Position numbers and translations under genes: made by a program. Under the pieces are notes generated by a model. That model had not been told where the DNA came from and ran no database searches. It saw only the letters and a list, made by a program, of their open reading frames with translations. A stretch of DNA of 64,000 nucleotides from Anaerolinea thermolimosa (GTDB lineage: Bacteria > Chloroflexota > Anaerolineae > Anaerolineales > Anaerolineaceae), in the NCBI RefSeq assembly GCF_001050195.2, contig NZ_DF967965.1, positions 612,744 to 676,743 on the forward strand. The letters run 5' to 3'. Of this stretch, positions 1 to 64,000 are shown piece after piece (within the stretch, counting starts at the first letter, position 1; every line of letters starts with the position of its first letter).

Positions 1-1
1 G

Positions 2-3000
2 TTGATGCTTGCCGGGCTGGTGTTATTTGGTTTAAGGCAATGGTGGGAAGAACCTTCCGGGGTGTTGCGCCGCCGCTGGGGGCTTCTGGTAGCGCTGGCA
101 CTGGCGATTCCCTTTACTTCTACTGTAGCGGGGTTGCAATTTCACGGGCAGACGCTTCCCTTACCAGGGGTGCCTTCCAATGCCAGTGAGCCAGTGCTGA
201 TGTTCCTGGCGGCATTACCCTGGGTGCTGGCGGCTGGCTTTCTGGGACCTTTACCGGCGGTGATTCTGGGTGGAGCGGCAGGGCTGATGTTGGGTTTATA
301 TACCACCCATAGCCCTTTTGCTCCTTTGGAAATTGCCGGGTTGGCTTTGCTGTTCAGCCGCGCTGTGAGACAACGTTACCGCACCTGGTTTTACCGGCTC
401 ATCCGTCATCCTCTGGGAGCGGCGGTGGTGCTTGCCGTTGCGTATAGCCCGATATTCATGCTTACGACACTGCTGGCGGTCAATGCGCCCCTGGCAGTGC
501 GCCTGGATTATGCTCTGACCCAGACGTGGGAGATCATTCTGATGCGCGGGTTGGAGCTGATGCTTGCGAGCGTGATCGGCGAGGTTTGTTTTCTCACCAT
601 GCCGCTCTGGTGGGGGTGCCGCGGACCGTGGTTACCTTCGCCGGCCGAGTCGAATTTTCAGACCCGTGTTTTCCTTGGCACGATTCCGTTTGTGGTGGTT
701 CTGTCTTTGACGTTGACCCTGGGCGACTGGCTTGTGGCCGGAAAGGCCGCACGACGGATGGTGGAAGAACGCCTTTCCAGTACAGCTCGGGTGGCCATGG
801 ACAGCCTGCCCTATTTTCTGGACATGGGGCAAAGTCTGGTTATTTCCATGGCCACCCCCGATTTACTTTCTCTTGCACCGGATGAAGTTGAACAGACTCT
901 GGCCGCGCGGATGCGCTCAGTGCCTTTTTTTCGGCAATTGACTCTGTGGGATGCTGCCGGGCGGCAAGTTGGAAGTTACCCTCGCTCTGAGAGCGGCCCT
1001 GGCGCAGAACTCTCCCGTGAGGAAAAGCAGGGAATTGAACTGGCACTGGGGGGAGTGCTTTCGCAGACGTATACGATCAAACCCCCGGCCGGAGAACGCT
1101 CTGCGGTGGTCATGTTTCTTGCGGCTATTGAAGATAGTCAAGGCGAGATTTCAGGGGTGCTGATCGGATATACGGATTTACAATCGAACCCGTTTGCCAG
1201 GCCATTAATTGCGGTGGTCGATGGTTTGGCCGAAATGAACGGGCAGGGGTATCTGCTGGACGAAAATCAAACGATCGTCTACCCGGTTGATCCGACTACC
1301 CCGCAGGTGTTGGAGAATATTCCGAAGGCGCCGGTGGCGTTTTATCAGGATACTCTGCCGGATGGCACGCGAAGTTATACCTATTATTACCGTGCTGATG
1401 ACCGTCCATGGGCTATTGTCATGGCGGTTCCGGCTCAGTATACCCAGCAGGTGGCTTTGAATATTGCCGTACCCCTGCTGGTGATCCTCGCGCTGCTGGC
1501 GGCGGCGGCTTTTATCCTGTTAAGGCTAACCCTGGGGCCGATATCGAGCAATTTACGTATGCTGGCATATCAGGCGGGGTTGATTGCCCGGGGTGACCTG
1601 GACCATCCTGTGCGGGTGAAGGGTGAAGACGAGATTGGACAGCTGGCGGCTTCCTTTGAACAGATGCGCGTCAGCCTCAAATTGCGCCTGGATGAACTCA
1701 ACCACCTGCTGGTGGTCAGCCAGGGAGTGGCTGCCAACCTGGAAATTCAAAATGCTGTACAGCCCATTTTACGAGCTGCTGTGCAACACGAGGTGGATTC
1801 GGCACGGATTGTTTTAACGAACGAAGTGATGCTTGACCCTCACCTGGCAGAGCCGGTAGCTTTTGGCCAGGGAGAGGCAACTCAGCGGTATGCCCATCTG
1901 GATTCAGTGCTTTATCAGCTGGTGCGTCATCAGGAATCGATCATTATCCCAACGCCGATGAGGATGCGACGCATTAACCCGCCAGCTGACCGGCCTGTTC
2001 CCGGCGCATTAATCGCTTTGCCTGTGCGTCATAAAGACAGGTATTTTGGGGTGTTCTGGCTGGCCTATGAATCTGCGCATGTCTTTACGGAGGAAGAGAT
2101 CCGGTTTCTGACGACGCTGGCGGGGCAAATTTCACTGGCGGCGTTCAGTGCACGCCTCTACGCGCAGGCTGAAGTGGGGCGTCAGCGTTTAGAAGCTGTG
2201 CTGGCATCAACCCCTGAGCCGGTGCTGGTTTTCGATGAACAATCTCATCTGTTACTGCTTAACCAGGCCGCGTTACAAACCAGTGACCTGGTGAAGGTGG
2301 CTGAAGAAGGGCGGCCAGTCCGGGAAGTAGTTGCCTCGCAGGAACTGGCGGATTGGTTAACTACACCGGCCGGTCGGCGAGTCAATGCCAAAGAAATTCG
2401 CCTTTCGAGCGGACGGACGTATTATGCCAGCGTTTCAGATGTGCAGGTTGAGGGCAGGGAAGTGGGATATATATGCATGTTACGAGACATTACCCACTTC
2501 AAAGAACTTGATCAATTGAAATCAGACTTTGTAGCCACAGTGTCGCATGACCTGAGGTCACCCCTCACCCTGATGCGCGGTTATGCGGCAATGCTGCAGA
2601 TGATCGGGGAATTAAACGATCAGCAGAAAAGTTACATTCAAAAGATTATCGGGGGGGTGGATACGATGTCGCGGCTGGTCAACCATCTGCTCGATCTGGG
2701 GCGGATCGAAGCCGGGGTTGGCTTACAGATCGAAAAGGTCATCGTTCAACGGGTGATTGATGAAGTGATTGAGTCGTTGCAGGCACAGGCGGCACAGAAG
2801 CAGCTGACGCTGGATCAGGAAGGCTTAGCCGCGGGGGAGACGATGACCATCGAGGGAGACCGGGCATTGGTTCAGCAGGCCATTTATAACCTGGTGGAAA
2901 ATGCCATTAAATACACGCCGGTTGGCGGAAAGGTAAAGGTGCGGCTGGAGCAGAGACCCTCCTCGGTGCTGATTCAGGTCATTGATACCGGGATCGGGAT

Positions 3001-3232
3001 TGCCCCACTCGATTTACCCCGGCTGTTCGAAAAATTCTACCGCAGTGGAAGGCGGGAGGCTCATCAGCAGCGCGGCACGGGGCTGGGGTTGGCGATTGTT
3101 AAATCGATCGCGGAACGCCATAATGGGCGAGTCTGGGTGGAGAGCCAGCTTGGAAAGGGGAGTGTGTTCTCACTGGAGTTCCCCGTGCGTCAACCTCAAT
3201 CCGAAGAAGCACTTCATGAAGACCGGCTCTGA
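2..3232 (+). CDS. multi-domain membrane sensor histidine kinase (5' end may lie outside the window)
   Basis: Sensor kinase of a two-component system. Hydrophobic segments fill roughly residues 1-230, an extracytoplasmic sensing region (Cache-like, inferred) spans about 250-485, and a membrane segment at about 487-510 leads into HAMP (510-565). A GAF-like domain (about 578-720) and a PAS-like domain (726-833) follow. The HisKA box has its phospho-acceptor at His849 (SHDLRSP). The ATPase domain shows the N box (NLVENAIKYTP), G1 (DTGIGIA) and G2 (GTGLGLAIV). It should autophosphorylate and pass the phosphate to a response regulator, but none is adjacent, since the next gene is rpoC. The reading frame is open from base 2, so the true start may lie to the left. 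Signal unknown. Confidence 0.9.
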   Translation: MMLAGLVLFGLRQWWEEPSGVLRRRWGLLVALALAIPFTSTVAGLQFHGQTLPLPGVPSNASEPVLMFLAALPWVLAAGFLGPLPAVILGGAAGLMLGLYTTHSPFAPLEIAGLALLFSRAVRQRYRTWFYRLIRHPLGAAVVLAVAYSPIFMLTTLLAVNAPLAVRLDYALTQTWEIILMRGLELMLASVIGEVCFLTMPLWWGCRGPWLPSPAESNFQTRVFLGTIPFVVVLSLTLTLGDWLVAGKAARRMVEERLSSTARVAMDSLPYFLDMGQSLVISMATPDLLSLAPDEVEQTLAARMRSVPFFRQLTLWDAAGRQVGSYPRSESGPGAELSREEKQGIELALGGVLSQTYTIKPPAGERSAVVMFLAAIEDSQGEISGVLIGYTDLQSNPFARPLIAVVDGLAEMNGQGYLLDENQTIVYPVDPTTPQVLENIPKAPVAFYQDTLPDGTRSYTYYYRADDRPWAIVMAVPAQYTQQVALNIAVPLLVILALLAAAAFILLRLTLGPISSNLRMLAYQAGLIARGDLDHPVRVKGEDEIGQLAASFEQMRVSLKLRLDELNHLLVVSQGVAANLEIQNAVQPILRAAVQHEVDSARIVLTNEVMLDPHLAEPVAFGQGEATQRYAHLDSVLYQLVRHQESIIIPTPMRMRRINPPADRPVPGALIALPVRHKDRYFGVFWLAYESAHVFTEEEIRFLTTLAGQISLAAFSARLYAQAEVGRQRLEAVLASTPEPVLVFDEQSHLLLLNQAALQTSDLVKVAEEGRPVREVVASQELADWLTTPAGRRVNAKEIRLSSGRTYYASVSDVQVEGREVGYICMLRDITHFKELDQLKSDFVATVSHDLRSPLTLMRGYAAMLQMIGELNDQQKSYIQKIIGGVDTMSRLVNHLLDLGRIEAGVGLQIEKVIVQRVIDEVIESLQAQAAQKQLTLDQEGLAAGETMTIEGDRALVQQAIYNLVENAIKYTPVGGKVKVRLEQRPSSVLIQVIDTGIGIAPLDLPRLFEKFYRSGRREAHQQRGTGLGLAIVKSIAERHNGRVWVESQLGKGSVFSLEFPVRQPQSEEALHEDRL

Positions 3233-3294
3233 TTGAAGTGGAAAACAGGTGCGATCCAATCCGGGATGGAATGTACGAAAACGGTTAAAAAGGG

Positions 3295-3323
3295 CTGGAA
3301 ATATTGTAAAATCGTGCTATAAT
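3295..3323 (+). promoter_or_regulatory. predicted promoter of rpoC (extended -10)
   Basis: TATAAT at 3318-3323 is preceded by TG one base upstream (3315-3316), an extended -10. A weak -35 (CTGGAA, 3295-3300) sits 17 bp away. Transcription would start near 3330, leaving a leader of about 110 nt before rpoC. The rest of the 211-bp gap after the kinase shows no gene. Confidence 0.65.
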
Positions 3324-3365
3324 TACAGATCGCATGCATATTGTATATGAGCCCTGATCTGTTCA

Positions 3366-3398
3366 CCAGAGCGCAAGGGAAAGGTTCCCTGTGCGCTG
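3366..3398 (+). promoter_or_regulatory. leader hairpin before rpoC, possible attenuator
   Basis: AGCGCAAGGGAA pairs with TTCCCTGTGCGCT, leaving one bulged base, flanked by CCAG/CTGG. It is followed by a T-rich stretch (GTGTTGTTTTCTT, 3398-3411). The hairpin lies between the predicted start of transcription and the rpoC start. It could be an attenuator, or a terminator protecting rpoC from read-through. Confidence 0.5.
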
Positions 3399-3443
3399 GT
3401 GTTGTTTTCTTGAACTGACTGGTTCCAAACAGGAGGCGCTTTA

Positions 3444-6400
3444 GTGGAAACCAAAGGTCTCACCGCTCTACGTATCAGCCTGGCTTCGCCAGAGACGATC
3501 CGCAGTTGGTCTTACGGGGAGGTTCTGAAACCCGAAACGATCAATTATCGCCGTTTGCGCCCAGAAAAGGATGGCCTGTTCTGTGAAGCCATCTTTGGCC
3601 CGACTCGCGATTATCAGTGTTACTGTGGAAAATATAAAAACCCTCGATATAAGGGTATTGTTTGTGACAAGTGCGGAGTTGAAGTAACCCGCTCTTCGGT
3701 GCGCCGGGAGCGCATGGGGCACATTGAGCTGGCAACGCCTGTGGCGCACATCTGGTATACCCGGCGTATTCCCTCCTATCTGGGTCTGTTGCTGGATATC
3801 TCTCGCCGCAACCTTGACCGGGTGCTGTATTTTGCGCAGTATATCGTCACCTACGTTGATGAAGATGCCCGCCAGAAGGCCCTTAAGCGGCTGGAAGATG
3901 AGATCAGCATCTCGGAACGCGAGCAGGCCAACGAGATCAACGAAAAGATTAAGCAGGTAAAGCTTGACCGCGACCGCCGAATTGCGGAATTGAATCAACA
4001 AAAGGCCGAATTACAGGCTCGCTCAGACGAGCTGATCGCCATGAAGCTGGAGCCGGTCATGCGCGAAGGGCAGCGGCTGGAAGCTTTACTGCAGGAAAAG
4101 ATGGGGCAGGTCATGCCAAAGCCACTGGTCTTTGAGGCCACCGGAGTGACGATTGTTGAGGCGGGTGAGGCCGTTAATGCCCATCACATTGCCACCATTC
4201 AACGCGCGGTCAAAGAGCGGTTGGATGAGCTGGAAGCGGAAGTGCGCAACCAGCTGCAGCTGGAATTGGAACAGATCACCATGGAAGCGCAGAAGGCACG
4301 GGCCGAGGCTGATGAGCAGATGGAAATGCTTCGCAATCAGCTGGAGGATCAGTCGGTCATTTCTCAGGGGCAAAACACCCGTCTGCGCGATGAATTGCAG
4401 GAGCTTCATCCTTTCACGTTCCTCACCGAAAGCCGCTACCGAGAGTTGAAACAGCGCTGGGGGCAGGTTTTCCGGGCAGATATGGGCGCAGAAGCCTTCT
4501 ACGATATCTTACGCCGGCTTGACCTGGATAAACTGGCTTCTGAACTATGGCATGAGGTGCGCACTTCAAAGAGCAAGCAAAAACGAAAGAAGGCCACCAT
4601 CCGCCTTAAGGTGGTTGAATCGTTCCGGCGTTCGGGTAACCGCCCGGAATGGATGGTGCTCACGGTTTTACCGGTGATTCCGCCCGATTTACGTCCTATG
4701 GTTCAGCTGGACGGTGGGCGTTTTGCCACATCGGATCTTAACGATCTGTACCGCCGTGTCATCAACCGCAATAACCGGCTCAAACGCTTGCTGGAGCTGG
4801 GTGCGCCAGATGTCATCGTGCGTAATGAAAAACGCATGCTTCAGGAAGCGGTGGATTCACTGATCGATAATTCTCAGCGGGGTAAGGCGCTTTCTCGCCG
4901 TGGCCGCCGTGAATTGAAGTCGTTGAGCGACATGCTCAAGGGGAAGAAAGGGCGCTTCCGCCGTAACCTGCTGGGTAAACGGGTGGATTATTCCGGGCGC
5001 TCGGTGATCGTCGTGGGTCCAAAGCTTAAATTGCACCAGTGCGGTCTGCCCAAGACGATGGCGCTTGAGCTTTACCGCCCGTTTGTGATTTCGAAACTGG
5101 TGGCGCACAATTATGCGGCCAATGTCAAGGGTGCACGCCGATTTATCGAGCGTAACCGCCCCGAGGTGTGGGAGGTGCTGGAAGAGGCGATTAAGGAACG
5201 CCCTGTGCTGCTAAACCGCGCGCCTACGCTGCACCGCCTGGGCATTCAGGCTTTCGAACCGGTGCTGATTGAAGGAAGTGCCATTCAACTTCACCCGCTG
5301 GTGACCACAGCCTTCAATGCGGACTTTGATGGTGACCAGATGGCAGTGCATGTACCTCTCTCTGAGAGGGCTGTGTGGGAAGCACGCAACCTGATGCTTT
5401 CTTCTCGCAACCTGCTTAAACCGGCGGATGGGGAGCCGATCATCAGTCCGTCGAAAGATATGGTGCTGGGTGTGTATTACCTCACCATGGATGACCATCT
5501 CAATCATCCCAATGATGGACGATATTTCGCCAGCATGGATGAGGTAGAACTGGCGTACCAGCTTGGGCAGGTGGGGGTGCATACCCACATTAACCTGATG
5601 ACCGAAACCTGGTATGACGAAAATGATAAGCGGTTGCCTGCGCCTGAAAAACGGATTTTCAAGACCACTGTGGGACGGGTATTGTTCAACCGCATTCTGC
5701 CTGATCGGGTTCGTTTCCGCAATATCAAGCTCGATAAAGGCGGGGTGAAGGACCTGATTGGTGATGTGCTGGAGGTCTGCGGGCAGGAAGTCACCACCGA
5801 AGTGGCTGACCTGATCAAGGATATTGGGTTTGAATATGCCATGAAATCTGGCGCGACGCTGGCCGTCTCCGACATTACCATCCCGGAAGAAAAAGAGGAG
5901 ATCATCTCCAAGGCTCAGCAATCGGTAGAACAGGTAAACCGGGCCTTCCGCCGCGGCCTGCTGACGGAACAGGAGCGCAACGAGCGAATCATCGACATCT
6001 GGCAACAGACGACCAAAGTTGTGGCCGATACAGTGCGAAAATCGATGGACCCGAACGGTAACCTTTCGACCATGGCGTTGTCTGGCGCGACCAAGGGCGG
6101 CTTTGGCCCCATTGCCCAGCTGGCTGGTATGCGCGGACTCATGGCCGACCCGGCAGGGCGCATCATCCGCCTGCCCATTACCTCGAACTTCCGCGAGGGA
6201 TTGACCACCCTGGAATACTTCATCTCCACGCATGGAGCGCGCAAAGGCCTGGCGGATACTGCTCTGCGCACCGCCGATGCAGGTTACCTCACCCGCCGCC
6301 TGGTGGATGTGGCGCAGGATATTATTATCAATGAGCATGACTGCGGTACCAAAGAAGGGATTTTCATCCGTAAAGCGGATGATGTGGCCGGCCAGTCCTT

Positions 6401-7679
6401 CCGTGAACGCCTGTTTGGGCGGGTAGTGGCTGCCCGGGTGATAGATCCGCGCACTGGAGAGGTGCTTGCAGAGCGTGACGATATCCTCGACCATAATCTT
6501 TCGCGCAAGATCGAAGAGGCCAATGTAGATGAAGTGAAAGTGCGCTCGCCCATGACCTGTGAATTAATTCATGGCGTGTGTGCTAAATGTTATGGCATGG
6601 ATCTTGGGCGTGGAAAACTGGCCGAACTCGGTTCGGCGGTGGGAATTGTGGCGGCTCAGTCAATCGGTGAACCGGGTACACAGTTGACCCTGCGCACCTT
6701 CCATACCGGTGGTGTGGCTGCGGGTGGCGATATTACTACGGGTCTTCCGCGCGTGGAAGAGCTTTTCGAAGCCCGCCGCACCCCCAAGGGTGAAGCCATC
6801 ATTTCGCAAATCTCCGGCACGGTGCGGATTATGCAGTCCGATCGGTATAGCGATCAACGCCTGGTGCGGGTAGAACACAGTGAAATGATCAGCGATGAAT
6901 ACACCATCCCTGAAGGGTGGAATGTTATCGTCAAAGATGAAGCAGTGGTGTCTCTGGGTGATCCCATTGCCACGATGGGAGAGGCCAGCATCACCGCTCA
7001 ACACACTGGACGGGTGCGCGTGGAAGAGGGAAAGGTTTTTGTTTCCTATGAACAGCGCGACAGTGCGGAATACGAAATTCCCAGCACTGCCCGGCTCACG
7101 GTGAAAGATGGTGAGCATATCGAAGCGGGCACGCCCCTCACTGAAGGTTCGTTGAACCCGCATACGATTCTGCGCATCAAAGGGCGTGATGCCTGTGCCA
7201 TGTACCTGCTGACCGAGATTCAGAAAGTCTACCGGGCTCAGGGTCAGAACATCAACGACAAACACTTTGAGGTGATCATCCGTAAGATGCTCGGCAAGGT
7301 GCAGGTCATTCGCCCGGGCGATACGGAGTATCTGCCAGCGGATTATGTAGACCGCCTGGAGATCCGCCGCACGAATGAACGGATGGTGGCGAACGGGAAA
7401 CAACCGGCTCGCTTTACCGAGATCCTTCTCGGTGTAACGAAGGCTTCTTTGAACACCGATTCTTTCCTCTCGGCGTCTTCCTTCCAGCACACCATCAAAG
7501 TGCTGGCAGGGGCGGCTATTGCCGGTACGAAAGATAACCTCTACGGCCTGAAGGAAAACGTCATCATCGGGAAGTTAATCCCGGCCGGTACCGGCTTTGT
7601 GCGTGGACGATTCCAGGAAGAACAGACGGGGGAGAAACCTCCTGAGGCGCCACTGGAAGCGGTCTCGGCGGGTGATTGA
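3444..7679 (+). CDS. rpoC: DNA-directed RNA polymerase subunit beta-prime
   Basis: Largest subunit of RNA polymerase; it carries the catalytic Mg site. The N-terminal zinc ribbon is visible (CYCGK and CDKCG, about residues 68-90). The active-site motif NADFDGDQM puts the three Asp residues at 627, 629 and 631. The second zinc site has the [11 protein letters not shown] motif, and the bridge/trigger region ends in a [16 protein letters not shown]-type motif. At 1411 aa it is longer than the roughly 1200 aa of Bacillus. The extra length is a charged, heptad-rich insert at about residues 135-320. Start GTG 3444 has AGGAGG at 3431. Unusually it is not beside rpoB, which starts at 40380; gyrA follows. 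Confidence 0.98.
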
Positions 7680-7694
7680 CCCGGTTGGTAAAGG

Positions 7695-7727
7695 AAAAGC
7701 GCAGGCGGGTAAAGCCTGCGCTTTTTT
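7695..7727 (+). terminator. intrinsic terminator after rpoC
   Basis: AAAAGCGCAGGC (7695-7706) pairs with GCCTGCGCTTTT after a GGGTAAA loop, and the run of six T continues the 3' arm. It lies 16 bp after the rpoC stop and separates rpoC from gyrA. Confidence 0.9.
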
Positions 7728-7757
7728 GATTCAAAAGATAGAACAAATTTCCATTTG

Positions 7758-7766
7758 TGGTAAGAT
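7758..7766 (+). promoter_or_regulatory. candidate extended -10 promoter of gyrA
   Basis: TGG followed by TAAGAT (7758-7766) forms an extended -10 between the rpoC terminator and gyrA. No convincing -35 is seen at 17 bp. The strong terminator upstream means gyrA needs its own promoter somewhere here. Confidence 0.4.
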
Positions 7767-7813
7767 AAACATGCCACCGGGTGTTGAATATTGCAGTCAT
7801 GAGGAGCATTCGA

Positions 7814-10675
7814 ATGGAAGTTGGGTTGGTTAAGCGGGTGGATATTGATCAGGAGATGCAGCAGGCTTATCTCGATTACGCCATGAGCGTGATTGTGGCG
7901 CGGGCGCTGCCTGATGCACGGGACGGTCTTAAACCTGTACAACGGCGCATCCTGTACGCGATGCACGACTTGAACCTTGGCCCTGATTCGACGTTTAAAA
8001 AGTCGGCGCGCGTGGTGGGAGAAGTGCTGGGGAAATACCACCCACATGGTGATGTGGCCGTTTACGAAGCCATGGCCAGGCTGGCCCAGGATTTTACCAT
8101 GCGTTACACCCTGGTGGATGGGCAGGGAAATTTTGGATCGATTGATGGTGACCCACCGGCTGCCATGCGTTACACCGAGGTGCGCCTGACGCGTTTTGCC
8201 ACCGAACTGCTCATCCAGCTGGACCGGAATACGGTGGATTTTGTGGATAATTTTGATGGCACCCTGCGCGAGCCTGAGGTGCTTCCGGCGGCGATTCCAA
8301 ACCTTCTGGTGAACGGAGCGTCCGGGATCGCCGTTGGTATGGCAACCAGCATTCCGCCGCACAACCTTGGCGAGGTGATTGACGCGCTTAATTTTATGCT
8401 GGAAGAGTGGGAGCGGCTGGATGATGTGGGGGTTCCAGACCTGATGCAGTTTATTAAAGGCCCCGACTTCCCCACCGGTGGGATTATTCTCCAGGAAGCC
8501 CAGGAGGCCGGGTTGCTTTCGGCTTACGGGAGTGGAAAAGGCCGGGTGACTGTGCGTGGCAGGGTGCATGTGGAAGAAGCCGGGCGTGGGCGAAGCCGTC
8601 TGATTATTACCGAATTACCTTATCAGGTGAATAAAACCAGCCTGATCGAAAGAATTGCCGAGCTGGCGAGAGATGGAAGCCTGGATGGTATTTCCGATCT
8701 GCGCGACGAATCGGATCGGCAGGGAATGCGTATTGTGATTGAACTGAAACAGGGAGTGGAGTTTGAAGATACGCTCCGCACCCTGTACCAGCGAACCCCG
8801 CTGCAAACCACACTGGGAATCACCCTGCTGGCGCTGGTGGATGGAGAACCGCGTTTACTCAATCTGAAACAGGCGTTGAGGGTTTTCCTGGAGCACCGGC
8901 TCACGGTGGTCAGGCGCCGAAGCGAGTTTGATCTGGCGCGTGCCAGGCACCGCGCTCATATCCTTGAAGGGCTGCGCATTGCCCTGAAAAATTTGGATGA
9001 GATCATCACATTGATTCGCAACTCACCCGACGCAGATCAGGCGCGAACCCGGTTGATGAAGCGTTTTTCTTTAACTGAAATTCAAGCCCAGGCCATTTTA
9101 GAAATGCAGCTTCGCCGACTGGCTTCTCTGGAGCGCAAGCGGATCGAAGAAGAGTACAAAGAAGTGATGGCGTTGATCAAAGAGCTGGAAACGCTGCTTA
9201 AATCGCCCAAGAAAATGCGCCAAGTGGTGGAGGGGGAATTGAATAATGTGCGGCAGGCTTATGCCGACCGGCGGCGTACCCAGATTGTCTCCCTGGGTGA
9301 AGGCAGTTCGGCCCGAAGCCTGCTTACGGCTACCGACCTGACCCCGGCGGAGAATCGGTGGGTGGGGATTACCGTGGACGGTAAAATTGGGTGCTCGCAT
9401 GGAGATACCCCCCCTGAGGGATCACCCTGGCGGTTGGTATATGCTTCTACGCACGATACGCTTTACCTGGTCAATCGTCAGGGACAGGCCTCGGCAGTGG
9501 CTGTGCATTCTCTTCCTGAAGTTGAAACCCTGGAAGCCGGGGTGCCGTTTGAAAAAGTGAGCGCCCTGACCGCTGAAAGCGAGCTGGCTTTTCTGTTCTG
9601 CCTGCCGCAAGGGCGCACCGATGAGACGGGGTATATTCTGACGGCCACACGACAAGGGCTGGTGAAAAAGTCAGCTCTGACCGAGCTACCTGGCCCTTCA
9701 TCCCAACGTTTCCTGTTGGTCAGAGTTAATCCGGATGATGAACTGGTGGACGGACTGGTCACCAGCGGAACGGATGAAGTGGGGCTCATCACGGCCCAGG
9801 GAATGGCAATTCGGTTTTCGGAAGGAGAGGTGCGCCCCATGGGGCTGGTAGCAGCCGGGGTGATGGGGATTAAACTGGGGGAGGGCGATGCCGTAACTGC
9901 GCTGGTGCGGTGGGCCGAGAAAGCGGAACTGGCTCTCCTGGCTTCTGATGGTACAGGCTGGCGGGTCAAGGCTGAGGAATTCCCGCTTCAGGGGCGTTAC
10001 GGGCAAGGGGTCATTGCCTGCCGCCCGGCCAAAGGGAGCGAGGTGGTGGGCGCGGTCATGGGTTCGGCACGATCAGCCGTGATGGTGCGATTCTTCAAAG
10101 GGAGCCTGCGGAAAATGAAGATGGCGGAGTTCCCGGTTGGAAAACGAGGTGGCAAAGGCACAGCAGTAATTGCTGTACGCAGTGGTGACGAGGTGGTGGG
10201 AATGCTCCCTGCAGAAGGTCAGCAGCTGCCCTCTGAAGAGCCAGTCCGTGAGAAAAAGAGAGCTAAGCCTGCTCCCACTCAGGCTGTAAGCCGGAGGAAA
10301 AAAGAGCCGGATGGAGAAACCCCTACGGGCAGAAAGGCCAGTGGAAGAAAAACTGAGAAGACCGCCTCGAATGCCCCTGTATCCGGCGGGCAAAAGACGA
10401 GCACGTCCGTTTCGCATACGCAGGTGGCCGAAACCACTGAAAAGCCGTCGCGCCGGAGAAAAGCCTCTGCTGAAAAAAGTTCCGAGGTTGAGCCTTCTTC
10501 AACGCCATCTCGCAAAACGCGCTCATCCGGGAATGCAGAAGCGCCTTCTGGCGCCCCGGTGAGCTCCAGACGGAAAAAGCCACCTTCAACCCCTCAGGAA
10601 GCAGAGGCCAGGCCCCTCCCTGGTCTTGAACCAACCCCTCCGCGTACCCGAAAACGCAAGCAGGGTTTGCCCTGA
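7814..10675 (+). CDS. gyrA: type IIA DNA topoisomerase subunit A, most likely gyrase A
   Basis: Breaks and rejoins DNA for supercoiling or decatenation together with a GyrB/ParE partner, not seen here. The cleavage Tyr is Tyr120 (MRYTEVRL), preceded by [11 protein letters not shown] and YHPHGD. At the positions of E. coli Ser83 and Asp87 it has Val81 and Glu85. The C-terminal propeller region contains GKRGGKG, close to but not identical with the GyrA box. From about residue 820 on it is a Lys/Arg/Ser/Pro-rich low-complexity tail with repeated SRRKK-type motifs. I chose ATG 7814 (GAGGAG at 7801), giving 953 aa, over an in-frame start at 7781 that lacks a ribosome site. ParC is a possible alternative identity. 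Confidence 0.9.
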
Positions 10676-10700
10676 GTGCTGCCCGCGGCGGGCGCTCAGG
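10671..10700. terminator. hairpin between convergent gyrA and HD-domain gene
   Basis: CCTGAG (10671-10676) pairs with CTCAGG (10695-10700), and GCCCG with CGGGC inside. It overlaps the gyrA stop and the end of the minus-strand gene, as expected for a shared terminator. No T-run follows in either direction, so factor-independent termination is uncertain. Confidence 0.4.
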
Positions 10701-11268
10701 ATTGGGTCAGAGAACCTTCCAGCCCGAGCTGGGGAGCAATCTGACGCATGGCCAGAATGACGTTATCCACATGTGCCCACAACTCGATGCCGAACTCGGC
10801 GGCTCCGTGGGCGATCTCTTCGCGGTTAGCGCCAGCCGCAAAGGCTTTATCTTTCCATTTTTTCTTGACGGACTGGGCTGTAAGGTCGTAAAGAGAGCGC
10901 GATGGACGAACGAGAGCCACAGCGGTGATTAAACCGGTAATTTCATCACAGGCGTAAAGCGCTTTTTCCATGCGTGACTCGCGCGGCACGCCGGTTTCCA
11001 CGCCATGCGAGAGGATTGCCCGGACAATGACTTCAGGCACACCCCTCTCGCGCAGAATGGGAGCGCCCAGCACGGGGTGTTCTTCCAGGGTGGGATGAAT
11101 CTCCCAGTCAAAATCGTGAAGCAGACCGGTAATTCCCCAGAGGTCTACATCTTCACCGAACTGGCTGGCATAAAAACGCATAGCGGCTTCAACCGAAAGC
11201 ATGTGGTGAATGAGCGAAGGGTTTTTAACGTATTCGTGAATGATATCCAATGCCTGCTGGCGTTCCAT
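10696..11268 (-). CDS. HD-domain metal-dependent hydrolase-like protein
   Basis: A 190-aa cytoplasmic protein with HD superfamily motifs: H21/H22, the HD pair at 51-52 (LLHDFDWE), a further His in ILSHG, and an Asp in ACDEITG. HD proteins commonly hydrolyse phosphoester or nucleotide substrates using metal ions; the substrate here is unknown. It is the last of four minus-strand genes (lipM-like, PhnD-like, DUF218, this one) with gaps of 31-63 bp, so it is probably co-transcribed. The last coding bases overlap the hairpin facing gyrA. Confidence 0.75.
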   Translation of the reverse strand: MERQQALDIIHEYVKNPSLIHHMLSVEAAMRFYASQFGEDVDLWGITGLLHDFDWEIHPTLEEHPVLGAPILRERGVPEVIVRAILSHGVETGVPRESRMEKALYACDEITGLITAVALVRPSRSLYDLTAQSVKKKWKDKAFAAGANREEIAHGAAEFGIELWAHVDNVILAMRQIAPQLGLEGSLTQS

Positions 11269-11308
11269 GATGTAACCAAACCTCCTCTGTGATGGTTATT
11301 TTTGCTGA

Positions 11309-11974
11309 TCAAGGTAAGCTGGCCTGTTCAGGAGGGAAGATTGGTTCGGGGTCTCCCAGTACCGGGGTGGGGTGAGAGACCCAGACGTCCCATAAGGCCA
11401 CTGGCGATGCCAACCATTCGCGTAAAGCCCACATCAGGCGAGAGCGGCGCTGATATGGCCGTAAGTCTGCGGCGACTCCCCGTGCAGACACCCCGATCTG
11501 ATTACAGGTGAACACGGCGCGGGGCAAATGAAAACGCTGGGTAACCAGAACCGCTTCCTGCACGCCGAAGATAGATCGGGCACGGTAGCATGTGTCATAA
11601 GTACGGCGGCCTGCGTAATCGAGGATGATGTCAGCTTCGGGTACGCCCAGTTGCATGGCGTAAGTTTTCATGGCTCCTGGCTCATTATAATACTCGAAGC
11701 GGTTATCTCCGCTCATGAGTAATTTCTGCACCTTACCGGAAAAGTACAGCTGAGCTGCGGTGGCCACACGGTCGCGCAGTACGGGGGTGGGAGAGCCGTC
11801 GCGGTACAGCCCGGCGCCAAAGACAATGGCTACCCGGCCCTGTGGAAGATCCCGGGGTGTGTAGATGCGTGTGCTGGCGTAAATTTCCAGGATTAATCGC
11901 GAAAGCCCAAGCCCGATAAGGAGGAGAGCCAGCAGAGAGATCAGGATGCGAAAGAGAATTCTGAGCAGTTTCAT
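11309..11974 (-). CDS. DUF218/SanA-YdcF family membrane-anchored protein
   Basis: A 221-aa protein with one N-terminal transmembrane helix (about residues 4-27), then the DUF218 core: VAIVFGAGLYRDGSPTPVLRDRV, LLMSGDNR and VTQRFHLPRA. SanA and YdcF relatives are linked to envelope integrity or nucleotide/sugar binding, but no reaction is firmly established for this group. The helix with following basic residues suggests the bulk may face outward, though the orientation is not certain. It lies between the PhnD-like and HD genes in the minus-strand set. Confidence 0.75.
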   Translation of the reverse strand: MKLLRILFRILISLLALLLIGLGLSRLILEIYASTRIYTPRDLPQGRVAIVFGAGLYRDGSPTPVLRDRVATAAQLYFSGKVQKLLMSGDNRFEYYNEPGAMKTYAMQLGVPEADIILDYAGRRTYDTCYRARSIFGVQEAVLVTQRFHLPRAVFTCNQIGVSARGVAADLRPYQRRSRLMWALREWLASPVALWDVWVSHPTPVLGDPEPIFPPEQASLP

Positions 11975-12005
11975 TGGTTTAATAGTCGTGTTTGAGGGAT
12001 GGGGG

Positions 12006-13085
12006 TTACTTTCCGATCAGCTCGTTAAGGTTTACCTGGAGGGCATCGAGCGCCTCTCGCAGGGGATTATAAAGCGAGTCTTCGATGGGCTTCAGGGCTT
12101 CAATCTGGTATTCGCCAGCGGAACTGGAAAGCAGTGACAGACCCTCGGGTGAGGAGGCGATCTCCAGAAAAGCGTCGATCAATTGTTTTTCGGTGCTCTC
12201 CGGAAGACCAGTGATGAACGAGAGATTCATGTTTGGAATGATCGGTTCACTGCGCCAGAGGATGGGAATGCGTTCGAGGGCATCAGGTAAATCATTCAAC
12301 ACGGTGGTTGCAGTGCGTGGGTCGCCTGAGATGGAAAAGGTGGCACCAAAATCACAGATCCCCTGCACATATAAAGAACGTACAACCCCGGCGTGTGAGC
12401 GGGTAAAGGCTGGCTCGGTGGTGTGAATTCCATGAAGGGCCAGCAGGCCAGCCGGAACAAGGTACCCGCTGGCCGAGGTAGGATCGACCCAGCAGGGGCG
12501 GCGGCCATCGAACTGAGAGAGGGCCTCGGGAGCATCCGCAAGGTTGACGCCTCGTACAGGATCGAAATAGATGGTGAAACCGCTGGAGGCATTGGCAAGA
12601 AACTGGGTGCCATACAAATACACCCCAAAGTGGCTGGTGAGGAGGGCCGCCCTGGCCAGTCCATGCTGGCTGGCTACCAGATAGGTGAGCGGTGGTAGCC
12701 AGGCAATGTGTACATGACGTGCTCCAAATTCCTCTAACAAGACCTGGTAGGAATCTACGGGCAGGCTCTGAACCGAGAGGCCGGTTTGCTCGGCCAGCTG
12801 ATCAGCCAGCCGGGCGGTTGATTCTGCAACGCCGGGTTGGTTTTCAAAGGTCACTACACCGAGAATTAACGGGTTGGTGGGGTGGCCGAGGGGTTGAGGG
12901 GTTGGAGTGGCGGTGGGAAGAGGGGTTGGTGTGGGTGTGGTGAGTGGGCCGGGAGTAAGGGTGGGGGTCGCACTGAGACAGCCCGTCAGGGCCATGGAAA
13001 TGACCAACAGCATGAGAAGAAGCGACCGCCAGTTGGGGGTGCGAAGGATTAACTTGCTCAGGATTGATGCAGGCTGAGGTTCCAT
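12006..13085 (-). CDS. PhnD-like periplasmic binding lipoprotein (orphan)
   Basis: A 359-aa lipoprotein: hydrophobic N terminus with lipobox MALTGC (Cys about 36), then a Thr/Pro-rich linker of TPTP repeats to about residue 68, then a solute-binding fold. The pattern resembles phosphate/phosphonate PhnD-type proteins (LILGVVTFENQPG near its start, HIAWLPPLTYL, DPTSASGYLVPAGLL). No permease or ATPase gene is adjacent, so it may serve a distant transporter or act as a sensor. The start codon has no clear ribosome site, but a TATAAT (minus strand, 13100-13095) ends 9 bases before the ATG. The ligand is unknown. Confidence 0.75.
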   Translation of the reverse strand: MEPQPASILSKLILRTPNWRSLLLMLLVISMALTGCLSATPTLTPGPLTTPTPTPLPTATPTPQPLGHPTNPLILGVVTFENQPGVAESTARLADQLAEQTGLSVQSLPVDSYQVLLEEFGARHVHIAWLPPLTYLVASQHGLARAALLTSHFGVYLYGTQFLANASSGFTIYFDPVRGVNLADAPEALSQFDGRRPCWVDPTSASGYLVPAGLLALHGIHTTEPAFTRSHAGVVRSLYVQGICDFGATFSISGDPRTATTVLNDLPDALERIPILWRSEPIIPNMNLSFITGLPESTEKQLIDAFLEIASSPEGLSLLSSSAGEYQIEALKPIEDSLYNPLREALDALQVNLNELIGK

Positions 13086-13094
13086 CCTGGGAGG

Positions 13095-13100
13095 ATTATA
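13095..13100 (-). promoter_or_regulatory. candidate -10 box just upstream of the PhnD-like gene
   Basis: On the minus strand TATAAT ends 9 bases before the ATG at 13085, preceded by an A-run. No -35 match is seen. If used, the transcript would be leaderless or nearly so, which fits the missing Shine-Dalgarno sequence. Confidence 0.3.
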
Positions 13101-13148
13101 TCTTTTTTTCAGCGAGCAGGTTGGGTTTCCGAATAAAGGGGATGCTTT

Positions 13149-13967
13149 TTAAACCCGGAAGGTCCAGGAGGGATGAGCGTATTTTTCCTCCATTAACGCC
13201 TGGGCGCGGTTTGCTTCCTGCGGGGTAAGCTCCCCCGGGGTCAGGGAGATGCCGAGGGTGGTTTCGAAGGCAGAGATCATTGCCCGGGCGGCTTCTTCCC
13301 AGGATACGGTGCGATTCAACACGGCTTCAACAGTGGTGGCGTGCTGGAGCAGGCGGGTACGGGCGCTCTGAAGGCTTTCTGTATTCTCGAAGGATAGACC
13401 GCGGAGAATGCGAGTCAGGTCGCCGGTGAGGGGCAGGGTGCCATGCTGCAAGACGCCCCCCTGTTTACGAGACTGAGCACTGCCGATGAGCTTCTTCCCA
13501 TTCACAGTGATCTCATAATTCGAAGGTACCTCAAAACAGACCGGGCCGTTCCGCTCTGTACCCGCTGGCAGGGGGTAAGTCTGGTCAGCGCGGGCGGGGA
13601 GCGAGAGTTGATTGAGTGCCGTGAGGAGGGCTCGGGCGATGCGCTGGTAACTTTCCAGCACACTTCCCTCTACCACAGGGTTTTCAGCGGGGGCGATGAC
13701 CGCATAAGTAAGCTCGTCGGTGTGAAGGATGGCCCGCCCCCCGGTGGGGCGGCGCACCAGATGCCAGCCCTGGGCCGCCAGAGCTTCTGTGGAGACATCA
13801 CTTGAGGGTTGAGCATAACCTAAAGAAAGACAGGGTGGATCCCAGGCATATAACCGAAGGGTAGGGGGAACTGCATGGGCAGAGCAGGCCTCGAGGATGG
13901 CTTCATCAACGGCCATATTCCAGGCACCATGTGCAGGGGGGTGGAGGATCAGCCGCCAAAGTTCCAT
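13149..13967 (-). CDS. lipM: lipoate-protein ligase family protein, LipM-like octanoyltransferase
   Basis: Transfers octanoyl groups from acyl carrier protein to lipoyl domains, the first step of lipoate synthesis, or possibly ligates lipoate. The 272-aa protein shows the family motif RRPTGGRA (residues 72-79), Lys159 in NGKKLIGSAQ, and Cys144 in GPVCFEVPSNYE. A Cys in that position is the acyl-carrying residue of LipM rather than LplA, so LipM is preferred. No lipA is in the window. The start at ATG 13967 has no clear ribosome site; a TATAAT lies 18 bp upstream. First gene of the minus-strand set. Confidence 0.8.
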   Translation of the reverse strand: MELWRLILHPPAHGAWNMAVDEAILEACSAHAVPPTLRLYAWDPPCLSLGYAQPSSDVSTEALAAQGWHLVRRPTGGRAILHTDELTYAVIAPAENPVVEGSVLESYQRIARALLTALNQLSLPARADQTYPLPAGTERNGPVCFEVPSNYEITVNGKKLIGSAQSRKQGGVLQHGTLPLTGDLTRILRGLSFENTESLQSARTRLLQHATTVEAVLNRTVSWEEAARAMISAFETTLGISLTPGELTPQEANRAQALMEEKYAHPSWTFRV

Positions 13968-13985
13968 GGTGATTCTAAAGACGCC

Positions 13986-14008
13986 ATTATACCCGATCTC
14001 TCATCGGG
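13986..14008 (-). promoter_or_regulatory. -10 box and adjoining palindrome upstream of lipM
   Basis: Minus-strand TATAAT (13991-13986) is abutted by the palindrome CCCGAT-N5-ATCGGG (13992-14008), which would occupy the -10/-35 spacer. This looks like a promoter with an overlapping operator. No -35 hexamer is recognisable. The predicted leader is only about 10 nt. Confidence 0.4.
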
Positions 14009-14287
14009 AGGGTGTTCAGGTAATGTGTTAATTTACTTTCTTTTAAGAATAGATTGTTAAAAATGTAACGAATGGATTATATACGCATTCAAGGAGAGGC
14101 GCACAAAAGGAGGCTGGAAAAGGTTGTTTTTGGGGAAGACAGGGGTCGGGTAATGTCTATACAGGGTAAAAAACCGCCCATTTATGAAGAAAAAATTCGG
14201 TAGGGTATTTCTCGGGCTGCGTTTTGGAGCGTGAACGTTTCCGAAAAATCAAACTATTAAACCTTAATCTCTTTTGAGTTAATTATA
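14009..14287. other. non-coding gap between divergent lipM and the Dpp-type operon
   Basis: A/T-rich intergenic stretch between the lipM promoter region and the -35 box of the transporter operon. I see no open frame of note, no tRNA-like fold and no convincing repeat. It presumably holds activator or repressor sites for one or both flanking operons. Confidence 0.5.
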
Positions 14288-14316
14288 TTGACAAAAGCCA
14301 TGAAATGTTGTAGGAT
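14288..14316 (+). promoter_or_regulatory. predicted promoter of the Dpp/Opp-type operon
   Basis: A perfect TTGACA (14288-14293) stands 17 bp from TAGGAT (14311-14316). The predicted transcript has a leader of about 270 nt before the binding-protein gene, long enough for RNA-level control. Confidence 0.7.
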
Positions 14317-14428
14317 GGGGGAAGCTTTACAGCAGCTTTCCAGTTCCTGTTCAATTCATGACTGTAATTTATTAAATCAGATGCCGGGTGGCGTCCTGCA
14401 TCTTCAAGGATGAGGGGGGCATTCCTGG

Positions 14429-14490
14429 AGGCGGAGATGCCGCGATCGGTAAGGAGGTGAACCAGAGAAGAAGTTAGCCGCCTGTTTTTT
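14429..14490 (+). promoter_or_regulatory. possible attenuator in the long leader of the Dpp/Opp-type operon
   Basis: AGGCGG (14429-14434) can pair with CCGCCT (14478-14483), which is followed by six T (14485-14490), a terminator-like arrangement. The loop holds a perfect Shine-Dalgarno-like AAGGAGGTGA (14451-14460) with only a GTG overlapping it and then a six-codon frame. CGCGAT (14441-14446) could pair instead with ATCGCG (14502-14507). The short stem makes this tentative. The rest of the leader (14317-14596) holds no gene. Confidence 0.3.
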
Positions 14491-14596
14491 CGTACTATCC
14501 CATCGCGATTCCGTTTCATTTGAGAGTGTCTCTCTGTAATAAGTGAGACGATCAATTGGAGTGGATCATCCAAAAAATTTTTCGGAGGAATGGAAA

Positions 14597-16681
14597 ATGA
14601 AGAAATCTCTTAACCGACGCGATTTCATGAAAATCGCTGGGTTAACTGGTCTGGGGATAGCTGCAGTAGCCTGTCAGCCAGCTCAGAAGACTGAAGCGCC
14701 CACCGAAGCACCCAAGCCAACCAATACTGTTCCGGCCATCCAGGCACAGGAAGCGTCTCCTACGCCGGCTCCTACCCTGGCTGAAGCGAAATACAAACAG
14801 GCCCCCATGCTGGATTCAATGGATCTGCCTCCGGTTGAGGAGCGGATTTCGGCCAACCCGCTGGTGACCAAACCCCGCGAATCGATTGGAAAATACGGTG
14901 GCACGCTGCGCACCGTGACCTGGTGGCCCGAAGCCGGGAATATTCAGCTATATATTTCGGAGCCACCGATCAAATGGAAGGATGATCTGACCGGCTACGA
15001 ACCTGCCCTGGCTGAAGCCTATGAATGGTCGGATGATGGCTTGAGCTTTACCTTGCATCTGCGCAAGGGTGTGCGCTGGTCAGACGGTGAGCCGTACACC
15101 ACCGAGGACTGGAAGTTCTGGTGGGAAGATATGGCCAAGAACGAGGATGTGAAGTGGAACACCGTTCCGGGCTATATGCGCAAGAAAGATGGCTCGCCGA
15201 TTGATATCGAATTCCCCGACGAGTACACCATGGTATGGAAGTCGGATCAGCCGCTCTGGATTGCTCCATATTACCTGGCACAGGGTTACTGGGAGTTCGC
15301 CAGCCCGAAGATGAAGCCGGCGCACTACCTGAAGAAATTCCATCCGAAATACGACTCCACGAAGAAGTATGAAGACCTTGAAAAGGCCGATAAATACTAC
15401 ATGAACCCGGACTTCCCGACGGTGCTTTCTTATCATTGTGTGGAAGTCTCGCAGGATGGCAAGCGTTATAAGTGGGGTCGTAACCCGTATTACTACCGGG
15501 TTGATACCGAAGGCAACCAGCTCCCCTACATTGATTATATTGACATCGAAATCGTCGAGGACGAGCAGGCGCGCATTCTGGCACTCACCTCGGGCAAGTA
15601 TGATATTTCCTTCCGCGGCGGTGGCAGCCCGAATGATCTGCCGTTCTTTGACGAGAATGCTGACAAGGCCGGTTATCGCTTACTGGAAGGCTGGATGAAC
15701 GGTGCGGGCGCCTGGCCTGGTTACATGGTAAATCAGTACTTTGTTGAAGGTGGGAAGTATTACGAAGATGATACTCCCGAACATGCCAAGGAAATCCGCG
15801 ATCTGCTCCGCGACAAGCGTTTCCGCAAGGCCCTTTCCTGGGGTGTTGACCGCCAGCGCGTGATTGATGTGGCCTGGAATGGCATTGGCGAACCCAAAGC
15901 CGCCACCATCAGCCCGCAGTCATGGCACTTTGCCAGCCCAGAAGGGCAGGAAGTCTATAAGAAATGGGCCGCAGCCGATGCGCAGTTCGATGTGGAAGCC
16001 GCCAATAAGGCCCTGGATGAAATTGGCATGAAGAAAGGTGCCGATGGCTTCCGCACTCTGCCCAGTGGCAAACCCTTCACCATGGTGGTGATTGTCTCTG
16101 ACTGGGGTGGTAGTCTCAAGGTTCAGACTGACGCAGCAGCTGAGGTCAAAGACCAGTGGGAGAAGAACCTGGGCATCAAAGTTGAGATTCAAAACCTGCA
16201 GGGTCAGCCCAACCTCGACACCCTCACCAACGAAGGCCAGTACATGCTTCGCGGTGCACACATTTCGGAGATCGATATCTGGACTTACCCGGACTGGATC
16301 TTCCCGATTGTGAATCGCTACATGTTCCCGTTGGAAGGCCGTTACTGGGCCAAGGGTAAAGAAACCTGCAAGGCTCCCGCTGATAAACCTTACGACTGCG
16401 GCGTCAAGCCCGAACCCGACAGCCCCGCTGCCAAACTGCAGGCGCTGTATGAAAAAGGAATGGCGACAAAGACCGTAGATGAACGCCACAAGGTCGTTTG
16501 GGAAGCCATCCAGGTGATCATCGACGAAGGTCCATTCGTGATCGGTATCAGCGGTGATCAGCGTATGCCCGTCATTGCCAACAAGAAGCTCAAGAACATT
16601 CTGGATTACGGCGTGGTTGGCCCGTGGGCGCCCTGCACTCCCGGAAACCAGGTGCCGGCACAGTGGTACTTCGAAGAGTAA
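14597..16681 (+). CDS. family 5 solute-binding lipoprotein of a Dpp/Opp-type ABC importer
   Basis: Captures peptides or oligosaccharides outside the cell for the permeases encoded next. The 694-aa protein has a twin-arginine motif (RRDFMK, residues 6-11) and a lipobox-like AVAC, so it is probably exported folded and lipid-anchored. A low-complexity Pro/Thr/Ala linker follows, then the family 5 binding fold (YEWSDDGLSFTLHLRKGVRWSDG near the start). I chose ATG 14597 with GGAGGA at 14584 because the Tat signal then begins correctly; an upstream in-frame ATG at 14543 has no ribosome site. In related thermophiles such proteins also bind oligosaccharides, so the substrate is open. Confidence 0.88.
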   Translation: MKKSLNRRDFMKIAGLTGLGIAAVACQPAQKTEAPTEAPKPTNTVPAIQAQEASPTPAPTLAEAKYKQAPMLDSMDLPPVEERISANPLVTKPRESIGKYGGTLRTVTWWPEAGNIQLYISEPPIKWKDDLTGYEPALAEAYEWSDDGLSFTLHLRKGVRWSDGEPYTTEDWKFWWEDMAKNEDVKWNTVPGYMRKKDGSPIDIEFPDEYTMVWKSDQPLWIAPYYLAQGYWEFASPKMKPAHYLKKFHPKYDSTKKYEDLEKADKYYMNPDFPTVLSYHCVEVSQDGKRYKWGRNPYYYRVDTEGNQLPYIDYIDIEIVEDEQARILALTSGKYDISFRGGGSPNDLPFFDENADKAGYRLLEGWMNGAGAWPGYMVNQYFVEGGKYYEDDTPEHAKEIRDLLRDKRFRKALSWGVDRQRVIDVAWNGIGEPKAATISPQSWHFASPEGQEVYKKWAAADAQFDVEAANKALDEIGMKKGADGFRTLPSGKPFTMVVIVSDWGGSLKVQTDAAAEVKDQWEKNLGIKVEIQNLQGQPNLDTLTNEGQYMLRGAHISEIDIWTYPDWIFPIVNRYMFPLEGRYWAKGKETCKAPADKPYDCGVKPEPDSPAAKLQALYEKGMATKTVDERHKVVWEAIQVIIDEGPFVIGISGDQRMPVIANKKLKNILDYGVVGPWAPCTPGNQVPAQWYFEE

Positions 16682-16707
16682 TCTGGCATAACGTGGTTTG
16701 ACCTGAA

Positions 16708-16736
16708 TGTGGCGGGCGGAATCTCCGCCCGCCACA
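16708..16736 (+). promoter_or_regulatory. strong GC-rich hairpin between binding-protein and permease genes
   Basis: A perfect 13-bp stem (16708-16720 with 16724-16736, loop ATC) lies between the stop of the binding-protein gene and the first permease. No T-run follows. It probably protects the upstream mRNA or limits read-through, so that binding protein is made in excess of permease, as known for malE-malF type junctions. Confidence 0.75.
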
Positions 16737-16757
16737 TAAGATATTAAGGAGTGGCCT

Positions 16758-17744
16758 ATGGTCAACTATATTCTGCGAAGGCTTGGCTATGCTGTCATCA
16801 TGATTGTTCTGGTTTCCTTTGTCGGGTTCTGTATTATTAAATTGCCACCGGGAGATTTCCTTACCCAGAAGCTCGAACAACTGCGCGCGCGGGGTGACCG
16901 GAGTGCTGAGAGTCAGATCGAAGCACTGCGTGCGAAATATGGCCTTGACCGCCCTTTTATGGTGCAATATACCACCTGGGCGGTGAACTTTCTTAAAGGT
17001 GATTTTGGAGAGTCTTTTCAGTATGAGCGCCCGGTCAAAGACCTGCTTGGTGAGCGGTTGACCATGACCGTTGTCCTGGCGCTGGCAACGCTCATCATTA
17101 CCTGGGTCCTGGCCATTCCACTCGGGGTATATTCGGCTGTTCGGCAATATTCGCTGGGCGATCAGATCATTACGACGATCAGTTTTATCGGAATTGGCAT
17201 TCCCGGGTTCCTTCTGGCGTTGATCATCTTATTCTTTGCCATTGTCGTGCTCAATCAGGATGTACTGGGATTATTCTCGAAAGAATATATCGATGCACCG
17301 TGGAGTGTTGGGAAAGTCATCGATTTATTAAAACATTTGTGGATTCCAGCGCTGATCAGTGCGGTTACGGGGACCGGTGGGTTAATCCGTATCATGCGCG
17401 GTAACCTGCTGGAGACGATGGGGCAACCTTTTGTGGAGGCCGCACGGGCGCGTGGTTTGCGCAACCGGGATGTGATCTGGAAACATGCTGTGCGTGTGGC
17501 AATTAATCCATTAATTGTGATTCTGGGCTCCGAAGCACTGCCCGGCATTATTGGGGGGAATGCACTGGTTTCCATTGTCCTCAACCTTCCTACCATTGGC
17601 CCTCTCTTTGTAGACTCGCTGCGCAGACTGGATATGTATCTGGCTGGTACGTGCATTGTGTTTTTCACAATCCTTCTGCTGGTGGGGAACCTGCTGGCAG
17701 ATCTGGTGCTTGCCTGGGTTGATCCCCGGATTCGTTTAGAGTGA
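16758..17744 (+). CDS. Dpp/Opp-type ABC permease, DppB-like
   Basis: A 328-aa inner-membrane permease of the BPD_transp_1 family that pairs with the next gene to form the translocation path. The N-terminal helix (about residues 9-30) is followed by an external loop with GLDRPFMVQY and GDFGESFQYERPV, typical of DppB/OppB. Several further helices and the cytoplasmic ATPase-contact loop (VEAARARGLRNRDVIWKHAVR) follow. It starts at ATG 16758 with AAGGAG upstream. Second gene of the operon. Confidence 0.92.
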   Translation: MVNYILRRLGYAVIMIVLVSFVGFCIIKLPPGDFLTQKLEQLRARGDRSAESQIEALRAKYGLDRPFMVQYTTWAVNFLKGDFGESFQYERPVKDLLGERLTMTVVLALATLIITWVLAIPLGVYSAVRQYSLGDQIITTISFIGIGIPGFLLALIILFFAIVVLNQDVLGLFSKEYIDAPWSVGKVIDLLKHLWIPALISAVTGTGGLIRIMRGNLLETMGQPFVEAARARGLRNRDVIWKHAVRVAINPLIVILGSEALPGIIGGNALVSIVLNLPTIGPLFVDSLRRLDMYLAGTCIVFFTILLLVGNLLADLVLAWVDPRIRLE

Positions 17745-17759
17745 AAGGGAGAATGAGAG

Positions 17760-18896
17760 ATGGCTGCAGCGACACTTGATTCAAGCCAAAAAGGAAAGCA
17801 GAAACAAGTCAGCCAGAGTTACTGGAGCCTGGTCTGGTGGAAGTTTAGAAAAAATCGCATTGCGGTGATCGGCGGATTCATCTTGCTGGTGATGTACGTT
17901 TTGATCTGTATCTTTGCTGAATTTATTGCCCCGTACGATCTGGAACACAAAACCAATTATCCTGAAGCGCGTCCTCAGACCATCCGCTTCCTCGATTCGG
18001 AGGGGAATTTCTCGATCCGACCCTTCGTCTATGGCCTGGAGAAGAAGATTGACGATAAACTGCGGAAACGTGTCTTTGTTGAAAACCCTCAGGTGAAATA
18101 CCCTATTCACTTCTTTGTCAAAGGGGATCCTTATAAACTGCTCGGCTTTATCCCCGGGGATATTCACCTGTTCGGGGTGCAGTCCGATAATCCTGAGGCA
18201 TATATTTTTATCATGGGCACCGACTCGAATGGCCGGGACTTCTTCAGCCGGATTATCTTCGGCGGACGGCTATCGATGTTGATCGGCCTGCTGGGGCAGT
18301 TCCTGACAATTATCTTCGGGAGTATCCTGGGGGCTATTTCAGGGTATTATGGCGGGGCAGTGGATATGTTCGTGCAGCGCTTTACTGAGTTTCTATCGGC
18401 CTTCCCGGATATTCCACTATTTATGGCGCTGGCTGCCGCGATTCCGAAATTCTGGTCTCCCATTGCAGTGTACTTTATGCTCACGATCATTCTGGCTTTT
18501 GTGCGCTGGGGCGGGTTGGCGCGTCAGGTGCGCGGGTTGATCCTTTCTTTGCGCGAGCGGGAATATGTGCTGGCAGCCCGCAGTGCAGGCGCATCAGATT
18601 CCCGGATTATGTTCCGGCATCTGCTCCCTGGCACGATGAGCCATGTCATCGTGATTGCGACCCTGTCAATCCCGGGGATGATCCTTTCAGAAACGGCCTT
18701 AAGCTGGCTTGGGCTGGGCCTGCGTCCTCCCTTGACCAGCTGGGGGGTTTTACTTCAGGAGGCCGGTACAGTGTATGCCATTCGCTTTACCCCATGGCAA
18801 TTATGGACGGTGGTTTTCATCCTGATCACCATTATGGCCTACAATATGCTCGGCGATGGCCTGCGTGATGCCATGGACCCGTACAGCGCGCGATAG
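17760..18896 (+). CDS. Dpp/Opp-type ABC permease, DppC-like, with large external loop
   Basis: The second permease of the importer, 378 aa, longer than the roughly 300 aa of DppC. The extra length is a soluble loop between the first membrane helix (about residues 38-60) and the GTDSNGRDFFSRIIFGGR segment, about 100 residues. Such loops are known in some family members. The coupling loop is visible (LREREYVLAARSAGASDSRIMFRHLLP). It starts at ATG 17760, 15 bp after the DppB-like gene, and is followed at 9 bp by the first ATPase. Confidence 0.92.
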   Translation: MAAATLDSSQKGKQKQVSQSYWSLVWWKFRKNRIAVIGGFILLVMYVLICIFAEFIAPYDLEHKTNYPEARPQTIRFLDSEGNFSIRPFVYGLEKKIDDKLRKRVFVENPQVKYPIHFFVKGDPYKLLGFIPGDIHLFGVQSDNPEAYIFIMGTDSNGRDFFSRIIFGGRLSMLIGLLGQFLTIIFGSILGAISGYYGGAVDMFVQRFTEFLSAFPDIPLFMALAAAIPKFWSPIAVYFMLTIILAFVRWGGLARQVRGLILSLREREYVLAARSAGASDSRIMFRHLLPGTMSHVIVIATLSIPGMILSETALSWLGLGLRPPLTSWGVLLQEAGTVYAIRFTPWQLWTVVFILITIMAYNMLGDGLRDAMDPYSAR

Positions 18897-18905
18897 GAGG
18901 TTGCA

Positions 18906-19979
18906 ATGGAAGACGGGAATAAATTTATTGAAGTACGAGACCTCCATGTTGAATTTGATGTTCGGGCGGGTATCATCAAGGCTGTGGATGGAATGTGGCT
19001 GGAAATTAACCGCGGCCAGACGGTGGGCGTCATTGGCGAAAGTGGTTGTGGAAAATCCGTCACTGCCCGGGCAATCATGAACATGGTTCCCAAACCCGGG
19101 AAGATCTCCGGTGGAGAGATTTTGTATCATCGGAAGAACAAAGATACCGGTGAAGTGACCACGATCGATATTACCAAACTCGACCCGGATGGAGAGGTGA
19201 TTCGGCAGATTCGGGGAGGGGAAATCGGGATGATCTTTCAGGAGCCGATGAGTTCTCTGACACCCGTGTATACTGCCGGAACGCATATCTATGAGGCAGT
19301 TTCGTTGCACCGCCTGGTGCCGGTTAAAAAAGTGGGCGACCAGATGGTTGAAACGATTATGACGTACCGGAAAGTGACAAAGCAGGAAGCCCGCGAGATC
19401 GCCATTGATATGTTGCGCAGGGTGGGCATTCCTAAACCGGACCAGCGGGTTGATAGCTACCCCCATCAGCTTTCAGGGGGGCAGCGGCAGCGGGTGATGA
19501 TCGCCATTGCCCTATCGTGTGAGCCCGAAATGCTCATCGCTGATGAACCTACTACGGCTCTGGATGTGTCGATTGAGGCGCAAATTCTCGATGTAATGCG
19601 TGAATTACAACACTCGGTAAACATGGCCATCATGTTCATCACCCACAACCTGGGTGTGATTGCCGAAATGGCAGAGGAAATCGTGGTCATGTATATGGGA
19701 AAGCAGGTAGAACGGGCCAAAGTGGTCGATCTCTTTTACGATCCCAAACACCCATACACCCAGGCTCTGTTGCGCTCTATTCCGAAGATCGGAAAGCGGG
19801 GTGAACGCCTGGCGACTATTGAAGGAATGGTGCCTGACCCATTCCATTTGCCCACCGGCTGTGTTTTTCATCCCCGTTGCCCGATGTTTATGCCCGGGAA
19901 GTGTGACCGGATTGTCCCGACCAATAAGGAAGTCGCCTCGAATCACTGGGCGAGCTGCCTGCTTTACGAGGAGGTGTAA
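18906..19979 (+). CDS. Dpp/Opp-type ABC ATPase, DppD-like
   Basis: Hydrolyses ATP to drive import. The 357-aa protein has Walker A GESGCGKS (about residue 40), Q-loop [12 protein letters not shown], signature LSGGQRQRV and Walker [13 protein letters not shown]. The C-terminal oligopeptide-transporter extension includes [16 protein letters not shown], whose Cys pattern in related proteins binds an iron-sulfur cluster; here that is inference. It partners with the next ATPase as a heterodimer. SD AGGAGG lies upstream of ATG 18906. Confidence 0.95.
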
Positions 19980-19982
19980 CCC

Positions 19983-21041
19983 ATGACTGCCCCTGAAGCA
20001 ACTGCAACCTCCACTCCTGCGGTGGACGAGAGTATTCTTCTCAACGTGCGTGGCCTGAAGAAATACTTCCCCATTCAAAAAGGTCTGTTGCGCCGGACGG
20101 TCGGTTACGTGAAGGCTGTGGATGATGTGACCTTTTTTGTGCGTGAGGGTGAAACGCTGGGCCTGGTCGGTGAATCAGGTTGCGGCAAGACCACTGCCGG
20201 GCGTACCATAATTCGCCTTTATGAGCCGACGGGGGGTGAAATTTACTTTAAATCTACCGTGCTGGGTAATAGCGCTCCTAAAATGGTCAACCTGTTGGAA
20301 CTGGATAAGGCGCAGATGAAACTGGTACGTCAGGAAATCTCCATGATTTTTCAGGACCCGGTCAACTCTCTAAACCCGCGCATGTCGGTGGGTGACATTA
20401 TTGCTGAACCGATGATGATTCATGGGAAGTACGGGCCAGATAGTGAAGGCGTGATCGTTGCCCTGTTAGAGCGGGTAGGTTTACGCGCAGATCACCTGCG
20501 CCGATACCCGCACGAATTTTCAGGCGGCCAGCGCCAGCGGATTGGGATTGCGCGTGCGCTTTCACTTAATCCGCGTCTGGTGATTTGCGATGAACCGGTC
20601 TCTGCCCTGGACGTATCCATTCAGGCCCAGACGTTGAACCTGCTGGAAGATTTGCAGCATGACTTTAACCTGGCATATATCTTCGTGGCACATGACCTGA
20701 GCGTGGTGCAACATATCTCGGATCGGGTCGCAGTGATGTATGTGGGAAAAATCGTGGAGATGGCCGACTCCGAAATGTTGTATAACAACCCTCTCCATCC
20801 CTATACTGAGGCATTGCTTTCTTCGGTGCCCAAGCCTGACCCAAAGTATAAATCTGACCGGATCATCATGCAGGGCGATGTGGCTGACCCGTCGAACCCG
20901 CCATCAGGTTGTTACTTCCACCCTCGCTGTCGGTATGCAGTAGATCTGTGCAAGCAGAAATCGCCTGAATTTCGCGAGTTGAAGAAGGATCATTTTGTGG
21001 CCTGTCACCGGGCAGAAGAATTAAAGCTGCGTGGGATTTAA
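19983..21041 (+). CDS. Dpp/Opp-type ABC ATPase, DppF-like
   Basis: The second ATPase of the importer, 352 aa. It has the DppF/OppF hallmark [25 protein letters not shown] near the start, Walker [10 protein letters not shown], signature [10 protein letters not shown], Walker [15 protein letters not shown], and the C-terminal [16 protein letters not shown] segment. The ATG follows the upstream stop by only 3 bases, so the two ATPases are translationally coupled. Last of the five core transporter genes. Confidence 0.95.
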
Positions 21042-21062
21042 GCACATCTCAAGGAGGTGAGC

Positions 21063-21407
21063 ATGTCTCAGCAGGGGCCTTCGGGAAGGCGCTCGCGCTG
21101 GGTGCGTGGGTTACTTATTCTTCTCGGGGCAATTACGTGGCTGTTTACGGCCGGGTTGGGCCTGGTAGAAATTTACCTCAGCCGACAAATGGTGGTACGC
21201 ATCTGGGGACGGTTCTCAACCGACGTACCCATGGCTACGCTTGCAGGGCACGTCATGGTTGTGATTATGGCTCTGGCGTGGTTGACTTATGTGATCTTTG
21301 CCGGAGAAATTGGGCTGAAACGCATTGCCAGTAACGGAGGTTGGACTATTTTTGCCTGGGCTGTAGCGATTGAATTGCTGATCCTGATTCTATATTTCCT
21401 TGTGTGA
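21063..21407 (+). CDS. small three-helix membrane protein of unknown function
   Basis: Not recognised. The 114-aa protein has a basic N terminus and three hydrophobic helices (about residues 17-42, 57-80 and 91-114). I chose ATG 21063 rather than GTG 21057, because the GTG lies inside the perfect ribosome site AAGGAGGTGA (21051-21060). It starts 21 bp after the ATPase gene, so it is likely the last gene of the transporter operon. It could be an accessory subunit or an unrelated rider; nothing in the sequence decides. Confidence 0.65.
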   Translation: MSQQGPSGRRSRWVRGLLILLGAITWLFTAGLGLVEIYLSRQMVVRIWGRFSTDVPMATLAGHVMVVIMALAWLTYVIFAGEIGLKRIASNGGWTIFAWAVAIELLILILYFLV

Positions 21408-21493
21408 ATTTCGTTTATACTTATCAGGAGTTAGAAGATTAAGGGACCGGCAACTTTCAATCTATCATGTGGCCAAACTAGAGGAGAGCGTTT

Positions 21494-21928
21494 ATGACCA
21501 ACCTGGAAGAAATCATTAAATTTTTAAATAATGTACCTTTGTTTAAACCTTTGAACCGACGGCAGCTCGAACTGCTGGCCAAACGTGTTCTGGACAGGGA
21601 TTACCCCGCTGGAGCGACAATTGTTACTCAGGGAAAGGGTGGAGAAGGGTTTTTTGTCGTCAAATCCGGCAAGGTGGAGGTGGTCCGCGAACGGGCTGAT
21701 GGAACCAAGTCGGTGGTCAACACCCTGAGCGATGGCGACTTCTTCGGCGAAATGGCCTTGCTGGATGACGGCCCGCGTACGGCAACCTGCATCGCTGTGG
21801 AACCTACCAAATGTTATGTGCTCCCGCGCTGGGATTTTGTGGCGGTTTTACGAGAAGAACCGGATATGGCGGTGGTCATTCTGGAAGAAATGGCCAAACG
21901 CTTCCGCGCCGCCCTCGACGTTCTCTAA
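21494..21928 (+). CDS. cyclic nucleotide-binding domain protein
   Basis: A 144-aa protein made almost entirely of one cNMP-binding domain, without the helix-turn-helix of CRP. The phosphate-binding cassette looks intact: GEMAL (residues 85-89) and RTA (95-97), with the Glu and Arg that normally contact ribose and cyclic phosphate. Glycine-rich turns KGGEGFFVVKSGKV precede it. It may act as a cNMP-dependent partner of another protein. The next gene, 62 bp on, is a class III cyclase-like protein, which suggests a signalling pair. SD AGAGGAG lies before ATG 21494. Confidence 0.85.
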   Translation: MTNLEEIIKFLNNVPLFKPLNRRQLELLAKRVLDRDYPAGATIVTQGKGGEGFFVVKSGKVEVVRERADGTKSVVNTLSDGDFFGEMALLDDGPRTATCIAVEPTKCYVLPRWDFVAVLREEPDMAVVILEEMAKRFRAALDVL

Positions 21929-21949
21929 ACCTGGGTTCTGGAGGATTAA

Positions 21950-21981
21950 AAGGGCGCTTTGGGGATCACTGAAGCGCCCTT
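21950..21981 (+). terminator. hairpin between the cNMP-binding and cyclase-like genes
   Basis: AAGGGCGCTT (21950-21959) pairs perfectly with AAGCGCCCTT (21972-21981), with a 12-nt loop. Only a weak T-rich stretch follows (GATTGTGTT). It ends 9 bases before the next start codon, so it may act as a partial terminator or may shape translation of the cyclase-like gene. Confidence 0.6.
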
Positions 21982-21990
21982 GATTGTGTT

Positions 21991-24900
21991 ATGACCTGCC
22001 CAAAATGCGGATTTGAAAGCCCCCATGGCATGCGCTTCTGTGGTAAGTGCGGTGCACCCCTTACGCATCCTTGCCCGGCCTGCGGTTTTCATAACCCCCT
22101 CGACTTTGCCTTTTGCGGCATGTGCGGTATCCGTCTTCCTCGAGAGAGTCTTGAGCCTTTCCATGGCGAGGGAACGCCTGTGGGAGGGAATGTGGATGAA
22201 GGCCGGTTAAGGCCTGGCGGGGCATCGATGCCGTTGGAAGGGGAACGACGGGTGGTGACGGTGGTGGTCGCGGATATTACCGGATCGACCGACTTGATGG
22301 AGCACATTGGGAACGAAGCCTGGGTAGAGATCATGAACCGCATTCTGCTTGCCCTTGAAGCGGAGATCTACCGTTATGGGGGTGTAGTTGATCAATTCCG
22401 CGGGGATGGTCTGGTGGCTTTCTTTGGTGCAGATGTTGCCTATGAGGATGACCCTGAACGGGCAGTTCTGGCCGGCCTGGCCATGCAAGAGGCCATTGCC
22501 CGGTTTAATGCTGATCTCGCCGCGGGAGATCACGCGGGAATACGCCTGAGAGTGGGGATCAATACGGGAGAAGTGATCGTTGCCAGTATTGGAGATGCCC
22601 GCCAGCACCGGGAGGATACGGCCATGGGCGTGGCCATTGCCCTCGCTGCCCGGCTGGAGAGCGCCGCTGAGCCGGGCACGGTTCTGGTCAGTGAGAGTAC
22701 ATACCGACAATGTGAGCCGCAGTTCACCTGGGAAAAGCTGGGAGAAATAACCGCCAAGGGGTTTTCACAGCCAATGGCGGTGTACCGACCGCTTGCCGCA
22801 CGGCTGGATTCAGAAAGTATGGTGCAGCTTGAGATTTTTGGCAACGCCATTCCTCTGGTTGGCCGTGATGAAGAGCTGGACATTCTTAAACAACACGTTG
22901 AGCTGTTGAAGCTGGGTCAGGGAGGGGTGGTTTTCCTGACGGGCGAGGTGGGGATTGGAAAGCAAGCTCTGATCAGCGAGACGCGGCAGTATTTCTTGCG
23001 GCAGGATGCTCTCATAGCCAATACCCGGGGAATGGACGAGGCGGTTCCTGAGAGTTTGCAATGGATTTTTGGGCGTTGCCGGTCGTTCAGCCAGAGCTGG
23101 CCGTTTTCTCTATGGTTTGACCTGATTCACAACTGGCTGGGGGTGTATTCGGGTCAGAACCCGGAAGAAATTTATGCCCGGCTAAAGGAACGGTGCTTTG
23201 CGTTATGGGGTGAACGTTATCATCAATTTTTCCCCTACCTCGCCGAGCTGTTACGTTTACCTCTGGAAGGAGAGTATCTGGAAAAGGTTCGTTTCCTCAG
23301 CGCCGAGGCATTACGGATCAAAATAGGCGAAACCGTACAGGAGTGGCTGGAAAGCCTGACGCAACAAAAACCGCTGGTGGTGGTACTCTCTGACCTTGAG
23401 TTCGCCGATCCATCTTCCCTTCAGCTTGCCCGAAACGTGGCGGGGCTGGCTTCGCGCCGTCCTCTTTTGTTTCTCATGCTTTATCGCAGTGGGGCCGGGC
23501 AGGAACTGGAGAGCTTCGTTGCGGCTCTGAAAGGGGCGTTGCCGGGAATCACGGAGGAGGTTTTCTTAGAACCGCTCCGAGAGGCAGATATGCACCAGTT
23601 GATTTTTTATCTGGTGGGTGAACATACACTGCCCGAGGAAACCAGGCGATTACTGGTTAAAAATTCCGAGGGGAATCCCTCATACATCGTTGAAATTCTA
23701 CGTTCCCTTCTCGAAAAGAAGATATTGATTCGTGACGCTGAAAGTGGAGAATGGCGTTTAAGCCGACCGGTGAAAGCGCAGGATTTGCAGGGAAACCTGA
23801 ACCGTCTGGTTCAGGCGCGCATTGATCGGTTGGACCTCAACGAGCGCCAGGTTATTCAGATGGCTTCGGTGATCGGGAATGTGTTCTGGTCTAATGTGCT
23901 CCAATGGATGGTGGGAGAACAGTTCCTGGTGAAGGAACCCCTGCAGGCATTGACGAAGGCGCAATTGATTGAACGGCGGGGGCGTCATCCTGAACTGGGG
24001 GCTGAATACAGCTTCCGCACCGATTTAATTCATGACGTGGTTTATGAGAGTCTGCTGAAACATCAACGTGAAGCCATGCATCTACGGGTGGCTTCGATCC
24101 TGGAGGAATTTGTTCAAACGGAAGGTGGCATTGAGCATCAGGCGCTGATTGCCTATCATTACCGGCAGGCTGGAGAAACGCAAAAAGAATTGTTTTATGT
24201 TACCTGGGCGGCGGAAAAAGCCCGGGAAGTCTATGCGGTGGAGGAAGCCTTCCACCATTACAACCGGGCGCTGGAACTTCTGGATCAACTGGAACAGAAA
24301 ACTTCAGATGCAGATCGGCTGGAAGCTCTTCTCTCTCAACGGTTTGAGGTGTTAAACGGACGGCTGGCCCTGCGATACCTGACGGGAGACTTTGACCATG
24401 CCACGGCAGATGCCCGGGCGCTTTTGGAGATCGCAGATCGATTGCACGAGCAGCCGATCTGGAAAATTGACGCGTTGTTGAATCAACCGGCAGTTTTACA
24501 GGCCGATACCTGGGACGTTGTTCAAGAGGCGCTGGAGATGGTTGAGCAGGCACTGGTGCTCTCCCGGCAGATTGAAGACCGGTATCGCGAAATGTTTGCG
24601 CTGATGGCCAAATCACGCCTGATGTTTCTGGTCAATAATCTCGAAGCTTTCAACGTGACCCAGGAGGCTCTTGCTCTGGCCAGAGAACTGGGAGATCCCA
24701 CTACCCAGCTCTCGCTATTGATCGAACTTTCCAATGCGTATGGAATGGAAAACCCGGAATTGAGCCGAAAATATCTTGACGAGGCGCTGACTCTGCGGGA
24801 CAAGATCTCTGATAAACGCATTTTGCTGGATTTGCTTTCAGCCCTTGGTGAGTTGCAGGAGCGGGAAGGGAATTATTACCGCCTGCTGACGGATTTTATT

Positions 24901-25671
24901 GGTAAACGGTTAGAAATTTGCCGGGAAATTGGTGACCGGCTCTCGGAAGGTTTTGTCCTGATGTATCATGCGCAGGTGGAAGGTCTATACCTTGGTGACT
25001 ATCAGGCGGCGCTGGAACGGGTAACCCAGGCCCTGAAGCTGACCGAGAAAGTATCCGGGAGCCTGTTCCCCATGCTGAGGATTGCTCAGCTTCAGGGATG
25101 CCTGGGGATGTTTGATGAAGGGTTTGAAGTATTACGCCGTGCTGAGCCTCTGTGCAGGCAAAGCATACTCAAGATCGGAGAGGCCGGGCGGTTGCTGGTG
25201 AGTATGATTCTTTACAACCAGCGGGGCCGGTTTGAGGATCATCAGGCTGTGCTTGAGCTGGCCGAAGAGGTTAAGCAACTGGCTGATGAACAACGGGTAT
25301 CGCGTCAGTATAAAATGGCCGCGTGTTGTGAAGCATCAGAAGCGCATATTCGTTTGGGGTTGGCCCTTGATGATGAAGCCAAACGTTCCGCTCATTTGCG
25401 AAAAGCGTTGGATGAAAGCACAACTGCCCTGGAAATTTACCGCACGTATGGGTTTGTTCAAATCATCGAATGTTCTTCTGAGGAAGTACTCTTTCGGCAT
25501 GGGCAGGCGCTTTCTGCCAATGGATATGAAGAAGAGGCCGGTGTATTTTTCTCACAGGCCAGGGAGGAATTACTGCGGAAATACGATTTCATCCCTCCCG
25601 ACAGCCCCTATCGCCGAACCTTCCTGGAAAATATCCAGGTTCATCGGCGCATCATGCAAAAAGGAAGATGA
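21991..25671 (+). CDS. zinc-ribbon, class III cyclase-like, NTPase and TPR protein
   Basis: A 1226-aa soluble multi-domain protein. Residues 1-50 hold paired zinc-ribbon motifs (CPKCG, CGKCG, CPACG, CGMCG). A class III nucleotide cyclase homology domain follows at about 85-270, with both metal-binding Asp residues (Asp95 in ADITGSTD, Asp139 in FRGDG). The purine-specifying Asp is Val214 and the transition-state Asn is Ala217, although Arg221 is kept. Residues about 285-620 resemble an AAA/NTPase module, but its Walker A reads GEVGIGKQ instead of GK(S/T). The rest is helical TPR-like repeats. Catalysis is therefore doubtful; a scaffold or sensor role is possible. It has no ribosome site, and a hairpin lies just upstream. 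Confidence 0.85.
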   Translation: MTCPKCGFESPHGMRFCGKCGAPLTHPCPACGFHNPLDFAFCGMCGIRLPRESLEPFHGEGTPVGGNVDEGRLRPGGASMPLEGERRVVTVVVADITGSTDLMEHIGNEAWVEIMNRILLALEAEIYRYGGVVDQFRGDGLVAFFGADVAYEDDPERAVLAGLAMQEAIARFNADLAAGDHAGIRLRVGINTGEVIVASIGDARQHREDTAMGVAIALAARLESAAEPGTVLVSESTYRQCEPQFTWEKLGEITAKGFSQPMAVYRPLAARLDSESMVQLEIFGNAIPLVGRDEELDILKQHVELLKLGQGGVVFLTGEVGIGKQALISETRQYFLRQDALIANTRGMDEAVPESLQWIFGRCRSFSQSWPFSLWFDLIHNWLGVYSGQNPEEIYARLKERCFALWGERYHQFFPYLAELLRLPLEGEYLEKVRFLSAEALRIKIGETVQEWLESLTQQKPLVVVLSDLEFADPSSLQLARNVAGLASRRPLLFLMLYRSGAGQELESFVAALKGALPGITEEVFLEPLREADMHQLIFYLVGEHTLPEETRRLLVKNSEGNPSYIVEILRSLLEKKILIRDAESGEWRLSRPVKAQDLQGNLNRLVQARIDRLDLNERQVIQMASVIGNVFWSNVLQWMVGEQFLVKEPLQALTKAQLIERRGRHPELGAEYSFRTDLIHDVVYESLLKHQREAMHLRVASILEEFVQTEGGIEHQALIAYHYRQAGETQKELFYVTWAAEKAREVYAVEEAFHHYNRALELLDQLEQKTSDADRLEALLSQRFEVLNGRLALRYLTGDFDHATADARALLEIADRLHEQPIWKIDALLNQPAVLQADTWDVVQEALEMVEQALVLSRQIEDRYREMFALMAKSRLMFLVNNLEAFNVTQEALALARELGDPTTQLSLLIELSNAYGMENPELSRKYLDEALTLRDKISDKRILLDLLSALGELQEREGNYYRLLTDFIGKRLEICREIGDRLSEGFVLMYHAQVEGLYLGDYQAALERVTQALKLTEKVSGSLFPMLRIAQLQGCLGMFDEGFEVLRRAEPLCRQSILKIGEAGRLLVSMILYNQRGRFEDHQAVLELAEEVKQLADEQRVSRQYKMAACCEASEAHIRLGLALDDEAKRSAHLRKALDESTTALEIYRTYGFVQIIECSSEEVLFRHGQALSANGYEEEAGVFFSQAREELLRKYDFIPPDSPYRRTFLENIQVHRRIMQKGR

Positions 25672-25709
25672 ACAGATGCTGGAAACCCCGAGCGGTTGTG
25701 TTAGAAAAG

Positions 25710-25737
25710 TTTCCAAAAAAAATTTATGAGTTATAAT
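25710..25737 (+). promoter_or_regulatory. predicted promoter of the ROK regulator
   Basis: TATAAT (25732-25737) with TTTCCA (25710-25715) 16 bp upstream, in an A-rich spacer. The transcript would start about 25 bases before GTG 25767, with GAGGAG as ribosome site. Confidence 0.55.
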
Positions 25738-25766
25738 CATGATGGATACATTGAGGAGCCTGCTGT

Positions 25767-26990
25767 GTGAGCACGACGTTCTGGACTGTCCCGACCCAAA
25801 ACCTAAAAAACCTGAACAAACACGCGATCATTGATCTGATCCGCTTCACTTCGGGTGGAATCTCTCGTGTTGAAATTGCACGAAGGATGGGGCTGACGCG
25901 TGCCGCGGTCAGCGCGATTGTGGATGATTTAATGAGCATTGGGTTGGTGCGGGAGACCGAAGGCAGTTATCCGAGTGGCAGACGCCCGATTGTCCTGGAA
26001 ATTAACCCCGATCTCGGGCATGTGATTGGCATCGATATGGGGGCCTCGCATGTCATGCTGATCCTGGCTGATTTTTCGGGTCGGCAACTGCATGAGATCG
26101 AAGTTCCCCTGGATATCAACGAAGGGCCGTCGATTTGCCTGGCGCGGGTGGCCGAACTGGTTGACCAGCTTTTAAAAGAAGCGGGGATGAGCATGTCGCA
26201 GATCAGCGCGGTGGGGGTTGGGGTTCCGGGGCCGATTGTTCAGAAAGAGGGGATGGTCAGCGGCCCGCCAATCATGCCGGGGTGGGACAGGTATCCCATT
26301 CGTGACCATTTGCAAGAATTGTGGAAGGTGCCGGTTTCTCTCAACAATGATGCTGAACTTGGAGCGGTGGGAGAATGGGCGTATGGTGCCGGACGTGGTG
26401 AACATAACCTGGCGTATATCAAAGTGGGCACGGGCATTGGCGCGGGTTTACTGCTGGAAGGGCAAATTTACCGCGGTTCGACGGGCTGTGCGGGGGAAAT
26501 TGGGCACATTACCATTGATGAGAATGGGCCACTGTGCACCTGCGGTAACCGCGGTTGCCTGGAGGCGATTGCGGGGGGCGCAGCGATTGCGCGCAAGGCC
26601 ATGGAGGCGGTCAGGATGGGTCAGCGCACCCAGCTAGCAGAAATGGTTCACAACGGGAAGTTGACCGTTGCCGATGTGATGAATGCGGCGCGGCACGGAG
26701 ATCATCTGGCTCAACGGATTACGGCGGAGGCGGGCATGCACCTGGGAACCGCCATAGCAAATATTGTCAATTTATTTAACCCCAGTATGGTTGTGATCGG
26801 CGGATCGGTGGGGCAGATTGGCGATCTGCTGCTTGAGCCTATTCGTCTGACGGTGCAACGGCGGAGCCTGCTGGTGGCTTCACGGAATGTACGGATCACC
26901 GCCGCCTTGCTGGGCAAGCATTCTGTGGCTATCGGAGCGGTTGTTGTTGCCCTCTCGATTGCTTTGCATCAGATCGCCGATAAGAATTAG
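25767..26990 (+). CDS. ROK-family regulator (NagC/XylR type)
   Basis: A 407-aa sugar-responsive repressor-like protein. The N-terminal winged helix-turn-helix (ISRVEIARRMGLTRAAVSAIV, about residues 33-53) is followed by the ROK sugar-kinase-like domain. Visible motifs are GIDMGASH, GVGVPGPI and the zinc-binding CTCGNRGCLEA. NagC/XylR relatives sense sugars or phosphosugars and repress uptake or catabolic genes. Its targets are not evident, since the nearest downstream gene is a nucleoside kinase. Start GTG 25767 with GAGGAG at 25753. Some ROK proteins with a helix-turn-helix retain kinase activity, so that remains possible. Confidence 0.88.
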   Translation: MSTTFWTVPTQNLKNLNKHAIIDLIRFTSGGISRVEIARRMGLTRAAVSAIVDDLMSIGLVRETEGSYPSGRRPIVLEINPDLGHVIGIDMGASHVMLILADFSGRQLHEIEVPLDINEGPSICLARVAELVDQLLKEAGMSMSQISAVGVGVPGPIVQKEGMVSGPPIMPGWDRYPIRDHLQELWKVPVSLNNDAELGAVGEWAYGAGRGEHNLAYIKVGTGIGAGLLLEGQIYRGSTGCAGEIGHITIDENGPLCTCGNRGCLEAIAGGAAIARKAMEAVRMGQRTQLAEMVHNGKLTVADVMNAARHGDHLAQRITAEAGMHLGTAIANIVNLFNPSMVVIGGSVGQIGDLLLEPIRLTVQRRSLLVASRNVRITAALLGKHSVAIGAVVVALSIALHQIADKN

Positions 26991-27027
26991 GGGTAAGTTT
27001 AACTTTTCTTTCTCTGTAAGGTGTCCA

Positions 27028-28749
27028 TTGGTAGAAAATGCATTTGAACTGGTTCAACCCCGACCGAAGGTGGAAATTCATCTGCCGGATGGGCGGATAT
27101 TGTCCGGGCCGCGGGGAGCCTCGCTGGAGCAATTTCTCCGTAGCCTGCCGGAGTGGCAGGATACCCCCATTGTGGGGGCGGTGGTCAACCATGAACTGCG
27201 CGAGTTAACCTACCCGGTTATGATGGAAGCGCGGGTGATACCCGTCACCACTGCAGATGCCGATGGGGCACGCATTTACCGACGTTCATTAGTCTTTTTG
27301 CTTGAAGTGGCTTTTGAGGAACTGTTCGGTGAGGCGGTGCTCTCGGTGGATCATTCGGTTTCTTCAGGGGGATTTTTTTGCCAGGTGCACGGTCGCCCCG
27401 GATTGAGCGATGATGAGCTGGACAGGTTAAAGCGGCACATGCAGAAGCTGGTTGAGGAAGATATTCCTTTTGAGCGCTCCGTAGTGCCGTTGAGTGAGGC
27501 GATTGACCTGTTTACGGCAAAGAAGATGACCGAAAAGGCTCATCTGTTAAAATTTCGCCAGAAAGAAAGCCTGGTATTGTATTCGATCAACGGCCACCGC
27601 GATTATCATCATGGGTATATGGTGCCATCGACGGGGTATTTACGCTGGTTTGATCTGCGCCGGCTCAACCATGAGGGATTTGTTTTGCAATTCCCGCGGC
27701 GGCATGCCCCGCGCGAGTTGCTTCCGATGCCTGATTATCCCAAGCTGTTGACGAGCTTCCGCCAGTATGGGAGCTGGTTGAAGCGCCTGGGCATTGAGAA
27801 TGTGGGAGCACTCAATGAGGCAATTGCTTCAGGGCGTATTCGCGAAATTATTCTGGTGGCAGAAGCCCTTCACGAACAGCAGGTGGCGGAAATTGCCCGG
27901 ATGATCATGGAAAGAAGCCGTTCGGCGCGGATTGTGCTTATAGCGGGGCCATCATCTTCTGCCAAGACCACCACCTTGAAGCGCCTGGCAGTTCAACTGC
28001 TGGCTCAGGGAATCTCCCCCCTGCCCCTAGAGATGGACAATTACTTTGTGGATCGGGAGATGACCCCGAAGGATGAGAATGGACAGTATGATTTTGAGCG
28101 GTTGGAGGCTTTGAATACCAAACTTTTGCAGGAACATCTCAAACGGTTGATTGCCGGGGAAGAGGTGCAATTGCCCCACTATGATTTCAAGCTTGGGCGG
28201 AGCAGGCCGGGAGAGGTAGTTCGGCTCGAGAAAGATCAAATGATCATTCTGGAAGGCATCCATGGCATGAACCCCCGTTTGCTGCCCGATTTTGCTCCGG
28301 AGGAAACCTTCCGCATTTATGTTTCGTGCTTAACCCAGTTAAATCTTGACCGCCACAACCGAATTTCCACCACCGATAGCCGGTTGTTACGGCGGATTGT
28401 GCGTGACGCACGTGAGCGGGGCTATTCAGCCCAGGCCACCATCAGCCGGTGGGAATCGGTGCGGCGCGGTGAGAAACGTCATATTTTCCCCTATCAGGAA
28501 AATGCGGATGTCTTTTTTAACTCGGCGCTGGTTTATGAGCTTTCGGCATTAAAAAAATTTGCCGAACCTCTTTTACGGCAGGTGCCTTTTGGCAACCCGG
28601 AGTATATCGAAGCCAAACGTCTGCTGGCTTTTTTAGACTGGTTCTTACCGGTTGATGTTGACCTTATCCCTGATAATTCTCTGTTGAGAGAGTTTATTGG
28701 CGGCTCGATTTTACAGGAATTCCGTCTCTGGGAGAAACCTTTAGATTAA
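27028..28749 (+). CDS. nucleoside (uridine) kinase fused to a TGS-like N terminus
   Basis: A 573-aa member of the long uridine kinase-like family: a TGS/threonyl-tRNA-synthetase-like N terminus (about residues 1-180), a linker, then a P-loop kinase from about 300. The kinase part shows MDNYFVDREMTPKDENG, QYDFERLEAL and ILEGIHGMNP. The P-loop reads GPSSSAKT (307-314), with Ala312 where the second conserved Gly is usual. Family members phosphorylate nucleosides such as uridine, but the true substrate of the long form is not well known. I chose TTG 27028, preceded by AAGG at 27018; the open frame extends upstream but overlaps the ROK gene without a ribosome site. Confidence 0.75.
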   Translation: MVENAFELVQPRPKVEIHLPDGRILSGPRGASLEQFLRSLPEWQDTPIVGAVVNHELRELTYPVMMEARVIPVTTADADGARIYRRSLVFLLEVAFEELFGEAVLSVDHSVSSGGFFCQVHGRPGLSDDELDRLKRHMQKLVEEDIPFERSVVPLSEAIDLFTAKKMTEKAHLLKFRQKESLVLYSINGHRDYHHGYMVPSTGYLRWFDLRRLNHEGFVLQFPRRHAPRELLPMPDYPKLLTSFRQYGSWLKRLGIENVGALNEAIASGRIREIILVAEALHEQQVAEIARMIMERSRSARIVLIAGPSSSAKTTTLKRLAVQLLAQGISPLPLEMDNYFVDREMTPKDENGQYDFERLEALNTKLLQEHLKRLIAGEEVQLPHYDFKLGRSRPGEVVRLEKDQMIILEGIHGMNPRLLPDFAPEETFRIYVSCLTQLNLDRHNRISTTDSRLLRRIVRDARERGYSAQATISRWESVRRGEKRHIFPYQENADVFFNSALVYELSALKKFAEPLLRQVPFGNPEYIEAKRLLAFLDWFLPVDVDLIPDNSLLREFIGGSILQEFRLWEKPLD

Positions 28750-28756
28750 ACAATAA

Positions 28757-28784
28757 GGCGGCTTTTCGCCGCCCTTGTTTCTTC
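28757..28784. terminator. bidirectional terminator between kinase gene and murA
   Basis: GGCGGC (28757-28762) pairs with GCCGCC (28768-28773) around TTTTC. A T-rich tail follows on the plus strand and an A/T-rich stretch on the other side serves minus-strand murA. It lies between the two convergent stop codons. Confidence 0.7.
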
Positions 28785-28793
28785 GTCAATGGA

Positions 28794-30077
28794 TTATTGC
28801 TCGCGCTGGCGCTGGATGACCGCTCCCAGCGCGGCTAATTTTTTATCCACCTGTTCATAACCGCGGTCGATTTGCCCGACGTTGCGAATTACCGAGGTGC
28901 CGCGAGCTGAGAGAGCGGCCAGTACCAGCGCCATACCGGCGCGGATGTCGGGGCTTTCCATCTTTTCGCCATACAGTTGACTGGGGCCCTGGACGATGCA
29001 GCGATGAGGATCGCACAGGACGATATTGGCTCCCATTCCGACCAGTTTATCGGTGAAAAACATTCTTCCGGGGTACATCCAATCGTGGAAGAGCATGGAG
29101 CCTTTGGATTGGGTAGCCACGACGATGGCGATGCTCATCAGGTCGGTGGGGAAGGAGGGCCAGGGCATGACGCCGATTTCAGGGATTGCCCCACCCAGGT
29201 CTGGTTCCACCTCTAACCGCTGTTCAGCCGGGACGATGATGTCTTCGCCTTCCACTTCCCAGCTCACGCCCATCCTGCCGAAGACATAACGGATCATGTC
29301 CAGGTGTTTGGGGGCGGCGTTGCGAATCCGGATTGACCCGTGAGTGACCACTGCGGCGCCGATGAAGCTTACCACTTCCAGATAATCCGGCCCGATGGTA
29401 AATTCACCCCCCTTAAGCTCACTTACTCCCTCGATTACCAGCGTGTTCGAGCCGATGTTTTCGATGTGCCCCCCCAGAAGGTTGAGGAAGTGGCAGAGCT
29501 CCTGAATATGTGGCTCGGAGGCGGCGTTGCGAATGATGGTGCGTCCCCTGGCCGTGACTGCGGCCATGATGGCGTTTTCGGTGGCGGTCACACTTACCTG
29601 ATCGAGGAGGATATCCGCTCCCTGCAATCGTTCGGCCTGGAAATGGAAGGTGCGGTCGTAGCTCACCCTGGCTCCCAGGCTGGAGAGGGCGAGGAGGTGG
29701 GTATCCACCCGGCGGCGACCGATGACATCACCGCCGGGTGGAGGCAGGTGCAATTCTCCGGCGCGGGCGGTCATGGGGCCGGCAAGCATTATGGAAGCAC
29801 GAATTTTTCGGCAGAGGTCGGGGTCGAGGTCCGCCGGGCGTACCTCACGCGCCTGGACCTTCCAGGTGTGGTCGTCAATATCCGTAAATTCGACGCCAAG
29901 GCTTTCAAGGAGACGGCGCATGTTTTGCACGTCAAGAATGGCGGGCACATTTTTCAGGATGACTTCTTCACGGGTTAAAAGGCAGGCTGCCAGGAGGGGC
30001 AGAGCGGCATTTTTATTACCCGAGGGAGTGACTTCTCCATGTAATGGATGGCCACCTTCAATGATGAATTTATCCAT
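28794..30077 (-). CDS. murA: UDP-N-acetylglucosamine 1-carboxyvinyltransferase (MurA), Asp-type
   Basis: Transfers enolpyruvate from PEP to UDP-GlcNAc, the first committed step of peptidoglycan synthesis, in the cytoplasm. The 427-aa protein shows SGNKNAALPLLAA (residues 19-31), KIRASIMLAGPM and GGDVIGRRRVD, and near the C terminus an RAGMALVLAAL stretch. The usual catalytic Cys (115 in E. coli) is Asp117 here, confirmed as GAT in the bases. Asp at this site is known to keep activity and give fosfomycin resistance in other bacteria. It has its own predicted promoter, so it is probably independent of the sugar operon upstream. Confidence 0.9.
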   Translation of the reverse strand: MDKFIIEGGHPLHGEVTPSGNKNAALPLLAACLLTREEVILKNVPAILDVQNMRRLLESLGVEFTDIDDHTWKVQAREVRPADLDPDLCRKIRASIMLAGPMTARAGELHLPPPGGDVIGRRRVDTHLLALSSLGARVSYDRTFHFQAERLQGADILLDQVSVTATENAIMAAVTARGRTIIRNAASEPHIQELCHFLNLLGGHIENIGSNTLVIEGVSELKGGEFTIGPDYLEVVSFIGAAVVTHGSIRIRNAAPKHLDMIRYVFGRMGVSWEVEGEDIIVPAEQRLEVEPDLGGAIPEIGVMPWPSFPTDLMSIAIVVATQSKGSMLFHDWMYPGRMFFTDKLVGMGANIVLCDPHRCIVQGPSQLYGEKMESPDIRAGMALVLAALSARGTSVIRNVGQIDRGYEQVDKKLAALGAVIQRQREQ

Positions 30078-30114
30078 GAGAATCCTCTCTCAATCAGGGC
30101 AGATGGATAATCCT

Positions 30115-30144
30115 TTTATACCCTGAATGCATGTCAACCGTCAA
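30115..30144 (-). promoter_or_regulatory. predicted promoter of murA
   Basis: On the minus strand TTGACG (30144-30139) stands 18 bp from TATAAA (30120-30115), 37 bp before the ATG. A second TTGACA lies inside the spacer. It lies in the gap just after the DegT gene stop. Confidence 0.6.
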
Positions 30145-30162
30145 TTCCTGGCCGGGGCCGCC

Positions 30163-31419
30163 TTATTTTTCGAGCCGTCTGGCGGCCGCGCGGGCTAATT
30201 CCTCTCCGTGTTCAACCACTTTTTTCAATGCCGTTACCACATCGTCGATTCCCTTCTGCCCGTCACGGAAAACCGACTCATCCAGCCAGACCGATTCTCG
30301 CTCTCCGGCTCGTTCAGCTTCAGGCAGGGAGAGCCTGGAAAAGTCAAAACGGTCGGGGAAGGCGCTCGGAACAGGCAACCTGGAAAGCCGCGGCTGGAAA
30401 AGATCGTATCGATGCATGGGAGGGTAACCTGTGTCGCAGGGTATGCCTTCGGCTTCTAGGGCAGCACAGACTACCTCGTGGGTGTTGTGAAATACCTGGG
30501 GATCGATGGCGAAACCATAAATGTAAATTGCCCGCGTGGTGTGGCGGGGATCGCGGCGCAAGAGACGGACGCCGGGAACTTCACTGAGGGCCTCTTCCAG
30601 ATAGCTGGCAGCCTCGTTACGCTGTTTCATCTGCTCGGGGAAACGCTGAAGTGCCACTACGCCCAGAGCCGCATGTAATTCACCGAGGCGATAATTGGCC
30701 CCCATCGTGTAATGAATTTTCCCCTGGTATTCATAAGGACGCCCACAATTGATGATGCTCTCGGCTTTCTTCTGGAGTTCTTCGGTCTGGCATAAGAGAA
30801 TGCCACCTTCGCCTGTGGTGAGGATCTTGCTCGATTGCAGGCTGAATGACCCAAAATGACCGATCGTGCCAGCACCTCTTCCACGCCACCGTGCCCCGTG
30901 AGCATGGGCGCAGTCTTCGATGACGATGAGATGGTGCCGTTCGGCTATGTCCATGATAGCATCCATATCAGTCATCTGCGCACCGAGGTGCACAGGGATG
31001 ATCGCACGGGTGCGGGGAGTGATAGCCTCTTCAACTTTCCGGGGGTCCATGCAGTAGTTCTCCGGATCAACATCGACGATCACCGGAATGGCGCCTGCAG
31101 CCATGGGAGCGGCGGCAGTGGCCTGGAAGGTGAGGGCTGGCACGATGACTTCGTCACCCCATCCTATATCTGCAGCACGCAGAGCCACTTCCATGGTAAC
31201 CGTGCCGTTGACCATCAGAACGGGGTACCCGCCTCCCTGCATTTCAACGAAGCGCTCCAGAAATTCGCGCGTCTGTGGGCCAGGGTAGGGGAACCCACCC
31301 CAGCGTCCCGATTGAACGACTGAGGTAACGGCTTCAATATCTCGCTCGTCAAAGACAGGCCAATGCGGGTAAGGGGTGGAGCGTGTCTTTTCGCCTCCGA
31401 GGATTGCCAGTTGAGACAT
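30163..31419 (-). CDS. DegT/DnrJ/EryC1/StrS-family aminotransferase
   Basis: A PLP-dependent sugar aminotransferase-type enzyme, 418 aa. The PLP-binding Lys is Lys198 (SFSLQSSKILTTGEGG), with Asp169 in VIEDCAHAHG as the pyridine-nitrogen contact. Family members transfer amino groups to keto-sugars; some act on cyclitols or have become dehydratases. It starts 50 bp after the BadF-type kinase in the same direction, with GGAGG before the ATG, so it looks like the last gene of the sugar operon. That context suggests making or modifying an amino sugar from the imported substrate (inference). Confidence 0.88.
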   Translation of the reverse strand: MSQLAILGGEKTRSTPYPHWPVFDERDIEAVTSVVQSGRWGGFPYPGPQTREFLERFVEMQGGGYPVLMVNGTVTMEVALRAADIGWGDEVIVPALTFQATAAAPMAAGAIPVIVDVDPENYCMDPRKVEEAITPRTRAIIPVHLGAQMTDMDAIMDIAERHHLIVIEDCAHAHGARWRGRGAGTIGHFGSFSLQSSKILTTGEGGILLCQTEELQKKAESIINCGRPYEYQGKIHYTMGANYRLGELHAALGVVALQRFPEQMKQRNEAASYLEEALSEVPGVRLLRRDPRHTTRAIYIYGFAIDPQVFHNTHEVVCAALEAEGIPCDTGYPPMHRYDLFQPRLSRLPVPSAFPDRFDFSRLSLPEAERAGERESVWLDESVFRDGQKGIDDVVTALKKVVEHGEELARAAARRLEK

Positions 31420-31469
31420 CGTGAACCTCCATTACGAAAAAAAGATGAACAGATGGTAATAGCCGTAGC

Positions 31470-32456
31470 TCACTTCCAGAGCACTTGATATGCGTGGGTT
31501 GATTCGATGAGGTGACTGCGCCGTTCATCGGTACAAAGGCCGGCGACCTCCATTCCGAGTAAAACCCCTCCGACCACCGGGGGAGTCGTAAGCCGGGTGA
31601 AGGTAGCCCCCGGAGCAAAGGAGAGGATGGTTTCTTGAAGGGGACGGGTGAAAAGCGGTCCGCCGTTGAACACGCTGCCAATAAGCACCACTTCAAAGGT
31701 CTGGTTTTGAATATCGATCTGACGGATGACGGCGTTGGTGGTCTCGCCCAGTTCTGTGGCTATCCAACGAATGACCTCCTGCGCAACGGCATCTCCGCTG
31801 GATGCCACTTCAAATACAAGCCGGGCGTATTCTCCGTGTATATGATATTTCTGGAGAGCCAGCCCTTCAATGAGGTCGGTCAGACTCGAAGCCCCTACTT
31901 TACGAATAAATGCCTCCGAAAGCGCAGTCGCCGGTCCGCGGCGTGACCAGTGATGTGAAATCGCCTGCACTGCCCTGAAAACGATGTCACCTGCGCCACC
32001 GTATTCCCCGAACAGGCTTCCGCAACCGGTCACCCAACCCTCGCGGCCATCGGCGGTGCGCCCGCGCACATTACACCCGGTTCCAGCATCCACTACCACG
32101 CCCCAGCCATGAGAGGCACCGGCAATGAGCCCGATGACCACATCGTTGACGGCTTCAACGGGGCAATCCAATCCCAGGGTGGCAATCGCGTCGAGGGTAG
32201 GCTGGCGTTCAGAGGGAAAGTCGTACCCGGCGATCCCGAAACCCGCTCCGGCGATTTCTGAAAGGGAGATGTGTGCCTGTGCCAAAGCAGCCTGAAGGGA
32301 GGCCTGCATGGCGGTGGCGAGTCCATCGTATCCCACGCCTTCGTGGTTTCCGGGCCCGGCTGCACCAAAGCCCCGGACTGTTCCGTGTTCATCGGCAATG
32401 AGAGCATGGGTTTTCGTTCCGCCGACATCGATTCCTAGATAATATTTCATAGTCAT
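31470..32456 (-). CDS. BadF/BadG-type sugar kinase (N-acetylglucosamine kinase-like)
   Basis: An ASKHA-fold ATP-dependent kinase, about 328 aa. The phosphate-1 loop is GIDVGGTKTHALI, the phosphate-2 loop VVVDAGTGCNVRG and the adenosine region GSVFNGGPLF, as in N-acetylglucosamine and glucosamine kinases. I place the start at ATG 32456, one base after the stop of the GH4 gene, or ATG 32450 two codons later. The long upstream extension of the frame overlaps GH4 and is not credible. No ribosome site is seen, so translation is likely coupled. It may phosphorylate the imported sugar or the sugar released by GH4. Confidence 0.82.
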   Translation of the reverse strand: MTMKYYLGIDVGGTKTHALIADEHGTVRGFGAAGPGNHEGVGYDGLATAMQASLQAALAQAHISLSEIAGAGFGIAGYDFPSERQPTLDAIATLGLDCPVEAVNDVVIGLIAGASHGWGVVVDAGTGCNVRGRTADGREGWVTGCGSLFGEYGGAGDIVFRAVQAISHHWSRRGPATALSEAFIRKVGASSLTDLIEGLALQKYHIHGEYARLVFEVASSGDAVAQEVIRWIATELGETTNAVIRQIDIQNQTFEVVLIGSVFNGGPLFTRPLQETILSFAPGATFTRLTTPPVVGGVLLGMEVAGLCTDERRSHLIESTHAYQVLWK

Positions 32457-32457
32457 T

Positions 32458-33750
32458 TTACGCAAAGAATTGAGGAAGATAGGGTCGGTTGGTATGAAGC
32501 AGGTCATCAAGAACGGCCTGTATCTCCGGAACTTCGGGCCCCAGTGGATGAGCAAGCAGGGCCTGATATGCAGCCTTTCGATCACCGTGTACGGCGGCTT
32601 CTACAGTAAGCAGTTCATACGCTTTAACCTGGGCCACCAGGCCAAAACAGGCCAGCGGTAAGGGCTGGGCTGGCAGAGGATGAATGCCTGCCCGGTCAAT
32701 GCGGCAGGGTAATTCCATGACCCAATCAGAAGGATAATCGGAAACTGCACCATTCTGGCGCACATTGACAATTTCCACCTGACCGAGGTCATTGTAATGG
32801 GCATTAATCACGCGGGTGGCCAGGGTAGAATACCAGGCACCCCCACGTTTCATAATATCGGGCGGCACACTCACAAGCGCCGGATCGGCATATTGTCGGA
32901 GCAGTTCTGCCTCAATTGCCAGAACCTGTTCTGCTCTTGAAGGCGGCCAGTTCTCCTGAGCGCGCAATTTTTCAGAGGTTTTGTAATAGTACTGGAGGTA
33001 TGAGTTGGGCAACATTCCCAGCGTTTCGATCAATTCGGGAGGCCATTCAGGGTGGGGATCGGAGCGCAGGGATTGGAGGTAAGCTGAGAGAATCTGCGGC
33101 CAGTAATCTTCTCCGTCAACCCGGAAACCGCGATACCAGGTGAGGTGGTTGAGGCCGAGAGAGTCGAGTTCTGCTCGCGCCGGGTCGATAGACTGGCCGA
33201 TGGCTTTCTCCAGTTCGGCCAGGATGCCCATTTTGGTGGTGATGGGAGAATTGCATAACCCCACCGCGGGCACGCCGGGGGCATAGCGGGTGAGGGCTTC
33301 AGTGACCAGGCCGGAAGGGTTGGTGAAGTTGACCAGCATGGCCCCGGGGGCCAGGGCTTGCATGTCGGCAGTGATTTCGAGCAGGACAGGAATGGTGCGC
33401 AGGGCTTTTGCCATCCCTCCAATACCGGTGGTCTCCTGGCCGATCAGACCATGGCGTTTGCCAAGATACTCGTCTTCCCGGCGGGCCGGGATGAAACCAA
33501 CTCGAAGCTGGGTGATCACATAAGATGCTCCACGAATGGCTTCGCGCCGGTTGTCGGTGAGGGTGATGCGAAACGGCGCACCGGCATGTTCCACAATTCG
33601 TTCGCAGAAATCGCCCACAATCTCCAAACGTTGAGGTTGGATGTCCATCAGGGCCAGCTCACTCAGGGGCAACTGTCCCTGAAGTTCGAGAAACCCTTTG
33701 ACCAGTTCGGGGGTGTAGGTAGACCCTCCACCAATGACAGCAATTTTCAT
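32458..33750 (-). CDS. glycoside hydrolase family 4, 6-phospho-beta-glucosidase-like
   Basis: An NAD- and Mn-dependent glycosidase, 430 aa. The Rossmann start IAVIGGGSTYTPELV (residues 3-17) is clear, with NFTNPSG (141-147), metal-site Cys166 in the CNSP motif and His202 (GLNHLTW). The CNxP form is the one I associate with 6-phospho-beta-glucosidases, but the exact substrate is not certain. I chose ATG 33750 (AGGAA upstream), since earlier in-frame codons precede the nucleotide-binding fold. There is no PTS in the window to supply phosphorylated substrate, but a kinase gene is coupled directly downstream. Confidence 0.88.
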   Translation of the reverse strand: MKIAVIGGGSTYTPELVKGFLELQGQLPLSELALMDIQPQRLEIVGDFCERIVEHAGAPFRITLTDNRREAIRGASYVITQLRVGFIPARREDEYLGKRHGLIGQETTGIGGMAKALRTIPVLLEITADMQALAPGAMLVNFTNPSGLVTEALTRYAPGVPAVGLCNSPITTKMGILAELEKAIGQSIDPARAELDSLGLNHLTWYRGFRVDGEDYWPQILSAYLQSLRSDPHPEWPPELIETLGMLPNSYLQYYYKTSEKLRAQENWPPSRAEQVLAIEAELLRQYADPALVSVPPDIMKRGGAWYSTLATRVINAHYNDLGQVEIVNVRQNGAVSDYPSDWVMELPCRIDRAGIHPLPAQPLPLACFGLVAQVKAYELLTVEAAVHGDRKAAYQALLAHPLGPEVPEIQAVLDDLLHTNRPYLPQFFA

Positions 33751-33770
33751 CACGATTTCCTTTCTATTCC

Positions 33771-33784
33771 TTGAACGGTTTTCA
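33771..33784 (-). promoter_or_regulatory. weak LacI-type operator-like site before the GH4 gene
   Basis: TTGAACGGTTTTCA matches eight of ten fixed positions of the LacI-family pattern TGNAANCGNTTNCA. It lies 20 bp upstream of the GH4 start, between lacI-type and GH4 genes. Chance is possible. Confidence 0.25.
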
Positions 33785-33809
33785 TCGTATAACGGGCTGG
33801 CCCTACCCG

Positions 33810-34871
33810 CTAGGTTCTGGGGGAGCGGCCACAACCGCAGGATTGCCGGATGACAAGTTCAGTGGGTAGAGATGTGACCATCTCGGCAGTGCCCGTGCGG
33901 ATGAGGGAAATGAGTTGACGGGCGGCCTGGTACCCGGTTTCATAAATGGGGGCTCGCACGGTGGTTAATGGAACCGGAAGGTAGGGTGCGAGGTAGTCAT
34001 CATCGAAACCAACTACGGCAATTTCATCCGGAACGCGGACGCCCATTTCAAGGAGAGCGGTCATCACGCCCGCAGCCGATTCATCATCTCCAGCAAATAT
34101 GGCGTCTGGTCTGGTGCCACTGGCGAGCATATCTCGAGCGGCCTGAGCGGCAATGACTCCTTCAAACTCGCCCACTCCGAGGAGAGCAGGATCGACCGGC
34201 AGTCCGTGGCGGGCTAACGAGGCCAGGTAACCGGCTTCTCTTTGATGTGAATCTTCGTTGTCCTTTGGGCCAGCGAGAAAGGCTATTTTCCGGTAGCCGT
34301 GGTGTTCAATGAGATGGTCAATTAATTGCTCTGTGCCGGCTTTATTTTCAAACGTGATGGATGGAATTGAAAGCCCGGCAGGAGCAGAACGATACATCAG
34401 CACGAGGGGAAAATGACGCCGGTAGAGTCGTTCAATTTCGGCATCATCGAGGCTGTTGGTGAAAATAAGCACTCCATCGGTGTTATGCTCGCCGATGGGG
34501 ATAATGCGTGAAAATTCATGGCGTTCGAGTTTGGGCGAGGCAAAGATGAGCAAATCATAATTGTTCTCGGCCAGGCACTCACCGATGCCTGCAAGCATCG
34601 GTTGGAAAAATGCCCCGCTGACCTCAGGGAGCAAGAGGCCAATGGTATTGGTACGCTTCCCCGCCAGATTGCGGGCAGAGAGATTGGGGCTGAATTGAAG
34701 CCGTTCGATGGCTTCACGAACCCGCCGGGCGGTTTCTTCAGCCACAGGCATGGATTTATTCATCACCCGGCTCACCGTGGAAATAGATACTCCAGCCTCA
34801 CGGGCGATGTCGATGATGGTGGGCCGTTTCGGATTGAGGGGTGGGGGCTTTCCTGATTCTACTGGCTCCAT
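33810..34871 (-). CDS. LacI-family transcriptional regulator
   Basis: A 353-aa repressor-type protein. The helix-turn-helix and hinge are visible (TIIDIAREAGVSISTVSRVMN, then LSARNLAGKRTNTIGLLLPE), followed by a periplasmic-binding-protein-like sensor domain (GDDESAAGVMTAL, VVGFDDDYLAPYL). I chose ATG 34871 with GAAGGA upstream over an earlier frame start at 34898. It sits inside the sugar operon, between the permease and GH4 genes. A near-perfect LacI-type palindrome at 38449-38470 overlaps the start of the operon, so it most likely represses its own operon until the sugar appears. Confidence 0.93.
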   Translation of the reverse strand: MEPVESGKPPPLNPKRPTIIDIAREAGVSISTVSRVMNKSMPVAEETARRVREAIERLQFSPNLSARNLAGKRTNTIGLLLPEVSGAFFQPMLAGIGECLAENNYDLLIFASPKLERHEFSRIIPIGEHNTDGVLIFTNSLDDAEIERLYRRHFPLVLMYRSAPAGLSIPSITFENKAGTEQLIDHLIEHHGYRKIAFLAGPKDNEDSHQREAGYLASLARHGLPVDPALLGVGEFEGVIAAQAARDMLASGTRPDAIFAGDDESAAGVMTALLEMGVRVPDEIAVVGFDDDYLAPYLPVPLTTVRAPIYETGYQAARQLISLIRTGTAEMVTSLPTELVIRQSCGCGRSPRT

Positions 34872-34926
34872 GAATATTCCTTCAGCATCACACAACAATG
34901 GATTGGCTCCCTTTCTGGAGGATGTT

Positions 34927-36042
34927 TCACTCTTTCAGGCCGGTCAGTTTAATCCCCTGGATGAAGGTGCGCTGGGCGAAGAAGAAGGCGATGATGATGG
35001 GCACCGTAAAAACTACAGAAGCCGCCATGAGCAGGTTCCAGGCAACAATGCGCTGACCTTTGAAGTCTTGCAGGCCGAGGGACATGGTGAAGTTCTGCGG
35101 GCTGGTGAGGTAAAGGAGAGGTCCCTGAAAATCATTCCAGGCGTAGAGGAAGGTAAACACTGTGACTGTGGCAAGTACAGGAACAGAAAGCGGTAACATG
35201 ATGCGGAGAAAGATGTCCAGTTCTGAGGCGCCATCTACCCGGGCGGCATCGGCAAGCTCTTCGGGAATGGTTTTGAAAAACTGGCGAAGCAGAAAAACAT
35301 CATAAGCGTTGGCAAAGAAGGCAGGAACGATCAGTGGCAGGAAGGAATCGCCCCAGTGCAGGGTTTCATTGAAAAACAGGTACAGCGGGATCATGGTGAC
35401 CTGGTAGGGCAACATCATGGTGGCAAGGACAAAGATAAAGAATGCCTGCCGGCCCGGAAAGTTAATCCGGGCGAAGGCATAGGCCACCGGGCTGTTGGAA
35501 AGGAGTGTGCCAATAATGGTGAAGAAGGCAATGATGAGGCTGTTTTTAAAATAGGTCCAAAAGTTAACTCCCAGGCCGGGGCGCGTAGCGCGTGACATGG
35601 CATCGATGTAATTTCTCCAACGCAGACCTACTTTCAGGATGGGTTCGGCAAAACGCATGCGTACCTGAGAGTAAACCATCTCAGGATTTTGCGGGTCGAC
35701 AAAATCTCCCAACCCTTCAGCCACTTTTAACAGGGCCAGCTCTTTGGTTTCGCCTTCGATCTGAACATGGTAAAGGAGCAACTCCTGGCCTTGAATTTTC
35801 ACGGTGACGTTGTCGTAGGGCAGCCAGGTTGGTGGAGTGCGGAATACATCCCGGTCTGACTTGAAAGAGGTGATTAACATCCAGAGAAAGGGGATCAGGA
35901 AGAACAACCCGACCAGAAGAATAAGCAGGTGGCTGAGGAGCTGGGTGAATGTACGCCTGATTTGCGCCCATTGGTGCTGGCGGAGATGAAGGCGTTCAAA
36001 TTCTTCGGCAGAAAGGGGTTTGGAGAGCGCGGATTGACCCAT
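34927..36042 (-). CDS. carbohydrate ABC permease, MalG-like (CUT1)
   Basis: A 371-aa inner-membrane permease of a sugar importer. The first helix (about residues 36-58) is followed by a soluble loop of about 100 residues before the remaining helices, making it longer than the usual 270-290 aa. The ATPase-contact EAA loop reads ELADAARVDGASELDIFLRIMLP. It pairs with the MalF-like permease encoded 9 bp upstream on the same strand. No dedicated ATPase gene is in the operon. Confidence 0.92.
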   Translation of the reverse strand: MGQSALSKPLSAEEFERLHLRQHQWAQIRRTFTQLLSHLLILLVGLFFLIPFLWMLITSFKSDRDVFRTPPTWLPYDNVTVKIQGQELLLYHVQIEGETKELALLKVAEGLGDFVDPQNPEMVYSQVRMRFAEPILKVGLRWRNYIDAMSRATRPGLGVNFWTYFKNSLIIAFFTIIGTLLSNSPVAYAFARINFPGRQAFFIFVLATMMLPYQVTMIPLYLFFNETLHWGDSFLPLIVPAFFANAYDVFLLRQFFKTIPEELADAARVDGASELDIFLRIMLPLSVPVLATVTVFTFLYAWNDFQGPLLYLTSPQNFTMSLGLQDFKGQRIVAWNLLMAASVVFTVPIIIAFFFAQRTFIQGIKLTGLKE

Positions 36043-36051
36043 CGGGCACCT

Positions 36052-36996
36052 CTAACCTGAATAATAGGTATAACGATTGGATACGCGGAACAGGAGTATC
36101 GTGCAGCCCAGGATGATGAAGAAGAGAATCCAGGCCATGGCCGAGGCGTATCCCATTTTGAGGAAGAGAAAGCCAGTCTGGTAGAGGTAAACGCTGTAGA
36201 AGAGCGTGGAGTTAAGGGGAGATCCAATGGAACCGGCCGTATTGCCAAAGACATAGGCCTGGGCAAAGTATTGAAACATCCCGATGACGCCGGTGATCAG
36301 GTTAAACAGGGTGATCGGTGAAACCATGGGAATCGTAATGTGAATCAGGCGTTGCCACCAGCTGGCGCCATCGAGCTGAGCGGCTTCAATGAGGCTGAGG
36401 GGTACATCCTGCAATCCGGAAAGGTAGATGATGATCGTGCCGCCCATGCCCCATAACGCCAGAAGAATGAGAGAAGGTTTGGCCCACAGCGGATCTTTGA
36501 GCCAGTTGGGTCCTTGAATGCCGAACAGGCCAAGGAGGGTGTTCATGAGCCCGGAGCTCGGATTTAAAATCCAGAGCCAGAGCATGGTGCTGGCAATGGT
36601 AGGAACGATGCTGGGCAAATAGTAAATGACACGATAAATGGATTGCCCTGGCACTTTGAGGTTCAGGAGGATAGCACAGAAAAAGGAAAGCAACAACGTA
36701 AGCGGCACACCGATGACAACCATGTAGGCGGTGTTGCCGAGAGCGGTGTAGAAAAGTTTATCCTGGAAGAGGTTAATGTAATTGGTCAGGCCAATCCACT
36801 TGAGCGGAGCACGCAGATGGTACTCGCTGAAACTGTAGATCAGAGAAGCTCCCATAGGATACATGGTGAAGAGGAGAAAACCGATGCTCCATGGGGCCAG
36901 AAAAGCCATCCCCAGCCAGAAATTATGGCGGGTCTTCTTCGACCAGCGAACTGGCTTTCCGTGAGATTGTGAAACTACAGAGTCCATTTTTTGCAT
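36052..36996 (-). CDS. carbohydrate ABC permease, MalF-like (CUT1)
   Basis: The first permease of the sugar importer, about 314 aa with six predicted helices. The EAA loop reads SLIEAAQLDGASWWQRLIHITIP. I prefer ATG 36996, which has GGGAAA about 8 bases upstream; the open frame extends to 37101 but would run into the binding-protein gene and the intergenic hairpin. ATG 37011 and ATG 36987 are alternatives. It is separated from the binding-protein gene by a strong hairpin. Confidence 0.9.
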   Translation of the reverse strand: MQKMDSVVSQSHGKPVRWSKKTRHNFWLGMAFLAPWSIGFLLFTMYPMGASLIYSFSEYHLRAPLKWIGLTNYINLFQDKLFYTALGNTAYMVVIGVPLTLLLSFFCAILLNLKVPGQSIYRVIYYLPSIVPTIASTMLWLWILNPSSGLMNTLLGLFGIQGPNWLKDPLWAKPSLILLALWGMGGTIIIYLSGLQDVPLSLIEAAQLDGASWWQRLIHITIPMVSPITLFNLITGVIGMFQYFAQAYVFGNTAGSIGSPLNSTLFYSVYLYQTGFLFLKMGYASAMAWILFFIILGCTILLFRVSNRYTYYSG

Positions 36997-37025
36997 GGTC
37001 CAATTTCCCATCAAGGAGCCAGAAG

Positions 37026-37057
37026 CCAGGGGGCGGCTCAACACTGCCGCCCCCTGG
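37026..37057 (-). promoter_or_regulatory. strong GC-rich hairpin between sugar-binding protein and permease genes
   Basis: A perfect 12-bp stem (37026-37037 with 37046-37057), loop of 8 nt, lies just after the binding-protein stop. No T-run. It probably stabilises the upstream mRNA and reduces expression of the permeases. The junction in the Dpp-type operon at 16708-16736 is organised the same way with a different sequence. Confidence 0.75.
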
Positions 37058-37063
37058 AAGGTT

Positions 37064-38398
37064 TTATTTCCCTTTGAGGGCTTCTTCGAGCATAGGGGCA
37101 AACTTACTCTGGGCTTCTTTTAGCAAAGGTTCGGGCTCTTCGCCAGCATGAAGCACTTTTTCTTCGATGAGCCCGAGCTCGTTGGAAAGCTCCTGGTTGA
37201 TGGGGGTGGTGATGGCGCCCGTGGCGTTTGGACTCGCCATCAGGTTGATGAAGATGTCAAAGTTCTTGATTTGTTTGAAGCGGGGGTCTTGAGAAGCCTT
37301 CCGACTGGTGGGAAGGTTAGAGTTGGCGTACATCTCTTCAGCAATGATCTCAGGAGACATCATCCAGGCAAAGAGCTTGCCTGCGGCCTCTTTATCCTTG
37401 ACGCCCGCGGGGATGAAAGCCACCGTGCCCTGTACCACGCCCGTGTTGGCGCGCTCTGGATGAGACGCAGGCGGCGGGAAGGGTGTTACACCATAATTCA
37501 GTTCTGGCTTGAATTTAGAGATGAAGTTGGGGCCAACCTGCCATTCGCCATCGACCATCATGGCGATCTTCCCGGCATAGAAACCCTGATCGGGCGACAT
37601 GTACTCACCGAGGGCAGAGGTGAACTTGAGCACATTGTCCACACCGTATTTGGTGTAGAACTGCTGCTGCCATTTCAGGGCGTCGATCATGGGCTGGCTG
37701 TCGAGGGTGACCTGTGTGCCATCGTCGTTGTACCAGAATCCTCCGAACATGCGCACATAAAGGTCGGTATGGCTCCAGGAGAAATCAGGGATGAAACCGA
37801 CCTGGATCAGATTGCCTTTGTCATCGACTTTGGTCAGTTTGTCGGCGAATTCGACCAGCTCTTCCATGGTTTTCGGCGGGGTGTTAGGGTCGAGGCCGGC
37901 GTCCTCAAAGAGGTCTTTGTTCCAGAAGAGGGCGTAGATATCCGTTCCCCAGGGCAGGCACCAAATTTTGTCTCCCTGCTTGCATTGAATCATAGGGGCG
38001 GGAAAGATATCGTTGAGATCAATGCCGCTGCTGTTGATGATGTCATTCAGCTGGAGCACTACATTCTCTTTGGCCAGGGATTTGATCTGATCACCCCCTG
38101 AAAGGACGATGACATCTGGCGGTTCGGAGCCGGAAAGGGCGGCCAGAATTTTATCAATCTCCACCGGGGCATTGACTTCTACTTTGATGCCGGTTTTTTC
38201 GGTGTATTTATCGAACAGCCCCTGAAGCTGAGCCGGGTTATCGCCCCACTCGATCCATACGCGCAATTTTTCGGGGCCACTGGCAGGTGGTTGGGCACCA
38301 CCGGTATCTGGCGCCTGGGTGGCAGCCGGGGCGCAGGCTGCCAGCAACGCGATCACGATCATCACGGTTACCAGCGTTGAGAAGCGTTTGATGAGCAT
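37064..38398 (-). CDS. carbohydrate ABC substrate-binding lipoprotein
   Basis: A 444-aa family 1 extracellular binding protein that captures a sugar for the two permeases downstream. The signal sequence ends in lipobox LLAAC (Cys about 22), followed by a Pro/Ala/Thr-rich linker and the binding fold (EKLRVWIEWGDNPAQLQGLFDKYTEK, split here by a linker, and LPWGTDIYALFWNKDLFEDAG-type region). I chose ATG 38398 with AAGGAG spaced 5 bases upstream. First gene of the operon; its promoter and operator lie at 38449-38503. Sugar unknown. Confidence 0.92.
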   Translation of the reverse strand: MLIKRFSTLVTVMIVIALLAACAPAATQAPDTGGAQPPASGPEKLRVWIEWGDNPAQLQGLFDKYTEKTGIKVEVNAPVEIDKILAALSGSEPPDVIVLSGGDQIKSLAKENVVLQLNDIINSSGIDLNDIFPAPMIQCKQGDKIWCLPWGTDIYALFWNKDLFEDAGLDPNTPPKTMEELVEFADKLTKVDDKGNLIQVGFIPDFSWSHTDLYVRMFGGFWYNDDGTQVTLDSQPMIDALKWQQQFYTKYGVDNVLKFTSALGEYMSPDQGFYAGKIAMMVDGEWQVGPNFISKFKPELNYGVTPFPPPASHPERANTGVVQGTVAFIPAGVKDKEAAGKLFAWMMSPEIIAEEMYANSNLPTSRKASQDPRFKQIKNFDIFINLMASPNATGAITTPINQELSNELGLIEEKVLHAGEEPEPLLKEAQSKFAPMLEEALKGK

Positions 38399-38448
38399 CT
38401 TTTCTCCTTTCTGAAAGGCATGAGGGGGAACCAAAACAGGGAACCAGC

Positions 38449-38470
38449 GTTACGAAAACGCTTTCATAAC
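38449..38470 (-). promoter_or_regulatory. LacI-family operator at the start of the sugar operon
   Basis: A 22-bp imperfect palindrome, GTTACGAAAAC with GCTTTCATAAC, with a central CG. Its core matches nine of ten fixed positions of TGNAANCGNTTNCA. It begins 4 bp after the -10 box and covers the expected transcription start, the classic position for repression. The likely binder is the LacI protein encoded within the operon. Confidence 0.8.
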
Positions 38471-38474
38471 GTAA

Positions 38475-38503
38475 AGTATAGAGATTAAAAGAGTCTGAGT
38501 CAA
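38475..38503 (-). promoter_or_regulatory. predicted promoter of the sugar operon
   Basis: On the minus strand TTGACT (38503-38498) is 17 bp from TATACT (38480-38475). Transcription would start near 38468, inside the operator. Confidence 0.8.
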
Positions 38504-38560
38504 CAGGTTGAGAAGGGGAAATCTTCGGAGGAAGGGCTTTTCCCTGAATGAGATCTGGCC

Positions 38561-38589
38561 TTGCCAGAAGGGGGTGCTCTGGGTATACT
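38561..38589 (+). promoter_or_regulatory. predicted promoter of gmd
   Basis: TTGCCA (38561-38566) stands 17 bp from TATACT (38584-38589). It is divergent from the sugar operon promoter, with about 57 bp between the two -35 boxes. Confidence 0.75.
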
Positions 38590-38632
38590 TATTTTTTGCT
38601 ATTCTTGCTTTTATTTTAAGGAGCGCAATCGT

Positions 38633-39706
38633 TTGAAAAAGGCATTGATCACCGGCATCACCGGGCAAGACGGCTCGTACCTGGCCGAATTACTCCTTTC
38701 TAAAGGGTATGAAGTCCACGGGATGATCCGCCGCGCCAGTACCTTTAATACACGGCGGCTGGATCACATTTACCACGACCCTCACGGGAACGGAGAGGAA
38801 GTTCACCTCTACCTTCACTACGGGGATCTTACGGCTTCAGACACCCTGCTGGACATTATTTACAATATCCGCCCGGATGAAATTTATCATCTGGGTGCTC
38901 AAAGCCATGTGCGGGTGAGTTTCGATATGCCGGAGTTCACCGGCGACGTCACCGGGCTGGGTACCGTGCGTATTCTGGAGGCCATCCGCAAGAGCGGGGT
39001 CAAAGCGCGCTATTATCAGGCGTCCTCCAGTGAAATGTTCGGTGGGGCCAAACCGCCTCAAAATGAGCAAACTCCCTTTGAGCCACGCAGCCCTTACGCG
39101 GCGGCCAAGTTGTATGCTTACTGGCTGACGCGCAATTATCGCGAGGGGTATTCGATTTTTGCGGTTAATGGAATTCTGTTTAACCACGAAAGCCCACGGC
39201 GTGGTGAAACGTTTGTAACGCGGAAAATCACCCGTGCTGTAGCAGCCATCATGGCGGGGCAGCAACGTTATCTTTACCTTGGTAACCTGGATTCGCGCCG
39301 GGACTGGGGGTACGCCCCTGAATATGTGGAGGCGATGTGGATGATGCTCAACCGCGACCAGCCGGACGATTTTGTCATCGGCACTGGAGAGGCGCACACC
39401 ATTCGCGAGTTTCTCGACGAGGCTTTTGGATACGTCAATTTAGACTGGCACGATTACGTCCGGATCGATGCCCGCTATTTCAGACCGACCGAGGTTGATT
39501 ATTTGCTGGCCGATGCGGCGAAAGCCCGGCGTGAGCTGGGCTGGGAACCGCGGGTACGCTTCCGCGAGCTGGTGCGGATTATGGTAGACGCTGATCTGGA
39601 ACTCATAGGCCTGCCATGCCCCGGAGAGGGAAAGCGGATCGTAGAAGAACGCTTTGGGCAGTGGCATCGGTGGGATCAGCAGGTGGTTTCCATGGATAAC
39701 CATTGA
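38633..39706 (+). CDS. gmd: GDP-mannose 4,6-dehydratase
   Basis: Converts GDP-mannose to GDP-4-keto-6-deoxymannose, the entry to GDP-fucose, rhamnose and related surface sugars; cytoplasmic and NADP-dependent. The 357-aa short-chain dehydrogenase-type protein has GITGQDGSY (residues 8-16), the catalytic pair Tyr155/Lys159 (SPYAAAK), SSSEMFG, and [16 protein letters not shown], a family-specific stretch. I chose TTG 38633 with AAGGAG at 38618; earlier in-frame codons lie upstream of the -10 box and cannot be used from this promoter. No fcl or rmd reductase is adjacent. Confidence 0.92.
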
Positions 39707-39735
39707 TAGGATAGGGAGGCGAGGGGGTAACGCAC

Positions 39736-40218
39736 ATGCAGGGGAAAACACCAGCTGTGTTGTTTGTGTGTACTGCCAATGTGTGCCGTTCTCCCATGGC
39801 GGCGGGGCTATTCCAGGCGCTTTTATCCAGCCGCCTGCCGGGAGGGGGAGACTGGCTGGTAGATTCCGCCGGAACGTGGGCGTCGGAAGGGCAACGCGCC
39901 TCAGAAAATGCCGTTCGCGTCATGCAGAAGAGAGGGATCGATCTCAGCCAGCATCGTTCGAAGGTGGTCTCCAGAGCCCTGCTTAACCTTTTCGACCTGA
40001 TCCTGGTCATGGAACCAGGGCATAAGGAGGCGTTGAGGGTGGAATTTCCTGAGGTGGCAGGGAGGGTCTGGTTGTTGAGTGAGTTAAGTGGCCCACCGTT
40101 ACCCATTGAAGACCCTTACGGGCTTTCTCTGGAGCATTATGAAAAGACCGCCAGCGAAATTGAAGCTTATCTTCAGGCCGGGTTCCCCGAAATTCTGGCC
40201 CGGGTGGGATGGGTTTGA
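39736..40218 (+). CDS. low-molecular-weight protein tyrosine/arginine phosphatase
   Basis: A 160-aa cytoplasmic phosphatase. The P-loop CTANVCRSP gives nucleophile Cys12 and Arg18 (CX5R), and the general acid is Asp126 in EDPYG. Bacterial members dephosphorylate tyrosine kinases of capsule synthesis or phospho-arginine. It follows gmd by 29 bp, so it is probably co-transcribed, a pairing that hints at surface polysaccharide control (inference). SD GGGAGG lies upstream of ATG 39736. Confidence 0.9.
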   Translation: MQGKTPAVLFVCTANVCRSPMAAGLFQALLSSRLPGGGDWLVDSAGTWASEGQRASENAVRVMQKRGIDLSQHRSKVVSRALLNLFDLILVMEPGHKEALRVEFPEVAGRVWLLSELSGPPLPIEDPYGLSLEHYEKTASEIEAYLQAGFPEILARVGWV

Positions 40219-40261
40219 AGAGTATTCTGGATGAAAATCTAAAAATTGGCCTCAAAACCGC

Positions 40262-40290
40262 TTGACCTCAGGGGAGGCGTTCGGTATAAT
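40262..40290 (+). promoter_or_regulatory. predicted promoter of rpoB
   Basis: TTGACC (40262-40267) is exactly 17 bp from a perfect TATAAT (40285-40290), one of the strongest matches in the window. The leader is about 83 nt. Confidence 0.85.
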
Positions 40291-40308
40291 TACCTTTTGC
40301 TTATCATA

Positions 40309-40344
40309 CCCCAAGTGCGCTTTTGGGTCGGTCTACGTTTGGGG
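40309..40344 (+). promoter_or_regulatory. rpoB leader with two alternative pairings
   Basis: CCCCAA (40309-40314) can pair with TTGGGT (40323-40328, partly) or with TTGGGG (40339-40344). Mutually exclusive hairpins can be regulatory, but the stems are short and no T-run follows. Confidence 0.25.
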
Positions 40345-40379
40345 TCGGGTGTACTGGATTTTAGGAGCAGGAGAAAAGC

Positions 40380-43300
40380 ATGGCTTCCGATATGCCAACC
40401 AAGAAGTCTTACGCGCGCATCCCGGTTGTGTTTAATCTACCAGATTTGATTGAAGTGCAGGTTGAGTCCTTCCAGCGGTTGAAAAAAGAAGGACTGATTG
40501 ACCTTTTTGATGAGATTTCCCCTATCGAATCGTACAACAAGGGCATGAAGTTGTACTTTCCGGGGCGTTCTCCGGAAGCGCAGCAATTTGGTTTGCGATA
40601 CTGGTTCGACAAGCCCAAGCATACCATTGAAGAATGTGTTGAAAAAGACCTCACGTATGCGAGCCCGTTGAATGTGTCGGTGCTGCTGGCCGGGCCTGAA
40701 GTGCCAGAGCCCATTCGCCAGGATATTTACCTGGGTGATTTCCCGGAAATGACCGAAAAAGGCACCTTTATCATTAACGGCACCGAACGGGTGGTGGTCT
40801 CGCAGTTGATCCGGTCACCTGGAGTGTACTTTGAGGCGCCGATTGACCGCTCCACGGGTCGCCCGCTGGCGATGGCCAAGCTGATCCCTGACCGCGGAGC
40901 GTGGATGGAATTTGAGACCCGCAAGAATGATTATTTGATCCTCAAGTTCAATCGCAAGCGCACCGTGCCGATTACAATCTTCCTGCGGGCTTTAGCCGCG
41001 GTCAATGATGGGCTCCCGGACTCGCCTTTGAAGGAAGGCACTGATGAAGAACTGCTTTCTCTGTTTCAGGATGTAGACACCAGCACCGATCGCCAATTCA
41101 TTGCGTCTACCCTGCGTCAGGAACCGGTCTGGGATCTGACGGGCGGGGTGAGCATTGCAGAGGCGGCACTGCTCGAATTCTTCAAGCGTATGCGCCCGGG
41201 CGACCCGGCCACACTGGAGAATGCCCGTCAATTCCTGGAAGAGCAGCTCTTCGATCAGCGGCATTATGATCTGGAGCGGGTGGGGCGCTATAAATTAAAC
41301 CAGAAGCTGGATCTTTCGGATCGTATTCCCGTCTCGCATCGCACGATTACCAAATGGGATATTGTCAACCTTACCCGCCGTATGATTCTGATCAATAACC
41401 AGGTGCTGGAGCGGGATGACATTGACCATCTGGGAAATCGCCGTGTTAAGACGGTAGGGGAGCTGATCCAGAATAAATTACGCATTGGCCTGCGCCGTAT
41501 GGAGCGGGTGATCAAAGAGCGTATGTCGATCCGCGATCAGGATCAGGTTACACCGGTCAGTCTGGTGAATATCCGGCCTGTGGTGGCGGCGTTACGAGAG
41601 TTCTTTGGCTCCAGTCAGCTTTCGCAATTCATGGATCAGACCAACCCCCTGGCTGAGTTGCGCCATAAGCGCACCCTTTCGGCACTGGGGCCGGGCGGTC
41701 TGCGCCGTGAACGCGCAGGGTTCGATGTGCGAGACGTGCACCACTCTCACTACGGGCGTATCTGTCCTATCGAAACGCCCGAAGGGCCGAACATCGGGTT
41801 GATTGGCCGGTTGGCGTCTTTCGCGCGGGTCAATGAGTATGGTTTTATTGAAACCCCCTACCGGCGGGTGATTAAACAGCTCAGTTCGACCGATCCGCGG
41901 CTGGTGAACCGAAAACTGCGTGAAACCCTCACCGACGAGGCTGGAAACGTCATTGCGCGCGAGGGTGAACGGATTACAGAAGAGATGCTTCCGGCGATCG
42001 CCCGCCAGGCGAAAAAGGTCATTTTTGTGGTGCCTTTCGTCTCGGATGACGTGGAATATCTCTCTGCCGATGCAGAAGATAAATACGTAATCGCCCAGGC
42101 AAACTCACCGTTGAATGAATACAACGAATTTTCCGATGATCGCATTTCCTGCCGCCAGCACTCCGATTTTACCGTGACCACACCGGATAACATCAACTTT
42201 ATCGATGTGGCGCCCAATCAGGTGGTGGGAATCAGCGCGGCGTTGATCCCCTTCCTGGAGCATGATGACGCCAACCGCGCGTTGATGGGCTCGAACATGC
42301 AGGCGCAGGCAGTGCCGTTGATTCAACCCGAGGTGCCGTTGATCTCCACAGGGATGGAGGCTTTTGCGGCGCGCGATTCCGGGCAGGTGCTGGTTGCCGA
42401 AGAAGATGGCGAGGTGATCTCGGTTACAGGCCGGCAGGTGGTGGTGCGTGGAACGAGTGGGAACGTCAGGGCGTATACACTGCGCAAATATCAGCGCTCT
42501 AACCAGAGCACCTGCATTGATCAGCGGCCCGCCGTTACCAAGGGGCAACTCATTCGCAAGGGCGATGTTCTGGCCGACTCATCCTCGACGGTTAACGGTA
42601 ACCTTGCGCTGGGGCAAAACGTGGTGGTTGCCTTCCTTTCCTGGGAAGGTGGCAACTTTGAAGACGCGATTTTGATCTCTGAAAAGCTGGTGCAGGACGA
42701 TAAATTTACCTCGGTGCATATCGAAAAATACGAGGTGGAAGCGCGCGACACCAAACTTGGACCTGAGGAAATTACCCGCGACATTCCCAATGTGGGTGAA
42801 GATGCCATTAAAGACCTCGATGAGCATGGCATCATCCGAATCGGGGCAGAGGTTGGCCCGAACGACATCCTGGTTGGGAAGATTACGCCCAAAGGCGAGA
42901 AAGAGTTGACCCCGGAGGAACGTCTGTTGCGGGCAATCTTCGGTGAAAAATCGCGGGATGTGAAGGATACGTCCCTGCGCATGCCCCACGGCGAACGGGG
43001 GAAAGTGGTGGATGTAAAGGTCTTCACCCGCGAGGACAACTCAGACCTGGCGGCCGGGGTTGATATGATGGTTCGGGTTTCGGTGGCTCAACGGCGGAAG
43101 ATCACCGCAGGTGACAAGATGGCCGGGCGACACGGGAATAAAGGTGTGGTGTCGCGGGTTGTTCCGATAGCCGACATGCCCTTCCTGGAAGATGGAACAC
43201 CGGTGGATATTATCCTTAACCCGTTGGGTGTGCCGGGCCGTATGAACATCGGTCAGGTGCTGGAGACTCACCTGGGATGGGCGGCCAGCCGGCTCGGGTT

Positions 43301-44309
43301 CCGGGCGATCACCCCGGTATTCGATGGTGCAAATGAGACGGAGATCGAAGCTGAACTGGCGCGGGCTTATTTGATGGACCTGGCCTGGAGCAAGACGGTT
43401 GAGCGCGCCTGGGAGTGGATTAAATCCTTCGACTACACCCCGGATAGCATCGAGAGTGATGACGAGGTGCGCCTGCTTTATCTGGAAGAGTGGCTTGGCC
43501 CGAAAGGATACCGGGTAGAAAACCTTAAAGCCGACCCGGTCTATGCGCGGCGTGTCACCTTAATGGAATGGCTGCGCGAAAAAGGCTTCCACCCTGAAGG
43601 GCTGCTCAACTTTGAGGATGTGGAAATGAACGCCCCGCAATTTTCTCGCGAAGATCAGGATGCAATCAACGCCTGTCTGCGCATCTGGCTTGAAGAAGAA
43701 GGGGTGGATGTGCGGGGTGTGTCGGATGCTGAGCTGCGTGCAGTAGCAGAGAAGCACATGGACGAGACGGGGCACCCCATGCCGATTCTGGGAAAACAAC
43801 GCCTGCGTGACGGAAAGACCGGCGAATATTACGACCAGCCGGTGACGGTGGGGGTGATGACCATGATGAAATTGCACCACCTGGTGGAAGACAAAGTCCA
43901 CGCCCGTTCAACCGGTCCTTACAGCCTGGTGACACAACAACCTCTGGGCGGTAAGGCGCAATTTGGCGGTCAGCGCTTCGGCGAAATGGAAGTCTGGGCG
44001 CTGGAGGCCTACGGGGCGGCTTATACCCTGCAGGAAATGCTGACGGTAAAGTCGGATGATGTTCAGGGGCGCGTCTCGACCTACGAGGCCATTGTAAAGG
44101 GTGAACCGATCGAAGAACCGAGCATCCCGGCTTCTTTCCGTGTGCTGGTGAAGGAACTGCAGAGCCTGGGTGTAGCGGTGGAAGCAATCATGGACAATGG
44201 CGAAACTGTGCGCTTTGGCAAGGATGAAGAACGGGTTCGTCCGCCTCGAATCGAGACCGGCCTGCTCGGTCTTGGAGAAGAGTTAGACGGCCTGGATGAC
44301 TTGATGTAA
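40380..44309 (+). CDS. rpoB: DNA-directed RNA polymerase subunit beta
   Basis: The second catalytic subunit of RNA polymerase, 1309 aa. The rifampicin region is normal ([26 protein letters not shown]), with the Asp, His and Ser residues of the sensitive form, and the canonical [17 protein letters not shown]. The C terminus has the standard [19 protein letters not shown] and [17 protein letters not shown]. Between TPVFDGA (about residue 982) and DGKTGEYYD it carries about 125 extra residues compared with B. subtilis. ATG 40380 with AGGAG. rpsL follows after a promoter that overlaps its last codons; rpoC is elsewhere. Confidence 0.98.
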
Positions 44310-44329
44310 ATTACGAGTCATGGTATACT
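44301..44329 (+). promoter_or_regulatory. predicted promoter of the str/S10 cluster, overlapping the rpoB end
   Basis: TTGATG (44301-44306) is 17 bp from TATACT (44324-44329), with TG one base upstream of the -10 (44321-44322). The -35 coincides with the last two sense codons of rpoB. It drives rpsL and possibly the genes beyond. Confidence 0.8.
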
Positions 44330-44362
44330 TCAAGGCCGTTGTCTGTTTACGGTGGTAGTCAT

Positions 44363-44396
44363 GGAGAGGCCATCTTTGTGCGCGATGATGGCCTCC
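44363..44396 (+). promoter_or_regulatory. hairpin in the rpsL leader
   Basis: GAGGCCATC (44366-44374) pairs perfectly with GATGGCCTC (44387-44395), with flanking G/C pairs. It lies between the predicted promoter and GTG 44444 of rpsL. It could bind a ribosomal protein for autocontrol (S7 does so in E. coli at another site) or attenuate transcription. Confidence 0.5.
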
Positions 44397-44443
44397 CTTT
44401 ATGAAAAACAAAGAAGATTTTAGTTCTTTTTGGAGGCAAAAAC

Positions 44444-44860
44444 GTGCCAACCATCAACCAATTGATCCGCAAAGGCCGGGAATCGAAGAAGGTGAAGAGC
44501 AAGGCGCCTGCACTTCAGTATATTCTGAACACGTACAAGCAGCGCCGCATCCGCGAGGATAAAGGCTCTCCCCAGAAGCGTGGGGTGTGTACTGTCGTCC
44601 GCACGATGACCCCCAAGAAACCGAATTCGGCGCTGCGCAAAATTGCCCGTGTTCGCCTGACCAACGGCATCGAAGTGACGGCCTACATTCCTGGCGAGGG
44701 GCATCAGCTCCAGGAGCACTCGGTGGTGCTGGTGCGCGGTGGTCGTGTCAAAGACCTGCCGGGTGTTCGCTATCACATCGTGCGCGGTACGCTTGATACG
44801 ACGGGCGTTGCCAAGCGGCGACAGGGGCGCTCGAAGTATGGCGCCAAGCGGCCGAAGTAA
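44444..44860 (+). CDS. rpsL: 30S ribosomal protein S12 (uS12)
   Basis: Decoding-site protein of the small subunit, 138 aa. [10 protein letters not shown] (residues 57-66) and [10 protein letters not shown] (102-111) contain the Lys residues normally tied to streptomycin sensitivity, unchanged here. An insert of about 15 residues lies before SPQKRGVC relative to E. coli, similar to that of Gram-positive S12. Start GTG 44444 with TGGAGG at 44431. First gene of the str cluster, under its own promoter. Confidence 0.98.
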
Positions 44861-44891
44861 ACAATCATTTTGAAGGATGGAGTAAGAAAGC

Positions 44892-45359
44892 ATGCGGCGT
44901 ACCAAACCTGAAAAGCGGGAATTGATCCCCGATGTGCGCTATAACAGCACGGTGGTGCAGAATCTGATCCATCACATCATGAGACGGGGCAAGATGAGCC
45001 TGGCGACCCGTCTGGTGTATGATGCTTTGGATATGGCTTCGCAGAAATCCGGTCGGCCGGCGATGGATATTCTGGAGCAGGCTCTGAAAAACGTTGGGCC
45101 GGTCATGGAAGTCCGCCCGCGCCGGGTGGGTGGGGCGACTTATCAGGTGCCTCTGGAAGTGCCCTCTTCCCGTCGAATGACGCTGGCCATGCGCTGGATC
45201 ATCAATGCGGCCAAGGCGCGGTCGGGTAAATCTTTCTCTGAAAAATTGGCAGCTGAGCTTCTGGATGCTTTGAACAACCAGGGCGCGGCAGTGCGAAAGC
45301 GCGAAGAAACGCATAAGATGGCTGAAGCCAACCGTGCATTTTCACATTACCGTGTCTAG
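44892..45359 (+). CDS. rpsG: 30S ribosomal protein S7 (uS7)
   Basis: Primary assembly protein of the 30S head, binding 16S rRNA, 155 aa and standard length. It begins MRRTKPEKRELIPDVRYNS and keeps the VGGATYQVPLEV beta-hairpin that reaches the exit-site tRNA. It follows rpsL by 31 bp, in the normal rpsL-rpsG-fusA-tuf order. In E. coli S7 represses this operon; nothing here shows whether it does. Confidence 0.98.
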   Translation: MRRTKPEKRELIPDVRYNSTVVQNLIHHIMRRGKMSLATRLVYDALDMASQKSGRPAMDILEQALKNVGPVMEVRPRRVGGATYQVPLEVPSSRRMTLAMRWIINAAKARSGKSFSEKLAAELLDALNNQGAAVRKREETHKMAEANRAFSHYRV

Positions 45360-45398
45360 GAGCGCGGAAGGCAGGATTTATCTGGTATAGGTGATTTC

Positions 45399-47471
45399 AT
45401 GGCACGAACATTTCCGTTAGAGCGGTGCCGTAACATAGGAATAATTGCCCACATCGACGCCGGTAAGACTACGACGACCGAGCGTATTCTGTTCTACACC
45501 GGTAAGACTTACCGCATCGGCTCGGTAGATGAAGGTACCACTGTAACGGATTGGATGGTGCAGGAGCGTGAACGGGGGATCACGATCGTCTCCGCCGCTG
45601 TAACCGCCGAGTGGAAAAATCATCAAATCAATATCATTGACACTCCGGGGCACATCGACTTCACTGCCGAGGTGCAGCGATCGCTGCGCGTGCTGGATGG
45701 GGGAGTGGTGGTTTTTGACGCCACTCAGGGAGTGGAGCCGCAAAGTGAGACTGTCTGGCGGCAGGCCGACCGTTATCACGTTCCGCGAATTTGCTTTATC
45801 AACAAGATGGATCGCGTGGGGGCCTCTTACGAATACTGCATCCAGAGCATCCGCGAGCGACTGGGTGCGAACCCCATTGCCATGCAATTGCCGATCGGGG
45901 TTGAATCCAGTTTCGTGGGGGTGGTGGACTTACTCACCCGTCAGGCCATTTACTGGACGGATGAACTCGGTCGAGAACCCGAGGTGCGAGAAGTGCCTCC
46001 GGACATGGTAGATGAGGTGGAGGCCGCCCGCGAAACCCTGGTTGAGCGCATTTGTGAGCTGGATGACGACCTGACGGTTAAATTCCTGGAGGGTGAACCG
46101 ATCTCCGTGGAGGAGCTGAAAGCCGGACTGCGTAAGGCGGTGATCGCCAACAAAGCGGCGCCGGTATTCTGTGGTAGCTCTTTGCGAAACAAAGGGGTGC
46201 AGCCGCTCCTTGATGCTGTGGTTGATTATCTACCCTCTCCGGCGGATATTCCCCCGGTCAAAGGAACACACCCCGATACGGGAGAAGAGATTACCCGTCC
46301 TGCGGACGATCAGGCCCCGGTAAGCGCTCTGGTTTTCAAGATTGTGACCGACCCTTATGTGGGACGTCTGGCGTATTTCCGCGTTTACTCGGGAACCATT
46401 TCGACCAATCAGACGGTGTTGAATGTGGTGAAGGGGCGGCGTGAACGCATCGGGCGTTTGCTGCGCATGTATGCCGATCGCCGGGAAGACGTCACCGAAA
46501 TTCCCGCGGGAGATATCGGTGCGGTACTGGGGTTGAAGGACAGTTTCACCGGAGATACCCTTTGCGACCCGCAATTCCCGATTGTGCTGGAAAGTATATC
46601 CTTCCCTGAGCCGGTCATTTACGTGGCGATTGAGCCGAAAACCACTGCCGATCAGGATAAGATGGCGGAAGCTCTGCGCAAGCTCTCGGAAGAAGACCCA
46701 ACCTTCAGGGTGCGCACCGACGAAAATACCGGGCAGACGATCATTGCCGGTATGGGTGAATTACACCTGGATGTACTGGTGGATCGAATGCTGCGGGAGT
46801 TCCGCGTGCAGGCTAACATTGGCAAGCCGCGTGTTTCTTACCGCGAGACGATCACGGTGCCGGTGCAAAAAGTGGACTATCGCTACGTCAAGCAGACGGG
46901 CGGCAAGGGTATGTATGGCCACGTCGTAATCAATATGGAGCCTCTGGAAACAGGCAGCGGCGTGGTGTTCGAGAATAAGATTTTCGGTGGTGCCATTCCC
47001 AACGAGTTTATCCCGGCTGTCCAGAAAGGGGTTATGGAGGCAGCGGAAAGTGGTGTGCTTGCCGGTTATCCCGTGACGGACATCAAGGTGACCCTGATTG
47101 ATGGCTCGTACCATGAGGTGGACTCGAACGAGATGGCATTCCGGATGGCGGCCATCCTGGCCTTCAAGGAAGCTTTCCAGAAGGGTTCCCCTGTATTGCT
47201 GGAGCCCATTATGAAAGTGGAAGTTGTGGTACCGGAGGAATTTCTTGGGGATGTGCTCGGGCAACTTAACGCCCGCCGGGGTATGATCCTGGGCATGGAA
47301 ATGCGCCCCGGCAACGCGCAGGCCGCCCGCGCGATGGTTCCTCTGGCAGAAATGTTTGGATATGCAACCGAATTGCGCTCGGCGACGCAGGGGCGCGGGG
47401 TTTTCTCGATGGAATTTGACCATTACGCCCCGGTGAGTGCTTCGGTAGCACAGAAAATTCTCAACAGTTAA
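45399..47471 (+). CDS. fusA: elongation factor G
   Basis: GTPase that drives ribosomal translocation and helps recycling, 690 aa. G1 [11 protein letters not shown] (about residues 18-28), RGIT, G3 DTPGH and G4 NKMD are all present, followed by the normal domains II-V ending near [11 protein letters not shown]. Length is typical for EF-G. Start ATG 45399, 39 bp after rpsG, has only a weak ribosome site. A second, specialised EF-G elsewhere in the genome is possible. Confidence 0.98.
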
Positions 47472-47516
47472 TCCCGTTTTCAAACCATACGGACTTTTTT
47501 GAAGGAGTGTTATTTC

Positions 47517-48719
47517 ATGGCCAAGCAGAAGTATGAGCGAACGAAGCCGCACCTGAACGTAGGGACGATGGGGCACATCGACCACGGGAAGACGACGCTG
47601 ACGGCGGCGATCACGAAGTACTGCTCGTTTTTAGGGAAAGCGGAGTACCGGGCGTACGATCAGATTGACAACGCGCCGGAAGAGAAAGCGCGTGGGATCA
47701 CGATCAACATTGCGCATGTGGAATACGAGACCGAGAAGCGGCACTATGCGCATGTGGACATGCCTGGGCACCGGGACTACATCAAGAACATGATCACCGG
47801 GGCGGCGCAGGTAGACGGGGCGATTCTGGTGGTAGCGGCGCCGGACGGGCCGATGCCGCAGACGCGGGAGCACGTATTGCTGGCGCGGCAGGTAGAGGTG
47901 CCGTCGATCGTGGTCTTTTTGAACAAAGTGGACATGATGGATGACCCGGAGCTGTTGGAGCTGGTGGAGCTGGAGCTGCGGGAGATGCTGAACGGGTACG
48001 GGTTCCCCGGGGACACGACGCCGATTGTGCGCGGGAGTGCGCTGAAGGCGCTGGAGAGCCCGTCGCGGGATCCGAACGCGCCGGAGTATGCGTGCATCAA
48101 AGAGCTGCTGCGGGTGGTGGACGAGTACATACCGGAGCCGCCGCGGGCGACGGACAAGCCGTTCATGATGCCGATTGAGGACGTGTTCTCGATCAAAGGG
48201 CGCGGGACGGTGGTGACGGGGCGCGTGGAGCGCGGACGGATCAAGGTGGGCGACCCGGTGGAGATTGTTGGGTTGCGGGAGAAGAGCCTGAGCTCGGTGG
48301 TGACCGGGGTGGAGATGTTCCACAAGATGCTGGATGAAGGCATTGCGGGAGACAACCTGGGGCTGCTGCTGCGCGGGATTGAGCGCACCGACGTAGAGCG
48401 GGGCATGGTGGTGGCCAAACCGGGCTCGATCACTCCGCACACGCGCTTCCTGTGTGAGGTATACGTGCTGAAGAAGGAAGAGGGTGGGCGGCACAAGGCC
48501 TTCTTCAACGGCTATCGCCCGCAGTTCTACATCCGCACCATGGACGTGACCGGGACGATCAAACTGCCCGAAGGGGTGGAGATGGTCATGCCGGGAGACA
48601 ACGTCAACATGGAAGTCGAGCTGATCGTGCCGGTGGCCCTCGAACAGGGTTCCAAGTTCGCCATCCGCGAAGGCGGCCTCACCGTCGGCGCTGGCGTCAT
48701 TACCAAGATCTTAGAGTAA
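47517..48719 (+). CDS. tuf: elongation factor Tu
   Basis: GTPase that delivers aminoacyl-tRNA to the ribosome, 400 aa. G1 [17 protein letters not shown]3 DMPGH and G4 NKVD are present; the G3 Cys common in EF-Tu is Met here. I chose ATG 47517 with GAAGGAG at 47501 over an upstream TTG. The codon use is unusual: Thr codons are almost all ACG and Gly almost all GGG up to about 48420, then C-ending codons (ACC, GGC, GTC) dominate to the stop. Neighbouring genes do not show this. It precedes rpsJ by 10 bp. Confidence 0.97.
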
Positions 48720-48729
48720 CAGGTGGAAA

Positions 48730-49038
48730 ATGGCTAAGCAACGCATTCGTATTCGCCTTAAGGCGTTCGACCACCGGGTGCTTGATCAGTCGGCCCGCCG
48801 CATTGTCGAAACTGCCGAACGGAGCGGGGCGCAGGTGGTTGGGCCGGTGCCCCTGCCTACGAAGATCGAGAAGTTCACAGTGCGCCGGTCGACCTTCATT
48901 GATAAAGATTCTCATGAGCATTTTGAGATCCGCACCCATAACCGGTTGATTGATGTCCTCGATCCGGATTCAAAGACCATCGATATGCTGATGCGCTTGA
49001 ATCTGCCGGCTGGCGTGGATATTGAGATCAAGATCTAA
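48730..49038 (+). CDS. rpsJ: 30S ribosomal protein S10 (uS10)
   Basis: Head protein of the small subunit and, in many bacteria, NusE of antitermination complexes. It is 102 aa with the standard [15 protein letters not shown] and [17 protein letters not shown] stretches. It normally heads the S10 operon, but here it is joined closely to tuf (10 bp) and separated from rplC by about 306 bp holding a hairpin, a promoter and a structured leader. So it belongs to the str transcript. Confidence 0.98.
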
Positions 49039-49066
49039 GCGAAGCGTTTTCTTCCTGGTACAGGAT

Positions 49067-49107
49067 ATTTTCCCCGGTTGGGTGTTTGACACCTGGCCGG
49101 GGAAAAT
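49067..49107 (+). terminator. two-tier hairpin after rpsJ
   Basis: ATTTTCCCCGG (49067-49077) pairs perfectly with CCGGGGAAAAT (49097-49107). Inside, GGTGT (49081-49085) pairs with ACACC (49089-49093). It lies 28 bp after the rpsJ stop. The A/T end of the long stem could serve as a weak terminator or an RNA processing site. Confidence 0.6.
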
Positions 49108-49131
49108 GCCCCAGAATAAAACCGCGAACTC

Positions 49132-49160
49132 TGTACAGAGTGAGGGGTTTCTGGTAAAAT
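49132..49160 (+). promoter_or_regulatory. predicted promoter between rpsJ and rplC
   Basis: TGTACA (49132-49137) is 17 bp from TAAAAT (49155-49160), with TG at 49152-49153 forming an extended -10. It would start a separate transcript for rplC and the genes beyond. Confidence 0.65.
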
Positions 49161-49165
49161 AGAGC

Positions 49166-49344
49166 GGTTTGGGTCGATAGACCCATCTGGCGAAAGCCAA
49201 CAGGCAAGGCAAGAGCCGGTGAACAGGCGCGCGAGGAAAAAATGAGGGCGTGGCCTGTCATAGACTGACTGCCTTGCGGACCGGGATGATGCAGCCAAGC
49301 CCAGGCTGACAGTCCTGAAGACTAAACTTGAGGAGACAATTGAT
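49166..49344 (+). promoter_or_regulatory. structured leader of rplC, possible ribosomal-protein control element
   Basis: The roughly 180-nt leader has TGGGTC-GATA-GACCCA (49169-49184), a GAAA tetraloop hairpin TGGC-GAAA-GCCA (about 49188-49199), and a longer imperfect pairing between GACTG and CAGTC around 49264-49315. Such leaders before S10-type operons often bind L4 or another encoded protein. The fold is by eye only. No gene is seen in the 306-bp gap. Confidence 0.4.
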
Positions 49345-49974
49345 ATGTTGAAAGGGCTCATTGGTAAGAAAATCGGCATGACCCAGATTTTCGATGATGC
49401 AGGTGTGGCAGTTCCGGTCACGGTCATCGAAGCTGGGCCTTGTTACGTTACCCAGGTTCGTGTGCCCGAACGGGACGGATACTCCGCCGTCCAGCTGGGT
49501 TACGGAGAAGTAAAGCCCAAACGTCTGACGGGTGGCCAGCTTGGCCATCTCAAGCGCAACGACTTGCCCCCGCTGCGCTTTTTGCGCGAATTTCGGGTGA
49601 AGAACCCGGAAGTAAAAGAGGGCGACAAGGTAACCGTTGAGGCTTTTAGCGTGGGTGAAAAAGTCGATGTCGTGGGCACTTCGAAGGGGAAGGGCTTTCA
49701 GGGTGCTGTAAAGCGCTATCACTTCAAAGGTGGCCCGAAGACGCATGGTCAGTCCGATCGCCAGCGTGCACCCGGTTCGCGCAGCTCGGGTACGACTCCA
49801 GGACGAGTATATAAAGGTTCCCGTGGTCCGGGTCATATGGGCAATGACCGGGTTACGGCCCAGGGCCTGCGAGTTATGCTGGTGGACGCCGAGCGCAACC
49901 TGATTGCCGTCAAAGGCGCAGTGCCTGGGGCGAAGGGCGGACTGGTCTTGATCAAAGAAGCCCGCAAGCAGTAG
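49345..49974 (+). CDS. rplC: 50S ribosomal protein L3 (uL3)
   Basis: Large-subunit protein whose loop reaches the peptidyl-transferase centre, 209 aa. It begins MLKGLIGKKIGMTQIFDD and carries the typical central loop (GQSDRQRAPGS and GHMGNDRVT). GAGGAG ribosome site upstream of ATG 49345. It leads the run rplC-rplD-rplW-rplB and is preceded by its own promoter and leader. Confidence 0.98.
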   Translation: MLKGLIGKKIGMTQIFDDAGVAVPVTVIEAGPCYVTQVRVPERDGYSAVQLGYGEVKPKRLTGGQLGHLKRNDLPPLRFLREFRVKNPEVKEGDKVTVEAFSVGEKVDVVGTSKGKGFQGAVKRYHFKGGPKTHGQSDRQRAPGSRSSGTTPGRVYKGSRGPGHMGNDRVTAQGLRVMLVDAERNLIAVKGAVPGAKGGLVLIKEARKQ

Positions 49975-50010
49975 CCGGCAACCTTTGCCTGAACTAAGGG
50001 AGCGATCGAT

Positions 50011-50649
50011 ATGGTAGTAGATGTATTCAATATGGAAGGGCAAAAGGTCAGCTCAGTGGAACTGCCGCCGAGCATCTTCGATGCCCCAATTCTTGTGGAT
50101 CTGATGCACCAGGCGTATCTTCGCCAGATGGCGAATGCCCGCCTGGGTACACACGACACCAAAACCCGGAATGAAGTATCGGGTGGTGGTCGGAAGCCAT
50201 GGCGTCAGAAGGGTACAGGCCGTGCCCGCCAGGGTTCCACGCGCTCACCCGTCTGGGCACGGGGCGCGAAAGTGCATACACCGCACCCGCGTTCTTATGA
50301 GATGGCCATGCCGAAGAAAATGCGCCGTGCGGCGTTGCGTTCGGCTCTTTCGGCCAAGGCCGCTGAGGCGGCGATTGTGGTGGTTGACCAGCTTACTCTG
50401 CCAGAAGCCAAAACGCGCTACATGGCGAGTTCATTAAACAAGCTGGTGGGAGATGCCAGCGCGTTGGTGCTAATCCCCGAGAAAGAATCATACGAAGCGG
50501 TGATTCGCTCGACACGCAACCTCCCGGATGCGAAAATTTTACTGGCAAACTATCTGAACATCCGTGACCTTCTGGTGTTTGACAAAATCGTCATGCCGCT
50601 GGCTTCGCTGGATGTGATCACCTCGAACCTGGGTCAGGTAGGAGGGTAA
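50011..50649 (+). CDS. rplD: 50S ribosomal protein L4 (uL4)
   Basis: Large-subunit protein lining the exit tunnel, 212 aa. The tunnel loop is visible (GGGRKPWRQKGTGRARQGS), the region changed in some macrolide-resistant strains and of normal form here. In E. coli L4 represses the S10 operon through its leader; the structured leader before rplC makes that plausible here. It follows rplC by 36 bp and ends one base before rplW. Confidence 0.98.
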   Translation: MVVDVFNMEGQKVSSVELPPSIFDAPILVDLMHQAYLRQMANARLGTHDTKTRNEVSGGGRKPWRQKGTGRARQGSTRSPVWARGAKVHTPHPRSYEMAMPKKMRRAALRSALSAKAAEAAIVVVDQLTLPEAKTRYMASSLNKLVGDASALVLIPEKESYEAVIRSTRNLPDAKILLANYLNIRDLLVFDKIVMPLASLDVITSNLGQVGG

Positions 50650-50650
50650 G

Positions 50651-50950
50651 ATGAGCACGATTTATGATGTTCTCCGCCGCCCGCTGGTGACCGAAAAGTC
50701 GAACTATCTGGCTGGCAAATTACATCAGTATGTGTTTGAGGTGGCTGAAGACGCCACACGGACGCTGGTGAAGGATGCCGTTGAAACTCTGTTCAACGTA
50801 ACCGTTCTGCGGGTGAATGTGATTAACGTGCCGGGGAAGCGTGGCCGCCGGGCGCGCAGCCGCCGGATGGTGATCACCCGACCGACCTACAAAAAGGCGA
50901 TCGTCACCCTGGCGCCCGAAGACACTTTGCAGTTCTTTGAAGGGGTATAG
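50651..50950 (+). CDS. rplW: 50S ribosomal protein L23 (uL23)
   Basis: Protein at the tunnel exit, docking site for trigger factor and SRP, 99 aa. RRPLVTEKS near the start and [17 protein letters not shown] in the extended loop are typical. It starts one base after the rplD stop and ends 2 bases before rplB, so translation is coupled throughout. Confidence 0.98.
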
Positions 50951-50952
50951 CC

Positions 50953-51789
50953 ATGGCCGTAAAAGTATATAAACCGGTAACCCCCGGTCTGCGCGGCATG
51001 ACCGGCCATACTTTTGAGGAAATCACTAAAACCACCCCCGAGCGTTCTTTGATCGTCATTCGGAAAAAGCACGCCGGGCGCAATAACACGGGGCGGGTTA
51101 CTGTTCGCCATCAGGGCGGGGGAAACCGGCAATATATTCGGAACGTTGATTTCAAGCGCGATAAACGCAATATTCCGGCGCGCGTGTCAGCCATTGAATA
51201 TGACCCCAACCGCACGGCGCGACTGGCCCTGCTGGTTTACGCCGATGGAGAAAAGCGCTATATTATTGCGCCCCTGGGGTTGAAAGTGGGTGATACTGTG
51301 CTCGCTGGCCCGCAGGCTGAAATTCGCCCGGGCAACAGTCTGCCAATCGCCAATATTCCGGTGGGTACGATGATCCATAACATCGAGCTCAAGGAAGGGA
51401 AAGGTGGGCAACTGGTGCGCGCGGCGGGTGCCTCGGCTCAGCTGCTGGCCAAAGAGGGCGATTATGCGCAGATTCGCCTGCCTTCGGGCGAGGTGCGCCT
51501 GGTACGCCAGGTGTGCTACGCAACCATCGGGCAGGTAGGTAACCTGGATCACAGCAACGTGAAACTGGGTAAGGCCGGGCGGAAGCGCCACATGGGGATT
51601 CGCCCCACGGTACGTGGTACAGCGATGAGCCCGCGTGACCACCCGCATGGGGGTGGTGAAGGCCGCCAGCCGGTGGGTATGCCGGGGCCCAAGTCTCCCT
51701 GGGGACGCCCGACGCGTGGGTACAAGACCCGCCGGAACAAGACCACCGACAAGTATATTGTTCGGCGCCGCAACAGTGGCAACCGCTAG
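50953..51789 (+). CDS. rplB: 50S ribosomal protein L2 (uL2)
   Basis: Highly conserved large-subunit protein needed for subunit joining and peptidyl-transfer activity, 278 aa. It begins [18 protein letters not shown] and ends in the family signature containing the conserved His ([13 protein letters not shown]) and [13 protein letters not shown]. Standard length and position, before rpsS. Confidence 0.98.
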
Positions 51790-51823
51790 GGCCGGGTAAT
51801 TTGCAAGAAAGAAGGACGAGATT

Positions 51824-52111
51824 ATGTCACGATCGCTTAAAAAAGGGCCGTACGTCGATCCGAAGCTTTTGAGCAAAATCGAAGCGATGAACGCCAGAGG
51901 TGAGAAGAAAGTGCTACGCACCTGGAGTCGCGATAGCGTGATCTTCCCGCAAATGGTGGGCCACACCATTGCTGTTCATGATGGTCGCCGGCATGTGCCT
52001 ATTTACATCACCGAGAACATGGTGGGGCACCGCCTGGGTGAGTTCGCCCCCACACGCCTGTTCCGCGGGCATGTGTCTGAGAAATCCTCCAGTCGGGGAG
52101 GGAAGAAGTAA
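51824..52111 (+). CDS. rpsS: 30S ribosomal protein S19 (uS19)
   Basis: Small-subunit head protein that works with S13 near the A-site tRNA, 95 aa. It begins [16 protein letters not shown] and contains [20 protein letters not shown], near identical to the family. 34 bp after rplB and 3 bp before rplV. Confidence 0.98.
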
Positions 52112-52114
52112 GCT

Positions 52115-52456
52115 ATGGCAACCGATATTCGTGCTCAACTGCGATATGCAGATATCTCTGCACAGAAAGCCCGCCTGGTGGTTGACCTGGTGCGGGGTAA
52201 GTCGGCGGTCGAGGCTGCCAACACGCTCAAATTCATGCCCAAGAAAGCGGCGCGGATTATTGAGCGGGTGCTTAATTCGGCGATTGCCAACGCGGAAGAG
52301 AATTTTGGTGTCAGCCGCGACGACCTGTACGTCCATACCATCATTGCCGACGAAGGGCCGACCCGCAAGTGGCGTCGGTTTGGGGCACGCGGGAGGTTTA
52401 AACCCCTGCTGCGCCGGTCTTCTCACATCACGATCGTTTTACGCGAGAACGAGTGA
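52115..52456 (+). CDS. rplV: 50S ribosomal protein L22 (uL22)
   Basis: Large-subunit protein with a beta-hairpin lining the exit tunnel, 113 aa. Motifs include KARLVVDLVRGKS and the C-terminal GRFKPLLRRSSHITIVL of the hairpin. It lies between rpsS and rpsC in the usual S10 order. Confidence 0.98.
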   Translation: MATDIRAQLRYADISAQKARLVVDLVRGKSAVEAANTLKFMPKKAARIIERVLNSAIANAEENFGVSRDDLYVHTIIADEGPTRKWRRFGARGRFKPLLRRSSHITIVLRENE

Positions 52457-52495
52457 GTCGGCAAGGGTAGATCAAGAGAGAAACCAGGAGTTTGT

Positions 52496-53173
52496 ATGGG
52501 TAGAAAAGTCCATCCAGTTGGTTATCGCCTAGTGGTCACCAAGGCCTGGGAAGGCCGCTGGTTCGCTGATGGCAAAGAATACCGCGAAAACTTGCAACAG
52601 GATTTTAAAATCCGCAAGATGGTGCATGACATTGCGCATAACGCGGGTGTATCGCGGGTAGAGGTGGAGCGGTTCCCCGGAAAGGTGCGGGTGATTGTCT
52701 TCACAGCCAAGCCGGGCATTCTGATCGGCCGCAAGGGAGAATCGGTCAAGAAAATTCGCCAGGATTTAGAAGCGCTGGTGGGGAAGAAGATCGACCTGGA
52801 AATCAAGGAGATCAAAAATCCCGATACCGATGCGTTGCTGGTAGCCGAAAACCTTGCCGGGCAGATCGAGCGCCGGGTGAGCTATCGGCGGGCGATGAAA
52901 CGCGCGTTGCAGCAGGCCATTCGCCAGGGTGCTCAGGGCATCAAGGTTGAGGTGCAGGGGCGCCTGAGCGGTGCTGAAATGGCGCGCAGTGTCTGGCTGC
53001 GGGAGGGGCGTGTTCCATTACAAACGTTGCGGGCGAACATTGATTTTGCCCGTGCGGAGGCGCTTACCACCTACGGCCGTATTGGGGTGAAGGTGTGGGT
53101 CTATAAGGGCGAACAGATGCCCGAAGCTGAAGAAAAAGCTGAACCCACTGAAGGCGTTTACGTCAGCGAGTAA
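52496..53173 (+). CDS. rpsC: 30S ribosomal protein S3 (uS3)
   Basis: Small-subunit protein at the mRNA entry channel with a KH domain, 225 aa. GxxG KH loop GRKGESVKKIRQ (about residues 77-88) and the C-terminal YGRIGVKVWVYKGE are typical. It begins MGRKVHPVGYRLVVTKAW. It ends with a Glu-rich tail. Start ATG 52496 with AGGAG upstream. Confidence 0.98.
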   Translation: MGRKVHPVGYRLVVTKAWEGRWFADGKEYRENLQQDFKIRKMVHDIAHNAGVSRVEVERFPGKVRVIVFTAKPGILIGRKGESVKKIRQDLEALVGKKIDLEIKEIKNPDTDALLVAENLAGQIERRVSYRRAMKRALQQAIRQGAQGIKVEVQGRLSGAEMARSVWLREGRVPLQTLRANIDFARAEALTTYGRIGVKVWVYKGEQMPEAEEKAEPTEGVYVSE

Positions 53174-53215
53174 ATATCCCCTGGCTCAGGCCAGGATACG
53201 AAAGAGGAAACGACT

Positions 53216-53644
53216 ATGTTGATGCCAAAACGTGTCAAGTGGCGCAAGCAGCAGCGCGGACGAATGCGGGGAAAGGCCCTGCGGGGCGCCGAGATCAGCT
53301 TCGGCGAATATGCCCTTCAGGCGCTTGAACCCGGCTGGGTAACCGCACGGCAGATCGAAGCTGCCCGCCGCGTGATTGTGCGCGAAATGCGTCGCCGGGG
53401 CAAGGTATGGATTCGGATTTTCCCGGACAAACCCTACACCCGCAAACCCCCTGAGACCCGCATGGGTAAAGGAAAGGGCAATGTGGAGTACTGGGTTGCG
53501 GTGGTCAAACCGGGCCGGATCATGTTTGAGGTGGGCGGCCTGCCAGAAGAAGTTGCCAAAGCCGCACTTCATCAGGCTTCCTACAAGTTCTCCATTAAGA
53601 CCAAAGTAATTATGCGTGAAGAATTGGCAGGAGAACAGGTATGA
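53216..53644 (+). CDS. rplP: 50S ribosomal protein L16 (uL16)
   Basis: Large-subunit protein near the A-site tRNA elbow, 142 aa. It begins [20 protein letters not shown] and contains the conserved [19 protein letters not shown]. Its stop overlaps the rpmC start (ATGA), coupling the two. Confidence 0.98.
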
Positions 53645-53850
53645 AACCGAAAGAGATTCGATTACTGACGACGGAGGAAATTCGGGCGAAGTTAAATGAT
53701 GCCCGGCAGGAATATATGAACCTGCGTTTCCAGGCGGTCACCGGTCAACTGACCGATACCAGCCGTTTGAAACAGAGTCGCCGTCTGATAGCGCGCTTTT
53801 TGACCGTATTGCGCGAGCGGGAATTACAGGGTGAGGAAGGTGCAGAATGA
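53641..53850 (+). CDS. rpmC: 50S ribosomal protein L29 (uL29)
   Basis: Small helical protein at the tunnel exit, 69 aa, slightly extended at the N terminus. [20 protein letters not shown] is the family signature region. ATGA overlaps on both sides, with rplP before and rpsQ after. Confidence 0.97.
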
Positions 53851-54122
53851 ATACACGTCGACGCATGACCGGTGTTGTCACCAGTAATAAGATGACCAAG
53901 ACGGTGGTGGTTGAGATTACCCGCACCTACCAGCACCCCCTGTACAAGAAGGTTGTGCACAGCTCGAAGAAGGTTCATGCCCATGATGAGCTGGGGTGCG
54001 CCGTCGGCGACGAAGTAGAAATTGTTGAAAGCCGCCCGCTTTCGGCTCTGAAGCGCTGGGTTGTCCAGAGGATTGTCCGGCGCGCGAGTGGCGGAAGCAG
54101 CGAAGAGCAGGTAGGAGCGTAA
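53847..54122 (+). CDS. rpsQ: 30S ribosomal protein S17 (uS17)
   Basis: Primary 16S rRNA-binding protein, 91 aa. RRRMTGVVTSNKMTKTVVVE and the C-terminal VEIVESRPLSALKRW are typical. It overlaps rpmC by four bases and lies 3 bases before rplN. Confidence 0.98.
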   Translation: MNTRRRMTGVVTSNKMTKTVVVEITRTYQHPLYKKVVHSSKKVHAHDELGCAVGDEVEIVESRPLSALKRWVVQRIVRRASGGSSEEQVGA

Positions 54123-54125
54123 GCG

Positions 54126-54497
54126 ATGATCCAGCAAGAGACGCGTTTAAAAGTTGCAGACAACACAGGCGCACGAGAGCTGCTGGTGATCCACATCATG
54201 GGTGGTTCGACCCGCAAGTACGGATATGTGGGCGACATTGTGGTGTGCACGGTCAAATCGGCTGCTCCTCAGGGCGCGGTGAAGAAGAGTGAAATCGTCA
54301 AAGCGGTGATCGTCCGCTGTGCCAAGGAATGGCGGCGGGAGGACGGTTCGAGCATCCGGTTTGACGACAACGCAGCGGTGATTCTGGACTCTTCCGGCCA
54401 AAATCCGCGCGGGACGCGTATTTTTGGCCCGGTGGCTCGTGAATTACGCGAGAAGGGTTTCATGAAGATCGTCTCGCTTGCCCCGGAAGTCCTCTAG
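54126..54497 (+). CDS. rplN: 50S ribosomal protein L14 (uL14)
   Basis: Large-subunit interface protein and contact for ribosome-silencing factor RsfS, 123 aa. It begins [20 protein letters not shown] and ends [13 protein letters not shown], the standard family ends. The usual length for bacteria is 122-123 aa. Confidence 0.98.
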
Positions 54498-54516
54498 GAA
54501 TGGTGAGGAGCGAACT

Positions 54517-54849
54517 ATGAAGGTGAAAATTCGCAAGGGCGATACCGTTGAAGTTATTAGCGGTCGTTCTGAAGATAAAGGGAAGCGCGGTGAGGTGATC
54601 CGGGTCATTCCAGACGAGAACCGGGTGGTGGTGCAGGGTGTGAACATGCGCACCAAACATCAGCGCCAGGTGCAATCGCAGGGTCGCACGTTGAATCCGG
54701 GTCTCGTGCGCTTCGAAGCGCCGATCCATATTTCCAACGTTATGTTGGTGTGCCCGAAGTGTGGCAAAGCCACACGAGTCGGAATCAACCGCCAGGATGG
54801 AAAGGCATTCCGCATTTGTAAGAAATGCCAGGCGAGCATCGACGAGTAG
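54517..54849 (+). CDS. rplX: 50S ribosomal protein L24 (uL24), zinc-ribbon form
   Basis: Assembly-initiating large-subunit protein, 110 aa. The KOW motif is at the start ([20 protein letters not shown]). A C-terminal CPKCGK...CKKC pair could bind zinc, as in several bacterial L24 proteins. I chose ATG 54517 with GAGGAG; the open frame runs 13 codons further upstream into rplN without a ribosome site. Confidence 0.97.
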
Positions 54850-54868
54850 GGCCGTTGGGAGTGACAGA

Positions 54869-55411
54869 ATGAACAAATTGAAAGAGCGTTATCAAACCGA
54901 GATTGTGCCTGCCTTGATGAAACAGTTAAACCTGGATAACGTCATGCAGGTGCCACGGATTGAAAAGATCGTCCTGAATATTGGATTAGGCGAGGCCCTG
55001 GATAACCCGAAAGCGCTGGAGGCTGCCAGTGCTGACCTGGCTACGATCACCGGGCAAAAACCGGTCATCACCAAGGCCCGGGTGAGCATTGCGGCGTTCA
55101 AACTGCGCGAGGGACGGTCGATTGGTGCCAAGGTGACGCTGCGGCGAGACCGCATGTGGAGTTTCCTGGACCGCCTGATCAATGTGGTATTACCGCGCGT
55201 ACGTGACTTTCGCGGGGTTTCTCGCGACGCGTTCGATGGGCGGGGTAATTACACCCTGGGACTGCGCGAACAGTTGATCTTCCCCGAAATCGAGTACGAC
55301 AAAATCGACAAGATTCGCGGGATGGAGATCACCATTGTAACCACTGCGAAATCCGATGATCATGCGGCAGCCCTGCTGGAAATGCTCGGTATGCCATTCA
55401 GAAAGGGATAA
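54869..55411 (+). CDS. rplE: 50S ribosomal protein L5 (uL5)
   Basis: Binds 5S rRNA in the central protuberance, 180 aa. It begins [17 protein letters not shown]; the [15 protein letters not shown] and [17 protein letters not shown] regions are typical. I chose ATG 54869 (GGGAG upstream); 36 further codons upstream overlap rplX and are not credible. Confidence 0.97.
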
Positions 55412-55412
55412 T

Positions 55413-55595
55413 ATGGCGAAGAAGTGCATGATGTATCGTGAAATGCGGCGAAAGTACCCCATTCAGGTGCGTAATCGCTGCCAGCGGTGCGGCCGCCCGC
55501 GTGGGTATATTCGCAAATTCGGCCTGTGCCGCATTTGTTTCCGTGAGCTGGCGCTGCAGGGCAAAATTCCCGGCGTGGTCAAGTCTTCCTGGTAG
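55413..55595 (+). CDS. rpsN: 30S ribosomal protein S14, zinc-binding type (uS14)
   Basis: A small-subunit head protein in the short C+ form, 60 aa. [20 protein letters not shown] supplies the four zinc-binding Cys residues. It starts at ATG 55413, one base after the rplE stop. The zinc form is usual for this kind of bacterium; a zinc-free paralogue could exist elsewhere. Confidence 0.97.
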
Positions 55596-55612
55596 CCGGT
55601 GTGGAGGTATCG

Positions 55613-56026
55613 ATGAGTGTGAATGATCCTATTGCCGACATGCTGACTCGGATACGTAATGGCCTGATGGCCGGCCACAGCCTGGTGGCGATGCCCAATT
55701 CCAAGATTAAGGTAGAAATTGCCCGGATCCTGAAGGAAGAGGGTTACATCGAAGGTTTCGAGGTTGTGGAGGGCGAAGTACCGAGCCAGAAAATCCTGCG
55801 GCTGAAGTTGAAATATGTAGGTGAACGTCGTCAGCGGCAGCCGGTAATCACCGGTCTGCAGCGGGTGAGCCGCCCCGGGCGCCGGGTCTATACCCATAAA
55901 CGGGATATTCCCTGGGTGCTTTCCGGGATGGGCATTGCCATCCTGTCTACCCCGAAAGGGGTGATGACCGGGCAGCGCGCGCGCCAGCTTGGGGTTGGCG
56001 GCGAGATTCTCTGCAAGGTCTGGTAG
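55613..56026 (+). CDS. rpsH: 30S ribosomal protein S8 (uS8)
   Basis: Primary 16S rRNA-binding protein of the platform, 137 aa. It begins [17 protein letters not shown] and ends [12 protein letters not shown] chose ATG 55613 over GTG 55601, because the GTG overlaps the ribosome site GGAGGT. In E. coli S8 represses the spc operon. Confidence 0.97.
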
Positions 56027-56035
56027 GAGGGTGCC

Positions 56036-56593
56036 ATGTCTCGTATTGGACGTTTACCAATCCCTGTTCCTCAGGGGGTTCAGGTTGAAATTGATGGCCT
56101 GAACGTGAAAGTCAAAGGCCCCAAGGGCACCCTGGAGCGCACCTTCGCGCCGGGGGTTCAGGTGAGCCTGGAAGGGAACCAGATTGTGGTCACCCGCGAA
56201 TCGGATGCGCCGATGATGCGCGCTTTGCATGGAACCACACGTGCGTTGATCAACAACATGGTTAACGGTGTTCACACCGGCTTCACCAAGGTGCTGGAGA
56301 TCGATGGCGTGGGTTACCGCGCCTCTATGGATGGGAAAACTCTGGTCTTGAACCTGGGTTTCTCACACCCGGTACGGGTTGAACCGGTGGATGGGGTGAC
56401 GTTTGATGTTGATGAACGAACCCGCCAGATCAAGGTGATGGGTTCGAACCCCGAAGTGATTGGTCAGGTAGCGGCAGATATCCGCAAGATTCGCCCGCCG
56501 GAGCCATACAAGGGGAAGGGTATTCATTACCTGGGTGAGACCATTCGCCGCAAAGCCGGGAAATCTGGCAAGGGCGGCAAAGGCAAGAAGTAG
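56036..56593 (+). CDS. rplF: 50S ribosomal protein L6 (uL6)
   Basis: Large-subunit protein near the factor-binding site, 185 aa. It begins [15 protein letters not shown] and contains [20 protein letters not shown] near the end, followed by a Lys/Gly-rich tail. It lies 9 bp after rpsH and 7 bp before rplR. Confidence 0.98.
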
Positions 56594-56600
56594 GTGAACT

Positions 56601-56966
56601 ATGACAAAACGATCACGAGCTGAATCTCGCCTGCGCCGGCATCGCCGGGTACGCTTGAAGATCAGTGGAACGCCGGAGCGACCGCGACTGAACGTCTTCC
56701 GCAGCCTGCAGGAAATTTATGCCCAGGTGATTGACGATCAGGCTGGGGTGACGCTGGCCGCCGCTTCGAGCATTGACCACGCTTTACGCGGTCAACTGAA
56801 TGGTTTGACCAAAACTGAACAGGCCAAAGCTGTAGGCAAACTGGTGGCGGAACGCGCCAGAGAAAAGGGGATCACACAGGTGGTCTTCGATCGTGGCGGG
56901 TATCGTTACATGGGGCGGGTGAAAGCCCTGGCCGATGCCGCGCGCGAAGCTGGCCTGGAATTCTAA
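56601..56966 (+). CDS. rplR: 50S ribosomal protein L18 (uL18)
   Basis: 5S rRNA-binding protein of the central protuberance, 121 aa. [20 protein letters not shown] and [20 protein letters not shown] are family hallmarks. Standard position between rplF and rpsE. Confidence 0.98.
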
Positions 56967-56990
56967 TGAGAGTAAAAAGGGCCTGAACCA

Positions 56991-57521
56991 ATGGAAATGA
57001 CCGAATATCAAAGCCTGGAACAGCAATACGACGAACGGGTGATTGAAATTGCACGCGTTGCCAAGGTGGTCAAAGGTGGAAGGCGCTTCCAGTTCCGTGT
57101 GACCGTCGTGGCGGGTGATAACAAGGGACGGGTAGGCCTGGGTGTTGGCAAGGCCAACGCCGTGCCTGACGCCATGCGCAAAGCCACCGAACGTGCGCAT
57201 AAGAATATGCACCGGGTGGGGATGATTGGAACGACCATCGCCCATGAGGTGATCGGTAAGACGGGTGGCGCGAAAGTGCTCCTCAAACCGGCCTCACCTG
57301 GAACGGGTGTTATCGCTGCTGGTGGTGTACGCGCCGTGCTGGAAGCGGCGGGAATCCGCGATATTTTGACCAAGTCGATGGGCAGCGCCAACGTGCTGAA
57401 CGTCGTTCAGGCCACCTTCTCGGCGCTCGAGCAGCTCAAGTTCCCCGAAGAAGAAGCTGCCCGACGCGGGAAGCTGGTGAGCGAAGTGATGCCTTTCTGG
57501 GAGCGGAGGAAGAATGTCTGA
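56991..57521 (+). CDS. rpsE: 30S ribosomal protein S5 (uS5)
   Basis: Small-subunit protein at the mRNA entry and decoding fidelity site, 176 aa. [18 protein letters not shown] and [19 protein letters not shown] are typical; the spectinomycin-linked loop (KVVKGGR) is normal. Its last eight bases overlap rpmD (ATG 57514). Confidence 0.98.
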
Positions 57522-57714
57522 GACGACCGAACCCAAGAAATTAAAAGTGACGCTGGTAAAAAGCGCGATTGGTTACTCCGAACGGCATAAAGCGACAGTG
57601 CGTGCGTTGGGCCTGCGCAAACTGCATCAGACGGTGGTGCTGCCCGATACGCCCTCGATTCGCGGCATGCTTTACAAGGTCAACCATCTCGTGAAAATTG
57701 AGGAAGAGAAATGA
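57514..57714 (+). CDS. rpmD: 50S ribosomal protein L30 (uL30)
   Basis: Small large-subunit protein, 66 aa. [20 protein letters not shown] and [20 protein letters not shown] are the family motifs. It overlaps rpsE by eight bases and rplO by four (ATGA), so the three are coupled in translation. Confidence 0.97.
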
Positions 57715-58163
57715 AACTTCACGATTTAGTACCCAATGAAGGCGCGAATAAGAAACGCAAGCGCAGAGGCATTGGTATCTCGGCGGGGCAGGGTAAGACC
57801 GCCGGGCGCGGGACGAAAGGTGAAGGCGCTCGCTCGGGTCAGGGCGGTCACCTGTACCGCCAGGGCGGCAACCTGCCTTTCTATCGCCGCCTGCCCTTCA
57901 TGCGTGGTGAGGGTTTCACACCGCCCAACCGGGTAGAGTTCAACGAGGTCAACCTCGAACAGCTTGAGCGTTTCCCGGCAGGCACCGAAGTGACCCCGGA
58001 ACTGCTGGCGCAGGCAGGGATGCTTCACAAGGTGAAAAACCCGGTGGTGATTCTGGGCAACGGCGAGCTGAACGTTCCGTTGACCGTCAAGGTGCATCGC
58101 ATTTCTAAAGGCGCCAAAGCAAAGATTGAAGCTGCTGGCGGTAAAGTGGAGTTGATCGCCTGA
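57711..58163 (+). CDS. rplO: 50S ribosomal protein L15 (uL15)
   Basis: Large-subunit assembly protein with a Gly/Arg-rich extended N terminus, 150 aa. [20 protein letters not shown] and [18 protein letters not shown] are typical. It starts inside the rpmD stop and is followed by secY, as usual in the spc operon. Confidence 0.98.
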
Positions 58164-58203
58164 GAGGGTTCTGAGGCGGTCGGCCAATACAGGAGACTCA
58201 CTT

Positions 58204-59541
58204 ATGAAACGGTCTGCTTGGCGCTATCTGTGGAAATCAGAAGACATCCGCAAGAAGCTGCTGATTACGCTGCTGATGCTGGTGTTGTACCGCCTGGCCG
58301 CCAACATCCCTGTGCCGGGTATCGATCGCGCAGTGCTCGGTCAATTGACGCGGAGTACGAACCCGGCACAGACACTCTTCAACATGCTCGATCTGCTCTC
58401 CGGCGGGACGATGTCTAACTTCTCGATCCTGGCGATGGGGGTGTATCCCTACATTACCGCTCAGATCATCATTCAATTGCTCATCCCCATTATCCCTTCT
58501 CTGGAGCGCCGCATTAAGGATAACCCGCGGGAAGGTCAAATTCTGATGGAGCGGTGGACCATGCTCCTGACCATCCCCATGGCGGCCCTTTCTGCGATCG
58601 GGCAGATCAACATCTTCGCCTCTCTGGCCGGAAGCCCGGTGATTAAAAATTATGGTTTTACCGGGGCCAACCTGTTGCCGACGCTGACTACCATCATTAC
58701 CATGATGGCCGGGACGATGTTCGGCATCTGGCTGGGACAATTGATCTCGGAATATGGCATTCCCAAACAGGGGCTGTCGCTCATTATTTTCTCCGGGATC
58801 GTGGCGCGTATTCCATTCAACCTGGCTTCCCTTTTGAGCGATAAGGTAAACGGCTGGTGGATGCTGCTGGTGGTGCTGCTGTTGTTGGTGTTGATTATTT
58901 TCGCCATCGTCTATGTGCAGCAGGGACGGCGAAATGTGCCGGTGTTTTTCCCGGGTCGGCGGGTGGGCAACCGCATGTCGATGCCGGTGCACAGCAATCT
59001 GCCTCTCATGGTCAATATGGCCGGGATGATCCCCATCATTTTCGCGCAGGCCATTCTTACCTTCCCATCCATCGCGGCGAGTTACTTCCTTCAGTCCAAG
59101 ACGCCCTGGGTTGCCAGCCTGGCGCAGGGGATTTACCAGACCTTTAACGGTCAGAGCGGAGTGTATGCCCTGCTGTATTTCCTGATGGTGGTGGCATTTA
59201 CTTTCTTCTATACCGATGTGCTCTTTCAGCAACAGAACTACGGTGAGAACCTCAAGCGCCAGGGAGCGCAGATTCCCGGGGTTGTGCGGGGTGCACCCAC
59301 GCAGAAATATCTTAACCGGGTACAACAGCGCATTACCCTGCCAGGGTCGCTCTTCTTGGGTTTTGTGGCTGTGTTGCCCTATCTGTTGCACCCGATCTTC
59401 CCTGCGGGTTCGCGCTCGGGGCTGGTGTTAATCTCTGCGGCGGGGTTGCTCATTGTGGTCGGTGTGGTGAGAGATACATTCACGGTCATTGAGACGGAGT
59501 TGAAACTCCACGGTTACCAGGAAAGCCTGATTAAAGGATAG
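58204..59541 (+). CDS. secY: protein translocase subunit SecY
   Basis: The channel subunit of the general secretion translocon, 445 aa with ten predicted membrane helices. The N-terminal AANIPVPGID plug region, SNFSILAMGVYPYITAQII, and the C-terminal cytoplasmic loop with KRQGAQIPGV are characteristic. ATG 58204 with AGGAG upstream. It is placed between rplO and adk, the standard order. Confidence 0.98.
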   Translation: MKRSAWRYLWKSEDIRKKLLITLLMLVLYRLAANIPVPGIDRAVLGQLTRSTNPAQTLFNMLDLLSGGTMSNFSILAMGVYPYITAQIIIQLLIPIIPSLERRIKDNPREGQILMERWTMLLTIPMAALSAIGQINIFASLAGSPVIKNYGFTGANLLPTLTTIITMMAGTMFGIWLGQLISEYGIPKQGLSLIIFSGIVARIPFNLASLLSDKVNGWWMLLVVLLLLVLIIFAIVYVQQGRRNVPVFFPGRRVGNRMSMPVHSNLPLMVNMAGMIPIIFAQAILTFPSIAASYFLQSKTPWVASLAQGIYQTFNGQSGVYALLYFLMVVAFTFFYTDVLFQQQNYGENLKRQGAQIPGVVRGAPTQKYLNRVQQRITLPGSLFLGFVAVLPYLLHPIFPAGSRSGLVLISAAGLLIVVGVVRDTFTVIETELKLHGYQESLIKG

Positions 59542-59547
59542 ACGACC

Positions 59548-60201
59548 ATGGCTATGTACATCGTACTCTTAGGTCCTCCCGGTGCAGGAAAAGGCACTCA
59601 GGCTCAAATTATCGCCAGAGAATTCGGGCTGACGCACGTCTCGTCGGGAGATCTGTTCCGGGAAAATTTGAAGAATCAGACAGAACTTGGCAAGCTTGCC
59701 CAGGGATACATGAACCGCGGTGAACTTGTCCCCGATGATGTGACCATTGCAATGGTCAAAGAACGGATCAGCCGCTCCGATTGCGCCAATGGAGCCTTAC
59801 TGGACGGCTTCCCGCGTACTCCAGCCCAGGCAGATGCCCTGGCGGGTATGCTGGCCGAGCTGGGTGGAAAGGTACACTGTGTACCTTACATTTCGGTGCC
59901 TGCCGAAGTGCTCATTGAACGACTGGGCGGCCGGTGGACGTGCCCCCAGTGTGGGCGGGTTTATCACGAAAAATACAATCCTCCCAGGACAGCCGGAGTA
60001 TGTGACGACGACGGTGCGACGCTGATTCAGCGCGATGACGATAAGGCTGAAACGGTTGAACGGCGCATTCGGGTTTACATGGAACAGACCATGCCGTTGA
60101 TTGAATATTACCGCCGGCAGGGGCTGCTGGTTGAAGTGGATGGCACGAAGAGTATTGAAGAAGTCTCTCGTGACATTCTGGCGGCGATTCGGAAGGGGTA
60201 G
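59548..60201 (+). CDS. adk: adenylate kinase
   Basis: Interconverts ATP and AMP with two ADP, in the cytoplasm, 217 aa. P-loop GPPGAGKGT, AMP-site DGFPRTPAQ and the long LID are visible. The LID has CPQCG and, about 20 residues on, CDDDG, so zinc could be held by three Cys and one Asp, as in many Gram-positive enzymes. Two possible ATG starts (59548 and 59554). 6 bp after secY. Confidence 0.98.
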   Translation: MAMYIVLLGPPGAGKGTQAQIIAREFGLTHVSSGDLFRENLKNQTELGKLAQGYMNRGELVPDDVTIAMVKERISRSDCANGALLDGFPRTPAQADALAGMLAELGGKVHCVPYISVPAEVLIERLGGRWTCPQCGRVYHEKYNPPRTAGVCDDDGATLIQRDDDKAETVERRIRVYMEQTMPLIEYYRRQGLLVEVDGTKSIEEVSRDILAAIRKG

Positions 60202-60209
60202 TCCAGCTT

Positions 60210-61004
60210 ATGGCATGGGATCGGCAGGTCACCATTAAAACCTCGCATGAACTCGAAATCATGCGACAGGCCGGGCGGATCAATGCTGAAGCTCTGGCGG
60301 CGGCCAGGGCGGCTATTCGACCGGGGGCTACCACTGCCGACGTAAACGCAGCCGCTGAAGATGTCTTACGCAAGTACGGTGTCTATTCACCGTTCAAGAA
60401 TTATCCGGGACCCTATCCCTATCCGGCGAGCACCTGTGTCAGTGTCAACGAAGAACTGGTGCATGGCATTCCCAGCAAGTCGCGCCGGTTGAAAGTGGGA
60501 GATATCGTCTCGGTAGACTGTGGCACGGTATACGACGGGTTTGTGGCCGATTCGGCCTTCACCGCCGGGGTAGGCGAGCTCTCAGAGACGGCTCAGAAGT
60601 TGCTTGAGGTGACCGAAGGGGCGTTGAAGGCAGGCATCAGCCAGATGAAGGCCGGAAACCGGATTGGGGATGTATCGTTTGCCATCCAGCAATTTGTGGA
60701 GAGTCGGGGTTTTCATGTGACACGGGAGTACACCGGTCACGGTGTGGGCCGGAGAATGCATGAAGGCCCTCAGGTGCCCAATTACGGAACTCCGGGGCGC
60801 GGAATGATCCTTCGTTCGGGGATGACGATTGCGCTGGAGCCGATGGTGCTGGTTGGCACCTGGCAGACGCGGGTTTTGCCTGATGAATGGACAGTGGCCT
60901 CGGCAGATGGCTCGCTCACGGCGCACTTTGAGCATACAGTGGCCGTGACGGAAAATGGCCCGGTTATCTTGACTCTTCTCGATGGAGAGCAAGGTGGTAC
61001 TTAA
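60210..61004 (+). CDS. map: methionine aminopeptidase, type I
   Basis: Removes the starting Met from new proteins, 264 aa. The metal ligands are seen as the two Asp in VDCGTVYDGFVADSAF, His in GHGVGRRMHEGPQ, Glu in ALEPM and Glu in FEHTVAV. It follows adk by 8 bp. Usually infA comes next in this cluster, but here only 94 bp separate it from rpmJ. Confidence 0.97.
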   Translation: MAWDRQVTIKTSHELEIMRQAGRINAEALAAARAAIRPGATTADVNAAAEDVLRKYGVYSPFKNYPGPYPYPASTCVSVNEELVHGIPSKSRRLKVGDIVSVDCGTVYDGFVADSAFTAGVGELSETAQKLLEVTEGALKAGISQMKAGNRIGDVSFAIQQFVESRGFHVTREYTGHGVGRRMHEGPQVPNYGTPGRGMILRSGMTIALEPMVLVGTWQTRVLPDEWTVASADGSLTAHFEHTVAVTENGPVILTLLDGEQGGT

Positions 61005-61024
61005 GGAAAATGGAGAAAGTCCTC

Positions 61025-61053
61025 TGGACGAAAGGCCGAACAGCAGGTATAAT
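61025..61053 (+). promoter_or_regulatory. predicted promoter of rpmJ and the alpha cluster
   Basis: TGGACG (61025-61030) is 17 bp from a perfect TATAAT (61048-61053), 45 bp before rpmJ. It could drive rpmJ, rpsM, rpsK, rpsD, rpoA and rplQ separately from the spc genes. Confidence 0.7.
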
Positions 61054-61098
61054 TGCAACTTTGGCTTGTGAAGTGTAAAACGAAGGAGTATAGGCATC

Positions 61099-61212
61099 AT
61101 GAGAGTTTCACCATCCATCAAGAAACGATGCGCCAGATGCAAAATCGTGAAGCGCAGCGGGCGCCTGTATGTCATTTGCGATAACCCAAAGCACAAACAG
61201 CGACAGGGGTAG
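61099..61212 (+). CDS. rpmJ: 50S ribosomal protein L36 (bL36), zinc-binding type
   Basis: The smallest large-subunit protein, 37 aa: it begins [18 protein letters not shown]. Cys11, Cys14, Cys27 and His32 form the zinc site. GGAGT ribosome site upstream of ATG 61099. It is immediately followed by rpsM. Confidence 0.96.
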
Positions 61213-61218
61213 GAAACC

Positions 61219-61605
61219 ATGGCTCGTATTGAAGGTGTTGATCTTCCGCGCAATAAGCGGGTTGAGGTAGGTCTGACCTACATTTATGGGATTGGCCCGA
61301 CGCGTGCTCGCGAAATTCTGGCGGCTACCAACGTCAATCCGGATGTTCGCGTGCGCGACCTGACGGAGAATGAAATTAACGCGATGCGTGATTTCATTGC
61401 CCGCAGTTATAAAGTAGAGGGCGACCTGCGCCGCGAGGTGCAGATGAATATCAAACGGCTGGTTGAAATTGGGTGCTACCGTGGCTTACGGCACCGCCGC
61501 AACCTGCCCGTGCACGGGCAACGCACCCGCACGAATGCCCGCACTCGCAAAGGCCCGAAGAAGACGGTTGCCGGGCGTGGCCGCCGCCGAGGCGCCAAGA
61601 AGTAA
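61219..61605 (+). CDS. rpsM: 30S ribosomal protein S13 (uS13)
   Basis: Head protein that contacts P-site tRNA and the L5/L31 bridge, 128 aa. It begins [18 protein letters not shown] and contains [25 protein letters not shown], the family signature. It starts 6 bp after the rpmJ stop. Confidence 0.98.
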
Positions 61606-61616
61606 TTCTGGCCGGG

Positions 61617-61663
61617 CAGGGCAGGAGATGGGACCCTTCCTCTCCCCGCGGCAGCCTGCCCTG
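61617..61663 (+). promoter_or_regulatory. hairpin between rpsM and rpsK
   Basis: CAGGGCAGG (61617-61625) pairs perfectly with CCTGCCCTG (61655-61663), and GGAGA can pair with TCTCC inside. There is no T-run. It could be an RNA stability or processing element, or a protein-binding site (S4 or S11 regulation is known in other bacteria). Confidence 0.5.
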
Positions 61664-61722
61664 TACCTGGTTGGAGTTGCTTAATGTAGAAACCTGGATG
61701 TAACGTAAACAGGAAAGGAATT

Positions 61723-62127
61723 ATGGCACAAAACGTACGTTCAACGCGACGCGCATCTTCTGCCAAGAGAGTCAAGCGAACACTGACTTCCGGGCAGATC
61801 CATATTTTTGCGTCCTTCAACAATACCATTGTGACCGTCACCGACCAGCAGGGAAATGCCGTCTGCTGGGGTAGCTCCGGTTCGGCTGGCTTCAAGGGTT
61901 CGCGCAAGAGCACGCCTTTTGCCGCCCGCCTGGCCACGGAGCAGGCTGTGAAAACGGCCATGTCGATGGGGTTGCAGGAAGCCGATTTGATTGTCAAAGG
62001 GCCTGGCCCGGGACGTGAGTCGGCGATTCGCGCCGTTCAGTCACTCGGTGTTCGAGTGCGTTCTATTGCAGATGTGACGCCGGTTCCCCATAATGGTTGC
62101 CGGCCGCCCAAGAAACGCCGCGTGTAA
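61723..62127 (+). CDS. rpsK: 30S ribosomal protein S11 (uS11)
   Basis: Platform protein near the exit site and Shine-Dalgarno helix, 134 aa. [20 protein letters not shown] and the C-terminal [13 protein letters not shown] are family hallmarks. The gap of 117 bp from rpsM holds the hairpin above. Confidence 0.98.
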
Positions 62128-62141
62128 GGGAGAGGGATCGT

Positions 62142-62780
62142 ATGGGTAGATATATTGGTCCGGTCTGTAAATTGTGCCGGCGTGAAGGTGAAAAATTGTT
62201 CCTCAAGGGCGAGCGTTGCTACAGCCCGAAGTGCTCTTTTGAAAAGCGGGGTTTTGCCCCCGGTCAGCATGGCCGCACCCGGCAGGGCCGCGCGGAACGC
62301 GAATCGGACTATGCTCGCCAGCTGCGGGCAAAACAACGCGCCCGGCGGGTGTATGGCATTTTCGAGCGTCAGTTCCGGCGCTATTTTGGTGTTGCTCTGC
62401 AGAAAAAGGGCCTTACCGGTTTGAACTTGCTTCAAACTCTGGAAATGCGGTTAGATAATGTAGTTTACCGTCTGGGATATGCTGCCAACCGTTCTCAGGC
62501 TCGTCAGCTGGTCAATCATGGGCATATTCTGGTGAACAATCACCGGGCGGATATTCCCTCGATGCTGCTTCGGCCAGGAGATGTGGTGACCGTTTCTGAG
62601 AATGCGCGCCGCAAAACCTACTGGAAAGAACTCGTCGATGTGGCGGATAAACGCATCTGCCCGTTATGGCTTGATCGGGATGTCAAGAACCTTTCCGGGC
62701 GGGTGTTGCGCGTCCCGGAGCGGGCAGAAATTGACGGTAACTTGAATGAGCAATTAATCGTCGAGTACTACTCGCGCTAA
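62142..62780 (+). CDS. rpsD: 30S ribosomal protein S4 (uS4), zinc-binding type
   Basis: Primary 16S rRNA-binding protein, 212 aa. The N terminus has CKLCRREG and CYSPKCSF, the four-Cys zinc form, and an S4 RNA-binding domain follows ([22 protein letters not shown], read over two lines). I chose ATG 62142; the frame upstream overlaps rpsK. In E. coli S4 represses the alpha operon. Confidence 0.97.
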
Positions 62781-62826
62781 GACACCAACATATCCGGGCC
62801 TGTAAGGGGCCGGGAAGGGGTGAATT

Positions 62827-63792
62827 GTGGCTGCTCTAAGTAATATGGTAACGCCGAAAGTCGAGCGCGACGCCGAAGCTCGGAACTACGCCAAGTTTGT
62901 AATCGGGCCTCTGGAAAGTGGCTATGGCGTAACGTTGGGTAATTCTCTGCGGCGTGTGCTGCTATCCTCCCTGGATGGTGCGGCGGTGACATCCATCCGT
63001 ATTTCGGATGTGCTGCATGAATTCAGCGATATTCCGGGTGTACGCGAGGATGTGATTCAGGTGATGTTGCAGATTAAACAACTGCGCCTGATCCTGCATG
63101 ATGTGGAAACCTCTCACCTGCATCTGGATGTGCGCGGTGAAGGGGTGGTGACCGCCGCAGATATTCAAACGCCCGCCGAGGTGGAAATTGTCAACCCGGA
63201 TCTGTATCTGTTCACGGTGGATGACCCGAACACTCGCCTGGAGATTGACCTGATGGTCAGCCGCGGGCGGGGCTACTCCCCGGCATCAGAACGAAGCGGC
63301 AGGCTTCCGATTGGCGAGCTGCCGGTGGACGCCATCTTCAGTCCCATTCAAAGGGTGAACTGGAGTGTGGCTGCAGCGCGGGTTGGGCAAAGCACCAACT
63401 ACGACCGGTTGATTTTGGAGATCTGGACGGATGGCACGATCACACCAGAGCGAGCTTTGAGCACTGCCTCGAAAGTGATGATCGATCACCTGCGCTACAT
63501 CGCCGGTGTCAGCGAGGAATCGTTGATGCTTGGGGTGGAGAAGGAAGTGGTCGGTAGCCGGCTGACCAGCGAAGCGGCAGAAACGCCGATTGAGAACCTT
63601 GACCTTTCGGTGCGGGTCTTCAACTCGCTCAAGCGGACAGGGATCACCACCGTGGGAGATGTTCTCGAACTGCTGGAAAAAGGCGATGAGGCGGTCATGT
63701 CCATTCGGAATTTTGGCGAAAAGAGTCTGGACGAATTACGCCAGAAAATGCAGGAGAAAGGCTTCCTGCGCGATGACAAGACAGTGGAGTGA
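62827..63792 (+). CDS. rpoA: DNA-directed RNA polymerase subunit alpha
   Basis: The assembly scaffold of RNA polymerase with a C-terminal domain for promoter UP elements and activators, 321 aa. The dimer region GPLESGYGVTLGNSLRRVLL and the helix-hairpin-helix GEKSLDELRQKM are typical. Start GTG 62827 with AAGGGG upstream; ATG 62845 is an alternative seven codons on. It follows rpsD by 46 bp. Confidence 0.97.
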   Translation: MAALSNMVTPKVERDAEARNYAKFVIGPLESGYGVTLGNSLRRVLLSSLDGAAVTSIRISDVLHEFSDIPGVREDVIQVMLQIKQLRLILHDVETSHLHLDVRGEGVVTAADIQTPAEVEIVNPDLYLFTVDDPNTRLEIDLMVSRGRGYSPASERSGRLPIGELPVDAIFSPIQRVNWSVAAARVGQSTNYDRLILEIWTDGTITPERALSTASKVMIDHLRYIAGVSEESLMLGVEKEVVGSRLTSEAAETPIENLDLSVRVFNSLKRTGITTVGDVLELLEKGDEAVMSIRNFGEKSLDELRQKMQEKGFLRDDKTVE

Positions 63793-63798
63793 TGAACT

Positions 63799-64000
63799 AT
63801 GCGACACGGTGTAGCAGGTTATAAACTGGGACGAAGTGCAGGGCAGCGGAATGCACTGCGCCGCACCATGATCAACCAGTTATTCATGCACGAACGAATC
63901 AAAACAACCCGTGCCAAGGCGCTGGCGATCCGCGGGGATGCCGAAAAATTAATTACCCTGGCGCGCAACAGCGCCAAAGGCAGTGACATTGACAAGGTCA
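63799..64000 (+). CDS. rplQ: 50S ribosomal protein L17 (bL17), cut by the window end
   Basis: Only the first 67 codons are present, starting at ATG 63799. MRHGVAGYKLGRSAGQRNAL and INQLFMHERIKTTRAKA match L17, and it follows rpoA as usual. The C terminus lies outside the window. Confidence 0.97.
   Translation, partial: MRHGVAGYKLGRSAGQRNALRRTMINQLFMHERIKTTRAKALAIRGDAEKLITLARNSAKGSDIDKV

Follow-up and report, generated by a model that had tools for sequence, protein, structure and literature searches.

What does a class III cyclase domain do when canonical catalytic residues have been replaced in it and its gene lies next to that of a cyclic-nucleotide-binding protein? Such a pair is found in the window, the whole 64,000-nt stretch of Anaerolinea thermolimosa DNA analysed here, within which all coordinates are given. 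An earlier note on this DNA had offered two answers, namely a cyclase with an unusual substrate or a binding or scaffold module that works with the neighbour. The reading favoured here, with a probability of about one half, is that an active cyclase of altered specificity and a dedicated receptor would together form a dedicated two-protein cyclic-nucleotide signalling module.

The gene pair in Chloroflexota

The two genes are separated by a short gap:

21494..21928, + strand: putative receptor ORF, 144 aa (Pfam cNMP_binding, E 6.9e-27)
21746..21784, + strand: phosphate-binding cassette of the receptor, residues 85-97 (GEMALLDDGPRTA), by alignment
21950..21981, + strand: terminator-like hairpin, a 13-pair stem in the 62-nt gap, 9 nt ahead of the cyclase ATG
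21991..25671, + strand: cyclase protein ORF, 1226 aa (Pfam DZR, Guanylate_cyc at E 6.5e-17, and AAA_16)

In Chloroflexota the cyclase and receptor genes form a conserved two-gene module. Among 400 genomes drawn from the order, the cyclase was present in all 13 receptor-bearing genomes and the receptor in 13 of the 16 cyclase-bearing ones (Fisher p 6e-22, relatedness uncorrected), and in a draw of 400 genomes from the phylum the receptor and cyclase searches led to the same four genomes; both were draws and no census, scoring at most two cyclase and ten receptor candidates per genome. Throughout these draws the receptor was seen only with the focal cyclase protein. The genome counts of 16, 13 and 4 rest on score gaps set by eye: in the order, at least 735 bits for the cyclase (next score 652) and E of at most 1e-50 for the receptor (one further genome, G145, stands at 2.8e-29), and in the phylum at least 232 bits (next 141.7), where 1e-35 was passed by 23 of the 400 genomes. 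One genome (G071) is counted from the C-terminal part alone, the cyclase domain being absent from its contig. The receptor was not found in three of the 16 cyclase-bearing order genomes, which are 82-88% complete, nor in one of six further genomes.

A single-sequence search of genome contigs gave no close relatives; an alignment-based search gave 487 relatives, of which the best 80 were used. The focal set comprises 32 proteins, with seven duplicate loci and two loci lacking the cyclase domain (L080, L144) left out. The receptor gene lies immediately upstream of the cyclase in 17 of the 26 focal loci having enough upstream DNA (at least 600 nt, or less if the receptor gene was seen; six of the 32 loci are omitted) and is not next to it in eight of the 26. 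The suggestion of the earlier note that the cyclase works with its neighbour, for which it had proposed a look at co-conservation and against which unlinked genes in relatives would have spoken, is strongly supported by this co-occurrence and adjacency, and the refuting outcome did not arise.

A strong hairpin (z <= -2.5) is present in 13 of the 17 linked receptor-cyclase gaps, as scored with 60 shuffles per gap and with gap ends set by alignment, that of L114 extending into coding sequence. The stem is retained in L038 despite an altered sequence. As a class, terminator-like sites number 10 in the region against 6.8 +/- 2.8 in its shuffles. A known RNA element around the gap was also sought in Rfam, where the sole match is at chance level and under the gathering score. 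The hairpin between the genes, and the absence or separate location of the receptor in some genomes, count against the favoured reading. The hairpin and the cases of non-adjacency would also suit mere chance neighbours with no shared function, a view that is scarcely credible given that the co-occurrence (13/13 and 4/4) spans several families and includes genomes in which the two genes are unlinked.

The 144-aa protein is a putative receptor, a stand-alone cyclic-nucleotide-binding protein. It matches PF00027 at 93.7 bits (cut-off 27.5), and Pfam at E 0.001 gives no further family and no output domain; its predicted fold (pLDDT 86) has Foldseek matches to CRP and PKG. Residues G85, E86, R95, T96 and A97 are invariant in 18 of 18 aligned proteins, so that profile and cassette Gly-Glu and Arg are all present, and the pocket that had been described as intact does look so. 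At the positions that we take, by alignment to CRP numbering, to be the base-choosing ones of the C-helix, the receptor has A140 and L141 and not Ser/Thr, Asn or Glu, an observation that counts against the favoured reading.

The cyclase protein and its nucleotide pocket

The 1226-aa protein consists of a double zinc ribbon, a class III cyclase domain, an AAA_16/STAND-type NTPase and a TPR-like region, with the following parts and residues:

21997..22128, + strand: double zinc ribbon, residues 3-46 (Pfam DZR)
22243..22794, + strand: class III cyclase domain, residues 85-268 (Pfam; predicted fold)
22267..22269, + strand: V93, in the base pocket two residues ahead of metal Asp 1; the outgroup has Phe
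22273..22275, + strand: D95, metal Asp 1, retained (structure and focal alignments)
22393..22401, + strand: Q135 to R137, a clade-fixed pair; Q135 stands where canonical cyclases have Lys, and R137 two residues ahead of metal Asp 2
22405..22407, + strand: D139, metal Asp 2, retained (structure and focal alignments)
22618..22620, + strand: T210, where the substrate is specified; the class IIIb Thr is kept (aligned with 3r5g and 1wc0)
22639..22641, + strand: A217 at the transition-state Asn position (Asn in 75/76 outgroup and 0/32 focal proteins)
22651..22653, + strand: R221, transition-state Arg, retained (32/32 focal, 76/76 outgroup)
22852..23472, + strand: AAA_16/STAND-type NTPase module, residues 288-494 (Pfam)
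22942..22965, + strand: Walker A GEVGIGKQ, Ser/Thr replaced by Gln (alignment)
23389..23394, + strand: S467-D468 of Walker B, with Ser in place of the first acid (alignment)
24331..25656, + strand: TPR-like region at the C-terminus, residues 781-1222 (from the PADLOC TPR model, which matches best over 839-941)

All eight Cys of the zinc ribbon are invariant in the seven aligned proteins. At E 0.001 Pfam calls no TPR in the C-terminal region and no HTH in the protein. A monomer model of the cyclase domain (pLDDT 88) has the class III fold, its best PDB matches being CyaB (3r5g; Z 27.5, rmsd 2.1 over 186) and CyaC (1wc0-1wc4; Z 26.4 for 1wc1). Among 28 full-length proteins, two of them tandem second copies, this domain shows the highest mean pairwise identity of the six regions compared (0.64), against 0.41-0.46 in the NTPase, middle and TPR regions. 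As the best-conserved region of the protein, it does not appear to be decaying.

Two of the six canonical residues are changed in the cyclase domain, Lys to Q135 and Asn to A217. No focal row aligned at these positions has lost a metal-binding Asp (30/30 and 31/31 retain it; L041, with its first part unaligned, is omitted), and of the base-specifying pair the Thr is kept in 30 of 32 proteins while the Lys position is Gln in 31 of 32. T210 lies seven residues before the Asn position, and Thr also occupies this base-specifying position in the alignment of CyaB and CyaC. Position 217 is Ala in 23, Thr in eight and Ser in one of the 32 focal proteins, none of which thus has the transition-state Asn, although published active members without it exist. 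R137 is found in 31 of 32 focal proteins and in none of the 76 relatives outside the clade that serve as outgroup (one locus counted twice, as L042 and L069, and three further pairs having identical domains). Phe at 93 is present in 74/76 of the outgroup and in none of the 31 readable focal proteins, the clade having aliphatic residues instead. In all, seven positions have been lost from the outgroup consensus; two of these (93 and 217) form part of the nucleotide site, 209 adjoins T210, and 214 falls in between. We use F889, I940 and W1020, residue names from the adenine pocket of mammalian cyclases, as position labels.

The earlier note had taken V214 for the position of the purine-specifying Asp. 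Alignment to 3r5g, 1wc0 and 2w01 rejects this assignment, the column holding Arg in CyaB (3r5g), Pro in CyaC (1wc0/1wc1) and Ala in Cya2 (2w01), and alignment to CyaB and CyaC places the function at T210, where the residue is kept. The same note was right about D95, D139 and R221, which are conserved across the focal clade, and about Ala217, which does align with the transition-state Asn. Its premise that key catalytic residues are lacking was too strong: the purine residue was misplaced, two of the six canonical residues are changed, and enzymes with changes at these two positions are known to be active (PMC4215837, PMC3770947, PMC4452763). Three changes had escaped it, namely Lys to Q135, the clade-fixed R137 and the lost F93. 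The residue changes are common to a clade supported in the tree (L041, L054 and L069 left out) and hence are not due to chance. The substrate pocket looks rebuilt and not decayed, which would place more weight on the unusual-substrate branch. The replacement of both Lys and Asn, a combination found in no enzyme compared, counts against the favoured reading.

The NTPase module looks hydrolysis-impaired. The altered Walker A (GKQ) noticed earlier is real in the window, yet Gln or His occurs in only four of 32 focal proteins, the window's included, and Asn in a fifth; Ser/Thr is kept in 27/32 focal and 76/76 outgroup proteins. The loss of the first Walker B acid is more widespread: Glu or Asp is present in 76/76 outgroup and three of 31 readable focal proteins, so that the clade mostly combines GKS with a missing first acid and the window protein has neither GK[S/T] nor both Walker B acids. 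The metal Asp residues and the Arg of the cyclase domain are kept in the same proteins that have lost the first Walker B acid, an observation in support of the favoured reading. Free drift at position 214, and an NTPase apparently impaired in hydrolysis as a binding module would be, count against it.

There is a sizeable, though minority, chance that the domain is a pseudocyclase scaffold, which would bind metal-NTP without cyclising it, so sensing NTP and acting as a docking module, while the receptor would read the cAMP of other cyclases and act on the large protein. The losses of Asn (32/32), of Lys (Gln in 31/32) and of the first Walker B acid (28/31 readable) are in keeping with this, as are a receptor without its own output domain and two other class III cyclases in the same genome, of the GAF-PAS and dCache-HAMP types, which retain Asn and Arg and one of which also has the canonical Lys. 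Against a scaffold, the cyclase domain is the most conserved region, R137 is newly fixed in the base pocket, and Ma1120 is active with Ala at the Asn position (excerpts of PMC4215837). Furthermore, other cyclases are found in many genomes of the family, yet no genome in the draws has the receptor without the focal protein.

Split-site mammalian cyclases show the metal Asp residues kept and Lys and Asn lost. It is conceivable, but improbable, that the window protein is likewise a C1-like subunit, giving metal Asp residues to a heterodimer in which another chain, such as one of the two other cyclases of the genome, gives Lys and Asn. R221, at what we take to be a C2-side position, is invariant, which speaks against a half site, and the focal loci showed no second type of cyclase conserved next to the module. 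A complementing tandem partner was considered as well and rejected, since the second cyclase copies in L105, L162, L097 and L109 likewise lack Asn.

Comparison with known systems

The class IIIb cyclases CyaB (3r5g), CyaC (1wc0) and Cya2 (2w01) share the fold, the metal Asp pair and the Arg with the window cyclase. All three have the Asn, and CyaB and CyaC the Lys, neither of which is present in the window protein; none has an Arg two before metal Asp 2, unlike R137. A Gln-Asn pair is a feature of Mclx1.

The papers cited for the following systems are represented by excerpts. Ma1120 of Mycobacterium avium, active with a natural Ala at the Asn position and less so as the A164N mutant, resembles the window cyclase in this Ala, in the kept Arg and in the spacing, with the Ala 7 residues after the substrate position and the Arg 4 after the Ala; it keeps Lys and Asp, and no zinc ribbon, AAA module or TPR is described for it in the excerpts (PMC4215837). 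XC_0250 of Xanthomonas campestris is an active guanylate cyclase without Asn and Arg, and XC_0249 is the tested receptor of this adjacent cyclase. That pair shares with ours a class III cyclase with a TPR-containing region, the loss of a transition-state residue and a cNMP-binding neighbour; it differs in that XC_0250 also lacks the Arg, in a receptor fused to GGDEF, and in that the excerpts describe neither the zinc ribbon nor the AAA module present here (PMC3770947). Rv0386-type Mclx proteins similarly join a cyclase domain to an AAA/NB-ARC module; Mclx2 and Mclx3 lack Asn, and Mclx1 is an active adenylate cyclase with 20% guanylate cyclase side activity (excerpts of PMC4452763). They end in a LuxR HTH, in contrast to the zinc ribbon and TPR-like regions of the window protein, which has no C-terminal HTH by Pfam at E 0.001, and the excerpts describe no cNMP partner for them (PMC4452763). 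Between them, Ma1120, XC_0250 and Rv0386 provide an active enzyme to match each altered canonical residue. The TOMM kinase/cyclase fusion model TIGR03903 scores 206.3 bits, under its cut-off of 705.75, and the titles and abstract openings covered by a literature search held nothing on zinc ribbon-cyclase-AAA-TPR proteins or on the pair.

The Pycsar systems raise the question of a pyrimidine cyclase with a cyclic-pyrimidine receptor acting in defence. The two-gene logic of PycC and PycTIR, a cyclase and a cNBD receptor, is the same; EaPycC selects CTP with residues whose spacing corresponds to that of 93, 135 and 137 (excerpts of PMC11224242), which also speaks for the favoured reading, and its Arg/Gln pair at -4/-2 appears swapped in the window cyclase. 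PADLOC models of PycC and PycTIR match the two window proteins, but the best PycC score of the window domain is 63.4 bits, and four control cyclase domains reach 103.6, 92.6, 69.3 and 65.2; there is thus no direct sequence sign of pyrimidine use, which counts against the favoured reading too, and Pycsar membership was rejected. With no special similarity to PycC, a receptor of 144 aa in which Pfam finds cNMP_binding only and no TIR or membrane effector, recurrent neighbours that, where identified, are transporters and sugar enzymes, and no defence genes recognised near the pair, a defence role is highly improbable.

Genomic site and proposed signalling

The genes flanking the pair are the following:

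14543..21041, + strand: Dpp/Opp-type ABC transporter with a solute-binding protein, two permeases and two ATPases (three of the five genes Pfam-scanned)
21057..21407, + strand: small hydrophobic protein (no Pfam match; hydrophobicity judged by eye)
25767..26990, + strand: ROK-family regulator or kinase, in four of 31 focal loci

Transporter-related genes adjoin the pair in other genera too, and the pair is often near oligosaccharide-uptake genes (context count 19/24 without the window's own locus, with reference genes from the window, L172 and L174). This usual genomic site suggests a control of oligosaccharide uptake or use.

In the favoured two-protein module, the large protein would sense an input via its zinc ribbon, NTPase-like and TPR-like regions, and its class IIIb-type cyclase domain would presumably dimerise and bind metal-NTP through D95 and D139. 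It most likely still forms a cyclic nucleotide, in a base and ribose pocket that may have been rebuilt around an aliphatic 93, Q135, R137, T210, Ala/Thr217 and R221 and whose selectivity for the base, or the rate of the reaction, would therefore be altered. The 144-aa partner would bind the product in its intact pocket and, since it has no output domain, would relay the signal by protein contact, perhaps back onto the large protein.

Only tentatively can one go further and regard the clade as a new specificity class of class III cyclases, in which Q135/R137, the aliphatic 93 and the small 217 would select a non-adenine base, most plausibly cytosine or guanine, and the stand-alone cNBD would be a private receptor. 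If true, Chloroflexota would have a cyclic mononucleotide signal that serves no defence, is possibly not cAMP and is wired to the uptake of oligosaccharides.

Cyclases missing canonical residues are easily dismissed as dead. Here, an apparently rebuilt pocket throughout a clade and the usual co-occurrence with one small receptor, seen in the genomes drawn only together with this cyclase, point to a private, possibly unusual signal, maybe tied to sugar uptake. How class III enzymes choose their substrates, and whether private cyclic-nucleotide signals exist outside defence, could thereby be tested directly on a single cyclase domain and its small partner, and the pair would offer Chloroflexota a candidate carbon-source signalling pathway.

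The gene pair and its catalytic residues

The focal cyclase and its putative receptor are encoded in tandem, with a potential terminator between them:

21494-21928, same strand as the cyclase: cyclic-nucleotide-binding protein of 144 aa, the putative receptor
21950-21981, just before the cyclase start: terminator-like hairpin of 13 pairs
Starting 62 nt downstream of the receptor gene, same strand: focal cyclase of 1226 aa, with a double zinc ribbon, a class III cyclase domain, an AAA_16 module and a TPR-like tail

The tail was identified with a PADLOC model, and Pfam called no TPR in this protein. The cyclase domain is predicted to form an intact class III fold (pLDDT 88), its model matching 3r5g with a Z score of 27.5 over 186 residues. 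D95, D139, V214, A217, R221 and the GKQ motif occupy the positions assigned to them in the earlier note, which described a cyclase lacking key catalytic residues. Alignment with the solved class IIIb cyclases CyaB (3r5g), CyaC (1wc0, 1wc1) and Cya2 (2w01) confirms A217 at the transition-state Asn position; the proposal that V214 specifies the purine fails, since the solved enzymes carry R, P and A there, respectively. The substrate position is instead T210, which is also Thr in CyaB and CyaC, such that the corrected map retains D95, D139, Thr210 and Arg221, with Lys replaced by Q135 and Asn by A217. The residue spacings equal those of CyaC, with 44 between the Asp pair, 4 between Gln and Asp, and 7 and 4 on the two sides of A217.

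The stability of the best 45-nt hairpin exceeds that of shuffles by 2.5 standard deviations or more in 13/17 linked gaps (the exceptions being loci L096, L078, L135 and L100), and the hairpin sequences vary between lineages. In the window, the hairpin is preceded by GGAGG, and the stretch from the hairpin to the cyclase ATG shows no obvious ribosome site. Given the hairpin between them, the two genes may differ in expression level or be transcribed separately. Further along, the mechanical ORF start of a protein with a PRK/uridine-kinase domain (26887-28749) overlaps a ROK gene; its true start is probably further downstream.

The cyclase pocket across the focal clade

The residues were compared between the 32 proteins of the focal clade and 76 relatives outside it. 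Asn at 217 is found in 0/32 focal proteins versus 75/76 outside, Asp at 214 in 0/32 versus 70/76, and Phe at 93 in none of the 31 readable focal rows versus 74/76. Arg at 137 is present in 31/32 versus 0/76, Gln at 135 in 31/32 versus 17/76 and Thr at 210 in 30/32 versus 52/76. Arg221 is present in all 108 proteins, and D95 and D139 are retained in each focal row aligning there, the sole exception at 95, 135, 137 and 139 being L041, whose first part is unaligned. In a tree of 105 domains, from which columns 93, 135, 137, 214 and 217 were taken out, one branch separates all 30 focal rows (SH-aLRT 98, quick method). On this tree R137 represents one change and the Asn loss two, the second being an independent replacement by Thr in L115 (Armatimonadetes), beyond the focal clade.

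Outside the clade, 38 domain positions hold one residue in at least 90% of proteins, and seven of these are lost inside it. Two of the seven, 93 and 217, are part of the nucleotide site; 209 adjoins T210, and 214 falls between this residue and 217; we know of no pocket role for 107, 108 and 148. Among the 28 full-length proteins, mean pairwise identity is highest in the cyclase domain (0.64), followed by the zinc ribbon (0.55), the NTPase, middle and TPR regions (0.41-0.46) and the linker (0.28). Judged by sequence conservation, the pocket appears rebuilt rather than decayed. The first Walker B acid, which is E or D in 76/76 outside proteins, is lost in 28 of the 31 readable focal rows. The altered Walker A proposed earlier is present in the window as GKQ, but a final Q, H or N occurs in only 5/32 focal proteins; GKQ or GKH was found only in genomes G000, G001, G003 and G004, and G002, from the same genus, carries GKT. 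The contrast between a conserved cyclase domain and changed Walker motifs in the same proteins suggests that the NTPase module is relaxed and the cyclase site is not.

Two loci, L107 and L121, carry the altered domain on another N-terminus, with intact Walker motifs and no zinc ribbon within the first 28 residues, which suggests reuse of the domain. Second cyclase-AAA-TPR genes, likewise without Asn, directly adjoin the first on the same strand in L105, L097 and L109, and lie about 1.5 kb away in L162. The domain of L171, from a record titled Klebsiella pneumoniae MAG, is nearly identical to that of L157 (Deltaproteobacteria MAG), and L171 is probably a mislabelled bin.

Active precedents and substrate choice

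Rv0386/Mclx1 has a Gln-Asn pair. This enzyme is active, with a guanylyl side activity (PMC4452763); Ma1120, which naturally carries Ala at the Asn position, is an active adenylyl cyclase whose activity is lowered by introduction of Asn there (PMC4215837); and XC_0250 is an active guanylate cyclase without Asn and Arg, whose cGMP receptor is encoded by the adjacent gene (PMC3770947). By analogy with these three active enzymes, the changes are not safely read as loss of function. In the cytidylate cyclase EaPycC, CTP is chosen by F100, R142 and Q144, with metal Asp residues at 102 and 146 (PMC11224242). The equal 44-residue spacing would place these three residues at 93, 135 and 137 of the focal cyclase. 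In the focal clade, the Arg and Gln have exchanged places and the Phe is missing.

The active precedents and the parallel with EaPycC thus favor, with a probability of roughly one half, an active cyclase of altered specificity, whose product would be read by its own receptor. The alternative, a pseudocyclase whose domain only binds, is the main rival, though less probable. Two points weigh against a bolder version of altered specificity: the sequence shows no kinship with Pycsar, four control cyclases matching PycC models as well or better, and none of the enzymes considered here lacks both Lys and Asn.

The putative receptor and its genomic neighborhood

The linkage of the two genes, on which the earlier note had staked its proposal, extends to relatives. 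Sufficient upstream DNA is available for 26 focal loci. In 17 of these, the receptor gene occurs upstream in the same orientation, at a distance of about 260 nt or less; in L105 it immediately precedes the first copy of a tandem pair, and in the remaining 8 it is absent from the upstream stretch covered. At a contig end in genome G212, it is followed by the beginning of a cyclase gene. Of 400 genomes drawn from the order, 16 code for the focal cyclase and 13 for the receptor (E <= 1e-50), all 13 being within the 16 (Fisher p 6e-22, with no correction for shared ancestry). These 13 span seven family codes, and six of them, including G212, have the pair on different contigs or far apart; the cyclase genomes in which no receptor was found (G071, G116 and G153) are 82-88% complete. 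Among 400 genomes drawn from the phylum, the cyclase and receptor searches agree on four, of which two are new. Six further genomes, reached via focal loci that lacked the receptor or had insufficient upstream DNA, and possibly overlapping with the draws, yielded the receptor in five and none in one. The phosphate cassette of the receptor (G85, E86, R95, T96 and A97) is invariant in 18/18, and its predicted model matches CRP and PKG domains.

Genes for Dpp/Opp-type transporters, GH13 enzymes, GH130, Gfo/Idh or ThuA are found at 20/25 receptor-bearing loci (13/18 focal and 7/7 fetched for the receptor; 19/24 without the window's own locus), compared to 2/13 focal loci without the receptor and 0/60 outgroup loci. 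The receptor gene of L172-L178 and of focal loci is accompanied by Dpp/Opp transporter, GH13, GH130 and ThuA genes, also when the cyclase gene lies at another site. Dpp/Opp-type transporters are able to carry oligosaccharides. Since the identity thresholds for neighboring genes were of our own choice and the outgroup derives largely from other taxa, the association is suggestive, rather than proof, of a module linked to oligosaccharide uptake.
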